Origin: Gemmatimonadota bacterium
Lineage (GTDB): Bacteria > Gemmatimonadota > Gemmatimonadetes > Gemmatimonadales > Gemmatimonadaceae
NCBI GenBank assembly: GCA_028287305.1
Contig: JAQBPX010000038.1
Location: 496,001-560,000, forward strand
DNA: 64,000 bases
Direction of reading: 5' to 3'
In this document: one piece after another, positions 1 to 64,000 of the stretch
How positions within the stretch are numbered: position 1 is the stretch's first letter
How the letters are laid out: every line of letters begins with the position of its first letter
The notes under the pieces: model-generated
Seen by the model: the letters and a program-made list of their open reading frames with translations, nothing else
Told to the model about the DNA's origin: nothing
The model's database searches: none
Made by a program: the position numbers and the translations under genes

Positions 1-1214
<1,214 letters not shown>

Positions 1215-1223
1215 CCGCGCGCG

Positions 1224-2012
1224 CTACCGGTCGAGGTAGAGGCTGATCGAGCCGAAGTTGAGGTGCGACTTGAGCTGCACCAGCTCGTGCGCGCCGTTGG
1301 CGTTGATCCACACCTCGGCGCGCCCCTTGTTCGAGAACATCCCACTCGTCTTGATCTCCGGCTGCAGCACGAACGCGTCGAAGGTGCCCGCGGGCACTTC
1401 CACCGTCTCGCGGCGCACCACGCGGATGATCACCGGGTTCGCATCGGGACGGAAATAGCGGTCGCACTCGAACTCCGCTCCCACGGCCAGTGGAAGCGTG
1501 CGCAGGAAGTAGAGGAAGCTCGCGTCGTCGAGCGGGAGCGGCACCGAGGGCTGCTCTTCCTCGCCCTTTTTCTGGAAGCTGGTGCGCTCCGGAAAGATCT
1601 CGAACTCGCGCAGCGCCTTGTACCGTCCCTCGTGGAGCGACTGCACGAAGCGCAGCGACGATTGCGTCCGCGTGTCGAACCAGCTCTCGATGCGATCGTC
1701 CACCCGGAAGAACAGCGTGCCGCCGGTGATGTGCAGCAGGGCGTGGTACGCGGGGCGGCCGCGGATGCTGTCGCCGGTGGTGAGCTCCATGTTGGCGGTC
1801 GCCACGTGCAGCGGGCCGAAGTGCACGGAGTACTTGAGGCGCTCGCCCAGGGGGAGGTTCTCGGCGGCCATGCGGGCGCCGTCGCCGGGCAAGGCGCAGG
1901 TGGCCGCGCTGCGCGCGGGCACCTGTGGCGTGGCCAACGGCGAAGTGGCCAGCTGCGAACTGGCCACCGACGCGACCAGCGCGCCCAGTCGAACTGCGGC
2001 AACGAACAGCAT
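1224..2012 (-). CDS. DUF3108 domain-containing periplasmic protein
   Basis: About 262 residues. A TTG two codons upstream is possible, but the ATG gives a clean hydrophobic N-terminus (MLFVAAVRLGALVASVAS) that looks like a signal peptide. The mature part follows the DUF3108 pattern: a GERLKYSVHFGPLHVATA opening, a middle section ending in DDRIESWFDT, and a C-terminal section with VEVPAGTFDAFVLQP and GRAEVWINANGAHELVQLKS. Members are beta-rich periplasmic proteins related in fold to LolA/LppX-like lipid-binding proteins, and their role is not established. It converges on the hybrid kinase with a 9-bp gap, and its partner upstream on the same strand is a predicted outer-membrane protein, so a cell-envelope role is likely. 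The family is clear; the function is not. Confidence 0.8.
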   Translation of the reverse strand: MLFVAAVRLGALVASVASSQLATSPLATPQVPARSAATCALPGDGARMAAENLPLGERLKYSVHFGPLHVATANMELTTGDSIRGRPAYHALLHITGGTLFFRVDDRIESWFDTRTQSSLRFVQSLHEGRYKALREFEIFPERTSFQKKGEEEQPSVPLPLDDASFLYFLRTLPLAVGAEFECDRYFRPDANPVIIRVVRRETVEVPAGTFDAFVLQPEIKTSGMFSNKGRAEVWINANGAHELVQLKSHLNFGSISLYLDR

Positions 2013-2066
2013 GAACAAAGATAATCGGGGGGCGCGCCCGGATTTGGCCCGGCGGGAGGACCTCCG

Positions 2067-2939
2067 CTAGAGCAGGAACGCCAGCGACGCGCGCACCTGC
2101 CGGCCCGTGTTGAAGTTCGGCGCGCCGGATCCCTTCTCCCACGCGAAGTCGAAGTAGCGGTGCTCGTCGAGCACGAATCGCATGATCCCGGTCACGCGAT
2201 GGTACGTGGCCGAGTGCAGCAGGTCGAACCAGGCGTCACCGGTCGCGTGAAAGCCGAGTCCGAGGCCGGACTTCGTGCGCCTGGTGGCGATGCTCCACCT
2301 GGCACTCGCCTTCGCGCGCAGCACGCCCGCGTCGAGCGGTTCGCGGCTCTCGTCTCGCTTGCCGCCGGTGGTGCCGATGGAATCGGGTGTGCCGGCCTTC
2401 CACTTGTAGCCACCCTGCACGAACGCGCCGATCGAGAGCGTCCGAAGGCGCAGCGGCACCGAGCCCTGGAACCAGGGGACGTAGCCCACCTCGGCGATCC
2501 CGTTCACGCGCTGGAAGCGCCCGTCGGACTCGGCGCCGAGCGAGATGGGAAAGGCGTGAAAGAAGGAGAGGTCGGGCGTGACGAGCCCGTCCACCGTGGT
2601 GGTGTGGAAGAACATCGCATTGCCCGTGAGCTTCGCGGTGATGCCCTCGAAGGCGTCCGCGCTTCCAGTCTCGAGCTTGATGTCCGGGGTGAAGTAGACG
2701 AGCGAGCGCCTGAAGTCCTGCTGCCAGTCCACGCCACTGAGGTCCTTCGTGAAGTCCACGAGCAGGTGCACCGCGGACTGGCGCGCGACCGTGCGCGCGG
2801 AGCCGACGGAGAAGGAGAGCGGTGAGCGATTCGGATCGCTCGCCTGCGATGACACGTGCTGCGCGCGCGCGGTGGCCGTCGCGAACATGAGCGCAAGTGC
2901 GGCGAGCGTGCGCGGGCGCGTCATGCGCGGGCGCGTCAT
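2067..2939 (-). CDS. Predicted outer-membrane beta-barrel protein, unknown function
   Basis: 290 residues. After a basic start comes a signal peptide (TLAALALMFATATARAQ, with an A-x-A cleavage site). The remainder is rich in alternating aromatic and polar residues (for example RYFDFAWEKGSG) and ends in RASLAFLL. This is typical of small beta-barrels, although the terminal residue is Leu rather than Phe. I recognise no named family. The start codon overlaps the stop of the upstream small gene as ATGA, so the two are probably translationally coupled. The first ten residues are a perfect duplication (MTRPR twice) caused by a 15-bp tandem repeat that carries the start codon, so translation could begin at either ATG. 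The localisation is reasonably likely; the function is unknown. Confidence 0.6.
   Translation of the reverse strand: MTRPRMTRPRTLAALALMFATATARAQHVSSQASDPNRSPLSFSVGSARTVARQSAVHLLVDFTKDLSGVDWQQDFRRSLVYFTPDIKLETGSADAFEGITAKLTGNAMFFHTTTVDGLVTPDLSFFHAFPISLGAESDGRFQRVNGIAEVGYVPWFQGSVPLRLRTLSIGAFVQGGYKWKAGTPDSIGTTGGKRDESREPLDAGVLRAKASARWSIATRRTKSGLGLGFHATGDAWFDLLHSATYHRVTGIMRFVLDEHRYFDFAWEKGSGAPNFNTGRQVRASLAFLL
2910..2939 (-). repeat. 15-bp perfect tandem duplication carrying a start codon
   Basis: The unit ATGACGCGCCCGCGC (minus strand) occurs twice back to back. The upstream copy supplies the ATGA overlap with the preceding gene. The downstream copy supplies a second in-frame ATG five codons later. 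It looks like a recent slippage event. Confidence 0.9.
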
Positions 2940-3193
2940 GCGAGCAGCTTGCCGGCGAGCGTGTCCACGCGCATCTGCATCCAGTTCTTCGGCCAGTCCG
3001 GGTCGCCGCCATTGTTGTTGGCGAGCGTCCAGCGGATGGCGGCCTTGTAGACGGCCTTGGAGTTGGCGGCGCCGAAGCCGTCGTCGTCGGCGAGCACTTC
3101 GTCGTGGACGGTGCCGTCGCTGATCGCGACGCCTTCGTCATTGAAGTGCCGTAGCTGGTAGCGCATCACGGAGCAGAGCTGGGCCGTGGTCAT
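2936..3193 (-). CDS. Small conserved-looking hypothetical protein (85 aa)
   Basis: 85 residues starting at MTTAQL. The sequence is polar, with no signal peptide or membrane segment. Its middle is acidic (HDEVLADDDGFGAANSK), and the end is rich in Trp, Asn and Lys (NNNGGDPDWPKNWMQMR). Coding is supported by the ATGA overlap with the next gene and by amino-acid composition much less Arg/Ala/Pro-biased than the alternative frames here. I do not recognise the family. It is likely co-transcribed with the downstream outer-membrane protein. Confidence 0.55.
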   Translation of the reverse strand: MTTAQLCSVMRYQLRHFNDEGVAISDGTVHDEVLADDDGFGAANSKAVYKAAIRWTLANNNGGDPDWPKNWMQMRVDTLAGKLLA

Positions 3194-3300
3194 GGGCCAC
3201 AATACTCGCGCATCCGGCGCGCAGCGCCAGAGGCGGTGAGACGCTGCGTGACCCCTTTCTTGGGGCGGGCAAGAACATCTTGAGCCGCGGACGACCGCGG

Positions 3301-3741
3301 CTAATGCAGTTGCAGTTCGCCCACGTCGGCCAGGTCGGCCAGGTCCGGCTCGACCCACCCGGCGCGCGCCTCGGCGGACATTAATCTCTCGCGGGAGTAG
3401 TACCGCAGCGGGATCGTGCGATCCGTGCAGAGCTCCACGACCTCGTTCACCAGCACCGTGAGCGACTCGCCAGCCGGGCGTTCGCGGATGAGCATCGCGA
3501 CGTACGCCACGTAGAAGCGCGTCAGCGTGTCGTGATATCCACCCGTGGGACTCGGCGCGACCCCCACACTCGCGTTGAACTTCTGGATGCCGGCGCGCAT
3601 GACGTCCACCGCGCGCACCGGCCCGTGCCAGAGCACGTTCCACGTCGCCACGGCGACGTGCGCGGCATGCGTGAACTCCTCGCGCGTCAGTGAGCACTCC
3701 TCGAAGCCGCGCACCAGCTCGCGGATCTCACTCGCGCGCAA
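3301..3741 (-). CDS. Conserved hypothetical protein (about 146 aa)
   Basis: The longest reading starts at a TTG that overlaps the 3' end of the lrp-type gene by 14 bp; a GTG nine codons further in is an alternative. The protein is soluble, probably helical, and carries EEFTHAAHVAVATW, GGYHDTLTRFYVAYVA and PLRYYSRERLMS. The conserved-looking His and Tyr residues suggest a small enzyme or ligand-binding domain, and similar proteins exist in soil bacteria without assigned function. It sits directly downstream of the Lrp-type regulator and is probably co-transcribed with it. Function unknown. Confidence 0.65.
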   Translation of the reverse strand: MRASEIRELVRGFEECSLTREEFTHAAHVAVATWNVLWHGPVRAVDVMRAGIQKFNASVGVAPSPTGGYHDTLTRFYVAYVAMLIRERPAGESLTVLVNEVVELCTDRTIPLRYYSRERLMSAEARAGWVEPDLADLADVGELQLH

Positions 3742-4183
3742 GGGGCACCACGGTGGATTCCTTCGTGGTGCGCAGCACGATGGTCGTGCGCGTGCGCGCG
3801 ACGCCGGGCACTCCCTTGATCTCCTCGCTGATCACGCGATCGAGATCCTCGGGGCCGCGCGAGCGCACCTTGAGCAGGTAGTCCATGTCGCCGGCCACGT
3901 GATGACACTCCTGCACCTCGGGGATCTCCACGATGCGCGCGAGGAGGGCCTTCCGATGGTGCGGTCGCTCCACCGCGATCGCGACGTAGGCGGTGAGGAT
4001 CGCGCCCACGGCCTTCGGCTCGACGAGGGCGGCGTAGCCGCGAATGACGCCCTCGTCCTCGAGCTTCCGCACGCGCTCGGCGGCGGCCGCGCCGGTCATG
4101 CCGAGCAGTTCCCCGAGCTTGGCCCAGCTCTCCCGGCCGGCGTCCTGGAGCCGCGCGATGATCTTGAGGTCCGTAGCGTCCAT
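3728..4183 (-). CDS. Lrp/AsnC family transcriptional regulator
   Basis: 151 residues from MDATDLKIIARLQ, the typical Lrp start. An upstream in-frame start would add a 12-residue tail that the family lacks. The N-terminal helix-turn-helix (about residues 3-55) includes SWAKLGELLGMTGAAAAERVRKLEDEG. A C-terminal RAM/AsnC ligand-binding domain follows, with VQECHHVAGDMDYLLKVRS, the usual allosteric site region. Such regulators sense amino acids and bind DNA as oligomers. The gene diverges from the decarboxylase gene across an unusually AT-rich spacer, the standard layout for an Lrp-type protein controlling its neighbour, probably the decarboxylase/ATP-grasp pair. The effector is unknown. Confidence 0.92.
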   Translation of the reverse strand: MDATDLKIIARLQDAGRESWAKLGELLGMTGAAAAERVRKLEDEGVIRGYAALVEPKAVGAILTAYVAIAVERPHHRKALLARIVEIPEVQECHHVAGDMDYLLKVRSRGPEDLDRVISEEIKGVPGVARTRTTIVLRTTKESTVVPLARE

Positions 4184-4194
4184 GGGAGCAATTA

Positions 4195-4224
4195 TTGACA
4201 ATTCTTTAGCAAATCGCAAGTATT
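4195..4224 (+). promoter_or_regulatory. Putative promoter of the decarboxylase operon in an AT-rich Lrp-type spacer
   Basis: TTGACA is followed after 18 bp by AGTATT, in the only markedly AT-rich stretch nearby. Transcription would begin near the ATG at 4237, giving a very short or absent leader there. The spacer between the divergent lrp-type and decarboxylase genes is also the expected Lrp binding region. This is assigned by eye only. Confidence 0.4.
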
Positions 4225-4236
4225 ACCTTCGATTCG

Positions 4237-5745
4237 ATGGCTAGTGCTTGCTCATTACCACTTTTCGGTCTCTCCATGACTGAGCTGACCCTCGATCCCA
4301 CCGACTGGGATTCCCTTCGCGCGCTCGGCCACCAGATGGTGGACGACATGCTGGCGATGCAGCGCGACATCACTGCGGCCCCGGCGTGGCGGCCAATCCC
4401 CGTAGATGTCGTGCGCCGCATAGACGAACCGGTGCCCCTGCAGCCGCAGGGTGAAGCGCGCGCCTACGAGGACTTCCAGTCGCTGGTGCAGCCCTACCCC
4501 TCGGGCAACCTGCACCCGCGCTTCTGGGGACGCGTGATGGGTACCGGCAGCCCCTTCGGGGCGCTGGCCGAGTTCCTCTCGGCGTCGCTGAACGTGAACC
4601 TGGCGAGCATCGAGTGCTCCGCGCTGTACATCGAGGAGCAGGTGCTGCGCTGGTCGCGCGAGCTCATGGGCTTTCCCGCCAGCGGAAGCGGCGTGCTGGT
4701 GAGCGGCTGCTCCATTGCGAACTTCATCGGCATCGCCGTGGCGCGCGAGGCGGTGGCCGGCGACATCCACCGCGTGGGGGTCGCGAAGGCTCCCCCGCTG
4801 CGCCTCTACTGCTCCGACCAGGCGCACATGTCGGTGCGTCGCGCAGTCGCGTTGCTGGGCCTGGGCACCGACGCCATCCACTACGTGCCGAGCGACGCGA
4901 ACTATCGCATCAGCGTGGTGGAGCTCGAGCAGGCGATCCATCGCGACCGCGCCGCGGGATACCTCCCGTTCTGCATCGTGGGCAACGCGGGCACCGTGGG
5001 CACGGGCGCCATCGACGACCTCAACGCGCTCGCCGACGTGGCGCAGCGCGAGGGCGCCTGGTACCACGTGGACGGCGCCTTCGGCGCGATCCTCGCGCTC
5101 TCCCCCACGCTCAAGCCGCAGCTCGCCGGCATCGAGCGCGCGGACTCGCTGGCGTTCGACTATCACAAGTGGATGCACGTGCCCTACGGCGCGGCGGCCG
5201 TGCTCGTTCGCGAGCGGGCGCAGCACCTCGCCCCCTTCCTCACCGGCGCGTCGAGCTATCTCGGCACCACCACGCGCGGCGCGGAGGCGGACCAGCATGC
5301 CTTTCACGAGCTGGGGCCCGAGCTGTCGCGCGACTTTCGCGCGCTCAAGGTGTGGATGGCGCTCAAGGCGCATGGCGTCGCGCTCTACGGAAAGCTGGCC
5401 GAGCAGAACGTGGAACAGGCGGCGTACCTGGCCACGCGCGCCAAGGCACATCCCCGCCTGGAGCTGATGGCGCCGGCGCCCATGAACATCGTGTGCCTGC
5501 GCTACGTGCACGCCGGGATGAGTGGCGACGCGCTCGACCGCGTGAACGAGGAGATCCTTGTGCGGCTTCAGGAACAGGGAATCGCGGTGCCCACGCGGCA
5601 TCGCATTCGCGGCCAGTTCGCCATTCGCGTTGCGATCACGAACCATCGCACGAGGCGGGAGGACCTCGACGCGCTCGTGGAGGGAATCGTCGAGATCGGG
5701 CGGCAGGTAGTGCTCGGCGGCGCAGTGGAGGCGGTGCCGGCGTGA
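4237..5745 (+). CDS. Pyridoxal-phosphate-dependent amino acid decarboxylase (group II, AADC/GAD-like)
   Basis: 502 residues; an ATG at 4276 (MTELTLDPTDWD) is an equally good start and matches the usual family N-terminus. The fold-type I decarboxylase pattern is clear: an early FWGRVMGTGSPFGALAEF region, SGVLVSGCSIANF, the PLP-facing HVDGAFGAILALSP, and the Schiff-base Lys in FDYHKWMHVPYG (about residue 311). A C-terminal small domain ends the protein. The family releases CO2 from aromatic amino acids, glutamate or related substrates to give amines; the exact substrate cannot be read from sequence. It is followed, with stop/start overlap or a two-base gap, by an ATP-grasp ligase, which suggests the amine or its precursor is ligated to a carboxylate. 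The divergent Lrp-type regulator probably controls it. Confidence 0.9.
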   Translation: MASACSLPLFGLSMTELTLDPTDWDSLRALGHQMVDDMLAMQRDITAAPAWRPIPVDVVRRIDEPVPLQPQGEARAYEDFQSLVQPYPSGNLHPRFWGRVMGTGSPFGALAEFLSASLNVNLASIECSALYIEEQVLRWSRELMGFPASGSGVLVSGCSIANFIGIAVAREAVAGDIHRVGVAKAPPLRLYCSDQAHMSVRRAVALLGLGTDAIHYVPSDANYRISVVELEQAIHRDRAAGYLPFCIVGNAGTVGTGAIDDLNALADVAQREGAWYHVDGAFGAILALSPTLKPQLAGIERADSLAFDYHKWMHVPYGAAAVLVRERAQHLAPFLTGASSYLGTTTRGAEADQHAFHELGPELSRDFRALKVWMALKAHGVALYGKLAEQNVEQAAYLATRAKAHPRLELMAPAPMNIVCLRYVHAGMSGDALDRVNEEILVRLQEQGIAVPTRHRIRGQFAIRVAITNHRTRREDLDALVEGIVEIGRQVVLGGAVEAVPA

Positions 5746-5747
5746 GC

Positions 5748-6605
5748 ATGCCGCGCGTCGCGCTCGTGACGTGGGGCGGACTGCCGGGGCTATCGGCCGA
5801 CGACCAGCGCGCGGCCGCCGCGCTGCGCGCCCGCGGTGCGAGGGTGGATGCGGTCGCGTGGGACGACGCGCTCGTTCCCTGGACGGCGTACGAGGCAATC
5901 GTGGTGCGCTCCGCGTGGGACTACCACACGCGCCCGGAACAGTTTCGCGCGTGGATCGCGCGCGTGGCGCCGCTCGGCACCCTCTGGAATCCGGCCGCCG
6001 TGCTGCAGTGGAACATGGACAAGCGCTACCTGCTGGAGCTGGCGTCGCGCGGGGTCAGGACGGTTCCCACCGTGTGCGTGGATGCGACCGACGGTCGAAC
6101 GCTCGCCGCGCTGCTGGATGAGCATGCGTGGGGCGAGGTGGTGATCAAGCCCGCGATCTCGGCGTCGGGGAATGCGACGTGGCGCTCGTCGCGCGAGCAT
6201 GGGGCGGCGGACGAGGCGCGCTTTCGTGCCGCGCGCATGGCGGGCGCGGTGCTGGTGCAGCCCTTCCAGCCCGAGGTCATGACAGGCGGCGAATGGTCGC
6301 TGGTGCACATTCGCGGCGAGTTCAGTCACGCGGTGGTGAAGCGGGCGCGCGCCGGCGAGTTCAGGGTCCAGGAAGAGCACGGAGGCACGGCGTCGGTGGA
6401 GACGCCGAGCGAGGCCATGCTCGCGGCGGCCAAGCAAGTGTTGTCGCGCGTGGAGGGGCGATGGCTCTACGCGCGCGTGGATGGGTGCATGGTCGGCGGC
6501 GAGTTCACGCTGATGGAGCTGGAGCTGATCGAGCCGTCGTTGTACCTGGGAATGGCGGAGGGGGCGGCGGAGCGGCTCGCGGAGGGGATAACGCAGTCAT
6601 GTTGA
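5748..6605 (+). CDS. ATP-grasp domain protein (RimK/glutathione-synthetase-like ligase)
   Basis: About 285 residues. A GTG six bases upstream overlaps the decarboxylase stop (GTGA) and lies 10 nt from a GGAGG, so it may be the real start. The N-terminal alpha/beta domain has WDDALVPWTAYEAIVVRSAWDY. The ATP-grasp core has NMDKRYLLELASRGV, the ATP-binding Lys strand EVVIKPAISASGN, the VLVQPFQPEV linker, and the metal-binding acidic strand ending in LMELELIEPSLYL. Enzymes of this fold join a carboxylate to an amine through an acyl-phosphate. Similar stand-alone proteins are annotated only as hypothetical ATP-grasp proteins. Tight coupling to the amino-acid decarboxylase suggests a small amide or peptide-like product. 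Confidence 0.8.
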   Translation: MPRVALVTWGGLPGLSADDQRAAAALRARGARVDAVAWDDALVPWTAYEAIVVRSAWDYHTRPEQFRAWIARVAPLGTLWNPAAVLQWNMDKRYLLELASRGVRTVPTVCVDATDGRTLAALLDEHAWGEVVIKPAISASGNATWRSSREHGAADEARFRAARMAGAVLVQPFQPEVMTGGEWSLVHIRGEFSHAVVKRARAGEFRVQEEHGGTASVETPSEAMLAAAKQVLSRVEGRWLYARVDGCMVGGEFTLMELELIEPSLYLGMAEGAAERLAEGITQSC

Positions 6606-6610
6606 ACGGC

Positions 6611-6770
6611 GGGCCTCAGGCCCGCAGGCCCGCGGGCTCAAACACCGACGAGGAAGCGCTTCGCGCTCCGTCATGAGTTGCCGGGTCAACATGGAACGGA
6701 GAACGGATAACGAAGCGCGCAGCGCTACCGCTTCAGTGCTGTAGCCCGCGGGCCTGCGGGCCCGCGGGCC
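6611..6770. repeat. Imperfect long inverted repeat in the ATP-grasp/BNR intergenic region
   Basis: The 20-mer GGCCCGCAGGCCCGCGGGCT occurs at 6619-6638 and as its exact reverse complement at 6743-6762. Each arm also holds a shorter palindrome (GCCCGCGGGC). Inside the pair, a GAAGCGCTTCGCGCTCCGT-like block is echoed in inverted, imperfect form near 6700-6730. The roughly 160-bp element could fold into one long hairpin. It resembles a small MITE-like or REP-like element, or a strong terminator; no transposase is present. The rest of the 268-bp gap holds the promoter region of the next gene. Confidence 0.7.
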
Positions 6771-6873
6771 AGGCCGCCGCCGTAATCCCGCCTTATAAAC
6801 TTCCTTACACCCCGCAGTTCGCTTTCCCCCCGGAAAATTCGCATGTTCGTAGGGTCCCTACCCCCCCAGAATC

Positions 6874-9800
6874 ATGCGCAGCCTGACCCGACTCTTCCTC
6901 GTGGCCGCAGTCCTCGCGGCCCCCCAACTCCACGCCCAGAGCGCCGACGACATCGTCGCGAAGTACGTCGCCCGCTCCGGCGGCGCTGACCGCATCCATG
7001 CGGTCACCACCATTCGGCGCGTCGGCAAGTTCTACGGCGGCGGCGGGTTCGAGGCCGTCCAGCACCAGGAGAACAAGCGTCCCAACCTCGTCCGCGACGA
7101 GTTCGCGCTCCAGGGGATGCTGGGCGTCAACTCCTACAATGGCGCCACCGGCTGGAAGATCGAGCCGTGGAATGGCAAGAAGGACGCGGAAGCGCTCGGC
7201 GAGGGCGAGCTCAAGTCGATCATCGAGGACGCCGAGTTCGACGATCCGCTCATCGACTACAAGGCCAAGGGCAACACCCTCGAAATGATTGGCACCGACC
7301 AGATCGAGGGCACCAAGGTCTACAAGCTCAAGCTCTCCATGAAGAGCAACGGCGACGTCCGCACCTACTACATCGACGCCGACAGCTACGTCCCGATCCT
7401 CTACCAGGTGAAGCGCGTGGTGCGCGGCGCCGAGCAGGAGTTCGAGGTCGCGCTCGGCGACTACAAGGAAGTGAACGGCTGGCTGTTGCCGCACGCCATC
7501 GAGATCGGCGACAAGGGCAGCACCAACAAGGCCAAGATCAACTGGGAAAAGATCGAGACGAACGTCGCGATCGACAGCAGGCGCTTCGAGAAGCCCGCCG
7601 TGGGCACGGTGCAGGTCGCGGCCGACGCCACCGCCACGCAGCAGGGAGGCCAGCCGTCGCAGCCCATGGAGAAGAAGGCCGTGAAGCGCGCCTTCCTCGC
7701 CTCCACGCCAGCCATGAAGGGGATGGCGGCCGTCGCCATCGACAGCGAGACCACCGCCGGCCTCGGCGCGCGCAACATCGGCTCCACCGCCATGAGCGGG
7801 CGCATCGCCGCCATCGCCGCGGTGCATGAGGGCAATCGCCTCACGGTGTTCGCCGGCGCGGCCAGCGGCGGCGTCTGGAAGTCGACCAATGGCGGCACCA
7901 CCTTCAAGCCCGTCTTCGACCAGCAGACCACGCAGTCGATCGGCGCCATCACGATCGACCCAACCAACCCGAAGGTCATCTGGGTCGGCACCGGCGAGCC
8001 GTGGACGCGCAACAGCGTGTCATACGGCGACGGCATCTACAAGTCCGTGAACGGCGGCGATGACTGGAAGAAGATGGGGCTGCCGAACTCGGAGCGGATC
8101 GCGAAGATCCTCATCGACCCCACCAGCACGAACACGGTGTACGCGTGCGTGGTCGGCCACATGTTCGATGACAGCATGGACCGCGGCGTCTACCGCACCA
8201 CCGACGGTGGCGCGACGTGGAGCAAGATCCTCGCGGGCGCGAACGGCTCCACCGGCTGCAGCCTGATGACGATGGACCCGAAGAACCCGAAGGTGCTCTA
8301 CGCCGGCATGTGGGACTTCCGTCGCAAGGGGTGGACGTTCCGCTCCGGCGGCGAGAACGACAAGGCGCCGAGCGCGAGCGCGATGTACAAGAGCACGGAT
8401 GGCGGCACCACCTGGGCGCCGCTCGACGAGAGCACCGCGAAGGGGCTTCCCCCGAAGCCCTGGGGTCGCGTCGCAGTCACGGTGGCGCCCTCGAATCCCG
8501 ACGTGGTCTACGCGTTCATCGAGGCCGTGCCGCCGCTCAACGCGCTCTATCGCTCGGCCGACGGTGGCAAGACGTGGGAGATGAAGGACCGCAGCCAGTC
8601 CATGATCTGGCGCCCCTTCTACTTCGCGAACCTGATCGTCGACCCGAAGAACGAGAACAAGGTCTACAAGCCGGACGGTTCGCTGATCATGAGCACCGAC
8701 GGCGGCTCGAGCTTCAGCAACATCAGCGGCGGCGCGCACGGGGACTTCCACGACGTATGGATCGATCCCGAGAACAGCGACCGCCTGATCACCATCGATG
8801 ATGGCGGGATGTGGACGTCACAGGACGGCGGCGACCGCTGGGTGAAGAACGACAACCTGCCGATCTCGCAGTTCTACCACGTGAGCGTGGACATGGACCG
8901 CCCGTACAACGTGTACGGCGGACTGCAGGACAACAGCTCGTGGGTCGGTCCCTCCAGCTTCCCCGGCGGCATCACCAGCCACCAGTGGGAGAACATGTAC
9001 GGCGGCGATGGGTTCTGGATGTTCGTGGACCCCACCGACCCGAACTACATCTACGCCGAGGCGCAGGGTGGCGACATCGGCCGCATCAATCGCAAGACGC
9101 ACGAGACGCGCAGCATCCGCCCGCTGCCGCTGTTCAAGGAGCAGAAGCTTCGCTTCAACTGGAACACGCCGATCCACGTGAGTCCCACGAAGAACGGCAC
9201 CATCTACCTCGGCTCGCAGTTCCTCTTCCGCTCGAAGGACTTCGGGCAGACGTGGGAGCGCATCTCGCCGGACCTCACGACGAACGATCCCGAGAAGCAG
9301 AAGCAGGAGCAGTCGGGCGGCGTCACGGTGGACAACTCGAGCGCCGAGATGCACACCACGATCTTCGGCATAGCGGAGTCGCCCAGGAACCCGCAGCTGA
9401 TCTGGGTGGGCACCGACGACGGCAACGTCCAGCTCACGCGCGACGGCGGCAAGACGTGGACGAACACGGTCGGCAACATCCAGGGCCTCGCGAAGAATGC
9501 CTGGGTGACCACGGTGGAAGCCGGGCACTTCAGTGAGGCGACGGTGTACGCCACCTTCGACCTGCACACCTTCGGCGACTTCACGCCGCACGCGTATCGC
9601 TCCACGGATTACGGCAAGACGTGGACGTCGCTGGTGTCGGCCAGCTCGGGCGTTCGTGGCTATGCGCACGTGATTCGCGAGGACCTCGTGAACCCGAACC
9701 TGCTCTTCCTCGGCACCGAGAACGGGCTCTGGGTGAGCACGACGGGCGGGCGTGAGTGGGCGCGCTACAAGGGCGGCGACCTGCCGGCCGTGGCGGTGCG

Positions 9801-10785
9801 CGACCTGGCGGTGCACCCGCGCGACAATGACCTGGTGATCGCGACGCATGGCCGCGGCATCTGGATCATCGACGACCTCACGCCGCTGCGGAACTACGGC
9901 ATGCAGACGGCCGGCCGGAAGATCGCGCTGATCCCGGGGAATCCCGTGACGCAGCGCATCCCGGCGTTCGGCGGCTGGGCGAATGGCGACGCGGCCTTCG
10001 TCGGCCAGAACCCGACCGACGACGCGGTGATCACGTACTTCCTGGAGAAGCGCCACATCTTCGGCGACATGAAGCTCGAGGTGCTCGATTCCACCGGCAC
10101 CGTGGTGAGCACGCTGCCGACCACCAAGCGTCGCGGCCTGAGCCGCGTGACGTGGGGGATGCGCCTCCCTGCCCCGCGCGTGCCGCAGGCGGCGAGCATC
10201 GCGGGTGGCGCGACCATCGGGCCGCGCCTGCTGCCGGGGACCTACACCGTGCAGCTCACGGAAGGCGACCAGGTGGCGAGCATGCCGCTCAAGGTCGGCA
10301 TGGACCCGCGCGCGCACCACACGATCGCCGACCGAAAGGCCGGCTTCGACCTCGCGATGAACATCTACCACACGCTCGGCAGCATGACGGACGTGGTGGA
10401 CGAGATGAACTCGACGCGCGGTGAGGCGGATGCGCAGGTGCTGCAGCAGGGGCAGGCCGACAGCATCGTGGCCAACCTCAAGAGCGCGAGCGAGAAGGTG
10501 GACACGCTCCGCAAGCGCATCGTCGCCACGAAGGAGGGTGGCATGATCACCGGCGAGGAGCGGCTGCGCGAGAACCTGACGGAGGTCTACGGCCAGATCA
10601 TGGGCTACGAGGGCCGGCCGAGCCAGACGCAGGTGGAGCGGACGCAGGCGATCACGCGCGAGCTTGGCGAGATCCGGAAGGAGTTCGACAAGGTGAAGGC
10701 GAAGATCCAGAAGCCGAAGATCATTGCGATGACGCCGCGGGCGACCTCGGCGGTTCCCCTGCAGCGGTTTGGGGAGAAGCACTAG
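6874..10785 (+). CDS. Large secreted BNR/Asp-box (VPS10/sortilin-like) beta-propeller protein with LolA-like N-terminus
   Basis: 1303 residues. The signal peptide is MRSLTRLFLVAAVLAAPQLHAQ. Residues about 23-230 (SADDIVAKYVARSGGADRI onward) look like an outer-membrane lipoprotein-sorting (LolA/LolB-like) domain with a DSYVPILYQV strand and a GWLLPHAIEI region. From about residue 290 to 1050 there are many Asp-box/BNR motifs (for example KSTNGGTTFKPVF, RTTDGGATWSKI, KSTDGGTTWAPL, RSADGGKTWEM, STDYGKTWTS) that build a large beta-propeller like sortilin or xyloglucanase-type proteins. The C-terminal 250 residues have an FnIII-like part and a helical part (DVVDEMNSTRGEADAQV). Such proteins are secreted or periplasmic, and they are usually called glycosyl hydrolases although activity is rarely shown. 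A strong terminator follows. Confidence 0.85.
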   Translation: MRSLTRLFLVAAVLAAPQLHAQSADDIVAKYVARSGGADRIHAVTTIRRVGKFYGGGGFEAVQHQENKRPNLVRDEFALQGMLGVNSYNGATGWKIEPWNGKKDAEALGEGELKSIIEDAEFDDPLIDYKAKGNTLEMIGTDQIEGTKVYKLKLSMKSNGDVRTYYIDADSYVPILYQVKRVVRGAEQEFEVALGDYKEVNGWLLPHAIEIGDKGSTNKAKINWEKIETNVAIDSRRFEKPAVGTVQVAADATATQQGGQPSQPMEKKAVKRAFLASTPAMKGMAAVAIDSETTAGLGARNIGSTAMSGRIAAIAAVHEGNRLTVFAGAASGGVWKSTNGGTTFKPVFDQQTTQSIGAITIDPTNPKVIWVGTGEPWTRNSVSYGDGIYKSVNGGDDWKKMGLPNSERIAKILIDPTSTNTVYACVVGHMFDDSMDRGVYRTTDGGATWSKILAGANGSTGCSLMTMDPKNPKVLYAGMWDFRRKGWTFRSGGENDKAPSASAMYKSTDGGTTWAPLDESTAKGLPPKPWGRVAVTVAPSNPDVVYAFIEAVPPLNALYRSADGGKTWEMKDRSQSMIWRPFYFANLIVDPKNENKVYKPDGSLIMSTDGGSSFSNISGGAHGDFHDVWIDPENSDRLITIDDGGMWTSQDGGDRWVKNDNLPISQFYHVSVDMDRPYNVYGGLQDNSSWVGPSSFPGGITSHQWENMYGGDGFWMFVDPTDPNYIYAEAQGGDIGRINRKTHETRSIRPLPLFKEQKLRFNWNTPIHVSPTKNGTIYLGSQFLFRSKDFGQTWERISPDLTTNDPEKQKQEQSGGVTVDNSSAEMHTTIFGIAESPRNPQLIWVGTDDGNVQLTRDGGKTWTNTVGNIQGLAKNAWVTTVEAGHFSEATVYATFDLHTFGDFTPHAYRSTDYGKTWTSLVSASSGVRGYAHVIREDLVNPNLLFLGTENGLWVSTTGGREWARYKGGDLPAVAVRDLAVHPRDNDLVIATHGRGIWIIDDLTPLRNYGMQTAGRKIALIPGNPVTQRIPAFGGWANGDAAFVGQNPTDDAVITYFLEKRHIFGDMKLEVLDSTGTVVSTLPTTKRRGLSRVTWGMRLPAPRVPQAASIAGGATIGPRLLPGTYTVQLTEGDQVASMPLKVGMDPRAHHTIADRKAGFDLAMNIYHTLGSMTDVVDEMNSTRGEADAQVLQQGQADSIVANLKSASEKVDTLRKRIVATKEGGMITGEERLRENLTEVYGQIMGYEGRPSQTQVERTQAITRELGEIRKEFDKVKAKIQKPKIIAMTPRATSAVPLQRFGEKH

Positions 10786-10810
10786 GGAAGTGATGGAGTG
10801 ATGCAGGAAC

Positions 10811-10850
10811 GACAAAGGGTCCGGCCAGGCTGGCCGGGCCCTTTGTCATT
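10811..10850 (+). terminator. Rho-independent terminator after the BNR gene
   Basis: The left arm GACAAAGGGTCCGGCCA pairs with TGGCCGGGCCCTTTGTC across a 3-nt loop: a 17-bp stem with one G-U pair, followed by ATTTTTG. It lies 26 bp after the stop codon. Confidence 0.9.
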
Positions 10851-10853
10851 TTT

Positions 10854-10880
10854 GTCCTCCTGAGCGAAGCGAGGGACCTG
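10854..10880 (+). repeat. Dispersed repeat copy (CTGAGCGAAGCGAGGGACCT family)
   Basis: An intergenic copy of the short repeat found at eight or more places in this window. Here it directly follows the terminator of the BNR gene. Confidence 0.8.
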
Positions 10881-10973
10881 TCGTGTTCGTCGCCACTAGC
10901 GGTGCCCCTCGGCCCCGGATAACATCGGTTCGGCCCGACGACGGGCGCGTCAGCGCACCGCTTCCGGAATCGC

Positions 10974-11765
10974 GTGCCCCTTCGTCGTCGACTGCTGCTC
11001 TCGCTCGTTGCGCTCGCCGCCTGCAAGGCGGCCGAGCCCTCGCCGGAGCAACTGCGCGCCGCATTGGTGAAGCATCCGGACATCATCTACGACGTGATTC
11101 GCGCGCACCCCGACTCGTTCTTCGCGGTGCTCAACGTCGCCGCGCAGGGCGTGCAGCAGCGCGCCGGCGTCGCGAGCGCCGCGCAGGATTCCGCCCGGAT
11201 CGAGAATGACTTCGCGCATCCGCACGTGGTGTCCACCGCGGGGCGCGCCGGGTTCGGCTCGCCTGCGGCCCCGGTCACCATCGTCGAATACACCGACTTC
11301 GAGTGTCCGTACTGCCGCCAGGAGCGCGACGTCATCGTCTCGATCCTCAAGGCCTACCCCGGCAAGGTACGGCTGGTGGTGAAGCAACTGCCGATCGCGT
11401 CGCACCCGCATGCGTACGAAGCCGCCCTGATGTTCGAGGCGGTGGCGCGGCAAAGTCCCGCCGCGGCGTATCGCCTGTACGACGTGCTGTACACCAACCA
11501 GGATCAGCTCAAGGCGCGTGGCTCGGACTACCTGGCGCAGGCCGTCGTGCAGGCCGGTGCGGACTCCGCACAGGCGAGGCGCGACGCGAACACCGATGCG
11601 ATTCGCGCGGTCGTGACCGCCGACCAGCAGGAGGCGCAGCAGCTCGGCTTCACCGGGACGCCCGGCTTTCTCGTGAATGGAGTGCAATTGCAGGGCGCAT
11701 ATCCGCGCTCGGCGTTCGAACAGGTCATCAACCGGCTGCTCGCCGCAAGGGGCGCGGGCCGGTAA
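10974..11765 (+). CDS. DsbA-family thioredoxin-like lipoprotein
   Basis: 263 residues from a GTG start. The lipobox LVALAAC puts the lipidated Cys at residue 17, so the protein is probably anchored in a membrane facing the periplasm. A helical linker (about 25-95) precedes a thioredoxin-fold domain with active-site CPYC (Cys111-Cys114, in TDFECPYCRQERDV), a helical insertion, and the cis-Pro loop FTGTPGFLVNG. This is the DsbA/DsbG/BdbD-like pattern of periplasmic thiol oxidoreductases. The family is clear; whether it acts as oxidase, isomerase or reductase is not. No DsbB/VKOR partner is adjacent. Confidence 0.87.
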   Translation: MPLRRRLLLSLVALAACKAAEPSPEQLRAALVKHPDIIYDVIRAHPDSFFAVLNVAAQGVQQRAGVASAAQDSARIENDFAHPHVVSTAGRAGFGSPAAPVTIVEYTDFECPYCRQERDVIVSILKAYPGKVRLVVKQLPIASHPHAYEAALMFEAVARQSPAAAYRLYDVLYTNQDQLKARGSDYLAQAVVQAGADSAQARRDANTDAIRAVVTADQQEAQQLGFTGTPGFLVNGVQLQGAYPRSAFEQVINRLLAARGAGR

Positions 11766-11832
11766 CGGAGTCCATGGGGGGACGCTCCCCCGCGGCAGCA
11801 CGTGAAAGGTCACCCAGGAAAGGAGACTCATC

Positions 11833-12771
11833 GTGAAGAAGCTGTCCCTCGTCCTCGTCGCCGCCGCGCTCACTGCGTGCGCGGGCGCCGACCGCTCCAC
11901 CTCGCCGGCCGCCAGTGGCGGCACGGCACTCGCCAGCGTTGGCGACGACAACAACGGCACGCAGCTGCACGGCGCGCCGGAGCACGTGAACCAGCAGAAG
12001 GGACAGGCGAAGCCGGGCGGCGGCGGCAGCTCCGCACTCATGACGTCCCACGGGGGCATCATCCTGGTGACCAACAAGACGCAGGCGATCTTCTGGGGCC
12101 CCGAGTGGAACACGGCGAGCTTCGCCGGCGACAAGATCACGGGCCTGGACTCGTTCTTCGGCGGATTCGGGGGCAGCAATTACGCCGCGACCAACACCGA
12201 GTACACCGGAACCAATGGGCAGGTGACGACGTCGTCCACCTACATGGGACACGTGATCGATGCGTCGGCAGCGCCCAGCCGCGCGCCGTCCGTCTCCGCC
12301 GCGGTGGCCGAGGCGTGCAAGGTCACGAACAACAATCCTGACCCGACGGCGCTCTACCTGCTCTACACCTCCACCGGCGCGGGACACGTGAGCTACTGCG
12401 CGTGGCACAGCTACGGCACCTGCTCGAATGGCGCGCCCGTCCAGGTGGCCTACATGCCGAACATCGACGGCATCGCCGGCTGCGATCCGCAGGACACCTT
12501 CGGCACCGGGCACTCGCAGGGCCTCGCGGCCGTGGCGAACGTCACGGCGCACGAGCTGTCGGAGACGATCACCGACCCGCGCAATGGCGGCTGGTATGAT
12601 TCCGGCGGCGCCGAGAATGGCGACAAGTGCGCGTGGACGTTCTCGGGCGCGGTGACGCTGAAGAACGGCAGCAAGTGGAAGCTGCAGCAGGAGTGGTCGA
12701 ACAAGGCCTTCACGGCCGGCACCGGCAACCCGAACAACAGCGGACAGAAGGGATGCCTGCAGGGGAATTGA
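11833..12771 (+). CDS. EXORDIUM-like secreted lipoprotein with HExxE motif
   Basis: 312 residues from a GTG preceded by AAAGGAG at 8 nt. The lipobox LTAC lies at residues 13-16. A low-complexity linker (GQAKPGGGGSS) leads into a domain with SHGGIILVTNKTQAIFWGPEW, which resembles the YHGG-type opening of the EXORDIUM/phosphate-induced protein family. Further on are AAVANVTAHELSETITDP and GGAENGDKCAW. His240-Glu241-Leu-Ser-Glu244 forms an HExxE motif, seen in putative metal-dependent hydrolases of this kind. Paired cysteines suggest disulfides. It probably sits on the cell surface or in the periplasm. The family assignment is by motif recall and is moderate; the activity is unproven. Confidence 0.6.
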   Translation: MKKLSLVLVAAALTACAGADRSTSPAASGGTALASVGDDNNGTQLHGAPEHVNQQKGQAKPGGGGSSALMTSHGGIILVTNKTQAIFWGPEWNTASFAGDKITGLDSFFGGFGGSNYAATNTEYTGTNGQVTTSSTYMGHVIDASAAPSRAPSVSAAVAEACKVTNNNPDPTALYLLYTSTGAGHVSYCAWHSYGTCSNGAPVQVAYMPNIDGIAGCDPQDTFGTGHSQGLAAVANVTAHELSETITDPRNGGWYDSGGAENGDKCAWTFSGAVTLKNGSKWKLQQEWSNKAFTAGTGNPNNSGQKGCLQGN

Positions 12772-12808
12772 TGGAGTGATGCAGTGAGGAAGTGAGGCAG
12801 GAACGGCG

Positions 12809-12838
12809 AAGGGCCCGGCCAATGTGTGCCGGGCCCTT
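12809..12838 (+). terminator. Hairpin terminator after the EXORDIUM-like gene
   Basis: AAGGGCCCGGC pairs with GCCGGGCCCTT across a short loop, between convergent genes. It may serve both this gene and the chemosensory operon that ends at 12902. The T-tract is weak. Confidence 0.75.
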
Positions 12839-12864
12839 TGTCACTGCCCCTGGCGCGCTGAACT

Positions 12865-12895
12865 CAACGGCAGATCCTTCGCTGCGCTCAGGACG
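12865..12895 (-). repeat. Dispersed repeat copy (inverted orientation)
   Basis: A minus-strand copy of the CTGAGCGAAGCGAGGGACCT family, in its GGATCT variant, lying between convergent genes. Confidence 0.75.
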
Positions 12896-12901
12896 CCCCC
12901 G

Positions 12902-14095
12902 TCAGACCTCAGCCGCCACCTGCGCCGCCGACAGCTTGCGCTTCGATGCGCCCCCGCTGATCAGCGGGAGCGTCACCATGAAGCGCGACCCGGCGCCCGG
13001 CTCGCTCGCCACGGTCAGGTCGCCGCCGAGCAGTCGCGCGAGCTTGCGGCTCACCGACAGGCCGAGCCCGGTGCCCTCGTGCGAGCGCGAGAGCGTGGAG
13101 TCGACCTGCGTGAAGGGTTCGAAGATCCGCTCCATCTCGTGCAGCGGGATGCCCGGCCCGGTGTCCTCTACCAGGAACGCGATACGCCCGGACTCATCCA
13201 GCGGCATCACGCTGAACGTCACCGCGCCGCTTGGCGTGAACTTCACGGCGTTGCCTAGCAGGTTGATGAGGATCTGGCGCGTCTTCACCTGGTCGGTCCA
13301 CATCTCGATCGGCACGGAACCGAGCGACACGCGCAGCTCGAGTCCCTTCTGGATGGCCTGCGGCTCCACCGACTCGGCGGCGCTCGAGGCGAGCTCGTTG
13401 GCGTCTGCCGCGGAAAGGTTGACCTCCTCGCGCCCCGCTTCCACGCGCGCGAATACGAGGATCTCCTCCACGATGCGCAGCAGGTGGCCGGCGACACTCT
13501 TGATGCGCGCCAGGTGCTGCACCTGCGTGGTGGTCACCGGCCCGAAGAGGCCGTCGCCGATGAGGTCCGCATAGCCGGCGATCGCGCCGATCGGCGTCCG
13601 CAGCTCGTGGCTCATGGAGGCGAGAAAGTTCGCCTTGGCGCGATTGGCGGCGTCGGCGCGGCTGAAGGCGTCGCGCATCTCCTCCTCACGGGCCACTCGC
13701 TCGGTCACGTCCTCGATCAGGGCCAGCGCACCGTCCGTCATCGGCACCAGGCGCGCGCTCTGCTGCATGTTGGCAAAGCGCTCCAGCCCACTGGGCGGCG
13801 CAAAGGAGAACAGGTGCCGGTGCAGCCCGTGCGAGAGCAACACAGCGGAGCCCTGCACCGCCCGCTCGAACGCCGCGATGGCAAAGGTCCGCAGCTCGGG
13901 AAACGCGAGCTGCAGCTGCATGCCCACGAGTTCCGCCGCCGTACGGCCGCTGGACCGCTCGATCCACTTGTTGCAGCAGGTGATCTTGAGGTCGCGATTC
14001 ACGGCGATCACGCCGACGCCGAGCAGGTCGCCCATCTCGCACGCCTGCGCGGCGTGCAGCTGCAGCTCGTCCGCGGGCGTCACGTCAGCCGCCAT
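12902..14095 (-). CDS. PAS-domain sensor histidine kinase of the chemosensory operon
   Basis: 397 residues, soluble. An N-terminal PAS domain (about 20-145) has GVIAVNRDLKITCCNKWIERSSGR. HisKA follows, with the phospho-acceptor His in SMSHELRTPIGAIAGYADL, then HATPase_c with NLLGNAVKFTPSG, DTGPGIPLHEMERIFEPFTQ and GTGLGLSVSRKLARLLGG. The gene overlaps the cheC-like gene by 11 bp and is last in the operon. A likely partner is the stand-alone receiver two genes upstream, since no other receiver here lacks a known role. It may connect a second input, perhaps redox or small-molecule sensing by PAS, to the Che pathway. That link is inferred from position. Confidence 0.9.
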   Translation of the reverse strand: MAADVTPADELQLHAAQACEMGDLLGVGVIAVNRDLKITCCNKWIERSSGRTAAELVGMQLQLAFPELRTFAIAAFERAVQGSAVLLSHGLHRHLFSFAPPSGLERFANMQQSARLVPMTDGALALIEDVTERVAREEEMRDAFSRADAANRAKANFLASMSHELRTPIGAIAGYADLIGDGLFGPVTTTQVQHLARIKSVAGHLLRIVEEILVFARVEAGREEVNLSAADANELASSAAESVEPQAIQKGLELRVSLGSVPIEMWTDQVKTRQILINLLGNAVKFTPSGAVTFSVMPLDESGRIAFLVEDTGPGIPLHEMERIFEPFTQVDSTLSRSHEGTGLGLSVSRKLARLLGGDLTVASEPGAGSRFMVTLPLISGGASKRKLSAAQVAAEV

Positions 14096-14696
14096 GGAGG
14101 GTGAGCGCGGACGAGATGCGCTCGAGGCTCTGCGCCCCCACGGCGATCAGCAGGTAGCCCTCCACCGCGCGATCGCTGAGGCGGAAGCGCGTGGCGGCGA
14201 TCACCGCGAACTGGTCCTCGTTCGACTCGACCGCCAGCGCCTGCAGCACCGCCCCGAGCGAGTCCACATGGATGCTGGGAACGGAGAAGGTCACCTTGAG
14301 GTGCAGCATGTCACCGAAGCCGCTCAGGCAGGCGCCGAGCACGATGTTGCCCACCTCCGCCAGCACCTCGCGCGCGGACTCGTCGAGGCGGCCACCCTGT
14401 CCGGCGTCGCCGTCCGTCATGAGGTTGGTGAGCGACGCGGCCTTGTCCTGCTCGATCAGGAGCACGGCGTCGCCGGCAACCGCCCCGCTGAACACCTGGT
14501 GAACGGTGGCGAGCTCGCCCGCGAGCAGCTCGCGCAGTCGCACCTCGATGTCGCGGATCGGGAGCAGCCACAGCTTCGGCAGGTCCACCACGATGCGCTG
14601 GCTCGTGACCTCGGAGAGCGACGCGGCCGCGCGATGGAGCCCCACGTTGAACAGCTCCGTGAGCGCATCCATGTCCACGATCGGCATCGGGCTCAC
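14085..14696 (-). CDS. cheC: CheC-like chemotaxis phosphatase
   Basis: 203 residues from a GTG overlapping the receiver gene (GTGA). It has two copies of the CheC/CheX/FliY active-site pattern: DALTELFNVG near the N-terminus fits D-x3-E-x2-N, and EVLAEVGNIVLG in the middle keeps the E-x2-N pair, with Glu in place of the usual Asp/Ser. The pseudo-symmetric two-module layout matches CheC. The family dephosphorylates CheY-P and often pairs with CheD, but no cheD is in this window. Its presence fits the absence of any cheZ. The call is firm at family level. Confidence 0.85.
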   Translation of the reverse strand: MSPMPIVDMDALTELFNVGLHRAAASLSEVTSQRIVVDLPKLWLLPIRDIEVRLRELLAGELATVHQVFSGAVAGDAVLLIEQDKAASLTNLMTDGDAGQGGRLDESAREVLAEVGNIVLGACLSGFGDMLHLKVTFSVPSIHVDSLGAVLQALAVESNEDQFAVIAATRFRLSDRAVEGYLLIAVGAQSLERISSALTLHGG

Positions 14697-15061
14697 GTGG
14701 CGCTCCCCTGCGATTGCGTCGCGAACGCCTGCACCAGCCGGGAATGGTCGGCGGGCTTCGCCAGGAACAGCTCCGCGCCGGCCGCGCTCACCAGCTCCTC
14801 GGTGGACCGCTGCACGTCGGCGCTGCAGACCACCACGCGCGCGGCGGGATCGAGCCCGCGCAGGGTCCGGAGCACCTCGAGGCCGCTGAGGTCCTCCATC
14901 GAGAGGTCGAGCAGCACCGCGTCCGGCTTCTCCAGGGAGAAGCTCTCGATCGCACCCATGCCGGTTGACGCCTCGATGATCGAATGCCCCGCCGCCTCGA
15001 GCACCTTGCGATGCACGCGGCGCGCGTAGTTCGAATCGTCGACGATCAGGATCCGCGCCAT
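14693..15061 (-). CDS. Stand-alone response regulator receiver protein
   Basis: 122 residues from MARILIVDDS; the longer in-frame extension upstream is part of cheB in another frame. It has Asp8-Asp9, phospho-acceptor Asp52 in LLDLSMEDL, a Ser at the switch Thr position (CSADV) and Lys102 in LAKPAD. There is no output domain, so it acts like CheY by protein contact. It differs clearly from the CheY at the head of the operon. It overlaps the cheC gene by 4 bp. It may be the CheC substrate, the target of the last kinase, or a phosphate sink. Confidence 0.9.
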   Translation of the reverse strand: MARILIVDDSNYARRVHRKVLEAAGHSIIEASTGMGAIESFSLEKPDAVLLDLSMEDLSGLEVLRTLRGLDPAARVVVCSADVQRSTEELVSAAGAELFLAKPADHSRLVQAFATQSQGSAT

Positions 15062-15062
15062 C

Positions 15063-16112
15063 TCAGACCATCTCCATGATGCTGGCCGCCATGTCCTGCA
15101 GGGGAAGGCTTCGGTCGCTGACCATCGCTTCGTCCACCGCACGCGGCATCCCGTACACGGTGCAGCTCGATTCGGCCTCGGTGAAGATGGTGCCGCCGCG
15201 CGCCTTCACGTAGCTCGCCCCCACCAGGCCGTCGTTGCCCATCCCGGTCATCACCACCCCGAGGACGCGCTCCCCGTACACGTCGGATGCCGACCTGAAT
15301 AATACATCTACGGCGGGACGGTGGGGCGTGTCAAACGGGCGGACGTCCAGGTGGCACTTCACGGCGCCATCGGGCTGGCGCTCGAACAGCAGGTGCCGGC
15401 CGGCGGGGGCAAGGAGCACCACCCCAGGGCGAGCGACGTCACCCTCGTGCGCCTCCACGACTTCGAGCGCCGAGAGGTCGTTGAGCCGCCCCGCGTACAT
15501 CTCCGTGTAGCCCACCGGCATGTGCAGCACGATCGCGATCGGCGCAGGGAAGTTGGCGGGAAAGCGCGGAACCAGGTATCGCAGCGCCTGCGGCCCGCCG
15601 GTCGAGATCCCGATCACCACCACCTGCGCTCCCTTCACCCGGTTCGGAATGGGCGCGGGCAGCTCCGGCAGCGTCGGGGCAACCGCCGGGACGTCCGTCG
15701 CCTTCAGCCGGATCGACGCGGCCGACTTCACCTTGGCCACCAGCTCGTCGGCAATCTCGAAGATGCGATCGGTGGCGAGCGCGGTGGGCTTCTGGATGAA
15801 GTCCACCGCGCCGGCCTCCAGTGCCTCGAGCGCCGCGGCGCCAGACTCGTGGCTGATGCTGCAGATCACGACCGGCAGCGGCCGCGTCGCCATCTGTCGC
15901 TTGAGGAACTCGACGCCATCCATCACCGGCATCACGAGGTCCAGCGTCACCACGTCGGGGTTGAGGTCGGCCACCATCGCCAGCGCCTCGGCGCCATCGC
16001 GTGCCGCGCCCACCACCTCGATGAAGGGACTTCGCGACAGCATCTGCTTCACGATCTTCCGCACGAAGGCAGAGTCGTCCACGACGAGGACCCGCACGAC
16101 ACCAGCCGTCAC
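15063..16112 (-). CDS. cheB: CheB protein-glutamate methylesterase/response regulator
   Basis: 349 residues from a GTG overlapping the cheR stop (GTGA). The N-terminal receiver has phospho-acceptor Asp58 (VVTLDLVMPVMDG) and Lys in QKPT. After a Pro-rich linker (about 140-160) comes the methylesterase domain with catalytic Ser170 (GISTGGP), His197 (VLHMP) and Asp294 (GMGNDG). It removes methyl groups from receptor glutamates and deamidates glutamine, giving adaptation. The adjacent receptor and CheR are the obvious partners. Full length for the family. Confidence 0.96.
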   Translation of the reverse strand: MTAGVVRVLVVDDSAFVRKIVKQMLSRSPFIEVVGAARDGAEALAMVADLNPDVVTLDLVMPVMDGVEFLKRQMATRPLPVVICSISHESGAAALEALEAGAVDFIQKPTALATDRIFEIADELVAKVKSAASIRLKATDVPAVAPTLPELPAPIPNRVKGAQVVVIGISTGGPQALRYLVPRFPANFPAPIAIVLHMPVGYTEMYAGRLNDLSALEVVEAHEGDVARPGVVLLAPAGRHLLFERQPDGAVKCHLDVRPFDTPHRPAVDVLFRSASDVYGERVLGVVMTGMGNDGLVGASYVKARGGTIFTEAESSCTVYGMPRAVDEAMVSDRSLPLQDMAASIMEMV

Positions 16113-16990
16113 GTCGTCACCCGGTTTGTCGCGGTCGCGAGGCCGGCATTCGCCGATCGCACGTACACGAATCCCTTCCCCATCTCCTGCAGGTCGAAGT
16201 CCACGCCCAGTCGCGTCAGCGACTCCGACGCCCCGAGGAAGAGGTGCGCTCCCCGGGGCATGGCCCGCGCGAAGGTCTCCACCACGCTGCGGATGGCATC
16301 ATCCGAGAAGTAGATGAACACGTTGCGGCAGAAGATCACGTCGGCCGCCGCCAGGGGCAGCACCTCCTCCGGGCGGACGAGATTCGCGACGCTGTACTGA
16401 ATATGGTCACGGATGCGCTCCAGCGGGCGCCAGCGTCCATCCGGCGCCTGGTCGAAGTAGCGCTCTCGCCAGCCGACCGGCATCTGCCGGAAGGAACGTT
16501 CCCCGTACGTGGCAGCGCGTGCCCGGTCCACCATTGCCTCGCTTCCATCGCTCGCCCTGATCTGCACGCCGCGCCCCTCGAGCAACCCCACGCGGTCCAG
16601 CGCCATGGCGATGCTGATCGCCTCCTCGCCGGTGCAGCACGCCGCGCTCCAGATGCGCAGTGCGCCCTGTTTCCGGGCGAAGTGCGCCGGCGCCACGATG
16701 TCCGCAAGCGCCTCGAACTGCTCAGCCTGCCGCCAGAAGTACGTCTCCGGCACCGACAGGCGATCCATGAGCCGCGCCCAGTGCTCCTCCGCCGCATCGT
16801 CGTATCGCAGCAGGTAGTAATAGTCCAGGAAGCTCGTGAGGCCGAGCGAGGCAACCAGCTCCGAGAGCTTGTCGGCCAGCAGGTCCCGCTTGCCCTGGTC
16901 GAACACCATCCCGGTGCGCTGGAGGATCAGGTCCCGCAGGAGCGTATACGCCGCATCGGTCAGCGGGGGCCGATCGTGATGCTGCAGCAT
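16109..16990 (-). CDS. cheR: CheR chemoreceptor methyltransferase
   Basis: 293 residues from MLQHHDRPP; the start touches the stop of the PAS/HEAT gene by one base (TGATG). An N-terminal helical CheR_N domain (LLRDLILQRTGM, FLDYYYLLRYDD) leads into the SAM-binding Rossmann domain with IWSAACCTGEEAISIAMAL, RASDGSEAMVDRAR and the DVIFCRNVFIYF strand. The TG(E/Q)E motif and the NVF(I)YF motif are standard for SAM-dependent receptor glutamate methylation. It lacks the C-terminal TPR or pentapeptide-tethering domain. Confidence 0.95.
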   Translation of the reverse strand: MLQHHDRPPLTDAAYTLLRDLILQRTGMVFDQGKRDLLADKLSELVASLGLTSFLDYYYLLRYDDAAEEHWARLMDRLSVPETYFWRQAEQFEALADIVAPAHFARKQGALRIWSAACCTGEEAISIAMALDRVGLLEGRGVQIRASDGSEAMVDRARAATYGERSFRQMPVGWRERYFDQAPDGRWRPLERIRDHIQYSVANLVRPEEVLPLAAADVIFCRNVFIYFSDDAIRSVVETFARAMPRGAHLFLGASESLTRLGVDFDLQEMGKGFVYVRSANAGLATATNRVTT

Positions 16991-19650
16991 CAGCGCAGGT
17001 CGAGGCGGCTCAGTGCCTGCGACGCCGCATGACGTACGGCGCTGGAGGGATCGTCGAGCACGGTCGCGAGCAGCCGGGTTGCGCCCGGATGCCGCATGCG
17101 CGACAGGGCCTCCACCACCACGCAGCGAGTGCCCACGTCGGGGTTCGTGAGGCCGGACGCCAGCCATTGCACCGCGTCCTCGCGCAGCTGCGTGAGCGCG
17201 CGGGCTACGTCCCTCCGCAGGATGGCGACCGACGCCAGCTCCACCAGTTGCATGACGGCAGCGCGCGTGCCGATCTCGGCGAGGGCCATCACCGCGACGA
17301 TGCGCGTGTCGATCGCGCGGCCCGAACGCGCGAGGGCGCCGAGCTGCGTCACGGCGTCGGGGGCCCGCAACGAGCCCAGCGACCGAACAGCCGCAACGGT
17401 GCGCGCGGGATCGCCACGGAGCAGCTCCCCGACCAGCGAATGCGTGGCGATGGCGACTCCCGCACCACCCTCGATGCGGCCCAGGGCGGTGATCGCCGCG
17501 ATCGCCACCTCCTCCTCGGAATCCGCATGCAGTTGCAGGAACGTCTCGATGGACCGGACCGCGTGCTGCGCGGCAAGGGCTTCCAGCGCCGCGATCCGCA
17601 CGGGAGGCGCGGGATCGGACAGCGCGAGGCTCGTGAGCAACGTGCGCGCGTCCTCCGTGATCGCCGGCTGCCGGCCAAGCCCGCGCGCCGCGTAGTAGCG
17701 CACCCAGAAATTCGGGTCGCGGCCCGCCGCGTACAGCGCCTCGTCCACGTTCCCCGACATCGGCTCGCCGAGCGCGCGAGCCGCGGCGGACCGCACCCCT
17801 GCACTGCCATCGGTCGCGAGCACGCGGCGGATCGTGTCCCACGCCGCCTCGTCCTCGAAGTTGCCGAGGTGCTCCACCGACGCGCGACGCCCCATCTCGT
17901 CGCCATCCTCACAGAGGGCGAGCAGCCTCGGGAGGGCGGAGGCGTAGCCGAAGTATCCGGCAACTCGCACCGCCGACTCCCGCACCCGAGGGCTGGGGTC
18001 GTCGAGCCGCGCGACGACCGCCTGCTCCATGTCGGGATGCCCGATGGAGTTGAGCGCCGACACCGCCGCCTGTCGCACGCTGGCGTCGTGATGGTCGAGC
18101 ACCTCGAGCAACGGCAGGTACCCCGCCCGATCACCGATCGCACCCAGGGCACCGCACGCGGTGATGATCGTATCGGGCTCCTCGTCGAGCATCGACACGA
18201 GCAGTGGAACTGCGCGCGCATCGCCGATGCGCCCGAGCACGTTCGCCGCGATGCGGCGCGTGTCGTCGTCACCGTCGCGCGCCGCGTCCATCACCGCCTC
18301 GGTGGCCGGCACGCCGCGGCCCGTGAGCGCCTGCGCCACGGTCTCGCGCAGCGGGGCCTGCGAAAGGTGCTGCGCCAGTGCCACGTTCACCCCGGGGGCC
18401 GGACACCAGCCCAGCACGGTGAGGATCCCGCGACGCTCGCCCTCGTCCGCATCGGGCAGCGCGAGCACCATTGCATCCACCGCACTCGCGTCCATGGCCT
18501 GGGTTGCCAGGTCCCGGACCAGCGCGCCCTCGCCGAACGCGGATTGCAGCCGGTCATGCACCGCCGCCAGCGCTAGGGCGATCAATCCCACCGGCACTCC
18601 AGGGCGGCCGATCATCGCGGCGAGCGGCACGGCCACGTCTTCAGACCCGAGTTCCCCGATGCAGGGCGCCACCGCCGAGATCAGCATGGGATCCTCGAGC
18701 AACGGCACCAGGCGCGGTGCCACCGACGTCTCGCCGATCAACGCGAGCGCGTCGAGCGCGGGAAAGGCCAGGAAGAAGTCGCGCGTCTCGGCGATGCTCG
18801 CGATCGCGTCGGCGGCCGAGCGATCACCGATGCGGCCGAGGGCCTCGATGGCGTGGTAGCGCACGTTCTGGTCAGGATCGTCCAGCCGCCGCAGCAGCGC
18901 CGGCACGGCTGCGGGGCTCGCGATCATTCCCAGCGCGAGCGCCGAGTACGTGCGCACGTCCACGTCGGCGATCTCGAGCAGCTCGCAGAGCGCCGGCACC
19001 GGGTCGCTGATCGTGTGCGTGAGCGCGGTGAGGGCGGAGTTGAGGAGTGCCGGGTCGCGATGGCGCTCCTCGATCGCCTCGATGAGCATCTCCACCGCCT
19101 CGGAGCCGGAGGTCCGGCCGACGCTCTCCGCCGCAACGCGACGCACGCGCCAGCTCGCGTCGGCGAGCGCATCCGCGAGCAGCGAGGGCGCCGCGTCCAT
19201 GGAGGCGAGCGATTGCGCGGCCCGCATGCGGGCGGACTCGTCACCGTCCTCGAGCTGCGCCACCAGCATGCGCTCGCGATCGAGGCGGGGCGTCACGTCC
19301 TCGATGGTGAGCGTGATGCGCGCGACGCCCTCGGTTCCGTGCACCGGCGCGATCACCACGTGCTGCCGCATCCGGTCGAACGCCGAGCCTGCCTGCTGCG
19401 GCGCGCACGGGATGAGGAACTTGTGGAAGGCGGGCGACAGCACCTCGATGCCGCCGCCATCCGCCACGCGCTGCAATCGCTCGATCATCCCGCGGAGGCG
19501 AAGCTCGGGGTACAGCTCCTCCAGGGGCCGGCCGATGGCCGCGACCGCGGGTATGCCGGTGACGCGCGCGATCCACGCGTCCCACGAGCGGACGACGAGC
19601 GTGCGATCGAGCGCGATGACGCCCGACCCTCCCTCTCCCACTGGACTCAC
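16990..19650 (-). CDS. PAS domain plus long HEAT-repeat array, encoded within the chemosensory operon
   Basis: 886 residues from a GTG, 13 bp after the receptor gene. Residues about 10-125 form a PAS-like domain (ALDRTLVVRSWDAWIARVTG, ending ITLTIEDVTPRLDRER), as in histidine kinases but with no kinase core. From about 130 to the end are some twenty HEAT-like repeats, with recurring patterns such as LADASWRVRRVAAESVGR, LDDPDQNVRYHAIEALGRIGD, LDDPSPRVRESAVRVAG and LDDPSSAVRHAASQALSRLD. HEAT arrays form alpha-solenoid scaffolds. In some type-IV-pili chemosensory systems, HEAT proteins act as adaptors of the array, for example FrzB/PilJ-linked proteins; that parallel is weak. I infer a sensor or scaffold tying a PAS signal to the receptor, CheA or CheR. 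Confidence 0.85.
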   Translation of the reverse strand: MSPVGEGGSGVIALDRTLVVRSWDAWIARVTGIPAVAAIGRPLEELYPELRLRGMIERLQRVADGGGIEVLSPAFHKFLIPCAPQQAGSAFDRMRQHVVIAPVHGTEGVARITLTIEDVTPRLDRERMLVAQLEDGDESARMRAAQSLASMDAAPSLLADALADASWRVRRVAAESVGRTSGSEAVEMLIEAIEERHRDPALLNSALTALTHTISDPVPALCELLEIADVDVRTYSALALGMIASPAAVPALLRRLDDPDQNVRYHAIEALGRIGDRSAADAIASIAETRDFFLAFPALDALALIGETSVAPRLVPLLEDPMLISAVAPCIGELGSEDVAVPLAAMIGRPGVPVGLIALALAAVHDRLQSAFGEGALVRDLATQAMDASAVDAMVLALPDADEGERRGILTVLGWCPAPGVNVALAQHLSQAPLRETVAQALTGRGVPATEAVMDAARDGDDDTRRIAANVLGRIGDARAVPLLVSMLDEEPDTIITACGALGAIGDRAGYLPLLEVLDHHDASVRQAAVSALNSIGHPDMEQAVVARLDDPSPRVRESAVRVAGYFGYASALPRLLALCEDGDEMGRRASVEHLGNFEDEAAWDTIRRVLATDGSAGVRSAAARALGEPMSGNVDEALYAAGRDPNFWVRYYAARGLGRQPAITEDARTLLTSLALSDPAPPVRIAALEALAAQHAVRSIETFLQLHADSEEEVAIAAITALGRIEGGAGVAIATHSLVGELLRGDPARTVAAVRSLGSLRAPDAVTQLGALARSGRAIDTRIVAVMALAEIGTRAAVMQLVELASVAILRRDVARALTQLREDAVQWLASGLTNPDVGTRCVVVEALSRMRHPGATRLLATVLDDPSSAVRHAASQALSRLDLR

Positions 19651-19663
19651 GAAGCGCGGCGCG

Positions 19664-21712
<2,049 letters not shown>

Positions 21713-21727
21713 GTCGTCTCCGTGGGT

Positions 21728-22219
21728 CTAGCTGAACGCCGGCAGCAATGCCGTCGCGTCGGATGCTTCAGGTCCGGTGCTCGTCACGCGCAACAGTTCC
21801 GCCACGTCGAGCAGCAGCACGAGCCGCTCGCCGAGGTGGGCCATCCCCCGCAGGTAGCGGGTGCTGATCTCGGCCAGCCCGTCTGGCGGGGGCTGGATGG
21901 CGTCGGCGGGAATGGTCGCGAACTCGCGCGCGCTGTCCACGATCAGGCAGACCGAGCGACCGTCGTGTCGCACCACGATCAGGCGGCTGCGCAGGTCGGT
22001 GGGCACGCGCTCGAAGCCGAAGCGCGCCCGCAGGCTGATGGCAGGGATCACGCGGCCGCGCACGCTCGTCACGCCATCGACGAACGATGGCGCATTGGGC
22101 ACCGGCGTGAGCAGGCCCACCATCTCGAGCTGCTCGATGTCATCGCTGCGCAGCGCGTACGTCGCGCCGGCCAGCTCGCAGAGGATGTATGAATCAGCGC
22201 CGCTAGCGCGTACTGCCAT
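21728..22219 (-). CDS. cheW: CheW-type coupling protein
   Basis: 163 residues starting at MAVRASGADSY, where the CheW fold begins (YILCELAGATYALRSDDIEQLE). It has the conserved PSFVDGVTSVRGRVIPAISLRARFG core and a RLVLLLDVAELL C-terminal strand. CheW bridges receptor tips and CheA. The start lies inside the 3' end of cheA (17-bp overlap). The only departure from a textbook CheW is a Pro-rich insertion (ADAIQPPPDGLAE) that is common in the family. Confidence 0.93.
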   Translation of the reverse strand: MAVRASGADSYILCELAGATYALRSDDIEQLEMVGLLTPVPNAPSFVDGVTSVRGRVIPAISLRARFGFERVPTDLRSRLIVVRHDGRSVCLIVDSAREFATIPADAIQPPPDGLAEISTRYLRGMAHLGERLVLLLDVAELLRVTSTGPEASDATALLPAFS

Positions 22220-24167
22220 GGGCCTCCCGTGTGGTGCGCCGCACCAGCGCGGCAGCATCGAGGATCAGGCTCACGCGGCCATCGGCGAGCTCGGTGGCGC
22301 CGCTCACGCCGGTGACGGTGACGAGCGGATCGCTGATCGGGTGCATCACGATCTCGCGCAGCCCCTGGAGCCGATCCACCACGAGCCCGGCCATCTGGCT
22401 GTCGGAGCCCACCACCAGCACGTGCCCGCGATTCGCCGCAACGGTGGTGGGAAAGCCGAAGAGGCTCGCGAGCCGCACCAGTGGCAGCACGCCGCCGCGG
22501 TACGACACCATCTCGTTGTTCTCCATCCGCGTGAGCACCAGCTCTTCCATCGGCACGATCTCGCGCAGCGAGAGCTGCGGAATTGCCATCACCTGCTCAC
22601 CCACCTGCACGATGATCGCGTCCGCGATCATGAGGGTGAGCGGCAGCTCGATGGTGAAGCAGGCGCCGAGTCCCGCGCGCGACTGCAGGAACAGCTCGCC
22701 GCCGAGCGCTCGCACGGCCGAGCGCACCACCGACATGCCCACGCCGCGCCCGCTGCCCATGTCGGCCTGGTCGCGCGTCGAGAAGCCAGGCGTGCAGACG
22801 AGGTCGAGCATCGTCTCGTCGTCGAGCCGGCCGTTGCGCGGCATGAGGCCGAGCTCGCGGGCGCGCGACGCCACGCGGGCGGCGTCGAGGCCCGCGCCGT
22901 CATCCTCGATCTCCAGCATGATGCGATCGCCTGCCGCCCGTGCCCGCAGCGAGACGCGCCCCTCTGCGGGCTTGCCCGCCGCGAGTCGCTGGGTGCGGCT
23001 CTCGATGCCGTGGCTCACGGAGTTGCGCACCAGGTGCATGAGCGGCTCGAGCATGCGATCCACCACCACCTTGTCGATCTCCGTCGCGCCACCCTCGAAG
23101 TCCAGCCGGATCACTGCGCCCGACTCGCGGGCCATCTCGCGCACGGCGAAGCGCATCCGCTCGAACACCTCGCCGATGGGCACCAGGCGGATCCGCATGA
23201 CCCCCTCGCGAAGGTTGCGCAGCTGTCGCTCGAGCGCCTCGTTCGCCTCCTCGAGGTCCTCCTGCTCGCCCAGGTGACGGCTGGCCATTCGCTCGATCAC
23301 GGCGTCGAGCCGCGAGCGCGTGAGCACCATCTCGCCCACCATGCGCATCACGTCGTCGAGGCGCGCGAGGTCCACGCGCACCAGGTTGGCCGCCGGGGTG
23401 GCCGCGCGGGCTGCGTCCGGCATGTCCGCCGGCGCCTCGCGCGGCATGACCTCGAAGTCGGCCCACTCCAGGCCATCCGCGCGCCACTCCTCGATCGGCT
23501 GCGCACCGCGCCGCATCGCCACCACGAACTCGAAGGTCACGCCGCCCTCGGCGCGCACCCGTGGCGTGGCCTCCACGATCTCGCCGAGCGACAGCAGCCA
23601 GCGACGCACCGTCTCCACGCCGGTGCCGCGCGCCGACGCCGCGGCAGAGGGAGTGAAGTCAAACCGCTGGCGGGCGCCGGCCTCAACCGATACGACGCTC
23701 GCGTCGCTGGAGAGCGCGAGTCCCATGCCGGGAACGTGCTGCACCGGCGCGCCCACGAATCCGGCGCCATGGCCGATCGCGCCCCGCATGCGCGCGACGT
23801 AGGCGTCGGTGGGCGGGGGCGCGCCATGTCGGCGGCGAGAGGCGATCGCCTGCTCGAGCAGGTTCTCGCCGGCAAAGAGCAGCTCGAGCAGCGCGGGGCG
23901 CACCACGGTGGGATGCTTCCCGATCGCGCGTACGCCGTCTTCCATCGTATGCGCCACCTGCTCGGCGGCCGCGAGGCCCACCATTCCCGAGAGGCCCTTG
24001 ATGGTGTGCAGCGCGCGCTGCAGTTCCAGCATCCCCCCCTGGGTGGCGGCACCCGACGGATCATCCTCGAGCGCGAGCAGCACGCGGCGCACGGTGGCGA
24101 GGTGCTCGTCGCACTCGGAGAAGTAGTCGTCGATGAACTGGTCGACGAACTGTTCCGAGTCGCTCAC
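22203..24167 (-). CDS. cheA: CheA chemotaxis histidine kinase
   Basis: 654 residues from a GTG overlapping the cheY stop (GTGA). Domains in order: Hpt (residues 1-110, phospho-His54 in RALHTIKGLSG), a linker with a small domain of about 100 residues (160-260) in place of a typical P2, dimerisation P3 (VDLARLDDVMRMVGEMVLTRSRLD), the ATPase P4 (HLVRNSVSHGIE, EIEDDGAGLD, GSGRGVGMSVV) and a CheW-like P5 to the end. All kinase boxes look intact. It phosphorylates CheY and CheB and probably the extra receiver encoded downstream. Confidence 0.96.
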   Translation of the reverse strand: MSDSEQFVDQFIDDYFSECDEHLATVRRVLLALEDDPSGAATQGGMLELQRALHTIKGLSGMVGLAAAEQVAHTMEDGVRAIGKHPTVVRPALLELLFAGENLLEQAIASRRRHGAPPPTDAYVARMRGAIGHGAGFVGAPVQHVPGMGLALSSDASVVSVEAGARQRFDFTPSAAASARGTGVETVRRWLLSLGEIVEATPRVRAEGGVTFEFVVAMRRGAQPIEEWRADGLEWADFEVMPREAPADMPDAARAATPAANLVRVDLARLDDVMRMVGEMVLTRSRLDAVIERMASRHLGEQEDLEEANEALERQLRNLREGVMRIRLVPIGEVFERMRFAVREMARESGAVIRLDFEGGATEIDKVVVDRMLEPLMHLVRNSVSHGIESRTQRLAAGKPAEGRVSLRARAAGDRIMLEIEDDGAGLDAARVASRARELGLMPRNGRLDDETMLDLVCTPGFSTRDQADMGSGRGVGMSVVRSAVRALGGELFLQSRAGLGACFTIELPLTLMIADAIIVQVGEQVMAIPQLSLREIVPMEELVLTRMENNEMVSYRGGVLPLVRLASLFGFPTTVAANRGHVLVVGSDSQMAGLVVDRLQGLREIVMHPISDPLVTVTGVSGATELADGRVSLILDAAALVRRTTREAHGSTR

Positions 24168-24541
24168 GCCGCAGCGCCCTCCAGCAGCGTGCGCACCTGG
24201 ACGGCGAGGTCGGGCGGGTTGAACGGCTTGGTGAGGTAGAGGCTCACGCCGTCTCGCAGTGCCGCGGAGCGGCTCTCCTCGTCACCGCGAGTCGTGAGGA
24301 TCACCACCGGGATGTCGCGTAGCGACTCCTGCGCGCGCATGAAGCGCAGGACCTCGAGCCCGTGCATGTCGGGCATGTTGAGGTCGAGCATCACCAGGTC
24401 GATGGGCGACAGCGTGAGGCGCTCGATGGCCTCGAGCCCGCTCACGGCCTGCTCGAACGCCACGCTCCCGAGGCTCGTGAGGGTGGCGATGATCATTCGG
24501 CGCATCGTGGCCGAGTCGTCCACGACCAGCACCTTTCGCAT
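24164..24541 (-). CDS. cheY: CheY response regulator
   Basis: 125 residues and first gene of the operon. It has Asp8-Asp9, phospho-acceptor Asp53 (VMLDLNMPDMHG), Thr in ILTTRGDE and Lys105 in LTKPFNPPD. No output domain. It overlaps cheA by 4 bp. With no flagellar gene in the window, its target could be a type IV pilus motor or another output. Confidence 0.94.
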   Translation of the reverse strand: MRKVLVVDDSATMRRMIIATLTSLGSVAFEQAVSGLEAIERLTLSPIDLVMLDLNMPDMHGLEVLRFMRAQESLRDIPVVILTTRGDEESRSAALRDGVSLYLTKPFNPPDLAVQVRTLLEGAAA

Positions 24542-24560
24542 CGCTCTTCCGGCTACCGAC

Positions 24561-24627
24561 AGGGGGATGACTGCGCGTCCCCCTAATGTACGGGATGAGG
24601 GCGGGGGCGGATAGCCGAAGCGCCCCC
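24561..24627 (-). terminator. Possible double hairpin between the M20 peptidase gene and cheY
   Basis: Two GC-rich inverted repeats lie between the peptidase stop and cheY: GGGGGCG with CGCCCCC (24603-24627), and AGGGGGA with TCCCCCT (24561-24584). Neither has a clear U-tract. They could separate the peptidase transcript from the chemosensory operon or lie in the cheY leader. Confidence 0.4.
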
Positions 24628-26043
24628 CTACATCTTCGTCGTGATGGCGAGGCGACGCACGAGCTGGTCGAGGAATTCCAGGCCGTCGTAGTACGACTTG
24701 ACGCGGAGCTTCTCGTTCAGTCCGTGGGCGTTGTTCTCGCCGCCCTGCGAGAAGATCCCGCTCACCCCGTAGGTGGGAATCCCGCCGGCCCGCAGGTACA
24801 TGCCGTCGGTGGCGCCCGTGGACATGGATGGAATGACCGGGATGTCCCCGAACATGCGCCTGGTGAGCATGTTCACCGCGGAGAGCAGGTCCGGTGCAAC
24901 GGGAGCCGGCGAGGTGCCCAGCTTGCCCGCCGGCTGGAGCGTGTACGTGACCTTGATGCTGTCACCGGCCAGCCGCTGCAATTCCTGCTGCACGTAGCTG
25001 AAGCTCGACGTCGGCTCGATCCGGCAGTTGACGTTCGCCGTGGCGAGCTGGGGCAGCGCGTTGTAGGCGTGCCCGCCCGACAGGCGCGTGGCAACGCAGC
25101 TGGTGCGCAGCGTGGATGACAGGTTGGGGTCACGCGAGAGCGTCGCGGCCGCGGCCGAGTCGCCGGGGTTTGCGACGATCGCCCGCATGGCCGCGGCAAT
25201 CTCGGGTCGCGGCTCGACGAGCGCCGACTGCGCGAAGAACGGGCGCGTGACCTCGTTGAGCACCACCGGGAACTGGTACTGCGAGATGCGCGTGAGCGCC
25301 GACGCCAGCGCGTAGATTGCGTTGTCCGGGCGCGGCTGGCTCGAGTGTCCGCCGCGGTTGGTGGACGTGAGCGTGAAGTTGACCGAGACCTTCTCCGCCG
25401 CCTGGATGCTGTTGCGGATCGGCTTGCCACTTTCATCCAGCGAGCCGCCGCCCCCCTCGTTGATCGCATACTCGGCGTCGATCAGCGGGCGATGGGTCTC
25501 GACCAGCCACTTCACGCCGTTCATGTCACCGCCTTCCTCGTCCGCCGTGAGCGCGAGGATCAGGTCGCGGTCCGGCACGACCTTCTCCGCCTTCATGCGC
25601 AGCAGGTTGGCCACGAAGATGGATGCCATCGCCTTGTCGTCCGCCACGCCGCGGCCGAGGAAGAAGCCATTCTCCTCGCGCATGCTGAACGGGTCGTTCA
25701 CCCAGTCCTCGCGATGGGCTGCGACGACGTCGAGGTGCGCGAGGAGCAGCAGCGGCTTCTGCGCGCTGTTCGCCCGGCCGCGATAGCGCACCACCAGGTT
25801 GCCCTTCTGCGGATGTCCCGGCGGAATGAGGACCTGCACGTCGGCCGACGGGAACCCCGCGGCGCGGAACCGGGCGGCCATCGCATTCACCGCGTCCGTC
25901 ACGCTGCCCACCGAGTCCACGGTGTTGATCTCGACCAGCTGCTTGTACACCGCGCGGGCGAGCTGCTGGTGGGGGGTGGACTGGGCAGAGGCCGTGGAAG
26001 ACAGGAGGGCGAGCAAGGCGAGCAGGGCGAGTTGGCGGCGCAT
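24628..26043 (-). CDS. M20-family zinc metallopeptidase, secreted
   Basis: 471 residues from MRRQLALLALLALLSSTASAQ, a clear signal peptide; a longer in-frame reading adds 55 residues before it that do not look like protein. The metal and catalytic motifs of M20 are present: LLLAHLDVVAAHREDW, GRGVADDKAMAS, ALTADEEGGD (catalytic Glu) and YAINEGGGGSLD. A dimerisation-like insert starts near VSVNFTLTSTNRGGHSSQP. The C-terminal His motif is in NNAHGLNEKL. Such enzymes remove residues from small peptides or act on acylated amino acids. It lies downstream of the TonB receptor pair and may process imported or periplasmic peptides; that link is inferred. Confidence 0.9.
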   Translation of the reverse strand: MRRQLALLALLALLSSTASAQSTPHQQLARAVYKQLVEINTVDSVGSVTDAVNAMAARFRAAGFPSADVQVLIPPGHPQKGNLVVRYRGRANSAQKPLLLLAHLDVVAAHREDWVNDPFSMREENGFFLGRGVADDKAMASIFVANLLRMKAEKVVPDRDLILALTADEEGGDMNGVKWLVETHRPLIDAEYAINEGGGGSLDESGKPIRNSIQAAEKVSVNFTLTSTNRGGHSSQPRPDNAIYALASALTRISQYQFPVVLNEVTRPFFAQSALVEPRPEIAAAMRAIVANPGDSAAAATLSRDPNLSSTLRTSCVATRLSGGHAYNALPQLATANVNCRIEPTSSFSYVQQELQRLAGDSIKVTYTLQPAGKLGTSPAPVAPDLLSAVNMLTRRMFGDIPVIPSMSTGATDGMYLRAGGIPTYGVSGIFSQGGENNAHGLNEKLRVKSYYDGLEFLDQLVRRLAITTKM

Positions 26044-26226
26044 TTTTCTCGATTCCGGGGAGGGGGGAAGGATTCGTAAAGTACAACTGCCTTGCAGGGA
26101 CCAGAACTGGAGAAAGACCGGACAATGGCGGATAAAAAACACCAGGGGTTTTCGTCCTGCCGTTGTCCAGCACCTGTCCGCCGTTGTCCTGACAAGGTGT
26201 TTGTTCATGCCCCGGCGCGCCGAACC

Positions 26227-27099
26227 TCAATTGATATTGACTACAACCGAGTAGAACACGATGCTCGACCCGAACACGCCCGCCGCCCCGCGCAGGTTCG
26301 TGCCCGCCGAGCGATCCTTGAACGGGTCGCTCGACTCGCCGAAGTAGGCGAAGTAGTTCGAGTCCACCGCGGTCACCGTCACCGTGTGGCGTGTGAGGCG
26401 GCGCAGGAACGCCACCGCATAGGAGAACGCCCACTCGTCCTCCACGCCGGGCATGATCAGGTGCCGCTCCAGCGCGCGGTGATACTGCTCGTCGCCTTCC
26501 CTGCCGACGTTGTTGCTGTTGCGCAGGGAATACACGAATCCGCCGGCGCCGGTGGGAGTGGTGGTCAGCACGAGCGAGTCGCGCCCCATCATCACCACGG
26601 TGTTGCCGGTGATCACGCGATCGATCCCGGGAATCTGCGTGGATGCCGCCGCGCTCCCCACCGCGCTGGTGACCTTGAGGCGGATCCGCTGTCCAGGCAG
26701 CAGCGACAGGAAGGCGTCCGCTGGGGCCGCTGACGGCGCGCCGAGCGACCAGATGCGATAGACGCCGGCGCCCAGGTGATCCGGCCGGCGAACGCGATCC
26801 TCCACCGCCACCGCCGAGTCGCCATTCGGCCCGTAGAGCACCACGCGCGCATCCAGCACCGGCGTCTCGCCACTCGTCACGATCGGATCGTCGGTCGTCA
26901 CGCGAAGCGTGGTGTCGGGCACCACCGCGCGCGTCTCCATCAGCAGCACCACCTGCTCGCCGAGCGCGGGATCGAGCACCGAGAACACCACCAGCCCCGG
27001 CTCGACGCTCGGCACCGTGGGCGCCGGCAGCTCGCACGCGCCCGCGACGATCACGGCTGCCGCGGCGAGCAGCACGCGCAGGCCCCGCGCGCGAGTGGT
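26227..27099 (-). CDS. DUF4249-like lipoprotein, partner of a TonB-dependent receptor
   Basis: About 290 residues, best read from a TTG at 27102 that overlaps the receptor stop (TTGA), so translational coupling is likely. The N-terminus has a signal peptide ending in lipobox VAGAC. The sequence is beta-rich: ARVVLYGPNGDSAVAVED, PGQRIRLKV, then a C-terminal half with HRALERHLIMPGVEDEWAF and AVDSNYFAYFGESSDPF. This layout and neighbourhood match DUF4249 lipoproteins, which sit next to TonB receptors in Bacteroidota and relatives and may be surface-binding lids. The family call is moderate; the substrate is unknown. Confidence 0.65.
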   Translation of the reverse strand, partial: TTRARGLRVLLAAAAVIVAGACELPAPTVPSVEPGLVVFSVLDPALGEQVVLLMETRAVVPDTTLRVTTDDPIVTSGETPVLDARVVLYGPNGDSAVAVEDRVRRPDHLGAGVYRIWSLGAPSAAPADAFLSLLPGQRIRLKVTSAVGSAAASTQIPGIDRVITGNTVVMMGRDSLVLTTTPTGAGGFVYSLRNSNNVGREGDEQYHRALERHLIMPGVEDEWAFSYAVAFLRRLTRHTVTVTAVDSNYFAYFGESSDPFKDRSAGTNLRGAAGVFGSSIVFYSVVVNIN

Positions 27100-29447
27100 C
27101 AAAATGCGAGCCTCATGCCGATCGTCGGCAGGAAAGGCAGCTGCGAATAGCCCCGCACCGCGGGCGGATTCACGCTCGTGTCGAAGGTGTAGATCAGCAC
27201 GTTCCTCGCATTCGTCGCATTGACCAGGTTCACGAATGCGTCCACCTCGGCGCCGCGAAAATGTCCGTTGCGGTGCGCGCTGAGGTCCAGGCGATTGTAG
27301 GTGGGGTAGCGCTCGGTGTTCCGCGCCGTGCGCACCTGCTCGTCACGCGCCCCGCTCGTGCCATTCGGCACGCGCCACCGGCGCGACACGGGGTCCCACG
27401 ACCAGCGCGAGTAGCTCCCTGCCCAGCCCGTGTACGGCGTGCCGCTCGCGATGCCGAGGCGCGCGCCGAACGAGTAGCGCTCACTCTTCCGGTAGCTCGC
27501 GACCACGTTGAGGTCGTGACGGCGATCGTGCGCCGGCGCATACACCTCGCCATTCGCCTCGCGGATGCTCTTGCCGTAGCTGTACGAGATCCAGCCGCTC
27601 AAGTGGTCGGTCGCGAGGTGGCGCAGCAGCACGTCCACTCCGTGCGACTCGCCGCCGAAGGTCTTCAGCTCCGAGGGACGCAGCCTGGGATCGATGGTGG
27701 AGGCCGGCTCGATCAGGTCGGCGAAGTGCTTGTCGTAAGCCTCCACGCGCAGGAAGTCGGAACGCGTGAGCCACAACTCCGTGCCGCCCACGAACTCGGT
27801 GCTGGTCGAGACGGGGACGTCGCTGTCGCTCGCGAACCAGATGTCCACGATGCGCACCGGCAGGTCCTCGTTGCGCACCGCATGCACCCACTGCGAGTAG
27901 CGCCCGCCCGCAAGCGTGAACGCCACGCGATCGCTGGCGCGATACTTCGCGGAGAGGCGCGGGCTCACGCCCGTCCAGTCGGCGCTCGGCACGCGCTCGG
28001 CGCGCACGCCCGCGCGCACGCTGAGCCTCTTCCCCGGCTGGAAGAGCTCCTCGGCGTACAGCGACTGCGCCTTCGACTTCTGCGTGATCAGGGTGTCGTC
28101 GATCACGAGGTTGCCGCTGAAGTCGCTCGCGCTCGACGCCGAGATGTGCTCGTGATATCGCACGTCGAGGTTCGAGAGCTCATAGCCGAGCGCCAGCGTG
28201 TGCAGCGGCGTCGCCATGGTGCCGCCGAGCCTGCGCGTGAGGTCGCCCGCGATGTGAAAGTCGGCGATGTGATTGGCGAGGCCGGTGGTCGTCGCCTTCT
28301 CGTCGTACGCAGTGCTGAACTGCGACCACGAGACGCGCTGCGACAGCGCGCCGAGCACGCCGAGCGGCTGCTCGTAGATCAGTCCCGCGAGCTTGTTCCC
28401 CCAGTCGAAGCGGAAGGCGTTGCCCGACCCGCCGAGCACCGCCGAGCCGCTGTCGGTGGTGGGCTGCAGCAGGTCGAGGCCGGTGTAGCCGGTGAATCGC
28501 AGCGCGCCGCCGCCGCGCAATGCGAGCGATGCGTGCAGCTGCGCGTCCTGGAAGTGATATGGGAACGCGTCGGGACCGATAACGACCTTCGCGAGCTCGT
28601 CGGCGTAGGTGCGACGCACGGCGAGGTTCCACGAGCCCGCGGACTTCGGCGTGGCGCCGCCGAGCTTGAGCGCGGTGGAGATGGCGGATACGTCGAGCGC
28701 GCCGTGCACGCCGGCGCGCGACTCCTCGCCACTGGTCACGTCCATCACTCCCGAGAGTCGGCCGCCGACCGATGACGGCAGCGCGCCGACGCGTGCGTCC
28801 ACCTCGCTCACCGCATCGGGGATGAAGGTGCTGAACAGCCCGCCCAGGTGAAACGGGCTGAAGATCGAGAGCCCGTCGAGCCGCACCTGCGTCTGGTCGG
28901 ACTCACCGCCGCGCACGTTGAAGCCCGCCCAGAAGTCGTTGCGGGCGGAGATCCCGGGAAGCAGCGCCGCGGCGCGCAGCACGTCGGTCTCGCCGAGGGC
29001 GGGAATCGTGCGGAGGTCGCGAACGGAGAGGCTCGTGATGCTCCCGCCGGCCGGGCCGGCCGCTTGCGCCTGCTCGGCGGAGATCGTGGCGGTGGTGCGG
29101 ACCGTCTCGAGCTCGCGGGCGGCGATCCGGAGCCGGATCCTGACTTCGATGTCCTGCCCCGGGCTCACGACGACGGTGATGCGCTCCGAGGCATAGCCGA
29201 ACGCGCTGGCGCCGATGGTCACGGAGCCGGCCGGCACGTCGATGAACGAGAAGCGGCCTACCGAGTCGGTTCGGGCGTTGCGGAGCGGGACCGGGCTCAC
29301 GATCCCCACCACGGCGGCGAGCGGGGCGCCCGTGACGGCGTCGGTGACGGTGCCGTGCACCCGGCCGGCGGACTGGCCGAACGCTGCTGACCCCGCGAGG
29401 AGGAGGAGGCTCGCAATCATCGCGAGGAAACGGCGGGGGCGCATCAC
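27099..29447 (-). CDS. TonB-dependent outer-membrane receptor with carboxypeptidase-regulatory-like domain
   Basis: 782 residues. The signal peptide is MMRPRRFLAMIASLLLLAGSAAFGQ. Residues about 28-112 form a carboxypeptidase-regulatory-like domain (GRVHGTVTDAVTGAPLAAV). The plug domain follows (ETDVLRAAALLPGISARND, FNVRGGESDQTQVRLDG), then a 22-stranded-type barrel rich in aromatic/Gly strands, ending in the outer-membrane signature GMRLAF. TonB receptors take up large ligands using energy passed from TonB-ExbBD. The DUF4249-like lipoprotein and the peptidase downstream suggest a peptide or protein-fragment uptake unit, though siderophore or carbohydrate uptake is equally possible. Confidence 0.92.
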   Translation of the reverse strand: MMRPRRFLAMIASLLLLAGSAAFGQSAGRVHGTVTDAVTGAPLAAVVGIVSPVPLRNARTDSVGRFSFIDVPAGSVTIGASAFGYASERITVVVSPGQDIEVRIRLRIAARELETVRTTATISAEQAQAAGPAGGSITSLSVRDLRTIPALGETDVLRAAALLPGISARNDFWAGFNVRGGESDQTQVRLDGLSIFSPFHLGGLFSTFIPDAVSEVDARVGALPSSVGGRLSGVMDVTSGEESRAGVHGALDVSAISTALKLGGATPKSAGSWNLAVRRTYADELAKVVIGPDAFPYHFQDAQLHASLALRGGGALRFTGYTGLDLLQPTTDSGSAVLGGSGNAFRFDWGNKLAGLIYEQPLGVLGALSQRVSWSQFSTAYDEKATTTGLANHIADFHIAGDLTRRLGGTMATPLHTLALGYELSNLDVRYHEHISASSASDFSGNLVIDDTLITQKSKAQSLYAEELFQPGKRLSVRAGVRAERVPSADWTGVSPRLSAKYRASDRVAFTLAGGRYSQWVHAVRNEDLPVRIVDIWFASDSDVPVSTSTEFVGGTELWLTRSDFLRVEAYDKHFADLIEPASTIDPRLRPSELKTFGGESHGVDVLLRHLATDHLSGWISYSYGKSIREANGEVYAPAHDRRHDLNVVASYRKSERYSFGARLGIASGTPYTGWAGSYSRWSWDPVSRRWRVPNGTSGARDEQVRTARNTERYPTYNRLDLSAHRNGHFRGAEVDAFVNLVNATNARNVLIYTFDTSVNPPAVRGYSQLPFLPTIGMRLAF

Positions 29448-29794
29448 ATTACAACATGCGTGGGCGGCGTCACCCTACGCTACCTCTGGCACTGCTGTGG
29501 GGCTTCGGTAACTGATGGCGTGTGGCTTGTGGCTGGGGCGGCGGTCGTCGGGCTGTGGTAACAACGGCGTGAGGCTACGGGCTTGAACTGCGGGGCTGCG
29601 GGAACATCTCCTGTTGTCGTCCTGCGCAACGGCGAGGGACCTGCCGTTCGCCGTCATCCTGAGCAATGCGAGGGACCTGCCGTTGGGCTACGGTAACTGA
29701 TGGCTTGTGGCTTCTGGCTGGGGCGGCGGTCGTCGGGCTGCGGTAACTACGGCGTGGGGCTACGGGCTTGAACTGCGGGGCGTGGGAGACCGCC
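29448..29794. repeat. Repeat-filled intergenic region (two direct copies of a ~100-bp unit plus short repeats)
   Basis: There is no gene here. Copy A (about 29498-29600) and copy B (about 29685-29790) are direct, roughly 100-bp repeats that share blocks such as GGTCGTCGGGCTG, GCGGTAACT-like and GGCTACGGGCTTGAACTGCG. Between them are two tandem copies of the short dispersed repeat (about 29615-29647 and 29652-29684). Copy B recurs inverted beyond the next gene at about 30587-30691. Confidence 0.85.
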
Positions 29795-30448
29795 CTAGAA
29801 TTTCCCCAGCGATACCAGCACGGTTGTCGTGGCTCCTCCGTTCTTTCCGGCGAAGCCCGGCATCGGGGTGTCTCCTGCCTGGCGATAACCCACCAGGAAC
29901 GAGGCGCGGAGGTAGGCCTGCAGCACCACTTCGACTCCGCCAGCCAGCTGCTGGTAGCTAGTGCGATGCTCCTCGTCGTTGTGCGCGATGGCGCCGCCAG
30001 ACTTCGGATATTCGTAGTACGAGTACGAATTGCCGAGCGTTCCCGCGCCCAGGGATGCGACCGGTACGAAGATGCTGCCGCGCCGCCAGCGGCGCTGCAC
30101 CTCGACGCCGGCGGTGACTGACGTCAGCTGCGGATGGTAGTCGACCGACCCCGGCGCGATGTAGCTCGTGGTGTCCCCGACCAGCACTGCGGACGTCGCG
30201 AAGGCGATGGTCCAGTTCGGGAGCGAGCCGGGCGTGAAGCCCAACCGGAAGTCAGCCGCCTGCCCACCCTGGCTCCTGCCGAGATACGGCACCGAGGAGC
30301 CGCCGAACGACGCATTGCAATGCTTGATCCCCGCAAGGGCGGCGAGGGTTCGCTGCGGCTGCTCGGACTTCTTCGCGGCGGAGGTCGAGTCCTGGGCGGA
30401 GAGGACCACGGGAATCAGGAGGGCGATTGCGAGGGCTGCGTGGCGCAT
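29795..30448 (-). CDS. Small predicted outer-membrane protein flanked by inverted repeats
   Basis: 217 residues from MRHAALAIALLIPVVLSAQDS, a signal peptide; the longer in-frame extension upstream runs through repeat DNA and is rejected. The mature protein starts with a Lys-rich linker. It has two separated regions of alternating aromatic/Gly residues (FRLGFTPGSLPNWTIAFAT, SYSYYEYPKSGG) and ends in VLVSLGKF, an outer-membrane-type terminal Phe. I recognise no family. The gene is bracketed by inverted ~100-bp repeats, which makes it a possible cargo or relic of a mobile cassette. No Shine-Dalgarno is visible. Confidence 0.6.
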   Translation of the reverse strand: MRHAALAIALLIPVVLSAQDSTSAAKKSEQPQRTLAALAGIKHCNASFGGSSVPYLGRSQGGQAADFRLGFTPGSLPNWTIAFATSAVLVGDTTSYIAPGSVDYHPQLTSVTAGVEVQRRWRRGSIFVPVASLGAGTLGNSYSYYEYPKSGGAIAHNDEEHRTSYQQLAGGVEVVLQAYLRASFLVGYRQAGDTPMPGFAGKNGGATTTVLVSLGKF

Positions 30449-30540
30449 GAGGAGGGGTCCGTTTGGGTGACGGACGGAATGTGCCGGCGCTCGCGATACG
30501 TACCCATACGACAAATGACGTAGGCGCCGCGTGCACACGC

Positions 30541-30691
30541 CTCCCACGCCCAGCAGTTCAAGCCCGTAGCCCGACGCCGTGGTTGGCTCCCACGCCCAGC
30601 AGTTCAAGCCCGTAGCCCGACGCCGTGGTTACCGCAGCCCGACGACCGCAGCCCCAGCCAGAAGCCACAAGCCATCAGTTACCGTAGCCCA
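30541..30691 (-). repeat. Inverted copy of the ~100-bp repeat with an internal 46-bp tandem duplication
   Basis: The stretch 30587-30691 is close to an exact reverse complement of copy B at 29685-29790. A 46-bp part (30541-30586, beginning CTCCCACGCCCAGCAGTTCA) is repeated in tandem at 30587-30632. A short dispersed repeat copy (30691-30722, minus) completes the mirror image of the other side. Confidence 0.85.
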
Positions 30692-30722
30692 ACGGCAGGT
30701 CCCTCGCGTTGCTCAGGATGAC
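30691..30722 (-). repeat. Dispersed repeat copy (inverted), outer end of the repeat pair
   Basis: The minus-strand version of the copy at 29652-29684, including the GAGCAATGCGAGGGACCT-type variant core. It ends 11 bp before the ADOP permease stop codon. Confidence 0.8.
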
Positions 30723-30732
30723 GGCAATGGCG

Positions 30733-33465
30733 CTACTCCTGCCGCAACGCCACGATGGGCTCGACGCCTGCCGCTCGCCGCGCCGGGATGTAGCACGCCA
30801 CGAGCGCCGTGGCCGCCAGCAGCACCACGGTGCCGAGCAGCGCCACGGGGTCCGCGGGGCTCACGCCGAACAGGAAGGTGCGCAGCGCCTGGCTGGCGCC
30901 GAGCGACAGCGCGAGGCCGATCCCGATGCCGATGCCCACGAGCGTCATCCCCTCCCCCACCACCAGCCGGAACACGTCCATCCGCAATGCGCCCAGCGCG
31001 ACGCGCACGCCGATTTCGCGCGTCCGCTGCATGATCGAGAAGCTGAGCACGCCATAGAGTCCCACCGCCGCGAGCAGCAGCCCCAGGATCCCGAGCGCGC
31101 CCGTGACCGCCACCGCGAAGCGCTGCGGCAACAGTGCGACGGAGATGGACTTCTGCAGCGTGGTGTACGTCGGCGGCGGCAGGATCGGGTCGATCTCGTG
31201 CATCGCCCGCGTGATCGCGGGTCCCATGACGCTCGCGTCGCCGGCAGTGCGCACCAGGATGTTCGTGGCGCTTCGGCCGTCGAACCACATCGGCAGGTAG
31301 AGGAACGGCTCGGGATCCTCATTCAGCTTGCCGTTCTTCGCATTGCGCGCCACGCCCACGATGGTCACGCTCGCACCGTTGTAGCCGATCGCCTGCCCGA
31401 CCGCATCGGCATTCGGGAAGTACTGCTTCGCGAAGGCCTCGTTCACGACCGCGACCGGTGCCGAGCGCGCGCGATCGTCAGCCGACAGCGCGCGGCCACG
31501 CGCCATGGGCAGCCTGGTCGCGGTGAAGAAGCCCGCGTCCACCAGGTTGTTCGTCACGTTGAAGTCAGCGCCCATCGCCTGGCCCGGCGGCGTGTAGGCG
31601 GGGATCGAGATCGCCGTCCCCATGTTGTTCATGGACAGCGGCAGCACGCGCGCGAAGCCCACGCTCGTCACGCCGGGGATGGCCGACACGCGCTCCGCGA
31701 GCTGCCCATAGAACGCGCTTGATCGAGTGGAGTCATAGCCACTGGTGCTCACGTCGAGTGCCGCCACCGCCACGTTGGTCGCGTCGAAGCCGATCTCCAC
31801 CTTGCGTCCCTTGTCGAGCGCACGCACGAACAGCCCCGACACGGTGAGCAGCAGCAGCGACATGGCCACCTGCCCGATCACGAGCGCGTTGCGCATGCGC
31901 GAGCGACGCTGTCCCGCGCCAGCGCCACTCGCGCGAAGGGTGGTCGCGATGTCCTGCCGCGTGCCCTGCATCGCCGGCGCCAGTCCGAACACGATCCCGG
32001 TCACCAGCGCAATGAACAGCGTGACTCCGAGGACGCGCGCATCGGGGGAGACGTCGAGCACCAGCGGGACATCCACCGGGAGCTCGATGCGCGCCAGCAC
32101 ACGCGTGCCGTACTCCGCCAGCAGCGCGCCCGCACCGCCGCCGAGCACGAATAGCAGCGTGCTCTCGGTGAGCAGCTGGCGAATGAGGCGGGCGCGACCC
32201 GCACCCAGCGCGACGCGCACCGCAATCTCGCGACGACGCACCACCGAGCGCGCCAGCAGCATGCTCGCCACGTTCACGCTCGCGATCAGCAGCACCACGC
32301 CCGCAAGCACGAGCAGCACCGCGAAGAATCCCATCACCGCACCCGCTGCATCGCTCGGCAGCCCCGACACCCGCGTCACCTTCGCGCCGGTGAAGTCCTT
32401 CATGAAGCTCGGCGTGCCGGTCGACGGGTCTTCCGTGACCTGCTTGGTGACCGCGGCCAGTTCCTTCGCCGCCGCCTCGCGCGACGTGCCCGGCGCCAGG
32501 CGACCGAACAGCTCCAGCCACGCCGAACCCTGGCTGTCGAGCCGTCCACCCGGGCGCAGGTGCTCCTGCATCATGAGCGGGACGAATGCGTCGGTGCGCA
32601 GCATCGGGTACAGGCCCGAGAACCTTGCCGGCGACACGCCGATCACGGTGTAGCTCCGCCCGTTCACCAGCACCGGCTTGCCGACGATGCCGCTGTCGCC
32701 ACCGAAGCGGCGCAGCCAGAACGCGTGCGAGAGGACGACCACCGGGCTCGCGCCGCGCACGCTCCCTTCCTCGGCCGAGAAGAAACGGCCGAGGAAGGGC
32801 TTGATGTCGAGCACCCTGAAATAGTTCCCGCTCACGATGTTGCCGAGCCCCGCGACGCCCTCGCCGCCGGTGCTGACCGTGATGTTCACCATGGACCACG
32901 CCGCGATGCCGGACATCGAGCGCGAGCGCTGCGAGAGCTGCTCGTAGTACGGATACGATGCCGAGAGCGAGCCGCTTCCGTCGCCGTGCATGCGCTCGAT
33001 GTTCACGAGCTCGTTCGCGTGCGTCACGCCGGGCACGGGCTGCAGCACCACCGCGTTCGCGATGCTGAAGATGGTGCTCACCGCACCGGTGCCGAGCGCG
33101 ATCACGAGCACCGCGACGCCGGTGAAGAGCGGGTTCTTGCGGATGATGCGCGTCGCGAAGGACAGGTCCTGGAGGATGCTCTGCAGCATGCCGTCACCGG
33201 TGGTAGTGTAGGAGAGGTGGGGTACTGCAACTGCAACGGCAGGTCCCTCGCTGCGCTCAGGACGACTGCTGAAGGCTTCTCGGGCGCGCTCTCGCGCGGC
33301 GCCGAGCAGCGCATCGGGAATCGCGCGCATCCACGCGCGCGCTCCGTTCTCGCGCAGCGCGTCGCGGTAGAACTCCTGCATCTCCACGCCGTAGCGCTCG
33401 CGAAATTCTCGCGGGTAGCAGCGCACCAGCGCGGCGAACACGCGCTCACTCCACGCGCGCCTCAT
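30733..33465 (-). CDS. ADOP-type ABC transporter permease (MacB/FtsX family)
   Basis: 910 residues. A short N-terminal region (MRRAWSERVFAALVRCYPREFRERY, about 1-65) is typical of ADOP proteins, which are 'acidobacterial duplicated orphan permeases'. Then comes a first MacB periplasmic-core/FtsX unit with a transmembrane helix (TGVAVLVIALGTGAVSTIF) and a second FtsX unit, with membrane segments near GFFAVLLVLAGVVLLIASVNVASMLLAR and GTVVLLAATALVACYIPARR at the C-terminus. No ATPase is encoded nearby. Residues about 67-78 (SSRPERSEGPAVAV) are encoded by an in-frame copy of the dispersed DNA repeat. It overlaps the padR gene (ATGA), the standard ADOP arrangement. The substrate is unknown. Confidence 0.92.
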   Translation of the reverse strand: MRRAWSERVFAALVRCYPREFRERYGVEMQEFYRDALRENGARAWMRAIPDALLGAARERAREAFSSRPERSEGPAVAVAVPHLSYTTTGDGMLQSILQDLSFATRIIRKNPLFTGVAVLVIALGTGAVSTIFSIANAVVLQPVPGVTHANELVNIERMHGDGSGSLSASYPYYEQLSQRSRSMSGIAAWSMVNITVSTGGEGVAGLGNIVSGNYFRVLDIKPFLGRFFSAEEGSVRGASPVVVLSHAFWLRRFGGDSGIVGKPVLVNGRSYTVIGVSPARFSGLYPMLRTDAFVPLMMQEHLRPGGRLDSQGSAWLELFGRLAPGTSREAAAKELAAVTKQVTEDPSTGTPSFMKDFTGAKVTRVSGLPSDAAGAVMGFFAVLLVLAGVVLLIASVNVASMLLARSVVRRREIAVRVALGAGRARLIRQLLTESTLLFVLGGGAGALLAEYGTRVLARIELPVDVPLVLDVSPDARVLGVTLFIALVTGIVFGLAPAMQGTRQDIATTLRASGAGAGQRRSRMRNALVIGQVAMSLLLLTVSGLFVRALDKGRKVEIGFDATNVAVAALDVSTSGYDSTRSSAFYGQLAERVSAIPGVTSVGFARVLPLSMNNMGTAISIPAYTPPGQAMGADFNVTNNLVDAGFFTATRLPMARGRALSADDRARSAPVAVVNEAFAKQYFPNADAVGQAIGYNGASVTIVGVARNAKNGKLNEDPEPFLYLPMWFDGRSATNILVRTAGDASVMGPAITRAMHEIDPILPPPTYTTLQKSISVALLPQRFAVAVTGALGILGLLLAAVGLYGVLSFSIMQRTREIGVRVALGALRMDVFRLVVGEGMTLVGIGIGIGLALSLGASQALRTFLFGVSPADPVALLGTVVLLAATALVACYIPARRAAGVEPIVALRQE
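33235..33266 (-). repeat. Dispersed repeat copy inside the ADOP coding sequence
   Basis: An in-frame copy of the CTGAGCGAAGCGAGGGACCT family (variant CTGAGCGCAGCGAGGGACCT on the minus strand) within the 5' part of the permease gene. It encodes RPERSEGPA between the N-terminal ADOP region and the first FtsX unit. Confidence 0.85.
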
Positions 33466-33818
33466 GCGGGCCTCAGCGTGCGCGCCAGGATGCGAGCCGG
33501 CCTCGACGCGAGCAGCGCGCGCAGCCGCTCGCCCTCGAGCGCGGCCACGCGCTGGCCGCGGGCGGTGATCGCGTAATAGCGGCGGCGCTCGTCATCCGCA
33601 TCAGGAGCCGCGCGTCGCGCGGCTGGCGCCACGAGTCCGTCATCCACCAGCCGGCGAATCACGCGGTAGAGGTTCCCCGGCTCGAGCCGCACCACGCCCT
33701 CGGTGCGCTCGTCGATTTCCTTCGCCAGCGCGTAGCCGTGCTGTTCGCCCTCCACGAGGGCCAGCAGCACGAGATACTCCACGGGCTTCAGCGGCAGCAG
33801 CGAACGGGCGTCAGGCAT
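33462..33818 (-). CDS. PadR family transcriptional regulator
   Basis: 118 residues. The winged-helix domain has PVEYLVLLALVEGEQHGYALAKEIDERT, EPGNLYRVIRRLVDDGLV and ERRRYYAITARGQRV. These are the PadR hallmarks, including the conserved Tyr and Gly in the recognition and wing regions. A short C-terminal helix would dimerise. It lies directly upstream of, and overlaps, the permease gene, as PadR genes usually do with ADOP genes, and probably represses both. A 19-bp palindrome sits 20 bp upstream of its start. Confidence 0.93.
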   Translation of the reverse strand: MPDARSLLPLKPVEYLVLLALVEGEQHGYALAKEIDERTEGVVRLEPGNLYRVIRRLVDDGLVAPAARRAAPDADDERRRYYAITARGQRVAALEGERLRALLASRPARILARTLRPA

Positions 33819-33837
33819 CGGGATCCGGGATCGGGAC

Positions 33838-33856
33838 TATGCTCATATCGAGCATA
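33838..33856. promoter_or_regulatory. Putative PadR operator (perfect palindrome)
   Basis: TATGCTC-ATATC-GAGCATA: perfect 7-bp arms with a 5-bp spacer, just upstream of padR in an otherwise GC-rich region. Autoregulatory PadR sites are often such inverted repeats near the promoter. The binding itself is inferred. Confidence 0.55.
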
Positions 33857-34147
33857 CGGGACCGAATCCCATCCGGTTTCGATTGCCCTGGCGGGAGACA
33901 GCGGGGCGTGGGTAACAGCAAGGCGTGGGGCTTGAGGCTGGGGCCGGGGTCCGCAGGCTTGGGTAACGACGGCCTGAGGCGACAGGCGTACACAACAGGG
34001 CTTGAGAACTACCCCGCGCCCAGCCGTTCAGGCCCGTCATCCCAAGCCGCCCTTACCCACGCCCCACGACCCACGCCCCAGCCACAAGCCTCACGCCTCG
34101 CCGTTACTCCCGCCTCGCAGTTACCCACGCCCAACAGCAGTTGCGAC
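33857..34147. repeat. Third repeat-filled intergenic region, degenerate inverted copies
   Basis: There is no gene. The left half has GGCGTGGGTAACAGCAAGG and TGGGGCTTGAGGCTGGGGC. The right half has reverse-complement relatives such as GCCCCAGCCACAAGCCT and TTACCCACGCCC. It looks like a decayed member of the same family as the units at 29498-29790 and 30541-30691. It separates the PadR promoter from the convergent end of the AI-2E permease gene. Confidence 0.65.
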
Positions 34148-35188
34148 CTACTCCTCGAGCAGGATCCCGAGGTTCTCGAGCGACGGCAGGCTCGCCCCGA
34201 GCACCCGCATGGACGCCAGGATCGGTACGGCCAGGAACGCGCCCGCGACCCCCCACAACATCCACCAGAACATCACGCTCAGCAGGATCATCGTGGGATT
34301 CAGCCGCAGCCCTTTTCCATACGCCACGGGGCTCACGAGGTTGTTCTGCAGCGTGGTCACCACCAGGTACACCGCCGGCGGCAGCAGCGCATTCGATACG
34401 CCACTGTCGGCCGCGAGCCCCGCCACGAGCAACAGCGCGATCATCACCAGCCCGCCCAGGTACGGCACGAACTCGGCGACGAAGGTGAGCGACGCCCACA
34501 GCCACGGCGTCGGCACCCCGATCGCCCAGAGCGCCAGCCCGATGAGCACCGATTGCCCCGCGTTGATCAGCAGCGTTACGAAGAGGTAGCGCGCCACTAC
34601 GTCGCTCATCTCGCCCGCGATCTCGAGCGCGCGCCGCTTGGTGCCCAGGGTGTCGCTGGTCGCGATCAGCTTGCGCATCCACTTGTCGCCCATCGCGAGG
34701 ATGAAGAATGCGAGCAGCACCACTTCCACCGTCTCCGTCGCGAGCGCCGCCGTCGCGCCCACCGCCGCGGTGATGCTCGTGGCCGGCGCAGGCACGCTCG
34801 GCTTGCTCGCCGCGCCGCCGCTGGGCGCCGCATTCACTATGGACTCCGGATTCAGGCGACGCAGGCGAGCCGTCGCCTTCATCACCTTGGTGCGCGCCTT
34901 GGCGAAGCTGGCGGGTGCGTCCTCGGCCATCTTCTGGGCGGGAGTCGAGATCGCGAGCCCGATCCCGGCGAGCACCGCGAGCATTGCGATGATCACCACC
35001 GCGCTCGCGGCGGTCGGGTGAAGGCCCCACCCCTCGAGACCGCGCACGAGTGGGCGCAGCGTGGTGGAGATCACGAGCGCCAGCGCGAGCGGCACGAGCA
35101 CCGGGCGCCCGTACGAGAGCGCCACGAGCACCCCGAGCGTGGCGAGGATGATGACCGCCGCCTCGGCGCCCCGGCTGCCGTCCTTCAT
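34148..35188 (-). CDS. AI-2E family transporter (UPF0118/YdiK-like membrane protein)
   Basis: 346 residues from MKDGSRGAEAAVII. It has about 7-8 hydrophobic helices with the family signature blocks: VLVPLALALVISTTLRPLVR near the N-terminus, a long amphipathic middle (about 90-160), ETVEVVLLAFFILAMGDKW, and a C-terminal part with LTFVAEFVPYLGGLVMIALLL, VYLVVTTLQNNLVSPVAYGK and GVAGAFLAVPILASMRV. The family includes AI-2 exporters and Na+/H+ antiporters, so the substrate is open. The start overlaps the stop of the upstream DUF4112 gene (ATGA). Confidence 0.9.
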   Translation of the reverse strand: MKDGSRGAEAAVIILATLGVLVALSYGRPVLVPLALALVISTTLRPLVRGLEGWGLHPTAASAVVIIAMLAVLAGIGLAISTPAQKMAEDAPASFAKARTKVMKATARLRRLNPESIVNAAPSGGAASKPSVPAPATSITAAVGATAALATETVEVVLLAFFILAMGDKWMRKLIATSDTLGTKRRALEIAGEMSDVVARYLFVTLLINAGQSVLIGLALWAIGVPTPWLWASLTFVAEFVPYLGGLVMIALLLVAGLAADSGVSNALLPPAVYLVVTTLQNNLVSPVAYGKGLRLNPTMILLSVMFWWMLWGVAGAFLAVPILASMRVLGASLPSLENLGILLEE

Positions 35189-35655
35189 CGCAGCACGCCC
35201 ACGAGCGCCTTCACCGCCACGATCGTGAAGAAGATGCCGGCCGCGGCCAGCACCGTCATCGCGGCCACGGCGAAGAGGAAGAGCGCGCCACTCGCGCGTC
35301 GCGTCTCCACGGGCCGCTCCACGTAGCGCTCGAGCAGCGCGACGTTGCGCGCATTGGACTTCCAGGCGACGTCGAATGCGTCGCCGAGAACGGGCACGGC
35401 GCCCACGAAGGTGTCGATGGCGATGTTGGCGATCATGCGGAGGACGATAGCACGCGAGGCGCCGAGCTGGGTCGCGACCAGCACGATGTAGCCGGAGAGC
35501 ATGGTGCCGGCCAGGTCGCCGATGCCGGGGACGAGGCCAAGAATCGGGTCGAGCCCGAAGCGGATGCCGGTGCCGGGGATCTCGACGGCAGTGTCGAGGA
35601 GGCGGGCGAGCCGGCGTACGTTCGCCAGCTGGCGGGGCTCGTCGGGTAGGGTCAT
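35185..35655 (-). CDS. DUF4112 domain-containing membrane protein
   Basis: 156 residues from MTLPDEPRQLANVRRLARLLD; a longer reading adds 15 residues that look non-coding. The typical DUF4112 opening, LDTAVEIPGTGIRFGLDPILGLVPGIGD, is followed by a membrane segment with LSGYIVLVATQLGASRAI. Next is NIAIDTFVGAVPVLGDAFDVAWKSNARNVALLERY, and a C-terminal hydrophobic helix. Function unknown. It is co-transcribed with the AI-2E permease gene. Confidence 0.88.
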   Translation of the reverse strand: MTLPDEPRQLANVRRLARLLDTAVEIPGTGIRFGLDPILGLVPGIGDLAGTMLSGYIVLVATQLGASRAIVLRMIANIAIDTFVGAVPVLGDAFDVAWKSNARNVALLERYVERPVETRRASGALFLFAVAAMTVLAAAGIFFTIVAVKALVGVLR

Positions 35656-35888
35656 GTGGGGGAGGGTTGCACAGGTCGCACCAGCCTGCCGTTTCAGCAT
35701 TTCCGGGCCACATGAACGCGGCCTGAATTACCCCTCGCAAAACATCTGATTACGCCACGTGCCACGATTCCGGCGCCGGCATCTGGCAAAGCGCGAACTA
35801 ATCGCGATGTGCAAACGCCAGGGCCACCATTTGGGGCGCAATTCGGCCCGCAAGTGCGCGTAGGGGACGTTGCGGGCCGTTTTGGCGA

Positions 35889-35904
35889 TGGTCCCACGGT
35901 TGCC
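35889..35904 (+). promoter_or_regulatory. Putative sigma-54 promoter of the pilin gene
   Basis: TGGTCCCACGGTTGCC has the GG-N10-GC spacing and a TTGC core close to the TGGCAC-N5-TTGCA consensus. It lies about 70 bp upstream of the pilin start codon. Type IV pilin genes are often sigma-54 dependent, which supports the reading. The rest of this 318-bp intergenic region shows no coding support. Confidence 0.5.
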
Positions 35905-35973
35905 TTAGCAATGCACCGAGTGAGGCGTCCAATACGTGTTCGCTTCCTCCCTCCCTCCCGTCAAAGGACACTC

Positions 35974-36357
35974 ATGCTTCGCCAGCGAAAGGGCTTCACG
36001 CTCATCGAGCTGCTCATCGTCGTCGTCATCATCGGCATTCTCGCCGCGATCGCGATTCCGAAGTTCGCCAACACGAAGTCGAAGGCGTACATCACCGCGA
36101 TGAAGTCGGATCTCAAGAACCTGACGACCGCGGAAGAGGCCTTCTTCTCGGATTCGGCCAAGTACACGACCAGCACCACCGCGATCAACTTCAAGGAGTC
36201 CACGGGCGTCAACGCCCCGACGATCGTGACCGGCGCCGGCTTCTGGACGGCCACCGTGTCGCATTCGCAGCTCTCCGGCAAGGTTTGCGGCATCGGCGTC
36301 AACACGACGAACCCGACCGTCACCACCGCTGGCGAAGGCGAGCCCGCCTGCAATTAA
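35974..36357 (+). CDS. Type IV pilin-like major subunit (prepilin)
   Basis: 127 residues from an ATG preceded by AAAGGA at 5 nt. The short basic leader MLRQRKG is cut before Phe in the prepilin-peptidase motif G|FTLIE, with the conserved Glu5. A 20-residue hydrophobic helix (LLIVVVIIGILAAIAIPKF) follows. The C-terminal half is a small globular head with two cysteines (near the end, CGIGVN and PACN) that probably form the D-loop disulfide. No PilB/C/T or minor pilins are nearby. A strong terminator follows at once, so it is a single-gene unit, as is common for an abundant pilin. Confidence 0.93.
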   Translation: MLRQRKGFTLIELLIVVVIIGILAAIAIPKFANTKSKAYITAMKSDLKNLTTAEEAFFSDSAKYTTSTTAINFKESTGVNAPTIVTGAGFWTATVSHSQLSGKVCGIGVNTTNPTVTTAGEGEPACN

Positions 36358-36375
36358 GGCTGTCGCTGCAAACGG

Positions 36376-36403
36376 AAAGGGCCCGGCAATCGCCGGGCCC
36401 TTT
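36376..36403 (+). terminator. Rho-independent terminator after the pilin gene
   Basis: AAAGGGCCCGGC pairs perfectly with GCCGGGCCCTTT (12-bp stem, 4-nt loop AATC), 18 bp after the stop. It separates the pilin from the Mur-ligase-like gene. Confidence 0.92.
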
Positions 36404-36416
36404 CTACATTATGTAG
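36404..36416. promoter_or_regulatory. Perfect palindrome just before the Mur-ligase-like gene
   Basis: CTACAT-T-ATGTAG lies between the pilin terminator and the ATG of the next gene, 4 bp before it. It could be an operator or part of a compact start region; the unusually small gap to the next gene makes it noticeable. Confidence 0.35.
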
Positions 36417-36420
36417 CATC

Positions 36421-38265
36421 ATGCCCGAACTCGCCGACGACCTCCGGATCGATCGCGCTCGCACCCTCCGCGGCGCGAACTTCTGGCACTCCGCGCCGGT
36501 GGTCGTCGCCGAGCTCCGACTCGGCCAGCTGGCCGGGCTGGAGCCGTCCTCGGTGCCGGGGCTGGTCGGCGGCCTTGCTGCTTCTCTGCCCGGTCTGGCG
36601 CTCGCGTCGCAGGCATCCTGGCCCGAGCTCGTGATCGCCGTCGCCGCCGAGCTGCTGCGGCTGGCCGGCTGCCCCCAGTCCTTCCACGCCACCGGCCGCG
36701 GCGAGCGCCCGGACCGCTCGACCCTCGTCATTGGAATCGAGCACGACGCACCCGCCATTCACGCCATTCATGACTCGGCGCGCGTGGTCCGCGACGTCCT
36801 TCGCGGCCACGATCCGGAGATCGAGCGAACCGTCGCGACGCTTGCCGAGCGATGGCGTCTCGGCCAACCCGACGCACCCATGCGCGCGCTGATCGACCGT
36901 GCGACCGCCCGCGGCATCCCCGTTCGCCGCAACCCGGACGACGGCACCATCCAGCTCGGGCTCGGCGCCACGCAGCACACGATCGGCGACAGCAGCGCCG
37001 ACGTCGACGTGCTATTTCCGCCGGGCGCGCCGGTCACCATTCCCGTCATCGCGATCACCGGCACGAATGGAAAGACGACCACCACGCGACTGATCGCGCA
37101 CCTCTTCCGCTCGAGTGGCAAGCGCACCGGGTTCACGACGACCGATGGCGTGTACTTCCAGGAACAGCTCCTCAAGTCGGGCGACCTCACCGGCCCGTTC
37201 GCCGCGAACATGATCCTGTCGCATCCGCAGGTGGACGTCGCCGTGCTGGAGACCGCGCGCGGCGGGATCCTGCGCGCGGGGCTCGGCTTCGCCGACTGCG
37301 ACGTAGCCGTCGTCACCAACGTGACCCCCGATCATCTCGGACTCGGCGGCATCGAGACGCTCGAGGAGCTCGCGCGCGTGAAGGCGGTGGTGCCGAGCGT
37401 GGTGAAGCCCGGCGGGTGGGTCGTGCTGAACGGCGACGACGCCCTCTGTGTCGCCATGGCGGCGCATGCGAGGGCGCGAGGCGTTCACGTCGCGCTGTTC
37501 ACGATCATGACGCACGACGCGAATCCAGCGGTCGCGGCCCACATCGCGAACGGCGGCATGCTGGCGGAGGTGCGGGACGGAGAGATCGTGATCGCGGTGG
37601 GCGCCAAGCTGACCGCGCTCGGGCCGGTGGCTGACGTGCCGGTGACCTTCGGCGGGCTCGCGAGCTTCCAGGTGCAGAATGTGCTCGCGGCAGTGCTCGC
37701 GGCGCACGTGCAGGGAGTTGCGACGCAGCAGCTTCGCGCGGGGCTCGTGTCGTTCGTGCCGAGTGACGCGAACACGCCCGGGCGCATGAACGTGATCGAC
37801 ACCGCGCGCGGGCGGATCGTGCTGGATTATGCGCACAATCCGGCGGCGATTCGCGCGATGCTGGAATTCGTGGCGGCGTCACCGGCGAGCCGGCGCATCG
37901 CGATGCTCAGCGCACCGGGTGACCGTCGTGACGAGGACCTCCGCGAGATCGGCGCGGCGGCGCACGCGATGGACCTCGTGTTCTTCAAGGAGCACTCACG
38001 CTATCGTCGAGGGCGGGAGCCGGGGGCAACGGCGGCGGTGATGCGCGAGGGACTCCTGGCGGGCGGGTTCGCCGCGGATTCGGCAATTGCGTTTGCTGAT
38101 GAGAAGGATGCCGTGCTGGCGTTGCTCGGGGTGATGCGTGAAGGAGACCTCGTGGCGATCATCGCGGATGATCTCGCGGAGGTGAAGGCGATGATCGCGG
38201 AGTGGGAATCCGGTCGGTGTGACTTCAATCCGGAAGGAAGGCGGCCAACTTCGGCTGACGGCTGA
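36421..38265 (+). CDS. Cyanophycin synthetase-like protein lacking the ATP-grasp domain (N domain + Mur ligase)
   Basis: 614 residues; typical CphA is about 870-900. Residues about 1-170 match the CphA N-terminal region (RTLRGANFW near 15-22, and an ALIDRATARGIPVRR block near 156-170, followed by IQLGLGATQHTI). In CphA an ATP-grasp domain would follow. Here the sequence passes straight, through about ten residues (GDSSADVDVLFPPGAP), into the Mur-ligase ATP-binding domain with AITGTNGKTTTTRL (near 211-224). The Mur-type middle and C-terminal domains look complete (DVAVLETARGGILRAGLGFADC, VTNVTPDHLG, VLDYAHNPAAIRAML, LSAPGDRRDEDLREIG). In CphA the ATP-grasp half adds Asp and the Mur half adds Arg. 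This form may ligate a different pair or only one substrate. Gene order does not reveal a cyanophycinase. Confidence 0.85.
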   Translation: MPELADDLRIDRARTLRGANFWHSAPVVVAELRLGQLAGLEPSSVPGLVGGLAASLPGLALASQASWPELVIAVAAELLRLAGCPQSFHATGRGERPDRSTLVIGIEHDAPAIHAIHDSARVVRDVLRGHDPEIERTVATLAERWRLGQPDAPMRALIDRATARGIPVRRNPDDGTIQLGLGATQHTIGDSSADVDVLFPPGAPVTIPVIAITGTNGKTTTTRLIAHLFRSSGKRTGFTTTDGVYFQEQLLKSGDLTGPFAANMILSHPQVDVAVLETARGGILRAGLGFADCDVAVVTNVTPDHLGLGGIETLEELARVKAVVPSVVKPGGWVVLNGDDALCVAMAAHARARGVHVALFTIMTHDANPAVAAHIANGGMLAEVRDGEIVIAVGAKLTALGPVADVPVTFGGLASFQVQNVLAAVLAAHVQGVATQQLRAGLVSFVPSDANTPGRMNVIDTARGRIVLDYAHNPAAIRAMLEFVAASPASRRIAMLSAPGDRRDEDLREIGAAAHAMDLVFFKEHSRYRRGREPGATAAVMREGLLAGGFAADSAIAFADEKDAVLALLGVMREGDLVAIIADDLAEVKAMIAEWESGRCDFNPEGRRPTSADG

Positions 38266-38365
38266 ACGCCGAGAGCTACGGCTAATGCTGCGAGAAAACA
38301 CGGCCGATGCGATCGAATGGCGTGCCGAGCCCGTTGAGTTCTTCTTTCCTGCTCGGCACCGTAGT

Positions 38366-40060
38366 TCAGGGAAGCACCCAGTGAAAGGCGGATCCAGATG
38401 TCGGTTGGCGCCGGAGATTTCTCTCGCTCGGCGCTAGTCCGTGACGAACAAGCATGAAGAGATCGTCCAGCACCTGCTTGTTCTCCGCAACGTACGCGTG
38501 GCCGAGAAATGAAGACTCCATATTGGAAGCATCCACGACATCAATTCCGGCAACGCGATCCCACTGGGCTGCGTCTTCGCCTGCACGAATGTCGTGATGC
38601 AGCTCGTGCGAGGCCGCTATTGCGAGGTCTCGCCTTGATGCATAAAGGGTAAATCGGCGTGCGGACTGCTGCATCGCGGGCAGCAGCTGCTGCTGAAAGA
38701 CATCAGCATCAATATCGGGCGCCGCAAGCACCACCTCGGCGAACAGGTTCCGCTTGCCCTTTTTCACCAGGTCACTCAGGGCGACACTCAGCATCCGCGT
38801 GCCCATGCTGTGTGCGACGATGTAAACGCGACTGACGCCACTGCTATCGGCGAGCCGAGTGAGGAATTTCTCGAAGCTGGGAATCGCTGCTTGGCTGGCA
38901 TCCTCGTCTGATGGATAGCTCACGACCCCAGTACGCGAAGGCCAACTGTACATCACCGCCATCAGGCCATCCATATTCAGGTCGAAGGCGAGTTGAGCTG
39001 TCCTCTTGGCGGCGTCCTCGAACGAGTTGTTGAAGCCGTGCACATAGACCAACAACTCACGGCCTCCCGCGCGCGCGGCATCTCTCCGAAGCAAGTCAAT
39101 CCAACCGTCGGGCGAGAGTCCGCGAGGCGCGTTCAGGAGCACATGCTTGAGGGGGTCATCCTTCTGCTGGAAAAAGAACAGGACTCTCCCCGGCTGTTCA
39201 ATCACGCCCGGCCGGTGCCTGTCGGCGGGAATCGTGACTGTAGTTATTCCGTAGGTGAGAGTATCTCGTCGCTCGCCGTACCAACCCGATGATTTATCTG
39301 TCGCATTTCTATTGGTCGCATAAAGCACATCGACCCGCGCTGTCCGTCCGGTTGGTGAAATTGAATCCCTTGGATTGGGAAGAGCCGCCTTTACGCGCCC
39401 TGTGATGATTTTCAGACGAGTCGCAGCGTCTACCGAAAGCACGTTGACGGTGGCGATGCGTCGTATCATGCCAGTATCGGAATTGACTACGCTTTCAAGG
39501 GTATACCTGCCTGCCTTGTCGCCCGCTTTTAGGACACCATCGGTCAGGAACGTCTTCTCAGCCGAGTATGTCGCCCCCACCGAGACGCGCTCACCCGCGC
39601 GACCCTTTGCGTCTGCGCTGAAGGCGATGGCTTCGCCCGGAAGCAAGCTTATGCTGTCAAGCGAGAGGCTGAGGTCGCGGTATATGGCGGGCGCTCCGAA
39701 TGGCCCGTCCGTCCGCGGAGCCTCTCGGCCTGGGCGAACGACAATATCTCGTTGAATGTGAGCACGGCATCCATTCCGAGCGACGTCAGCGGAGACGCGC
39801 GCACTTCCTGGTGAAGTCGCTGTGAAGCGCCCGCCGCTTGTGATCGATCCATTCGTTGCCGCGAGCATGATCCGTGAGGAGTCAACGACCTCCTCCTCGG
39901 AGCCAAAGCCAGACCTCGCCCGAAGCTCGAACCTCGAGGATACTCCAACAAAGACGGTGTCCGGTCCGTCGATACGACTACTGCACTCGCCAGAATGCTG
40001 TGCGAGCGCCGGAAGGGCGGCCAGTAACTGCATTGGCAATACGCGCGTGAGATACCTCAC
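38366..40060 (-). CDS. Secreted alpha/beta hydrolase, DUF900-like esterase
   Basis: 564 residues, with an N-terminal hydrophobic segment (MQLLAALPALAQ) typical of a signal peptide. Residues about 25-240 contain Ig-like beta domains (DTVFVGVSSRFELRARS, SLLPGEAIAFSADAKG). The C-terminal hydrolase domain has RVDVLYATNRN at its start, ELLVYVHGFNNSFEDAAKR (oxyanion region), the nucleophile elbow VYIVAHSMGTRM, and late candidates for Asp and His (IDVVDASN and FLGHAYVAE). This is the DUF900/'esterase-lipase superfamily' pattern. It is the last gene of a three-gene lower-GC unit and overlaps the upstream lipoprotein gene (ATGA). The substrate is unknown. Confidence 0.8.
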   Translation of the reverse strand: MRYLTRVLPMQLLAALPALAQHSGECSSRIDGPDTVFVGVSSRFELRARSGFGSEEEVVDSSRIMLAATNGSITSGGRFTATSPGSARVSADVARNGCRAHIQRDIVVRPGREAPRTDGPFGAPAIYRDLSLSLDSISLLPGEAIAFSADAKGRAGERVSVGATYSAEKTFLTDGVLKAGDKAGRYTLESVVNSDTGMIRRIATVNVLSVDAATRLKIITGRVKAALPNPRDSISPTGRTARVDVLYATNRNATDKSSGWYGERRDTLTYGITTVTIPADRHRPGVIEQPGRVLFFFQQKDDPLKHVLLNAPRGLSPDGWIDLLRRDAARAGGRELLVYVHGFNNSFEDAAKRTAQLAFDLNMDGLMAVMYSWPSRTGVVSYPSDEDASQAAIPSFEKFLTRLADSSGVSRVYIVAHSMGTRMLSVALSDLVKKGKRNLFAEVVLAAPDIDADVFQQQLLPAMQQSARRFTLYASRRDLAIAASHELHHDIRAGEDAAQWDRVAGIDVVDASNMESSFLGHAYVAENKQVLDDLFMLVRHGLAPSERNLRRQPTSGSAFHWVLP

Positions 40061-41370
40061 GAGTCCTTCTTTTTCTTCAGGTCTTCGAGTTCCTTCTTGA
40101 GCTTCTCCATCTCTACCTGAATTTTCAGCAGTTCCAGCTCAGCAGAAGCGGCGTCCTTCTGCTTCTTGATGTCAGCGCTCGGGTCGGCGGGCGTCTCACC
40201 AAGCCCGGCTCTCGCATCCTTCAGTTTCTTTTCCAACGTAAACTGGTCGATCTTCTGGTTGTATCGTGTGTCCAGGAGCATCTGCTGGAGCCCTGCTAGT
40301 GTCGTCTCGATCGACTTGGCGGCCTTGTCCGCCGACGTGGTACCAGCGGAGCCATAGCTCTTCAACCCTCCAGACACCTCGGAGAATCCGAGTTTTGTCG
40401 TCCTGTGACCAAGCCGCTTGGAGGCGAGTCGCGCTAGGCCCGTCCCGCCGTACTGTGGATATAGAATGATTGGGTTGGCGACCAGCGTCTCCCCGACATG
40501 CACTTCGGTGACGAGTGCCGCTGGCACTCGGTACACAATCCCGTCACTGGCGTCGGCCACCGATGTCCCTTGCTGCTGGATATCACCGCCGATGGGTATC
40601 GATAGCGTAACGCTCGGGAATTCCAGGTCGTCAACGAGTCGTTTTGGTGTGATGGTGCACCTCGTTACCGATGGAGTCGCCGAACACCTGGCGAAGTCTA
40701 TCGTCGTTGTGTACTCGACGTCGTGCGTGGTGCGCTCGACGCGGTTGTTTTCCTGGTACGTCTTCACGCTGGCGACGAGCGCGTCCAGTTCGCCCTGTAG
40801 CTCCTTGATCGACTCTGCGCGTTTCGTGGCTGAAGCGCCCCTAACCGCGCCAATCTCGACATACAGCTCGGAGATCCTGGCTATGATTGGCGTGAGTGGT
40901 GTCGAATCAGCGGCGTCCTTCGCTGCAGCGGCCAGCTTGAACGCCTGCACGCCGGCGCTAACGATCGAGGCGCCGACCTCCAGACTACGGTCCGTAGCAT
41001 CCAGGTCTGCCGTGGTGAGATAGCCTGCGTCACTCAGCGAGAGCGAGAGGTCGCTGTCGAGGAATATGTTGTCGTCGAGCGAACGACCTGAGATCACGAA
41101 CTTGTGTGCCGAATCCGCCACCAGTCGCGGAGTGATGATGACCGGCTTCTGTACAGAAGGAGAATATTGGGTGGGCTGTGCCACGCCATTCTTGTAGCGC
41201 GTGGTGGCAGTGACCGTGTAGGTGATGTTCACGTCGAGGACGCGCTTCGGAAGCGCGTAGACGATGCCCCTGTTCAGATTCGGCGAGTATGGTTGTACGC
41301 TCACGGCGCGACTACAACTGACCATTGCCGGACAAAGGGCAACTAGGATGATTGCGGAGCGAGCGCGCAT
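40057..41370 (-). CDS. Lipoprotein with long C-terminal coiled coil, unknown function
   Basis: 437 residues. The signal peptide has a lipobox-like end (MVSC, Cys19). The body is beta-rich and recalls DUF4831-like domains (GIVYALPKRVLDVNITYTV, TTDFARCSATPSVTRCTI-like segment), with a helical stretch around 150-200. The last 60 residues are a highly charged coiled coil (AELELLKIQVEMEKLKKELE then DLKKKKDS). It is distinct in composition from neighbouring GC-rich genes. It is encoded between a cysteine-protease-like protein and the DUF900 hydrolase in one operon. The function is unknown; a surface scaffold is a guess. Confidence 0.6.
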   Translation of the reverse strand: MRARSAIILVALCPAMVSCSRAVSVQPYSPNLNRGIVYALPKRVLDVNITYTVTATTRYKNGVAQPTQYSPSVQKPVIITPRLVADSAHKFVISGRSLDDNIFLDSDLSLSLSDAGYLTTADLDATDRSLEVGASIVSAGVQAFKLAAAAKDAADSTPLTPIIARISELYVEIGAVRGASATKRAESIKELQGELDALVASVKTYQENNRVERTTHDVEYTTTIDFARCSATPSVTRCTITPKRLVDDLEFPSVTLSIPIGGDIQQQGTSVADASDGIVYRVPAALVTEVHVGETLVANPIILYPQYGGTGLARLASKRLGHRTTKLGFSEVSGGLKSYGSAGTTSADKAAKSIETTLAGLQQMLLDTRYNQKIDQFTLEKKLKDARAGLGETPADPSADIKKQKDAASAELELLKIQVEMEKLKKELEDLKKKKDS

Positions 41371-41388
41371 GCGACTTTCCTCCTGATG

Positions 41389-41931
41389 TCAGATGTAAAT
41401 GCTTCGGAGCTGATTCGATGGAGATAGCCGCAGAAAGCCCGCGAACTTTTCCGGATCTGGTTCAGTCGCGTGCCCGGCCGATTGGGTATTTACGATCTCG
41501 ACCTCTCCGTCCAGTCTGATGATCACGTTGAACGCGTGATCCGTGGTCATCAGGGTACCCACGGCGAGGGGCGCCGAGAGCTTGTTCTGCAGTGCGAAGA
41601 GGCTGGCCTGTGAGCGTAGCCAGTGCACGTAGTCGTCGCAATCGAAAACATCCGGCACATAGCTGTTCGCATTCGCAATCAACGGATCGTGGGCGATCAT
41701 TCCGAGGATCCAGGTAGTGTCAACTCTGAGATACAGGTCGTCCGAAATGATCGTTCGCTCCGCGAACATCTGATCCGGCAGTAGTGACCCAAAGCACCGG
41801 TAAAACATGTTCCGGACTGACTGCGAATCGATGGCAGCCCCTGCTAATTCCACAGGGGTAGCAGCGATGGGCTCGGCCTGCGTGCCAAATGGCTGCTGAG
41901 TGAATTGGACAGATCGCCTGCTACGCTTCAT
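41389..41931 (-). CDS. Putative papain-fold cysteine protease related to the agglutinin (MOA) C-terminal domain
   Basis: 180 residues, soluble and without a signal peptide. The core is VFDCDDYVHWLRSQASLFAL (Cys98), TTDHAFNVIIRLDGEVE (His132, with Glu143/Glu145) and VNTQSA. This resembles the Marasmius oreades agglutinin C-terminal domain, a calcium-activated papain-like protease with a Cys-His-Glu triad, where a Cys in a D-C-D-D context is followed by HAFN. The spacing of Cys to His (34) is shorter than I recall for MOA (42). It is the first gene of the lower-GC three-gene operon. The assignment is by motif memory and is tentative. Confidence 0.45.
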   Translation of the reverse strand: MKRSRRSVQFTQQPFGTQAEPIAATPVELAGAAIDSQSVRNMFYRCFGSLLPDQMFAERTIISDDLYLRVDTTWILGMIAHDPLIANANSYVPDVFDCDDYVHWLRSQASLFALQNKLSAPLAVGTLMTTDHAFNVIIRLDGEVEIVNTQSAGHATEPDPEKFAGFLRLSPSNQLRSIYI

Positions 41932-42105
41932 GGCTACACCGCCGGTGGCAAGCGAAGGGGTTCATCACGCGACCAGCAACATTCGGCGCCTCGTGGTATC
42001 CCGCCAGAGGCAATGAGACGCGGCGTGAGGGGAGGTTTTTCAGCACCTTTCAGAGCTACAGTGCCTGGCCCTCGCTTGGAATCACCCCGGGCGTCAGGTT
42101 AGACC

Positions 42106-42987
42106 ATGCTACTTATGCCTGTCTCGCTGATGTTTCGGGCGCTCTTGTGTCACGCCGTTACGTATACGCCGCCCGGCGCGCCCGCATACGAGGCCGACGT
42201 CTGCGTGCCGAGCGCGACACCGCAACGTGACGTAGCAATCGTGATGATCCACGGCGGAGGCGGGGTCACGGGGTCGCGCGGCGCCATGCGCGCATGGCAG
42301 GAGCGGCTCGCGCGCGAGGGATACGTCACGCTGTCGGTGGACTATCACCTCATGACAGCCGACGATCCCGCGCCAGTGTATCCGCTGCCTGAGCGCAACG
42401 TAAAGACCGCGGTGCAGTGGGTGCGCCAGCATGCGCGCGAGCTGGGCGTGTCGCCGGAGCGGATCGTGGTCATGGGCAACAGCGCCGGCGGACGGCTCGC
42501 CGGGCAGCTGCTCACCACGCCCGACGATCCATTCTTCGCGGGCGCCGATCGCTGGCCCGCGACCAGCGACCACGTGAATGGGCTCATCGGATTCTACGGC
42601 GCGTACGACGGGTCGCAGCTGCAGCCGGAACACTACTATGGAGGCGCGCGACGGGGTCGCGACAGCGGCCTTCGCACGAGTCGCGACAGCATCGCGATGC
42701 TCGCCTGGCAGCATGCGAACTCGCTGGCACAGGCGTCGCGCGCCACGGGTCCGGCGATCCTGTTTCATGGCACGGCGGACGGCCTCTCGGAGGTGTGCTT
42801 CAGTGTGGAGTTCGACGCTGCCCTCCGAAAGGCCGGCAAGCGCAGCGAGCTGCACCTCGTTCCTGGCGGCGTGCATGGCTTCGACCGGCGCGGCGCGCGC
42901 AACGGTGGGCTCACTGCGCAGGGCGAAAATGCCGCGAGGCAGCTGGTCGCCTGGCTGGCGGTGCAGTTCCCGGCTGCGACCCGCTAG
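42106..42987 (+). CDS. Alpha/beta hydrolase (HSL/carboxylesterase-like)
   Basis: 293 residues. It has the oxyanion-hole motif HGGGG (His49 onward), the nucleophile elbow MGNSAGGR (Ser126), the acid in FHGTADGLSE (Asp225) and the catalytic His in PGGVHGFDRR (His257). The HGG(G) motif and lid arrangement match the hormone-sensitive-lipase/acetyl-xylan-esterase type. The N-terminus is hydrophobic (MLLMPVSLMFRALLCHA) and may be a signal peptide. The esterase is not part of an obvious operon; the substrate is unknown. Confidence 0.88.
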   Translation: MLLMPVSLMFRALLCHAVTYTPPGAPAYEADVCVPSATPQRDVAIVMIHGGGGVTGSRGAMRAWQERLAREGYVTLSVDYHLMTADDPAPVYPLPERNVKTAVQWVRQHARELGVSPERIVVMGNSAGGRLAGQLLTTPDDPFFAGADRWPATSDHVNGLIGFYGAYDGSQLQPEHYYGGARRGRDSGLRTSRDSIAMLAWQHANSLAQASRATGPAILFHGTADGLSEVCFSVEFDAALRKAGKRSELHLVPGGVHGFDRRGARNGGLTAQGENAARQLVAWLAVQFPAATR

Positions 42988-42997
42988 CGTCGCGCGG

Positions 42998-43684
42998 TCA
43001 GGGTCCCGCGCAGCCGCGCTCGATGTCGCTGGCGCGCTGGCGGGAACTGCGGTAGGCAGCACTCGAGGGCGCATCCAGCCGGCGCAGCATGCCGGCCGCC
43101 GCGGCGAGCACCTGGCGGCCGTGCACTCCCTCGCGACTCAGCGAGTCAGCCGCCCAACAGTCGGCGGCGCTCTCCTGCACCTGCGTGAGCTGCGGGTCGT
43201 TTCCGGAGCAGTCCACGTGGCCCAGCCGATGGTGCGCGAGCTCGTGGTCGCGCACGAACTCGAACGCGAGCAGGCCGATGCCGCCGATCTGCTCGTTGGC
43301 GTAGAGGATCGCGCGGTGATGCGCGGAGCAGGTGGCCAGCGCGATGCGCGTGCCCACGAATGGATTCAGCTGCTCGACCACGGGCTGGCCATTCACGCGC
43401 AGCGTTCCGCGCATCATGCGCGCGACGGAGTCGAGGTCCGCGACGGTGGTCCGGCGTGGCGCGCTGCCCGCTGCGGGCGGGAGGCGCGTTACGTCGGCGG
43501 AGAGGTGCGGGACCACGGCGGCGAAGGCGGCGAACTGCAGATCCCTCGTGTCGCCGGCGCTCGCTCGGGATGACAACAGGGCCAGAGCGCTCGCTCGGGA
43601 CGACAGCATCCACGCCGACCCTGCGCACACGAGGGCCACGAGGCCCACGAGTAACAGCGTGCGAACGAGGTGCGGCCGAGGCAT
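42998..43684 (-). CDS. Membrane-anchored putative metalloprotease (HExxH), with repeat-derived N-terminal segment
   Basis: 228 residues from MPRPHLVRTL. One hydrophobic helix (LLLVGLVALVCAGSAWML) anchors it, with the rest outside the membrane. Zinc-binding candidates are HELAHH (His147, Glu148, His151) followed by QESAADCWA (Glu171), the layout of gluzincin-type minimal metalloproteases. The segment SSRASALALLSSRASAGD (about 28-45) is encoded by DNA close to the dispersed repeat, suggesting an in-frame insertion. It is convergent with the esterase. The protease reading is by motif only. Confidence 0.6.
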   Translation of the reverse strand: MPRPHLVRTLLLVGLVALVCAGSAWMLSSRASALALLSSRASAGDTRDLQFAAFAAVVPHLSADVTRLPPAAGSAPRRTTVADLDSVARMMRGTLRVNGQPVVEQLNPFVGTRIALATCSAHHRAILYANEQIGGIGLLAFEFVRDHELAHHRLGHVDCSGNDPQLTQVQESAADCWAADSLSREGVHGRQVLAAAAGMLRRLDAPSSAAYRSSRQRASDIERGCAGP

Positions 43685-43762
43685 GGTGTGCGGCTCCGAG
43701 GATGTACTCCTCGAAGCTGGCACGTGCGCAGGCTGCGTCAATCGGCTGTGAAAAGGTTTCCC

Positions 43763-43778
43763 TCACGTAGCGTCTCAC
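43763..43778 (-). repeat. Copy of a 16-bp recurring motif (GTGAGACGCTRCGTGA)
   Basis: The sequence TCACGTAGCGTCTCAC on the plus strand is the reverse complement of a motif also found at 3236-3251 and 49614-49629, and with two mismatches at 42013-42028. All four are outside genes. Function unknown. Confidence 0.6.
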
Positions 43779-43851
43779 GGAATGGCGCGCTCAATTCATG
43801 CGTCATTCATGATCGCGCAAACAGGCGAACAACAACCCCGGAATCGGGCAC

Positions 43852-44817
43852 TCACTCCTCCGCCTTTCGAGCGAAGGGATTCGCCTCACCGGCGATGATC
43901 TCCATCACGAATGCCAGCCCCGTCTCCGACCTGCTCACGACCCGGTGCAGCATGGCCATGGTGGAGGCCACGTCATGGCGGCCGTCCATGGTGTCGATGC
44001 CGTCCCGGAAGCGCAGCGCGCCGGTGCCGGGCTCCATGGCAAAGCCACCGCAGTGGTCGTAGTGGGAAAGCTGGACCAGGACCTCCGCCACCGCCTGTCG
44101 ACGCTCGTCTGGAACGGTGACCGGCAGCACGCAGCTCGCACAGATCGTATCCACGTTTCGCACGAATACCTCCAGGTCGAACAGGCGCGAGTCGCGCATG
44201 CAGCTCGTGCGAAGCCTGCCACCTGGCTGCTCCGAAAACTGCCAGCCCAGGTAGCCCAGCGACTTGCGGGCAACTTCCATGGTATCCGGGTCGATGCATG
44301 GGTCGTAGCCTTCGCCGGATTCGTCGCCCAGCACGTCGTCGTCGCTGAATTCTCCCAGCTCATCGGCCACCGCTGCCATCATCGCCAGCCGCTCCTCCAC
44401 CACCGCGTTGCTCGCGTACTTCGTCCGATCCAGCGTCCACCCGGTCGGCACCACTCGCTCGCCCTTGGGGGCATCCTCGATCCAGCAATGCGCGATGTCG
44501 TCGTCGCATCGCTCGAAGGCGATCCAGGAGCAGTCCACGTGCAGCCCGTCAGTGCAGTGCAGTCGCACCCATCCGTCCCTGGACCATTCGTGCTCGATCG
44601 GGTTCAGCCCCTGCTCGCTGAACTCCTCCATCAGGTCGTGAATCTCGTCGGGCTTGATCCCGGAGATGCTGACCAGCTGGTCGTCGGCGCAGACCAGCCG
44701 CTCGGGAGGGTTCTGTCGCCGGAACTCCGCGACGAACACGTCGGCGCCGCCGGCCAGGGTTGCGTCGAGGTACGCGCGACGCATGACGAACGTGGCATTT
44801 TGAACGAGTACGCTCAT
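43852..44817 (-). CDS. YbjN-domain (T3SS chaperone-like) protein
   Basis: 321 residues from MSVLVQNATF; an extended reading adds a basic tail that looks non-coding. The C-terminal half (YLGWQFSEQPGGRLRTSCM, then TICASCVLPVTVPDERRQ and HYDHCGGFAMEPGTGALRFR) fits the YbjN/CesT-like peptide-binding chaperone fold. The N-terminal half (about 1-150, with FVAEFRRQNPPERLVCADD and EEFSEQGLNPIEHEWSR) is separate and unrecognised. YbjN proteins are often regulatory or chaperone-like. Not linked to neighbours. Confidence 0.65.
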   Translation of the reverse strand: MSVLVQNATFVMRRAYLDATLAGGADVFVAEFRRQNPPERLVCADDQLVSISGIKPDEIHDLMEEFSEQGLNPIEHEWSRDGWVRLHCTDGLHVDCSWIAFERCDDDIAHCWIEDAPKGERVVPTGWTLDRTKYASNAVVEERLAMMAAVADELGEFSDDDVLGDESGEGYDPCIDPDTMEVARKSLGYLGWQFSEQPGGRLRTSCMRDSRLFDLEVFVRNVDTICASCVLPVTVPDERRQAVAEVLVQLSHYDHCGGFAMEPGTGALRFRDGIDTMDGRHDVASTMAMLHRVVSRSETGLAFVMEIIAGEANPFARKAEE

Positions 44818-44926
44818 GAATGAGAGAGTGGGGACGCTGGCAAGGTTGCGCCGACGTCTGCGCCGACCCGTACCAAATTCCCGCACGCCGGAGCGAACGG
44901 CCCGCGCCCCAGCAGTCCGCCGGATC

Positions 44927-45904
44927 CTACCGCGCCACGGCGTCGCGCCGATACACGTCGGTCGTGAGGTACTTGAGACCCGAGTCTACCAGCAGCGTGG
45001 CGACGGTAGCCTGCGGTCCCAGTTGCATCCCCACCTGGATAGCCGCGCGCACGTTCGCTCCGGACGACGTGCCGGCGAAGAGTCCCTCCTCCCGGGCAAG
45101 CCGCCTGGCCATCGCCTGCGCGTCGGCAGTGGAGACTCCGATGATCTCGTTCACCACGCTCGCATTCCAGCGCGGCGGCACGCGGCCGATCCCGATCCCC
45201 TCGATCCTGTGAGCGCCCGCCCCCCCGCCCGACAGCACCGCAGACTCGCTCGGCTCCACCGCAACGATCCTGACCTCCGCACGATGCCGCCTCAGCGCGT
45301 CGGCCACTCCCTGTAGCGAGGCAGAGGTACCGATGGACTGCACGAACGCATCGACATCACCGCCCGCCTGCTCCCAGAGCTCCTCACCCATCGGCGCGTA
45401 GCCCTGGATGCTGTCGGTGTTATTGAGCTGGTCTGTCCAATAGGTGCAGGGCTCGCGGCTGATCTCCCTGGCCCTCTCGATCATGTCCAGGATCAGTTGC
45501 CGAGTGATGATCCCACCCTCGCTGTGCACGAGGGTCAGCTCGGCGCCCAGCGCCGCCATCTGCGTGAGCTTCTCCTCGCTGAACGCGTTGGAGGTGACGA
45601 TGCGCAGCCGGTAGCCCAACACCGCGCACACCAGCGCAAGCGAAGCACCGGTGCTGCCACCGGTGTACTCGACCACGGCGTATCCCGGCTGCAGTCCACC
45701 GCTGCGTTCTGCTCCGCGAATGACCGCGAGCGCCATGCGATCCTTCATGCTGCCAGTGGGGTTTGCTCCCTCGAGCTTCACGAGGATCCTGGCGCAGCCA
45801 GGCGGCGCCACCCGTCGAAGCTGGACCAGCGGCGTATTTCCGATCGCGCCCAGCACGCCGTCGGCTGGTGCGCTCGGATGTGGCGTCTCGGCTTCGGGGT
45901 TCAT
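44927..45904 (-). CDS. PLP-dependent cysteine synthase / cysteine-synthase-family lyase
   Basis: 325 residues. The PLP-binding Lys is Lys54 (GANPTGSMKDRMALAV). The substrate-binding loop is YTGGSTGASLALVCAV, and the glycine-rich phosphate loop is QSIGTSASLQGVADAL. A third element, GEELWEQAGGDVDAFV, and a C-terminal FAGTSSGANVRAAIQVG complete the fold-type II layout. It is shorter than CBS and lacks a regulatory tail. The family includes O-acetylserine sulfhydrylase and relatives that use other thiols; here I can only place it in the family. It diverges, 71 bp away, from a GlxA-type regulator, which may control it. Confidence 0.85.
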   Translation of the reverse strand: MNPEAETPHPSAPADGVLGAIGNTPLVQLRRVAPPGCARILVKLEGANPTGSMKDRMALAVIRGAERSGGLQPGYAVVEYTGGSTGASLALVCAVLGYRLRIVTSNAFSEEKLTQMAALGAELTLVHSEGGIITRQLILDMIERAREISREPCTYWTDQLNNTDSIQGYAPMGEELWEQAGGDVDAFVQSIGTSASLQGVADALRRHRAEVRIVAVEPSESAVLSGGGAGAHRIEGIGIGRVPPRWNASVVNEIIGVSTADAQAMARRLAREEGLFAGTSSGANVRAAIQVGMQLGPQATVATLLVDSGLKYLTTDVYRRDAVAR

Positions 45905-45975
45905 GGACGGATGCTAGCCCCCCGAGTTGGGGCGCGACTACGGGCAAGAGTGCCAATGTTGCTATCATTCTCGCC

Positions 45976-46935
45976 ATGCGCATTCACGTGCTCGTCCTCG
46001 ACGGCGTATTCGACCTGGGCCTTGCCGCTCTCCTCGACACCTTCCAGACGGCGAATGAGCTCATCGCGATGTCCGAGCTCACGCTGCCCCCGTTCGACGC
46101 GCGCATCGTCGGCGTTCGCCGGAACGTCAGGACCGCCCGCGGCTTTCGCATCCCCGTGCTCGGCGCTGGCACGAGGACGCCGGACGTCGTGATCGTGCCG
46201 GCGATAGGAGTGAAGATGCCGGAGCCGCTCGAGACTGCGCTGGCGCGCCGCGACGTGGCCGACGCAGGCGATGCACTTCGACGCTATGCCCGTCGAGGCG
46301 CCACGATGACGGCCGCCTGTGTCGGCACGTTCGTGCTGGCGGAGTCCGGCCTGCTCGACCACCAGCGGGCGACGACCACGTGGTGGCTCGCCTCGCTGTT
46401 TCGCCAGCGGTATCCGGATGTGGAGGTCGACGAATCCCACATGATCGTGAAGTCAGGCGACACCGTGACGGCCGGTGCAGCGCTCGGCCACATGGATCTT
46501 GCCCTCTGGCTCGTGCGGAGCGTGAGCCCGCAGTTGGCCTCACTGGTCGCGAAGTACCTGATCGTCGACTCGCGTCCGTCGCAGTCGGCGTACGCGCTCA
46601 CCGACCACCTGGTGCATTCCGATCCGATCGTCCAGCGTTTCGAAGCGTGGGCGCGCGCGCGCCTCGCCCGCGGATTCGAGCTGGATGACGCGGCAAGGGC
46701 GATCGGCGCGAGCAAGCGAACGCTCGCGCGGCGCATGCACAGCGTGCTCGGAAAGACGCCGCTCGGGTACTTTCAGAGCCTTCGTGTCGAGCACGCGGTG
46801 TACCTGCTGAAGACCACGGGAGCCAGCGTCGACGAGGTGGCCTCGCGCGTGGGGTACGCCGATGGCGTGACGCTGCGCGCGTTGCTGCGCCGTCACCTGA
46901 ACCTTGGCGTCAAGGACATCAGGCGCACCCACTGA
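45976..46935 (+). CDS. GlxA-family transcriptional regulator (DJ-1/PfpI + AraC HTH)
   Basis: 319 residues. The N-terminal DJ-1/PfpI-like domain (about 1-180) has VFDLGLAALLDTFQTANEL, and the nucleophile-elbow position MTAACVGTFVLAESGLL has a Cys. The C-terminal AraC DNA-binding domain has two helix-turn-helices (LDDAARAIGASKRTLARRMHS and SVDEVASRVGYADGVTLRALLR). The sensor binds a small molecule or an amino-acid-like ligand in characterised members. It diverges from the cysteine-synthase-family gene and is the likely regulator of it. Confidence 0.9.
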   Translation: MRIHVLVLDGVFDLGLAALLDTFQTANELIAMSELTLPPFDARIVGVRRNVRTARGFRIPVLGAGTRTPDVVIVPAIGVKMPEPLETALARRDVADAGDALRRYARRGATMTAACVGTFVLAESGLLDHQRATTTWWLASLFRQRYPDVEVDESHMIVKSGDTVTAGAALGHMDLALWLVRSVSPQLASLVAKYLIVDSRPSQSAYALTDHLVHSDPIVQRFEAWARARLARGFELDDAARAIGASKRTLARRMHSVLGKTPLGYFQSLRVEHAVYLLKTTGASVDEVASRVGYADGVTLRALLRRHLNLGVKDIRRTH

Positions 46936-47047
46936 GCACTGCCATCGGAAAGGGTTTGGCAATAACGCTAACAGGAATGACGTTATTGCCTCTGCTCCCC
47001 TGCCGAGTCCAGCCGTAGCTTGCCCCCTCACTCATTCGGGGGCTCAC

Positions 47048-47773
47048 GTGGATCGCATTCTGACAGTCCTGGGCGGAATACTGGGAATCGTTGTCCCGGT
47101 ACTCTTCGCATTCGCCCTGCGCCAGGGTGTGGCGCGAAGCCCGCTGGGCGAAGCGCAAAAGGCGTCCTGTCGCACCACCATCGATGTGGGGATCACCCTC
47201 TGGACGGCGGTGATCTGGATTGCGTCATGGACGCACCTCCTGGACTACCATGCCGGCGACGCCTGGCCGCGCATCGCCTTGCCGCTGTTCCTTCCGGTGA
47301 TCGTCGCGCTGGCGATGCTGCTACATCCGACCGCCCGAACCATCATCGACAGTATTCCCGCCGCGACCCTGATCGGCGTGCAGGCCTTTCGGCTGGCGGG
47401 ATTCGTGTTCCTGATCATACCCGGGCTCGGCCACCTGCCCCCGGCCTTCGTGAGCGGTGGATATGGCGACATCGCCACCGGCCTGCTGGCCATCGTTGCC
47501 GGCCTGGCGCTGGCGAGGAATTCCTCTCACGCCAGGTCCTGGTTCGTGTTGTTCAGCGCGGTGGGCCTGGGCGACCTGCTGAACGTCGCGGGACTGCTGT
47601 TCTGGTTCTACCCCAGCTGGAGCCACGCCGTCCCTTCCAGCGCGGCCCTTGCGGATTTCTCGCTCGTGATGGTTCCCGCGCTCGCCGCGCCCATCGCGTT
47701 GATACTGCACTGCTATGCGTTGCGAAGTGTCTTCGTGCGTCGGCACGCAACCGTGTTTCAGCGAGTGCGCTGA
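47048..47773 (+). CDS. Seven-helix integral membrane protein, unknown function
   Basis: About 241 residues from a GTG (VDRILTVLGGILGIVVPVL). There are seven hydrophobic helices (for example ITLWTAVIWIASWTHLL, PLFLPVIVALAMLL, GVQAFRLAGFVFLIIPGLG, FVLFSAVGLGDLLNVAGLLFWFY), with short loops and a basic C-terminus. I recognise no family, and no catalytic motif is visible. It does not overlap other genes. Confidence 0.7.
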   Translation: MDRILTVLGGILGIVVPVLFAFALRQGVARSPLGEAQKASCRTTIDVGITLWTAVIWIASWTHLLDYHAGDAWPRIALPLFLPVIVALAMLLHPTARTIIDSIPAATLIGVQAFRLAGFVFLIIPGLGHLPPAFVSGGYGDIATGLLAIVAGLALARNSSHARSWFVLFSAVGLGDLLNVAGLLFWFYPSWSHAVPSSAALADFSLVMVPALAAPIALILHCYALRSVFVRRHATVFQRVR

Positions 47774-47785
47774 TTCACGGCGGCC

Positions 47786-48532
47786 TCATGGCCCCACCCG
47801 CGTATCCCTCAGCGCGAACGTTCCCTCGGCGCGGATCCGGGCCGTGAGGAGGCGCGTGTTGAGATCCACCGACTGCTCGGGCACCGGAACCCATTCGGCG
47901 CCGACCAGCTGCACCACGCGGAGGTCGGAGCCGGACGTCCCCTTGCGCATGTACTGCAGGTTGTAGGGCATGGTCAGCGTCAGCGCCGCGTCCGGGGCGG
48001 CCGGAGTCGCGTGCAGCTCGAGCACGCTGTAACGAACCAGTAGCGAGTCCGTTGGTGCTACGGTGGAGAGCGCGAGCGTGAGGCGCGTGTCCCGGGTGAA
48101 TGCGCCCGGTGCCGCGACCACGCTCACGCCATCGTACATCCCGTCGCCCGCTGAACCACCGAACACGCCGATCGTCGCACCCGCGTATACGTCGACGCTC
48201 GCGGAGTCGCGCCTGGTCCGGGAGGTCGCGATGACGTAGGCATGTCCGCCGCGCACGCCGTGCATCACGCCCCAGGTGTTGATGAACAGCACCGCGGTGT
48301 CCGACACCGTCCACGCGACGCTGGCGGTGTCGATGCGACCGCCGCCTCCGTTGCGCACGTCGGCGTAGAGCGGACGATCAACGCCGATGTTGATCGCCTC
48401 CGTAGGGGCATTGATGATCTTCACCGAGGCCACGGCGACGTCGATCGGCATCGTGGGACCCGGTCCTCCCCGGTCTCCTCCGCACCCAGCAGCGAGCAGG
48501 GCTGCGACCATGATGAGCGATGCATGCCTCAT
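47786..48532 (-). CDS. Lipoprotein with Ig-like/BIG-type features, unknown function
   Basis: 248 residues. The lipobox LLAAGC (Cys17) is clear (MRHASLIMVAALLAAGCGGD). The middle part is Ig-like (VRNGGGGRIDTASVAWTVSD, TAVLFINTWGVMHGVRGGHA). The C-terminal half has a beta-rich AAPGAFTRDTRLTLALSTVA and LPYNLQYM-like segment. It overlaps the upstream Ig-like lipoprotein gene (ATGA), so the two are a pair. Confidence 0.65.
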   Translation of the reverse strand: MRHASLIMVAALLAAGCGGDRGGPGPTMPIDVAVASVKIINAPTEAINIGVDRPLYADVRNGGGGRIDTASVAWTVSDTAVLFINTWGVMHGVRGGHAYVIATSRTRRDSASVDVYAGATIGVFGGSAGDGMYDGVSVVAAPGAFTRDTRLTLALSTVAPTDSLLVRYSVLELHATPAAPDAALTLTMPYNLQYMRKGTSGSDLRVVQLVGAEWVPVPEQSVDLNTRLLTARIRAEGTFALRDTRVGP

Positions 48533-49548
48533 GGCGACACCGTGATGATGGTGCTCGCCGACTTCCCTTCGCTGGTTGCAGTGACGGTGGTGCGCCCCGC
48601 CTTGAGTGCGGTGACGCGGCCATCGCTGTTGACGATCGCGACCTGCGGATCCTGGCTTGCCCACGTCACCGTGCGTGACGTCGGCAGGTCCAGGCCATCG
48701 GCGCCGAGCGTGCGCGCCGAGAGCAGGGTGGACGCGCCGATGGCGAGGGTTGCGTCGACGCCGGCGCCACCGAGCGAGATCATCGCGACTGGATCGGCGA
48801 GGATCGCGTAGGCGGCCGTGCCGAGGAAGCGAGCGGAGACCGTGTGGTTGGCGACGTCGAGCTGTGCGCGCTCGCGAATCGGCTTCCACGTGCCGCCCGA
48901 GAGGGAGAATACCTCGAGCGCGTTCACCGGCGTGCCGGCCGGCAGCTTCGTGGGGTCGAAGCGGAGCGTGATGTTGGCGTCGCCGTTGAAGTTCGGCGAG
49001 GGCGTGCTCACCGACCAGGAGGCCGCGACGACGCGATCATCGCGTGCGTCGAAGGGCTGCAGGTAGAAGTTGAGCGGGCCCTGCGTTCCGGGCGTGATGC
49101 CGAAGAGCGCGACCTTGCCGCCCGATGCGCGCACCAGCGCACCGGACGCCGGGAAGGCGACGACACTGGAGGTGTTGAACTCGGCGTACGTGTACTTCTC
49201 GGCCAGCCGCGCGACGATCGCGGCGTGGCCCGCGCCGGTGACCGTCACCAGTCCAGTGGCGCTGACGCGCGCGATGGTGGTGTCGGTTTCCTGCCAGCTG
49301 GCGCCGGTGGCGGACGTCGCTGCCCCTGACTCATTCACCCCGACCGCCGAGAGCTGGAAGGACTCGCCTTCGAGCAGCATGCGATCGGGCACGCCGGTGA
49401 CCACCACGCGGTACACGCTGACTGGCGTGACCTTGATGATGAGCGGTCCGGCATGGTCGCCTGCAACGCAGGCGGTGAGTGAAGTGAGGAGTGAGGAGGC
49501 AGCGAGAGCGACAGCGACAGCACCAGCAACTGACGAGTTACGACGCAT
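48529..49548 (-). CDS. Lipoprotein with two bacterial Ig-like (BIG2) domains
   Basis: 339 residues from MRRNSSVAGAVAVALAASSLL, with a lipobox ending in LTAC. Two BIG2-type domains are seen: about 55-115 (SFQLSAVGVNESGAATSATGAS then TDTTIARVSATGLVTVTG) and 275-339 (LDLPTSRTVTWASQDPQ, VNSDGRVTALKAGRTTVT). The middle has a ZU5/GAIN-like VRASGGKVALFGITPG patch. Such proteins are surface or periplasmic. The pair with the next gene is tightly coupled; role unknown. Confidence 0.75.
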   Translation of the reverse strand: MRRNSSVAGAVAVALAASSLLTSLTACVAGDHAGPLIIKVTPVSVYRVVVTGVPDRMLLEGESFQLSAVGVNESGAATSATGASWQETDTTIARVSATGLVTVTGAGHAAIVARLAEKYTYAEFNTSSVVAFPASGALVRASGGKVALFGITPGTQGPLNFYLQPFDARDDRVVAASWSVSTPSPNFNGDANITLRFDPTKLPAGTPVNALEVFSLSGGTWKPIRERAQLDVANHTVSARFLGTAAYAILADPVAMISLGGAGVDATLAIGASTLLSARTLGADGLDLPTSRTVTWASQDPQVAIVNSDGRVTALKAGRTTVTATSEGKSASTIITVSP

Positions 49549-49613
49549 AGGCTGTTGGGTTGAGGGAGCCTTCCCAACCAACATAGGGTTCTTTTTTGTG
49601 GCGTCCTAGGGTT

Positions 49614-49629
49614 GTGAGACGCTGCGTGA
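49614..49629 (+). repeat. Copy of a 16-bp recurring motif (GTGAGACGCTGCGTGA)
   Basis: Identical to the copy at 3236-3251, and the same family as 42013-42028 and 43763-43778. It lies in the gap between convergently arranged envelope genes, not in a coding sequence. Confidence 0.6.
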
Positions 49630-49661
49630 GGGTAACGTGGCGGGCGGGGCTGTATTGTACG

Positions 49662-50255
49662 CTACGGATGCGACACGGTGATCGACTTCGCCTCGTCGGT
49701 GTACAGCGTCATGATCGTGCCCGACTTGATCTCGGCGTCATTGCCGTGCTTGAGGAGGCCGATGGGCCCGAAGAGTACCGTGAGCGCGACCGTCGCTCCC
49801 GTGTTGTTGTCGCCCGCGCGAGCCTTGCTGGCGCGCACGGAGACCTTGTCGCCCGAGGTGAGCGTGGTCGACTCGAGGCGGACATTGAGCTTGCCGCCGC
49901 GTCCCATGAAGCCCGCGCCCTTGGCCTCGGTGACGACGCCCTTCACCGTGGCGCCCTTCGCGATGACGACCACGCCGTCCACCTTTATGTCATCGGTGAC
50001 GACGAGGACGAAGCGATCGCCCTCGGTTGCGCTCTTCGACGACATGTTCTCAGTGGTGGCCGCGGTGAACTCGAGGCAGTCGGGGATCGCGAGGGTGCGG
50101 AGGGTTGGCGCTGCGGGGGTGGCCGGAGCGGCAACGGCTGCTGCCGGAACGGCGGCCGCCTGTGGAATGACCTGCGGCTGGGTTGTCGCCTGGGCGCCGA
50201 GTGCGACGGGCGCGAGGAGCAGGAGGGCGAGCCGGCAGCGAAAGGGCAAGTGCAT
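49662..50255 (-). CDS. Hypothetical secreted protein
   Basis: 197 residues from MHLPFRCRLALLLLAPVALGAQ, a signal peptide; the longer reading adds ten residues without value. A Pro/Ala-rich linker (AAAVPAAAVAAPATPAAPT) precedes a beta-rich domain (KSATEGDRFVLVVTDDIKVDG, VVVIAKGATVKGVVTEAKG, GKLNVRLESTTLTSGDKVSV), similar in style to domains that hold small-molecule or stress-related proteins. Function unknown. Confidence 0.65.
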   Translation of the reverse strand: MHLPFRCRLALLLLAPVALGAQATTQPQVIPQAAAVPAAAVAAPATPAAPTLRTLAIPDCLEFTAATTENMSSKSATEGDRFVLVVTDDIKVDGVVVIAKGATVKGVVTEAKGAGFMGRGGKLNVRLESTTLTSGDKVSVRASKARAGDNNTGATVALTVLFGPIGLLKHGNDAEIKSGTIMTLYTDEAKSITVSHP

Positions 50256-50536
50256 CGAGGAACTCCTGGAGGAAGGAAGTCCCACGATGCAGCTACCCTC
50301 TGACAGTGCTCAGTGGTGGAGCTGGGGGAACCAGGAAACGCCGAAGTTGACCCGCGTGCTTCGGGCATCGATGCCCAGGTTGTCCACGCTCACGTGATTG
50401 ATCGTAGCCCAGCTCGAGCGATGCGCCCGATCGTGAGCAGTAACCGGTATAGCCAGAGCATTGTACTGGCGCATCAATCGGCGGCCATGCGAAGTTGACC
50501 GCGGGTAGTGGATACACCTCTGCAACCACAGGAACC

Positions 50537-50740
50537 ATGGCCAGTCAGCGCGATGTGATGCGAGTCCTGTTTCGCCGGCACATGGGAAATGAATCCGCGG
50601 TGATTCGCGCATATGCGGACGCCGAGCGTCGCGGTGAGGTGTCGCGCAAGAGCAACGATTATGCTATCGATGCCGAGGAATATGCGCGCAGGCTGCTTGC
50701 TGACGCGAAGAAGAAGGGGTGGATTTCCGAGTACCGATAG
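50537..50740 (+). CDS. Small hypothetical protein (67 aa)
   Basis: 67 residues from MASQRDVMRV, with an AGGA six bases before the ATG. It is highly charged (AERRGEVSRKSNDYAIDAEEYARRL), helical and without a membrane segment. A 280-bp region upstream, between it and the divergent secreted protein, shows no gene; a fragmentary beta-barrel-like tail in another frame there is not supported. Function unknown. Confidence 0.55.
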   Translation: MASQRDVMRVLFRRHMGNESAVIRAYADAERRGEVSRKSNDYAIDAEEYARRLLADAKKKGWISEYR

Positions 50741-50782
50741 TCCTTTGACGCCCTTACGCCTGCTCACCCCGGATGCCCGCCA

Positions 50783-51133
50783 ATGAAGATTCAGGAACGA
50801 TCCGCCCAGGTCTGGCCCCTTCTCGCTTTTGCCGCGCATAACCGTCAACTGCTCAGCTACGACCTCGTGAGCAAGCTGACTGGCATGCCGGCTGTTGGAC
50901 TCGGTGCCGTGCTCGAGCCGATCCAGTCATACTGCCTGCTGAAAGCACTGCCGCCCCTCACCGTGCTCGTCGTCAACAAGGGCACTGGCATGCCAGGCGC
51001 TGGCTTTCTCGCGAGCGACGTACCGCGACAGACCAGCAGCGTGTTCGAGCACGATTGGCTCGCTGCTTCGCCGCCGAGTCCAGAACAGCTGGCTGATGCC
51101 GTTCGCGAATTGCCTTCCAACGCGAACGGCTAG
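50783..51133 (+). CDS. Conserved hypothetical protein (116 aa)
   Basis: 116 residues. The opening MKIQERSAQVWPLLAFAAHNRQLLSYDLVSKLTGM and the following GAVLEPIQSYCLLKALPPLTVLVVN and GMPGAGFLASDVP blocks recall a family of widespread small unknown proteins. It is soluble. It does not overlap the preceding gene but is close (42 bp) and could be co-transcribed. Function unknown. Confidence 0.65.
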   Translation: MKIQERSAQVWPLLAFAAHNRQLLSYDLVSKLTGMPAVGLGAVLEPIQSYCLLKALPPLTVLVVNKGTGMPGAGFLASDVPRQTSSVFEHDWLAASPPSPEQLADAVRELPSNANG

Positions 51134-51154
51134 CGACGTCCGACTTGGTGGCTG

Positions 51155-52423
51155 CTATTTCGGCCTCCGCAACTTCTCCTCATACAGCTTCTTCCCGCGC
51201 CTGGCGTTGTACGCGCGCTGCGCCGAGTACTTGGCGTCCGCGTCGTTGAAGTCGCCCTGCTGCATCTTGCTCGCGAGTACGCGCAGGTCGCCCATCTGCT
51301 CGCGCAGCTCCTCGTCGTCCACGCTCGCGTGCGCCATGCTGTGCGCCGCGTGCTCGAGCACCATCCCCGCGCCGTGGTAGTCGCCGCGCTCGCGCAGCTT
51401 GAGCGCTTCCTCGCGCGCACGCGCGACTTCCTGGACGAGCATCTCCGTCCGCACTTCCGGCTCCGCCTTGCCCTGCGCGTCGAGTGACGACGTGATCGGC
51501 ATGCGCACCTCGCGAAGCTCCACGCCCGCACCCTCCGTGAGCACGGTCGCGGTGACCGTGACCATCGCGATCTGGACGTCGCCCTGCGTGAGCCCCGGCA
51601 CGAAGAACTCCAGCAGCAGCGACTTGGGCTCGCGCGCGTAGAGGTCGCCCATCTCCACACGGACGGTGCCGTCGGTCGAGCTCGACGGATACCGGTTGTG
51701 CACCGCGATCAGCTCCACCGCCTCGGCGGCCTTCACGTGCACCACCACGTTCTGCGCCGAGAGCGTGAGCAGCCCCTCGATCTCCTCCTCGAACACGCCG
51801 GGCGCCTGGTCGGGCCGCTCGATGTAGTACGTGTTGCCGCCGCCCGCGTCGGCCATGGCCTTGAGCAGCTCTTCATCGTAGTCCTCGCCGAAGCCGATGG
51901 TGCTGGTGCTCACGCCCTTTGCGGCGGCAGCACGGCAGAGCGCGACGAGACGCGGCGCGTCGGTGATGCCGACATTCGCGAGGCCGTCGGTGAGGAGCAG
52001 CACGCGATGCATGGCGCCGTCGTCCGATCCGCCGCGACCCTTCTCGGTGAGCTCATGGCCGCGCAGCCATCCACCGCTGAGGTTCGTGCTGCCGCCCGGG
52101 TGAATGCCCGCGATCAACTGCTGCAGGTCGACGCCGGCGGTGCCGCTCACGGGAAGCGACACGGTGGTGACCGCATCGTCGTAGGCGACGACGCTCAGCC
52201 GGTCGTCGGGACGCACGCGTCTCGCGAGGAACGCAGCGGCTTCCTTGGCGCGCTCGAGCTTCTCGCCGCCCATCGAGCCGGAGCGGTCGAGCACGAGCGA
52301 GAGGTTGAGCGGGACGTGGTGATCGGTGGCGGGGACCTTTCCCTCGAGCTTCAGCAGGGCGCGGACGATGTAGCCCTCACGCGCGACGGCGAGCTCGTAA
52401 TCGACCAGGACTTTCGGTTCCAT
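51155..52423 (-). CDS. von Willebrand factor A domain protein
   Basis: 422 residues, soluble. The vWA domain (about 38-215) has the MIDAS motif DRSGS (VLDRSGSMGGEKLERAKEAA), a threonine in GGSTNLSGGW and LLLTDGLANVG. A C-terminal part (about 230-422) is beta-rich then helical, with VQEVARAREEALKLRERGD. Such proteins mediate metal-dependent protein contacts, often in complexes with MoxR ATPases, but no MoxR gene is here. It converges with the gene upstream. Confidence 0.85.
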   Translation of the reverse strand: MEPKVLVDYELAVAREGYIVRALLKLEGKVPATDHHVPLNLSLVLDRSGSMGGEKLERAKEAAAFLARRVRPDDRLSVVAYDDAVTTVSLPVSGTAGVDLQQLIAGIHPGGSTNLSGGWLRGHELTEKGRGGSDDGAMHRVLLLTDGLANVGITDAPRLVALCRAAAAKGVSTSTIGFGEDYDEELLKAMADAGGGNTYYIERPDQAPGVFEEEIEGLLTLSAQNVVVHVKAAEAVELIAVHNRYPSSSTDGTVRVEMGDLYAREPKSLLLEFFVPGLTQGDVQIAMVTVTATVLTEGAGVELREVRMPITSSLDAQGKAEPEVRTEMLVQEVARAREEALKLRERGDYHGAGMVLEHAAHSMAHASVDDEELREQMGDLRVLASKMQQGDFNDADAKYSAQRAYNARRGKKLYEEKLRRPK

Positions 52424-52573
52424 GGGACCTCGTTGTTCAGGTCCCTCATAGTCGTGGGTGGGTCTGACAATGGATGCGACATGCGTGAATCTGATGCGGC
52501 AGGATCGCGATTGTGCCGCAGGTTAACCAACGAGCCTCAAGTTGAATTTACCCAACAGTTAGGTTACTCTTCG

Positions 52574-52810
52574 ATGCCCACGGTGCTACGCGTGGATGGC
52601 TTTCAATTCCTGGTGCTTTTTCCCTCGAGGGAGCACGGCCCCCCGCACGTTCACGTCCGGAAAGCCGGCGCGGAAGTGATCATCTGGCTGACGCCAGTGC
52701 GGCTCGGCCCAAATCGCGGAATGAGCGCAGTTGAGGCTCATCGGGCGGCCGAAATCGCTGAGCGGCGCCTGGACGTTCTACTGAGTTCCTGGAGAGAACA
52801 CCATGGCTAA
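52574..52810 (+). CDS. DUF4160 domain protein (putative toxin-antitoxin partner)
   Basis: 78 residues from MPTVLRVDGFQFLVLF. The DUF4160 signature is PSREHGPPHVHVRKAGAEV, followed by NRGMSAVEAHRAAEIAERR. This family is often encoded with DUF2442, and the pairs are suspected toxin-antitoxin-like modules. Its end overlaps the start of the DUF2442 gene by 8 bp. Confidence 0.85.
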   Translation: MPTVLRVDGFQFLVLFPSREHGPPHVHVRKAGAEVIIWLTPVRLGPNRGMSAVEAHRAAEIAERRLDVLLSSWREHHG

Positions 52811-53261
52811 GCGCGAGACGATTTCGGCAGAGTTTCGGCGAGAGTTCGAGTTGGCGACGGCCTTGGATATCGCCGAGCGCAAGGCCGGACTTCGCGCGGC
52901 AAGCGTTTCGTACGACAGAAAGACTCGGCGATTCATGATCGAGCTCACCCACGGGGTACTCTTTGGATTTCCCGTGAGTCTGTTGCCTCATCTGGCGAAC
53001 GCGACGGCCAGAGAACTCTCCTCCGTGGAGGCTTCGCCTGGCGGTTACGGTATCGGTATTGAGTCACTGGACGCCGACTATAGCGTGCCCGGACTGCTCG
53101 AGTTCAGCTTTGGACGTCGGCACCTTGCCAGTCTGGTCAGCGCAGCCAATGGGCGAGTAAAGAGCCGTGCGAAAGCGGCGGCCTCGAGGGAGAACGGCAA
53201 GAAGGGCGGGCGGCCGCGGAAGAAGGGCGGATCTCCGCGGAAGAAGGCCGCCGCCCGCTAG
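52803..53261 (+). CDS. DUF2442 domain protein with basic C-terminal tail
   Basis: 152 residues. The DUF2442 domain (about 25-112) has RRFMIELTHGVLFGFPVSLLP and GIGIESLDADYSVPGLLEF. The last 35 residues are very Lys/Arg/Gly-rich (NGKKGGRPRKKGGSPRKK), which suggests nucleic-acid binding. It is the partner of the DUF4160 gene. The toxin-antitoxin role is inferred from pairing. Confidence 0.85.
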   Translation: MAKRETISAEFRREFELATALDIAERKAGLRAASVSYDRKTRRFMIELTHGVLFGFPVSLLPHLANATARELSSVEASPGGYGIGIESLDADYSVPGLLEFSFGRRHLASLVSAANGRVKSRAKAAASRENGKKGGRPRKKGGSPRKKAAAR

Positions 53262-53274
53262 TCCAGCTGCAATC

Positions 53275-53766
53275 TCAGCTCGCTGACTCGGACGCGAGCA
53301 GCGCGTCGAGCACCTGGTAGCCCATCTCCATTCCGCCAGCCGCTGGCGACTCCAGGACGCCGTCCCGCACTTCCTTCGACACGTACAGGATGCTCGTGGT
53401 GACGGTGGTCTTCCCCGCGCGCTCCGAGAACACGACGGTGGCGACCGCCTCGCCTTCGTACCAGGCCTGGTCGAACTTCTCCGTGTTGACGATCCGCTCG
53501 CCCGGAACGACTTCGCGATAGGTGCCGCCCATTCCCATCTCGCTGCCGTCGGGTCCCTTCCACACCCAGCGGTAGGCGCCACCGACGCGCACGTCCATCT
53601 CACACACGGCCCACGACCAGCCGGGCATCGCGCCGAGCCAGCGCTTGACCAGCTCGGGCCTGGTGTACGCGTCGTAGACGAGCGGGCGCGGCGCCGAGAA
53701 GGCCCGCTCGAACCTGATCTCGCGCTCGGAGGGCGTGGTGATTTGCAGGGCTCCAACGTTGGTCAT
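53275..53766 (-). CDS. SRPBCC/AHSA1-family protein
   Basis: 163 residues. The Activator of Hsp90 ATPase-like START/Bet v1 fold is shown by VYDAYTRPELVKRWLGAMPGWS, VRVGGAYRWVWKGPDG and PGERIVNTEKFD. It overlaps the ArsR gene by 4 bp, the well-known ArsR+AHSA1 pair. It likely binds a hydrophobic ligand under the regulator's control. Confidence 0.92.
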   Translation of the reverse strand: MTNVGALQITTPSEREIRFERAFSAPRPLVYDAYTRPELVKRWLGAMPGWSWAVCEMDVRVGGAYRWVWKGPDGSEMGMGGTYREVVPGERIVNTEKFDQAWYEGEAVATVVFSERAGKTTVTTSILYVSKEVRDGVLESPAAGGMEMGYQVLDALLASESAS

Positions 53767-54173
53767 CGTCCTTTCCCCTTTTGTTTGGTGGCGCCGGACT
53801 TACGGGTGCGGCCCTGCGTGGACTGTTCCGCCTTGAGCTCCTCGAGCAGGTCATCGAGGCGGCCGAAGGAAAGCTCCCAGAACTGGCGATACCGCTCGAT
53901 CCACTTGTTCGCCTCGGCGAGTGGTTTCGCCTCGAGCCTTCGAGGGCGACGTTGGGCATCGCGCCCGTGCGAGATGAGGCCGGCGCGCTCGAGGACCTTG
54001 AGATGCTTCGAGATGGCCGGCTGGCTCATCGCGAACGGCTCGGCCAGCTCTCTGACGGACGCCTCTCCGCGGGCGAGTCGTGCGAGGATCGCGCGGCGCG
54101 TGGGATCGGCGAGCGCGGCGAACGTTGCATCGAGTCGGGCGGCGGGCGGCTGTCCGTGACCGTGGGTGTTCAT
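53763..54173 (-). CDS. ArsR/SmtB-family transcriptional regulator
   Basis: 136 residues from MNTHGHGQP. The winged HTH (about 14-90) has FAALADPTRRAILARLARGE, MSQPAISKHLKVLERAGLI and RRPRRLEAKPLAEA. No metal-binding Cys is obvious, so it is the non-metal ArsR type seen with AHSA1 genes. A palindrome overlaps its start codon. Confidence 0.93.
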   Translation of the reverse strand: MNTHGHGQPPAARLDATFAALADPTRRAILARLARGEASVRELAEPFAMSQPAISKHLKVLERAGLISHGRDAQRRPRRLEAKPLAEANKWIERYRQFWELSFGRLDDLLEELKAEQSTQGRTRKSGATKQKGKGR

Positions 54174-54188
54174 AACTTATAGGTTATG
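54171..54188. promoter_or_regulatory. Putative ArsR operator overlapping the start codon
   Basis: CATAACTTATAGGTTATG is a near-perfect 18-bp palindrome (8 of 9 pairs) in an otherwise GC-rich region. Its left end is the ATG of the ArsR gene. Binding there would block the regulator's own promoter or translation start. The region also forms an AT-rich island suited to a -10 element. Confidence 0.55.
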
Positions 54189-54246
54189 TACGAGGGTGGA
54201 GGATGTCAAGCGAGCTGATCGAACTGCCGAAGATCGCACCAACGAC

Positions 54247-54636
54247 TCAGCAGTTGAGATAGAGAATTGGATTCGCCGCGCCCATCTTGAAGAAAAGCGC
54301 TACGGATCTTCCAACAAATTCGCTCCGTATCGACTCCGTTGCGACACCGCCCGTGAATTCGAACCGCCCGCCGTAGAGCGAGAGGTCAATGATTCTCGTC
54401 TCGTAATCGGTGCTGCCCGCGGGGTGCCATTGAATGATGGTGTAGACCTCGAGGACGATTCCCTCGACGACTGCGCACGCGTACCTGGCGCCCAGCCTCC
54501 GCGTCCCCATTCGCCATACACCTCTCGTCGCGTCATACAGTGCGCGAGGGGACATTCCAGCGTGATGCATGCGAGGGATGCGAATCAGTATCGTCGCCTC
54601 GTCCGTTTCGAGATTCCGCGGAGAATGGGAGCTCAC
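54247..54636 (-). CDS. Small conserved-looking protein coupled to the EVE-HNH nuclease
   Basis: 129 residues from a GTG that overlaps the nuclease stop as GTGA; this is better supported than a longer frame reading into the nuclease gene. The sequence has ETDEATILIRIPRMHHAGMS, ALYDATRGVWRMGTRRLGARYA, VVEGIVLEVYTIIQWHPAG and GRSVALFFKMGAANPILY. I recall similar proteins annotated as hypothetical, and the regular pattern suggests a compact domain. It ends the five-gene operon. Function unknown; it may act with the nuclease as an inhibitor, specificity or immunity factor. Confidence 0.7.
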   Translation of the reverse strand: MSSHSPRNLETDEATILIRIPRMHHAGMSPRALYDATRGVWRMGTRRLGARYACAVVEGIVLEVYTIIQWHPAGSTDYETRIIDLSLYGGRFEFTGGVATESIRSEFVGRSVALFFKMGAANPILYLNC

Positions 54637-55430
54637 GTGGCCGCCTTTCGGCGTCCTGAACCGGTGGTTGCATCCTTTCCAGTACGACGTCGCGCCATGA
54701 CGATCCGTCGTAGCCCCGAGACCGACAGAATGCGCGTTCCACGATGGATCATTCTGTGGCAATTCGCGCACAGTACGGCCAAGTCAGAGAGCGAGGTACT
54801 GTGCGCCTCACTGGCGTGGCCGAGGGGCTGCAGGTGATGCACCTCGCAAAAGCCTTCGCCGGACTTTCCGTACCTTTCATGGAAATCGAAGTCGCACACC
54901 TCGCAAGCCAGCCTGCCCTTCTCGCGCAAGGTGGTTATGCGCTTTCGACGGACTAGGCCGGAGTCTCTTTCAATCCTGAGGTGACTAGCCAGGTAGCGAG
55001 CGCCCTCGATTCCGCTCTCGTCGCTCGTCGTGAACTGTTTGGGACTCAAGGCCACCAGCTTCGCAAGCGTCCCGGCGTGCGCGGCGGGAACAACAATCGT
55101 TGCAATGGGCGATCTCCAATAGCCCCAATCCGGAATTGCCGTCATGATGTCAATTCTGGAGCGCGGGTTCTCCAACATGTTAATGCTGTCGACTCGCGCG
55201 AAATACTTCCCTCGGAAGTGATGGCCGGGCTGATCATTGAGCTTGGGAATCGACGCGACCTCGCCGGTCGCGACCAGCGACGATAGAGGGCGAGAGGCAT
55301 AGAACAGGACGGTGTCACCGATCTCGGCGAATCGACTGACGGTCCAGCGCGCTGACCAGGGGTGCAGGCTCGCCTTGCGCTGCATTCCACGCAGATCTGC
55401 AGCACTGACATGCGCGATGATGATTGACAT
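54633..55430 (-). CDS. EVE/PUA-like domain fused to an HNH endonuclease
   Basis: 265 residues. The N-terminal domain (about 1-130) resembles EVE/PUA-like modified-base readers (EIGDTVLFYASRPLSSLVATGEV, GHHFRGKYFARVDSI). The C-terminal HNH part has Cys176/Cys179 (ACEVCDFDF), the HH of FCEVHHLQPL (198-199) and CANCHRMIH (Cys221, Cys224, His225, His229), typical of McrA-like zinc-supported HNH nucleases. The combination is that of modification-dependent (type IV) restriction enzymes. It is encoded between the HEPN-like gene (31-bp gap) and a small coupled gene. Modified-DNA targeting is inferred. Confidence 0.85.
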   Translation of the reverse strand: MSIIIAHVSAADLRGMQRKASLHPWSARWTVSRFAEIGDTVLFYASRPLSSLVATGEVASIPKLNDQPGHHFRGKYFARVDSINMLENPRSRIDIMTAIPDWGYWRSPIATIVVPAAHAGTLAKLVALSPKQFTTSDESGIEGARYLASHLRIERDSGLVRRKRITTLREKGRLACEVCDFDFHERYGKSGEGFCEVHHLQPLGHASEAHSTSLSDLAVLCANCHRMIHRGTRILSVSGLRRIVMARRRTGKDATTGSGRRKAAT

Positions 55431-55461
55431 TCCTTCCTCGAGGTCGGGAGGTGCAAATGGA

Positions 55462-56628
55462 TCAGACTCTTCGGCGGAGCGGATTGTTGAGCTCTACGGT
55501 AGCCAACCCCTGAAACACCCCCTCCCCACCAATCCCCATCAACCGATTCCTCCACCTCGTAGCCTCGGCTCGCTCTACCCGCTTCGCATGCGTGCCCTCG
55601 TTCCGCACCTCCCGAAACTCATCCACGATCGCCGGGAACTGGTTCGTAAACCATGCGCCGTTCTTGAGCACGCGCCGTAACCCTTCACCAAGCTTCGGCT
55701 CCCCACCCAGTGCGTAGACCAACTGGCCGAGCATCAACCGGTATTCCGCCAGGTCAACGGTGCGGTCCTCGATCTTCACGCGCCGCTCTTCCGCGCTGAG
55801 CATCGGCACCGCCGCCCGCAGCACGAGCGCCACCTGGCTCTCGATCGCCTTCGCAAAACTCCCGAGCACCGGCGCAAAGTCGAACCCCGCGTCCGCGCGA
55901 TGCTCCCGGTAGATCCGCTCGCCGGTCGCGATGAACGTCCGCGTCGTGCGATCGAGCGCATGCCACGCCGCCTCACCGAACAGGTCGTCGCGCAGCGAAC
56001 GCTCGGTCTCTCCAATTCCACCGGCGAGCCCGGCGTCATGCTTCGCCCAGATCTCGCCGTCAGTGAGTTGCTCCATTTCCTCGTCGCTGAAGAAGGTCCG
56101 CCCATCGGGGCGCTTCACGATCAGCGGCAGGTCGACCATTCCGCCATACAGGGAAACGGGCCGGTCGTTGTAATGCGTGTTCCGCAGCTGCTTCAGCTCC
56201 TCGATCACGCCGACCAGGTCATCGGAGACCAGGCGTCGCAGGTCGGTGAGCCCCAGCCAGAAGTCGCACTTCATCCCCGACTCAGCGTAGTACTTCGGCA
56301 CGCGCACAAGCTCCGACTCCCGCAGGTCGCCGAAGTTGATCGTCAGCACATGACCCACATAGAGCGAGCGGTAATCCGTGAGGTAGAGGTGCGTCTCCTC
56401 GCCGACTTCCTGCTTCAGCAGGCTGGCCGCGATCGCCTCGATCTCCTTCACGTTCGCCTGGGGCGCCTGCCGGTTGGGCGACTTCACCTTGCCCCACCAC
56501 ACCATCACATCGTCGTCCTTCATCTTCTTGTCGGCTGCGAGCCCCAGCAGCACCCCGAGGTGCTCCTCCATCGCATTGTTCGCGTAGGCCGGGTTCCACA
56601 CGGTGACGAGATGCAACGCGTCGCTCAT
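55462..56628 (-). CDS. Protein with EVE/PUA-like N-terminus and HEPN-like C-terminal region
   Basis: 388 residues. Residues about 1-130 form an alpha/beta domain (HLVTVWNPAYANNAMEEHLG, VMVWWGKVKSPNRQ, THLYLTDYRSLYVGHVLTI) with PUA-like flavour. The C-terminal region (about 215-375) is helical with DFAPVLGSFAKAIESQVALV, typical of HEPN-like proteins, and it ends with FREVRNEGTHAKRVERAE. This contains R342-N-E-G-T-H347, the R-X4-H motif of metal-independent HEPN RNases. The start overlaps the pafC-like stop by 4 bp. The HEPN reading rests on motif and helical content and needs profile confirmation. If right, it is a candidate stress- or defence-activated RNase. Confidence 0.6.
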   Translation of the reverse strand: MSDALHLVTVWNPAYANNAMEEHLGVLLGLAADKKMKDDDVMVWWGKVKSPNRQAPQANVKEIEAIAASLLKQEVGEETHLYLTDYRSLYVGHVLTINFGDLRESELVRVPKYYAESGMKCDFWLGLTDLRRLVSDDLVGVIEELKQLRNTHYNDRPVSLYGGMVDLPLIVKRPDGRTFFSDEEMEQLTDGEIWAKHDAGLAGGIGETERSLRDDLFGEAAWHALDRTTRTFIATGERIYREHRADAGFDFAPVLGSFAKAIESQVALVLRAAVPMLSAEERRVKIEDRTVDLAEYRLMLGQLVYALGGEPKLGEGLRRVLKNGAWFTNQFPAIVDEFREVRNEGTHAKRVERAEATRWRNRLMGIGGEGVFQGLATVELNNPLRRRV

Positions 56629-57575
56629 GCGCGCATCCCTTCCAGCGCACTCGCCACCGCCACCCGAATCGACGCCGGCGACAAAACCTCAGCATCCGGC
56701 CCATACTGCAGCACATGCCGCACCGCCCATCCCTCATCCGCCACCCGATGCTCCACCACGAACGACCCATCTGCGCCATGCACGCCTTCCTCCCGCTCGG
56801 CGATCCACCGCGCGATGTTCGGCGAGTACCACACGCGCATGGGCTGCACGTCGCGCGCTGAGAACGCCTTCCCCTCACGCACCAGCGAATCCACCGAGAA
56901 GTCGGCCGGACGCTCGAACATGCCCTCGTCAGTCTCGGCTCCCTCCACACGATCGAGCCTGAAGAACCGCATCCCCTCCGATTCCATGCAGTGAGCGACC
57001 AGGTACCACGTTCCCTTCAATGGGAGAAGTGCATACGGGCACACCACGCGAAGCTCCGCATGCGTCGCGTCGGCTTTGCGATACGCGATCCGCAGCTTCC
57101 GTCGCGATTCAACCGCATCGCGCGCCACGCGATGCACCGGGGTATCGGTGAGCGGAAGCGGAGTCGCCTCCCACGGCAGCGGACCCTCTGCCCACGCCGG
57201 CAGCTGCACGATCACCTGGCGTACCCGCTCGCGCGTCCTGTCGATCAGCACGCGCTCGTCTATCGGCCGCGTGCCGCGCAGCACCGCCAGCCCGAGCTCC
57301 AGCGCGCAGAGTTCCTGCAGCGTGAGTCGCATCGGCCGCAGGAAGTGACTCGAATGAATGCTCACCCGGTCAGGTTCGAGCTGGATGCCCATGCCGCCGA
57401 CATAGCCCGCCGGCTCGATCACGTAGTCTGTCAGGTCACGCAGGTCGTCGAGCAGCTCCTCAGCTTGTACGCCCGTCAGCTCGGTGAGCTCGGCGAGCGA
57501 CACTTCCTCTCCATCAGCGAAATGCGGGATGATTCCGAGCAGCCGATGGAGCCGGGCGCGCGCGTCAGCTGGCAT
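56625..57575 (-). CDS. WYL-domain transcriptional regulator (PafC-like)
   Basis: 316 residues from MPADARARLHRLLGIIPHFA; a longer reading adds 18 residues with no support. An N-terminal winged-helix-like domain (about 5-75: EEVSLAELTELTGVQAEELL) precedes a WYL domain (about 120-200: RKLRIAYRKADATHAELRVVCPYALLP, GTWYLVAHCMESEGMRFFRLDRV) and a C-terminal WCX-like extension. The order and pairing with a second WYL gene match PafBC, which in mycobacteria drives SOS-independent DNA-damage responses. It overlaps the pafB-like gene by 11 bp. Confidence 0.88.
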   Translation of the reverse strand: MPADARARLHRLLGIIPHFADGEEVSLAELTELTGVQAEELLDDLRDLTDYVIEPAGYVGGMGIQLEPDRVSIHSSHFLRPMRLTLQELCALELGLAVLRGTRPIDERVLIDRTRERVRQVIVQLPAWAEGPLPWEATPLPLTDTPVHRVARDAVESRRKLRIAYRKADATHAELRVVCPYALLPLKGTWYLVAHCMESEGMRFFRLDRVEGAETDEGMFERPADFSVDSLVREGKAFSARDVQPMRVWYSPNIARWIAEREEGVHGADGSFVVEHRVADEGWAVRHVLQYGPDAEVLSPASIRVAVASALEGMRA

Positions 57576-58638
57576 GGGCGGCTCCGTAGCGGGCGCGCGT
57601 GAGCGACACGGCCTCGTTGAAGTCGGCAATCAGCTGCGGTGGCGAGATGGGCTTCGCCTCGCCCGCGAACGACAGCAGCCACCGCGTGAACGCATCCGCC
57701 CTGCGCACCTGGAACGAGCGCTGCCGTTCACTCCCCTCCACCGCGTGTCCGAGCCGAGACAGCGCCATCGTCGCGCCACTCTCGCCACAGATTTCGATGA
57801 CCATCTCCTCGGCCTCACCATCCCCGATTTCCCAGGCGTGTCGCGACTCCGCATGGTCCTTGAGACGGAAGTCCTTCGGCACCACGTAGTCGAACTCGGT
57901 CGGTTTCTTCTTGTTCATCGCGACGCCCTGCATCCGGCTCACGCGAAAGTTGCGCAGCGCGCCCCGATTGCGATCGAACCCCGCCAGGTACCACTGCCCG
58001 CTGTGGTAGAAGAGTCCGTAAGGGTCCACGGTGCGACGCGTCTCGCTGTCGCTGTGCATCGCGTGATAGCCGAACGTCACAAACTTCCGGCGCAGCAATG
58101 CTTCGCCGAGCGCGCGCAGCGCACCCTTTTGCTGTCGCACGGGGGACACGGGTGCGTCACCCGACTCGGCGAGGCCTACGTCTGTGCGCAGGTCAAAAGT
58201 CAACTTGCGGACGGCCGAACGGGCGTCGCTCTCGAGGAGCGGATCGCCCATGGCGATGGCGACGTTCGCCCCCTCGAGCAGTGTGCTTATCTGGTCGGGC
58301 TCGAAGGACAGCGTGCGCAGTCCGCGATAGCCGTCGCGATTCACCTTCACCGGCTGGTGCTGGCTCGAGACCAGGCTGATGTAGGGCAGGTACATCTCGC
58401 GCGGGTCCACGCGGTACTTGTACTCGCCGCCGTCAGGGTTCCCGACCATCTCGATGGGTATGCCGTAGGCGCGGAGCTCGTCCTTGTCGCGCTCGAACAT
58501 GCGCATCAGGGTGTCCGGATCCTGCCCCTGGTTGTATGCAGGGACCTCGGCGCGCAGCGTGTCGAACGTGGCCCCGAAATGGCGCGAGAGCAGGGCCCCC
58601 ACGAGGTCGATCCAGCGCTGGAGCTTGGCGTCCGCCAT
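57565..58638 (-). CDS. WYL-domain transcriptional regulator (PafB-like)
   Basis: 357 residues. The N-terminal HTH (LQRWIDLVGALLSRHFG, then MFERDKDELRAYGIPIEMV) is followed by a WYL core (RRKFVTFGYHAMHSDSETRRT, VDPYGLFYHSGQWYLAGFDRNR) and a WCX-like C-terminus (ALSRLGHAVEGSERQRSFQV). It is the first gene of the five-gene unit, with a GGAAAGG Shine-Dalgarno and a minus-strand TATAGT (58671-58676) as a possible -10. In PafBC systems, single-stranded DNA is sensed through the WYL domain. This one and its partner probably act together on the operon and the divergent addB. Confidence 0.88.
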   Translation of the reverse strand: MADAKLQRWIDLVGALLSRHFGATFDTLRAEVPAYNQGQDPDTLMRMFERDKDELRAYGIPIEMVGNPDGGEYKYRVDPREMYLPYISLVSSQHQPVKVNRDGYRGLRTLSFEPDQISTLLEGANVAIAMGDPLLESDARSAVRKLTFDLRTDVGLAESGDAPVSPVRQQKGALRALGEALLRRKFVTFGYHAMHSDSETRRTVDPYGLFYHSGQWYLAGFDRNRGALRNFRVSRMQGVAMNKKKPTEFDYVVPKDFRLKDHAESRHAWEIGDGEAEEMVIEICGESGATMALSRLGHAVEGSERQRSFQVRRADAFTRWLLSFAGEAKPISPPQLIADFNEAVSLTRARYGAAHAS

Positions 58639-58776
58639 CAGCGACCTTTCCGGGGAGCGAGGGTGACCATACTATAAGAGGGGGAAACGCTTGTTCGCGG
58701 TGAATCTCCGCGACCGGCCCGGCGCGTCAAGCACGCGCGTCACGCGGGCCGAGCCACCCAACCTCGCACCACCCAC

Positions 58777-58798
58777 TGTCAGGCGGGTGCGCGACGTT
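58777..58798 (+). promoter_or_regulatory. Possible PafBC-type promoter (RecA-NDp-like) for addB
   Basis: TGTCAGGC, eight bases, then GACGTT resembles the mycobacterial RecA-NDp consensus (TTGTCRGTG-N8-TANNNT) at TGTCAG, spacing, A2 and T6, but it misses the TG at the end of the first box and the first T of the second. It sits about 27 bp before the addB start. It is noted because PafBC-like regulators are encoded divergently; the match is partial. Confidence 0.3.
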
Positions 58799-58824
58799 TC
58801 CTCCCCACCCACTGACGAGGTTCG

Positions 58825-61800
58825 ATGGCGCGGCTCGAGATGATCACGGCGACGGACCCGGCCGTGCTGCTGCGCCACGCCGCCAGCGGGTTCCTGGTCC
58901 CGATGAAGGCGTCGGACGAAAACCCCTTCCCCACCATTCCCTACCTGCTCGCGGTGCGACAGGGCGGGCTGCGCGACGACGTCTACTCCCTCGCGACCGC
59001 GGCCGGCTCAAAGGGGTGGTTCGACCTGCCCCTCTGCATCTTCCACGAGCTGCACGACCGCCTCGGCGCCCCTTCGCGCACGGTTCTCGGCGACCGCGAG
59101 CGCCTGGTGATGCTGCACGCCGCCATTCGCTCGGCCGGCTCCAACGTGTTCGCGAAGCTCGATCGCCCCGAGGACTTCCTCGAGGCCGTGGACCGGCTGT
59201 TCGGTGAGCTGGTTTCGGAGGATGTGTCGCCTGAGCGATTCTCCTCGGCGCTCGCATCGCGCGCTGATCGCGACAACTTCGAGCAGCTGCGCGACGACGA
59301 CCTCTCGCGCTCATACGCTGCCTACCGCGCGGCGCTCGCACAGCACGACATCGGCGACGGACGCGACGGTTGGCTGCACGCGGCTCGTGCGATCGACGCG
59401 GGCACCGCAGACCTGTCGACGATGCATCGTGGACATAGGGAGCTGCGCATCTTCGGGCTCCAGGACCTGCGACACGGTTGGTCGCACCTGATCGCAGCGC
59501 TGGGGCGTACTACCCAGCTGGATCGCGTTACGCTGCATTCGAGCACGGCGCTGGAGCTGGGGGCCATTCCGCATGAGCGGGTGGTGCTCGAGGAGCCGGA
59601 GTCGGTGGCTACGCGCTTGTTCTCGCAGGCGTCGTCCCGAGCGAAGCCTGTCATCCTGAGCGAAGCGAAGGATCTGCAGTTGGGCCGCCCCCGCCTCCTC
59701 TCCGCCCCCGACAACGAACGCGAGCTCCAGTGGATCTCCCTGGAATGCCGCCGCCTCATCGACGCCGGCACCGCGCCCCACCGCATCGCAATCGTAGCGC
59801 GCCAATCCCGCCCCGGCGTCGATCGCGCCGTTTCCGCCCTCGCCCGCGTCGGCGTCCCCGCCACCGCCCGCCAGCGCACCGCTATCTGCGAGATCCCCGT
59901 GATCCGCGCGCTGCAGTCCCTGCTCGGCGCCGCCGGCGAAGGCTGGACGCGACACGGCCTCTCCGAAGTCGCCGACAACCCCTACCTCGGCGCCGGGCTC
60001 TCCACGCAGGTCCTCAACTTCCTCGGCTTCCGTCGCCGGATCATCGGGCTCTCCGCCTGGCAGAAGTCCCTCGACGCGCTCGCCGTGCAGGAGGCCTCAC
60101 CGAACCAGCGCGACCGCCTTCCCTCCCCCGAGCTGGTGGCCGAGACGCGCGAGGCGTTCGCGCAATTCTCCGAGCGCGCGCGAGAGCTGGACAAGGGACG
60201 CACCCTCCCCGAGTGGCTCGAGTGGCTGGCCGCGATGATGGAGCGCGACGACTGGGAACTCCGCAAGCGCGCCTTCACCGTGGAAGGTGAGCGCTACGAC
60301 CTGCTGAGACTCGACGCCACCGGATGCGAGGCGCTGCAGGGCGTGATCGACGAATGGCGCTCGGCCGTCACCAAGTATGCCGATGACGAGATGCGCTCGT
60401 CGCGCCTCTCCGTCGGCGAGTTCGCCTCGCAACTCTCGGCGTGCCTGCGCGGCGAGGTCGCACTCTGGACGCCGATGTTTCGCGGCGTGCAGGTGCTCGA
60501 GTCACTCGCCGCCGCGTACCGCAGCTTCGAGCACGTCTTCGTGATCGGCATGGAAGCGGGCGCGTTCCCGGTGCGCGCGTCGCAGTCGCCCATCTTCGAC
60601 GACCGCGAGCGCTCTGCCCTCGTCGCCGCGGGCATCCCCCTCGAGCTGCGCGGCGTGTGGGACGCACGCGAGCGCGAGCTCTTCCGCATCCTCGTGGCGG
60701 GCGCGCGGCAGCTAACCCTCAGCCACGCCCGCTGCGACGAACAGGGCAGCGAAGTGATTGCGTCGGCGTTCGTAGATGAACTCCTCGACGCCTGCGACGT
60801 CGAGAAGGTGTCAGTAGCCACCAGCGACGTAGTGCTGAAGGGAGTTCCTCTCTACAAGGCAGTCATCCTGAGCAGCCCCGCTGTCATCCTGAGCGAAGCG
60901 AGGGATCTGCCGTTGCAGTTGCCGTTGCCGTCCGCTTTGGACCACGCCCAGCACGCGGCGCGCGTGGAACGCATGCGCCACCTAGGCCAGCCGAGCCCCT
61001 GGTCAGGAACGATCGAAGACCCCGAACTGGTAGCCATGCTCGCCGAGCAGTTCGGCGACGACTACCTCTGGAGCCCCACGCAGCTCGAGGAGTTCGCGAA
61101 GTGCCCGTGGGCATTCTTCTCCAAGCGCCTGCTCGGCCTCGAGCTCCTCGAGGATCCCGAGGAAGACATCGCCCCCTCGGCGCAGGGCACCATCCTGCAC
61201 GTGGCGCTCGAGCGGTTCTACAACGAGGCCATGAAGCGCGACGGCAAGCCGGTGTTCCTCCGCGAACCCGACCTCGCGTGGGCGCTGCCGCTGGCCGAGC
61301 AATGCGTGGACGCAGCCTTCGCCGCCGAGATGGAGCGGCAGTGGGTGGGACACCCGGCGATGCATGCCGCGAAGCAGGGAGAGTTGCGTCGCATCATGAC
61401 GGGGTTCATCGCCTGGGAGGTTGCCCTCCACGAGGAGATGCACGAGGACAACAACCGCAAGAAGGCGCCGAAGCTCATCCGCACGGGTGTCGAGAGTCAC
61501 GAGCTCAGGTTCGACGACATGCGCTACGTGAAGGACGGCGTCACGCTCCGTTATCGCGGCACCATCGATCGCGTCGAGGTATCGGTGGATGATCGCCTGC
61601 CCGGCGTGCCGTTCATCGGTGCGCTCGACTACAAGACGAGCAAGTACGCGACGCCCGGCGGTGGCGAGGCGAAGGCGTGGGCCGACGGCGTGGTGCTGCA
61701 GGTTCCGCTCTATGCGTATGCGCTCTCGCAGCTGCGGCCGGACCATGAGGTGGTGCGCGTTGGGTATGCGTCGCTCAAGCGGCCCGCGTCCATTCACCAG

Positions 61801-62019
61801 CTCGAGCTCTACCAGTTCGATCGCAAGACCGGCGAGGCCGATCCCGACGACAAGGCGCAGGAGAAGTGGAAGGACGCGCTCAACGCCGCGGTGATGCAGC
61901 TCAAGCGGGCGCGCGCCGGCGAGTTCCCCGCCGATCCGCCGCCGAGCTGTCACTGTCCGCCGTGGTGCCATGGACGCGACGTCTGCCGCGTCAAGGGAGG
62001 TCCTCGTGACGCGTTCTGA
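58825..62019 (+). CDS. addB: AddB-type helicase/nuclease subunit (PD-(D/E)XK) with in-frame repeat insertions
   Basis: 1064 residues. An inactivated helicase-like body carries a C-terminal PD-(D/E)XK nuclease: GALDYKTSKYATP has Asp935-Tyr-Lys937, and an upstream LRYRGTIDRVEV also fits. Iron-sulfur cysteines are Cys760 (CPWAFFSK) and a C-terminal cluster with Cys1042, Cys1044, Cys1048 and Cys1054 (SCHCPPWCHGRDVCR), as in AddB. It forms the AddAB heterodimer that processes double-strand breaks. Two in-frame repeat copies encode VILSEAKDLQL (about residues 275-286) and VILSSPAVILSEARDLPL (about 681-698); they sit in presumed loops and leave the frame open. It overlaps the addA start (GTG) by 14 bp. 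Confidence 0.93.
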   Translation: MARLEMITATDPAVLLRHAASGFLVPMKASDENPFPTIPYLLAVRQGGLRDDVYSLATAAGSKGWFDLPLCIFHELHDRLGAPSRTVLGDRERLVMLHAAIRSAGSNVFAKLDRPEDFLEAVDRLFGELVSEDVSPERFSSALASRADRDNFEQLRDDDLSRSYAAYRAALAQHDIGDGRDGWLHAARAIDAGTADLSTMHRGHRELRIFGLQDLRHGWSHLIAALGRTTQLDRVTLHSSTALELGAIPHERVVLEEPESVATRLFSQASSRAKPVILSEAKDLQLGRPRLLSAPDNERELQWISLECRRLIDAGTAPHRIAIVARQSRPGVDRAVSALARVGVPATARQRTAICEIPVIRALQSLLGAAGEGWTRHGLSEVADNPYLGAGLSTQVLNFLGFRRRIIGLSAWQKSLDALAVQEASPNQRDRLPSPELVAETREAFAQFSERARELDKGRTLPEWLEWLAAMMERDDWELRKRAFTVEGERYDLLRLDATGCEALQGVIDEWRSAVTKYADDEMRSSRLSVGEFASQLSACLRGEVALWTPMFRGVQVLESLAAAYRSFEHVFVIGMEAGAFPVRASQSPIFDDRERSALVAAGIPLELRGVWDARERELFRILVAGARQLTLSHARCDEQGSEVIASAFVDELLDACDVEKVSVATSDVVLKGVPLYKAVILSSPAVILSEARDLPLQLPLPSALDHAQHAARVERMRHLGQPSPWSGTIEDPELVAMLAEQFGDDYLWSPTQLEEFAKCPWAFFSKRLLGLELLEDPEEDIAPSAQGTILHVALERFYNEAMKRDGKPVFLREPDLAWALPLAEQCVDAAFAAEMERQWVGHPAMHAAKQGELRRIMTGFIAWEVALHEEMHEDNNRKKAPKLIRTGVESHELRFDDMRYVKDGVTLRYRGTIDRVEVSVDDRLPGVPFIGALDYKTSKYATPGGGEAKAWADGVVLQVPLYAYALSQLRPDHEVVRVGYASLKRPASIHQLELYQFDRKTGEADPDDKAQEKWKDALNAAVMQLKRARAGEFPADPPPSCHCPPWCHGRDVCRVKGGPRDAF
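59650..59682 (+). repeat. Dispersed repeat copy in frame within addB (first)
   Basis: A copy of the CTGAGCGAAGCGAAGGATCT variant, encoding VILSEAKDLQL in the reading frame of AddB. Confidence 0.88.
60862..60914 (+). repeat. Dispersed repeat, one partial and one full copy in frame within addB (second)
   Basis: A partial copy (CATCCTGAGC at about 60862-60873) is followed by a full copy (to about 60914), encoding VILSSPAVILSEARDLPL. The downstream CCGTTGCAGTTGC is shared with the flank of the repeat copy in the ADOP permease gene. Confidence 0.85.
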
Positions 62020-64000
62020 CATCGTACTTGCAGAGCCCGAAGCGCCCAAGGTTCCGACCGCCGCACAGTTCGCGGTCGTCCGTGAGCGCAGGCAGCACCT
62101 GCTCGTCTCGGCTGGCGCCGGCACCGGCAAGACGTTCACCGTGGTGTCGCGACTGCTCTACGAGGTGGGCGTCGCCGTTGGCGGTGAGGTGGTGGACTCG
62201 CCGCTCGCGCTGGAAGACGTCGCGGCCATCACGTTCACGAACAAGGCCGCTGCTGAGCTCAAGCAGAAGTTGCGCGACGGGCTACGCGATGCTCACCGTC
62301 GCGCCGATGCGTACGCGGTAGACGGCGCGCGCGTCGGCACCATTCACGCCTTCTGCGGCGACATCCTCCGAGAGTTCGCGCTGCGTAGCGGGCGAAGCCC
62401 GTCGCTGTCGCTGATGGAGGAAGGCGAGGCCAGCGTGCTGGCCGAGCAGGCGGTGACGGAAACACTGCTCGGCGCGCTGGATGAAGCGCCGAGTGCGCAG
62501 CTCGCGAAGGGACTTTCGACGCTGCTGTCCATGTATTCGGCGAAGGACATCGCCACGTGGATGGGTGAGCTGGTCGAGAAGGGTTCGTCGCTGCCGGCGC
62601 TGTTCGCGAAGCGCGCGCAGTTCGGCAGCAACGAGCGCACCCTGGTGGAGCTGGCGACGCTGGCGCAGGCGCGGCTGGAAGAGATGCTCGTGGAGCGCGG
62701 GGCGCTGGACTTCGACCGGATGATCACGTGGACGCGCGACCTGCTGCGCGATGACGCCGGCGCTCGGCGCGCGCTGCAGCGGCGGATCAAGCTGCTGGTG
62801 GTGGATGAGTTCCAGGACGTGGATCCCGTCCAGCGCGAGATCGCGTACCTGCTGGCCGATCCCGAGAGTGGTCGCACCGACACCACGCGACTGGTGCTGG
62901 TGGGCGACCCCAAGCAGAGCATCTATCGGTTCCGCAAGGCGGACGTATCGACGTGGCGGTTCGTGGAGCGCGACTTCGCCGAGCGTGGCTGGGGGCGCGT
63001 GGTGCCACTCACGTACAATCGTCGAAGTGTGCCGGCCATCCTCGGCTTCGTGGACCATGCGATCGGCACGCTGCTCGACACACCGCTGCGCGGTGGTGAG
63101 CTGGAGGACTTCGAGGTGGCCTACGCGCCGCTGCATCCCCTGCGCCCCGATGGCGATCGCGAGCATCCCGTAGAAGTGATCGTGATCCCGCCCAATGAGG
63201 AGGGCAAGGCGCAGAAGGCCGAGGTGGTGCGGCTGAGCGAGGCGCGTGCGATGGCGCGTCGCGCGAAGGAGCTGCACGCCGACGGAGTGCCGTGGAAGGA
63301 AATGGCGCTGCTGATGACGAGCTGGAGCGGCCTGGAGCTGTATACCGATGCGTTCGCGAAGGAGAACATCCCGACGTATGCGCTGCGGAGCGATGGATTC
63401 TACGAGTGCATGGAGATCGTCGACTGCCTCGTGGCGCTGAAGGCCATTCGCGATCCGAGGGATGATCGCGCGCTGGTGGGTTTTTTCAGGTCGCCGTTCG
63501 TCGCGGTGTCGGATGAGACATTGCTGCGGTTGAGGAAGGGAGTGGCGGCGGGCCCGTTGTGGAATGGGCTCACTGGATTTGCGCTCGCCGATGCAGCCGA
63601 GGCGGCGCGCCTTGCGCGTGGCGTGGAGCTGCTGCGGAAGTACTCGGCGCTGCGCGATCGCGTGCCGAGCGCGACGCTACTCGAGGACCTCTTGGAGGAA
63701 AGCGGCTACCTGGCGCACCTCGGGCTGATGGGCGCGGATGGGCTGCAACGCCTGGCCAACCTGCAGAAGCTGGTGCGCACCCTGGGCGTGATGCGCGAGG
63801 AGAGCCTGGGCGAAGCGCTGGCGACCATCGGCCGCGCGCGCGAGCTGGGCGTGCGAGTGGGCTCGGCGCGGCTGCACGCCGAGGGCGACGATGTCGTGAC
63901 CATCAGCACCGTGCACTCGGCCAAGGGCCTCGAATGGAGCGTGGTGTTCTGGTGCGACCTGGTGCGCGGCAAGTCGGCGGATCGCACGCGCCTGTATGTG
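62006..64000 (+). CDS. addA: AddA-type UvrD-like helicase/nuclease subunit (3' partial)
   Basis: 665 residues are seen, from a GTG with AGGGAGG at 5 nt; the frame runs open through the right window edge. Helicase motif I is SAGAGTGKTFT (Walker A Lys42), motif II is LLVVDEFQDVD (Asp267, Glu268), with VGDPKQSIYRFRKAD and LTYNRRSVPAIL as further UvrD-type motifs, and TISTVHSAKGLEW near the end. The missing part would hold the last helicase motifs and the C-terminal nuclease. With addB it forms the RecBCD-like AddAB complex for double-strand-break repair. Confidence 0.95.
   Translation, partial: MTRSDIVLAEPEAPKVPTAAQFAVVRERRQHLLVSAGAGTGKTFTVVSRLLYEVGVAVGGEVVDSPLALEDVAAITFTNKAAAELKQKLRDGLRDAHRRADAYAVDGARVGTIHAFCGDILREFALRSGRSPSLSLMEEGEASVLAEQAVTETLLGALDEAPSAQLAKGLSTLLSMYSAKDIATWMGELVEKGSSLPALFAKRAQFGSNERTLVELATLAQARLEEMLVERGALDFDRMITWTRDLLRDDAGARRALQRRIKLLVVDEFQDVDPVQREIAYLLADPESGRTDTTRLVLVGDPKQSIYRFRKADVSTWRFVERDFAERGWGRVVPLTYNRRSVPAILGFVDHAIGTLLDTPLRGGELEDFEVAYAPLHPLRPDGDREHPVEVIVIPPNEEGKAQKAEVVRLSEARAMARRAKELHADGVPWKEMALLMTSWSGLELYTDAFAKENIPTYALRSDGFYECMEIVDCLVALKAIRDPRDDRALVGFFRSPFVAVSDETLLRLRKGVAAGPLWNGLTGFALADAAEAARLARGVELLRKYSALRDRVPSATLLEDLLEESGYLAHLGLMGADGLQRLANLQKLVRTLGVMREESLGEALATIGRARELGVRVGSARLHAEGDDVVTISTVHSAKGLEWSVVFWCDLVRGKSADRTRLYV

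Follow-up and report, generated by a model that had tools for sequence, protein, structure and literature searches.

DNA-damage control of the PafBC type, which is independent of LexA and RecA, is known chiefly from Actinobacteria. HTH regulators with WYL domains also serve defence loci, where BrxR and CapW function as single-type regulators. In mycobacteria, binding of single-stranded DNA (ssDNA) by PafBC requires the PafB residues R181, Y196, R204, R208, R211 and R214 (PMC11804915), the promoter consensus is tTGTCRgtg-8 nt-TannnT (PMC5656591), and the regulator controls AdnAB and RecBCD (PMC8223512, PMC8151990). The recognition-helix arginines of Arthrobacter PafBC (6sj9) are R44 and R48 (PMC6789036). 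Two other described systems share parts with the locus reported here: CoCoNuT systems, which contain YTH-like and HEPN domains and have a predicted RNA target (PMC11090510), and counter-ADP-ribosylation systems, in which ADP-ribosylglycohydrolase/ARPP-1-type genes accompany WYL regulators and vWA proteins (PMC9503650). Our literature search found no mention of PafBC together with Gemmatimonadota.

The locus lies in a 64,000-nucleotide stretch of DNA (the window) that spans C4:496001-560000 of a 4.37-Mb Gemmatimonadota genome in 39 contigs; among named records, the overwhelming majority of matched relatives belong to the same phylum. Its features, numbered from the first nucleotide of the window, are as follows.

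57565-58638, minus strand: A, PafB-like regulator (HTH-WYL-WCX), 357 aa
56625-57575, minus strand: B, PafC-like regulator (HTH_PafC-WYL-WCX), 316 aa, with an 11-bp overlap with A
55462-56628, minus strand: C, protein with a YTH/EVE-like and a HEPN domain, HP0729-like, 388 aa, with a 4-bp overlap with B
54633-55430, minus strand: D, HNH nuclease with an unconfirmed N-terminal fold, 265 aa, accessory, separated from C by a 31-bp gap
54247-54636, minus strand: E, stand-alone relative of the PD-T4-3 / GIY-YIG C-terminal domain, 129 aa, accessory, with a GTGA overlap with D
53275-54173, minus strand: ArsR-AHSA1 pair, between E and the VWA gene
52803-53261, plus strand: DUF2442 gene, between E and the VWA gene
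52448-52469, minus strand: PafBC-like promoter site TGTCAGACCCACCCACGACTAT, 24 bp 5' of the VWA ATG
51155-52423, minus strand: VWA-domain protein, 422 aa (PF00092, E 2.7e-17), with about 3 kb of other genes between it and C
58777-58798, plus strand: PafBC-like promoter site TGTCAGGCGGGTGCGCGACGTT, 26 bp 5' of the addB ATG
58825-62019, plus strand: addB, ORF, divergent neighbour, with homologs that adjoin A-B in other genomes
61970-64000, plus strand: addA open frame, extending past the window end (gene call, with homologs in L031, L133 and L138)

The original prediction joined A to E into one operon divergent from addB-addA. Its geometry of five minus-strand ORFs with their overlaps and gap is exact, and addB is indeed divergent, with addA following it. 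The 129-aa form of E is the one given here; extended to 54771, as in the longest mechanical ORF, it would share 139 bp with D. Immediately 5' of the D ATG is GAGGAAGGA, and a scan of the minus-strand intergenic sequence among the five genes found no promoter-like or terminator-like sites.

Both A and B are WYL proteins by Pfam (E 6e-23 and 3e-20), as had been called, and each resembles its own subunit of PafBC. A matches the PafB half of Arthrobacter 6sj9 (E 2e-26) and the Mycobacterium smegmatis PafB subunit of 7p5x (E 1.3e-23), and B matches the respective PafC counterparts (E 1.8e-24 and 9e-14), with both PF19187 and WCX over cut-off. The six PafB residues required for ssDNA binding are all kept in A, as R202, Y217, R225, R229, R232 and R235 in the order given above; in B, R206 and R209 correspond to PafC R201 and R204, and R46 and R50 of A correspond to the recognition-helix R44 and R48 of 6sj9. 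The adjacent pafB-pafC order and the two distinct HTH-WYL-WCX subunits are likewise shared with the mycobacterial and Arthrobacter regulators, and this two-subunit organization sets A-B apart from BrxR and CapW. At six loci (L135, L139, L148, L150, L152 and L163), A and B make up a single fusion protein of about 740 aa, the arrangement of Arthrobacter PafBC, with recBCD adjoining in two of them. Unlike their described relatives, the A-B genes of this locus belong to another phylum, have no pafA neighbour and share an operon with a HEPN gene. Neither a Pup ligase nor any WYL protein besides A and B was found in this genome; linkage to pafA and the Pup-proteasome is a feature of the actinobacterial locus, not of the protein. 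A and B are best read as a PafBC-type regulator that probably responds to ssDNA. The earlier suggestion of a PafBC-like pair sensing damage or ssDNA gains strong support from homology of both subunits, from conservation of the residues that contact ssDNA and DNA, and from a conserved PafBC promoter motif in relatives.

This motif emerges from the regions upstream of A, where TGTCA-like words are enriched across loci. TGTCR-N11-TAnnnT precedes A in 13/40 non-internal cases, although several of these motif-bearing loci are closely related, so that not all are independent counts. It also precedes VWA in 5/13 cases, addB in 3/10 and C in 2/21, versus 10/532 for all other genes. Within the A set, spacings of 6-10 and 12-16 give at most one match per spacing, and shuffled A upstream regions give a mean of 0.1 matches. 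Judged from sequence, the motif is that of the mycobacterial PafBC promoter, with identical spacing. In the window, we scored 127,958 positions with a matrix built from 23 sites, all in other genomes. The site 5' of VWA, TGTCAGACCCACCCACGACTAT, ranks 1 and the site 5' of addB, TGTCAGGCGGGTGCGCGACGTT, ranks 5; each has one mismatch to TGTCA-N11-TAnnnT, and both carry GA in place of TA at -10. A good motif was not found in the A promoter of the window (best matrix score of about 0). The second-best window site (49654-49675, minus strand) lies 69 bp 5' of an ORF at 48529-49584 on the same strand, which encodes a 351-aa Big_2-domain protein and is a possible further regulon member.

On the scale of whole genomes, the relaxed motif is weakly enriched in this genome (9 matches versus 4 in the control), and the strict motif gives 32 matches versus 11 in the reversed control for 30 A-positive genomes and 19 versus 15 for 30 A-negative genomes. 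The difference between the two sets is modest; it is the positions of the sites that are telling. In A-positive genomes, sites occur 5' of A, VWA, addB, rmuC, hsdM and cas3g; for addB (G018), VWA (G358) and rmuC (G083), some of them are on a different contig from A. In the 30 A-negative genomes we recognised none 5' of a repair gene. The sites at the defence genes come from two A-positive genomes (L280 and L279), where the motif is found 158 bp 5' of cas3g and directly 5' of hsdM; they may reflect chance or a damage-induced link to defence. We rejected recA as a regulon member, as the motif was found in 0/25 of its upstream regions in A-positive genomes. The response therefore looks local and narrower than that of mycobacteria, in which recA is part of the regulon, and we class A-B as PafBC-like rather than as the mycobacterial global regulator. 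SOS control of A through a perfect Gram-positive-type LexA box, CGAACAAGCGTTTC (58684-58697), was also rejected: such boxes occur at only three sites in the genome, the other two lie away from SOS genes, and none was found 5' of A in other loci, which places the match at chance level.

Conservation of gene order redraws the boundary of the unit. A is present in 108/395 and C in 39/395 genomes of the phylum Gemmatimonadota, and the order A-B-C recurs in L031, L032, L033, L034, L038 and L053, with tight coupling in L031, L033, L034 and L038 and 4-bp overlaps in several loci. In L037, L042 and L044, B-C is found close to or at the end of a contig. More distant genomes have the order C-A-B (L052, L054 and L097), and in L051, L056 and L072, C and A-B are a few kilobases apart. 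The five-gene order proposed for this locus is thus borne out for its first three genes, but D and E follow A-B-C at none of these other loci. The far end of the proposed unit was consequently misplaced, as the conserved partner is the VWA gene, which lies beyond E and outside the unit as first drawn. VWA homologs occur near C or A-B at 13 loci: 3' of C in L034 (with one gene between), L038, L053 and L061; near A-B at the C-less loci L133, L137, L148, L153, L163 and L168; and in L037, L042 and L049. An insertion comprising D-E, the ArsR-AHSA1 pair and the DUF2442 gene would explain the 3-kb distance between C and VWA in the window.

The second recurrent neighbours are addAB/recBCD genes, which lie within 10 kb of A in 7/40 C-less loci under strict score limits (binomial P of about 1e-7, taking a generous assumed background of 1%) and in 10/40 under looser clustering. 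In L138, addB-addA-A-B form one series with 4-bp overlaps, and in L032, recC-recB-recD stand ahead of A-B-C, in keeping with the AdnAB/RecBCD link of PafBC. As a separate observation, addB in the window contains two exact copies of GTCATCCTGAGCGAAGC (59650-59666 and 60883-60899, plus strand), reading VILSEAKDL and VILSEARDL, and five weaker copies are found elsewhere in the window (7 found versus 0.12 expected). This is a dispersed repeat that has entered the addB coding sequence.

Gene C joins two domain types. Across 29 homologs, the RNxxxH motif (R342-N343-x3-H347) is invariant, as are the N-terminal aromatic residues W11, W44, W45, Y82, Y90 and W124, and the Pua-like domain PF24405 is detected in 23/29. 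C matches the HP0729 family NF041917 over its full length (E 3.7e-36) and falls outside the named family, as its score of 125 bits is below the curated cut-off of 250; our literature search did not find a description of HP0729 function. In a model of C with a pLDDT of 91.9, VIA-align matches residues 203-379 to the HEPN domains of the E. coli toxins RnlA and LsoA (Z 10.6-11.2; RnlA 11.2, LsoA 10.9), which share the RxxxxH motif, and residues 1-180 to YTH domains (Z of about 7), the McrB N-terminal domain (7.0) and EVE/ASCH proteins (about 6). The HEPN part of the modelled fold is above structural background. The YTH/EVE part is indicated more weakly, by many concordant rows together with PF24405, since common structural arrangements can also reach a Z of about 7. 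Searching solved structures with the C sequence gave nothing meaningful, and Foldseek by itself returned no E below 0.08 for the model and no viral match below 0.1, so the fold assignment relies on VIA-align and the invariant motif. With motif and fold in agreement, the HEPN call of the original prediction holds, and C is predicted to be a HEPN endoribonuclease. It differs from RnlA and LsoA in its low identity to them (11-14%), in its YTH/EVE-like N-terminal domain and in having no recognised antitoxin gene adjoining it. CoCoNuT systems similarly combine YTH-like and HEPN domains, but McrB GTPase and McrC are absent among the genes examined at this locus. C also does not need the A-B regulator, as more than half of C loci lack A-B. 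Genes for an ADP-ribosylglycohydrolase-phosphatase and ARPP-1 adjoin C loci in L033 (4419-7366), L041, L066 and L052, some with a PafBC-like motif.

Taken together, these observations favour a regulator of the PafBC type that links ssDNA to repair. In the mechanism we propose, ssDNA exposed on damaged or invading DNA, such as through AddAB or RecBCD resection, would bind the WYL/WCX tunnel of the A-B heterodimer, and active A-B would open TGTCR-N11-TAnnnT promoters to the housekeeping RNA polymerase. Targets predicted here are addAB and VWA, joined in relatives by recC, rmuC and the regulator genes themselves; homology and the motif support this chain from ssDNA through A-B and the polymerase to addAB and VWA. 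C, encoded in the same operon, would be the arrest arm, linked to damage or infection: a HEPN endoribonuclease that cuts RNA and is guided by its YTH/EVE-like domain as a reader of nucleic acid. D and E would be later mobile additions, possibly on the same transcript. We hold this reading as a whole with a little better than even confidence. The idea that the WYL pair governs an RNase and a DNase survives in part: the candidate RNase C shares the operon of the pair, but the window sites precede addB and VWA, no good site precedes A, and the DNase D appears to be a later mobile passenger.

An alternative account is plain regulation of DNA repair, in which A-B serve addAB and other repair genes, while the damage response uses C to process RNA or in repair, with no role in defence. 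In its favour, most of the links seen through neighbours and motif concern repair genes (addB, recC and rmuC). The sites at hsdM and cas3g nevertheless hint at defence, and most HEPN proteins that keep RxxxxH serve as toxins or as RNases of defence, which makes this account possible but rather doubtful to us.

Conversely, the locus could be an anti-phage abortive infection system in which A-B hold C low or poised, phage DNA ends trigger C to cause death or arrest, and AddAB activity is monitored. The similarity of its HEPN domain to RnlA and LsoA, which are anti-T4 RNases, would fit such a role, as would the PafBC-like motif 5' of hsdM and cas3g in the two relatives, the patchy spread of A and C, and the Abi and restriction genes beside D relatives on a plasmid. 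Against this, C has no PADLOC match apart from a weak TPR match in some homologs, it was not found in the viral contigs and plasmids searched, most solitary copies sit amid ordinary genes, and a partner antitoxin was not seen. We consider abortive infection unlikely on this balance, and return to the PafBC-type regulator with C as its arrest arm, for which the status of D and E remains to be described.

D has an HNH domain (PF01844, E 6e-7), so the nuclease half of its earlier description as an EVE-HNH protein stands. The EVE half is unconfirmed: no Pfam match was found in its N-terminus, for which a single-sequence AlphaFold2 model was unusable (pLDDT 34), and the demonstrable EVE/YTH-like domain is that of C. 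Relatives of D were found on 200 plasmids and 14 viral contigs, and one plasmid-borne relative adjoins a BglII-type enzyme and an Abi gene. E matches PADLOC PD-T4-3 at positions 125-252 (E 6e-11) and is 42-45% identical to the C-terminal parts of plasmid GIY-YIG proteins; it lacks the GIY-YIG nuclease domain and has the PD-T4-3 C-terminal domain alone. A Rhodococcus plasmid carries an HNH gene followed by a PD-T4-3-type GIY-YIG protein. D and E also differ in composition from A-C, with a GC of about 0.59 (0.596 for D) and a GC3 of 0.69 versus 0.64-0.66 and 0.78-0.85. The simplest reading is that D-E are a mobile HNH-plus-reader pair inserted 3' of C, which may ride on the A-B-C transcript. The common strand, the 31-bp gap and the GTGA overlap would fit a genuine type IV-like restriction system of all five genes, with D-E as its nuclease arm. 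We reject this as very improbable: no other A-B-C locus carries D and E behind C, the sole D relative near such a locus (about 4 kb away in L053) matches residues 80-240 only, and the composition of D and E differs from that of A-C. The type IV-like defence role first suggested for the five genes thus has no support as a conserved system.

The locus suggests that, in this Gemmatimonadota bacterium, an additional alarm outside the SOS response, raised by broken or invading DNA, has been connected to repair and perhaps also to defence or the arrest of growth. A bolder version, which we put forward only tentatively, is that an ssDNA alarm of the PafBC type exists outside Actinobacteria, that its regulon leaves out recA, and that through it AddAB/RecBCD resection of damaged or phage DNA would engage a modification-reading HEPN RNase and the VWA protein, leading to RNA cleavage and arrest. 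A defined set of promoters is now available for testing, and the combination of a YTH/EVE-like reader with a HEPN RNase in C allows a direct test of whether the processing of DNA ends is linked to RNA cleavage. Sharing of the PafBC promoter grammar by Gemmatimonadota, together with regulator genes physically tied to addAB/recBCD, would indicate that this second alarm is older or more mobile than has been thought.
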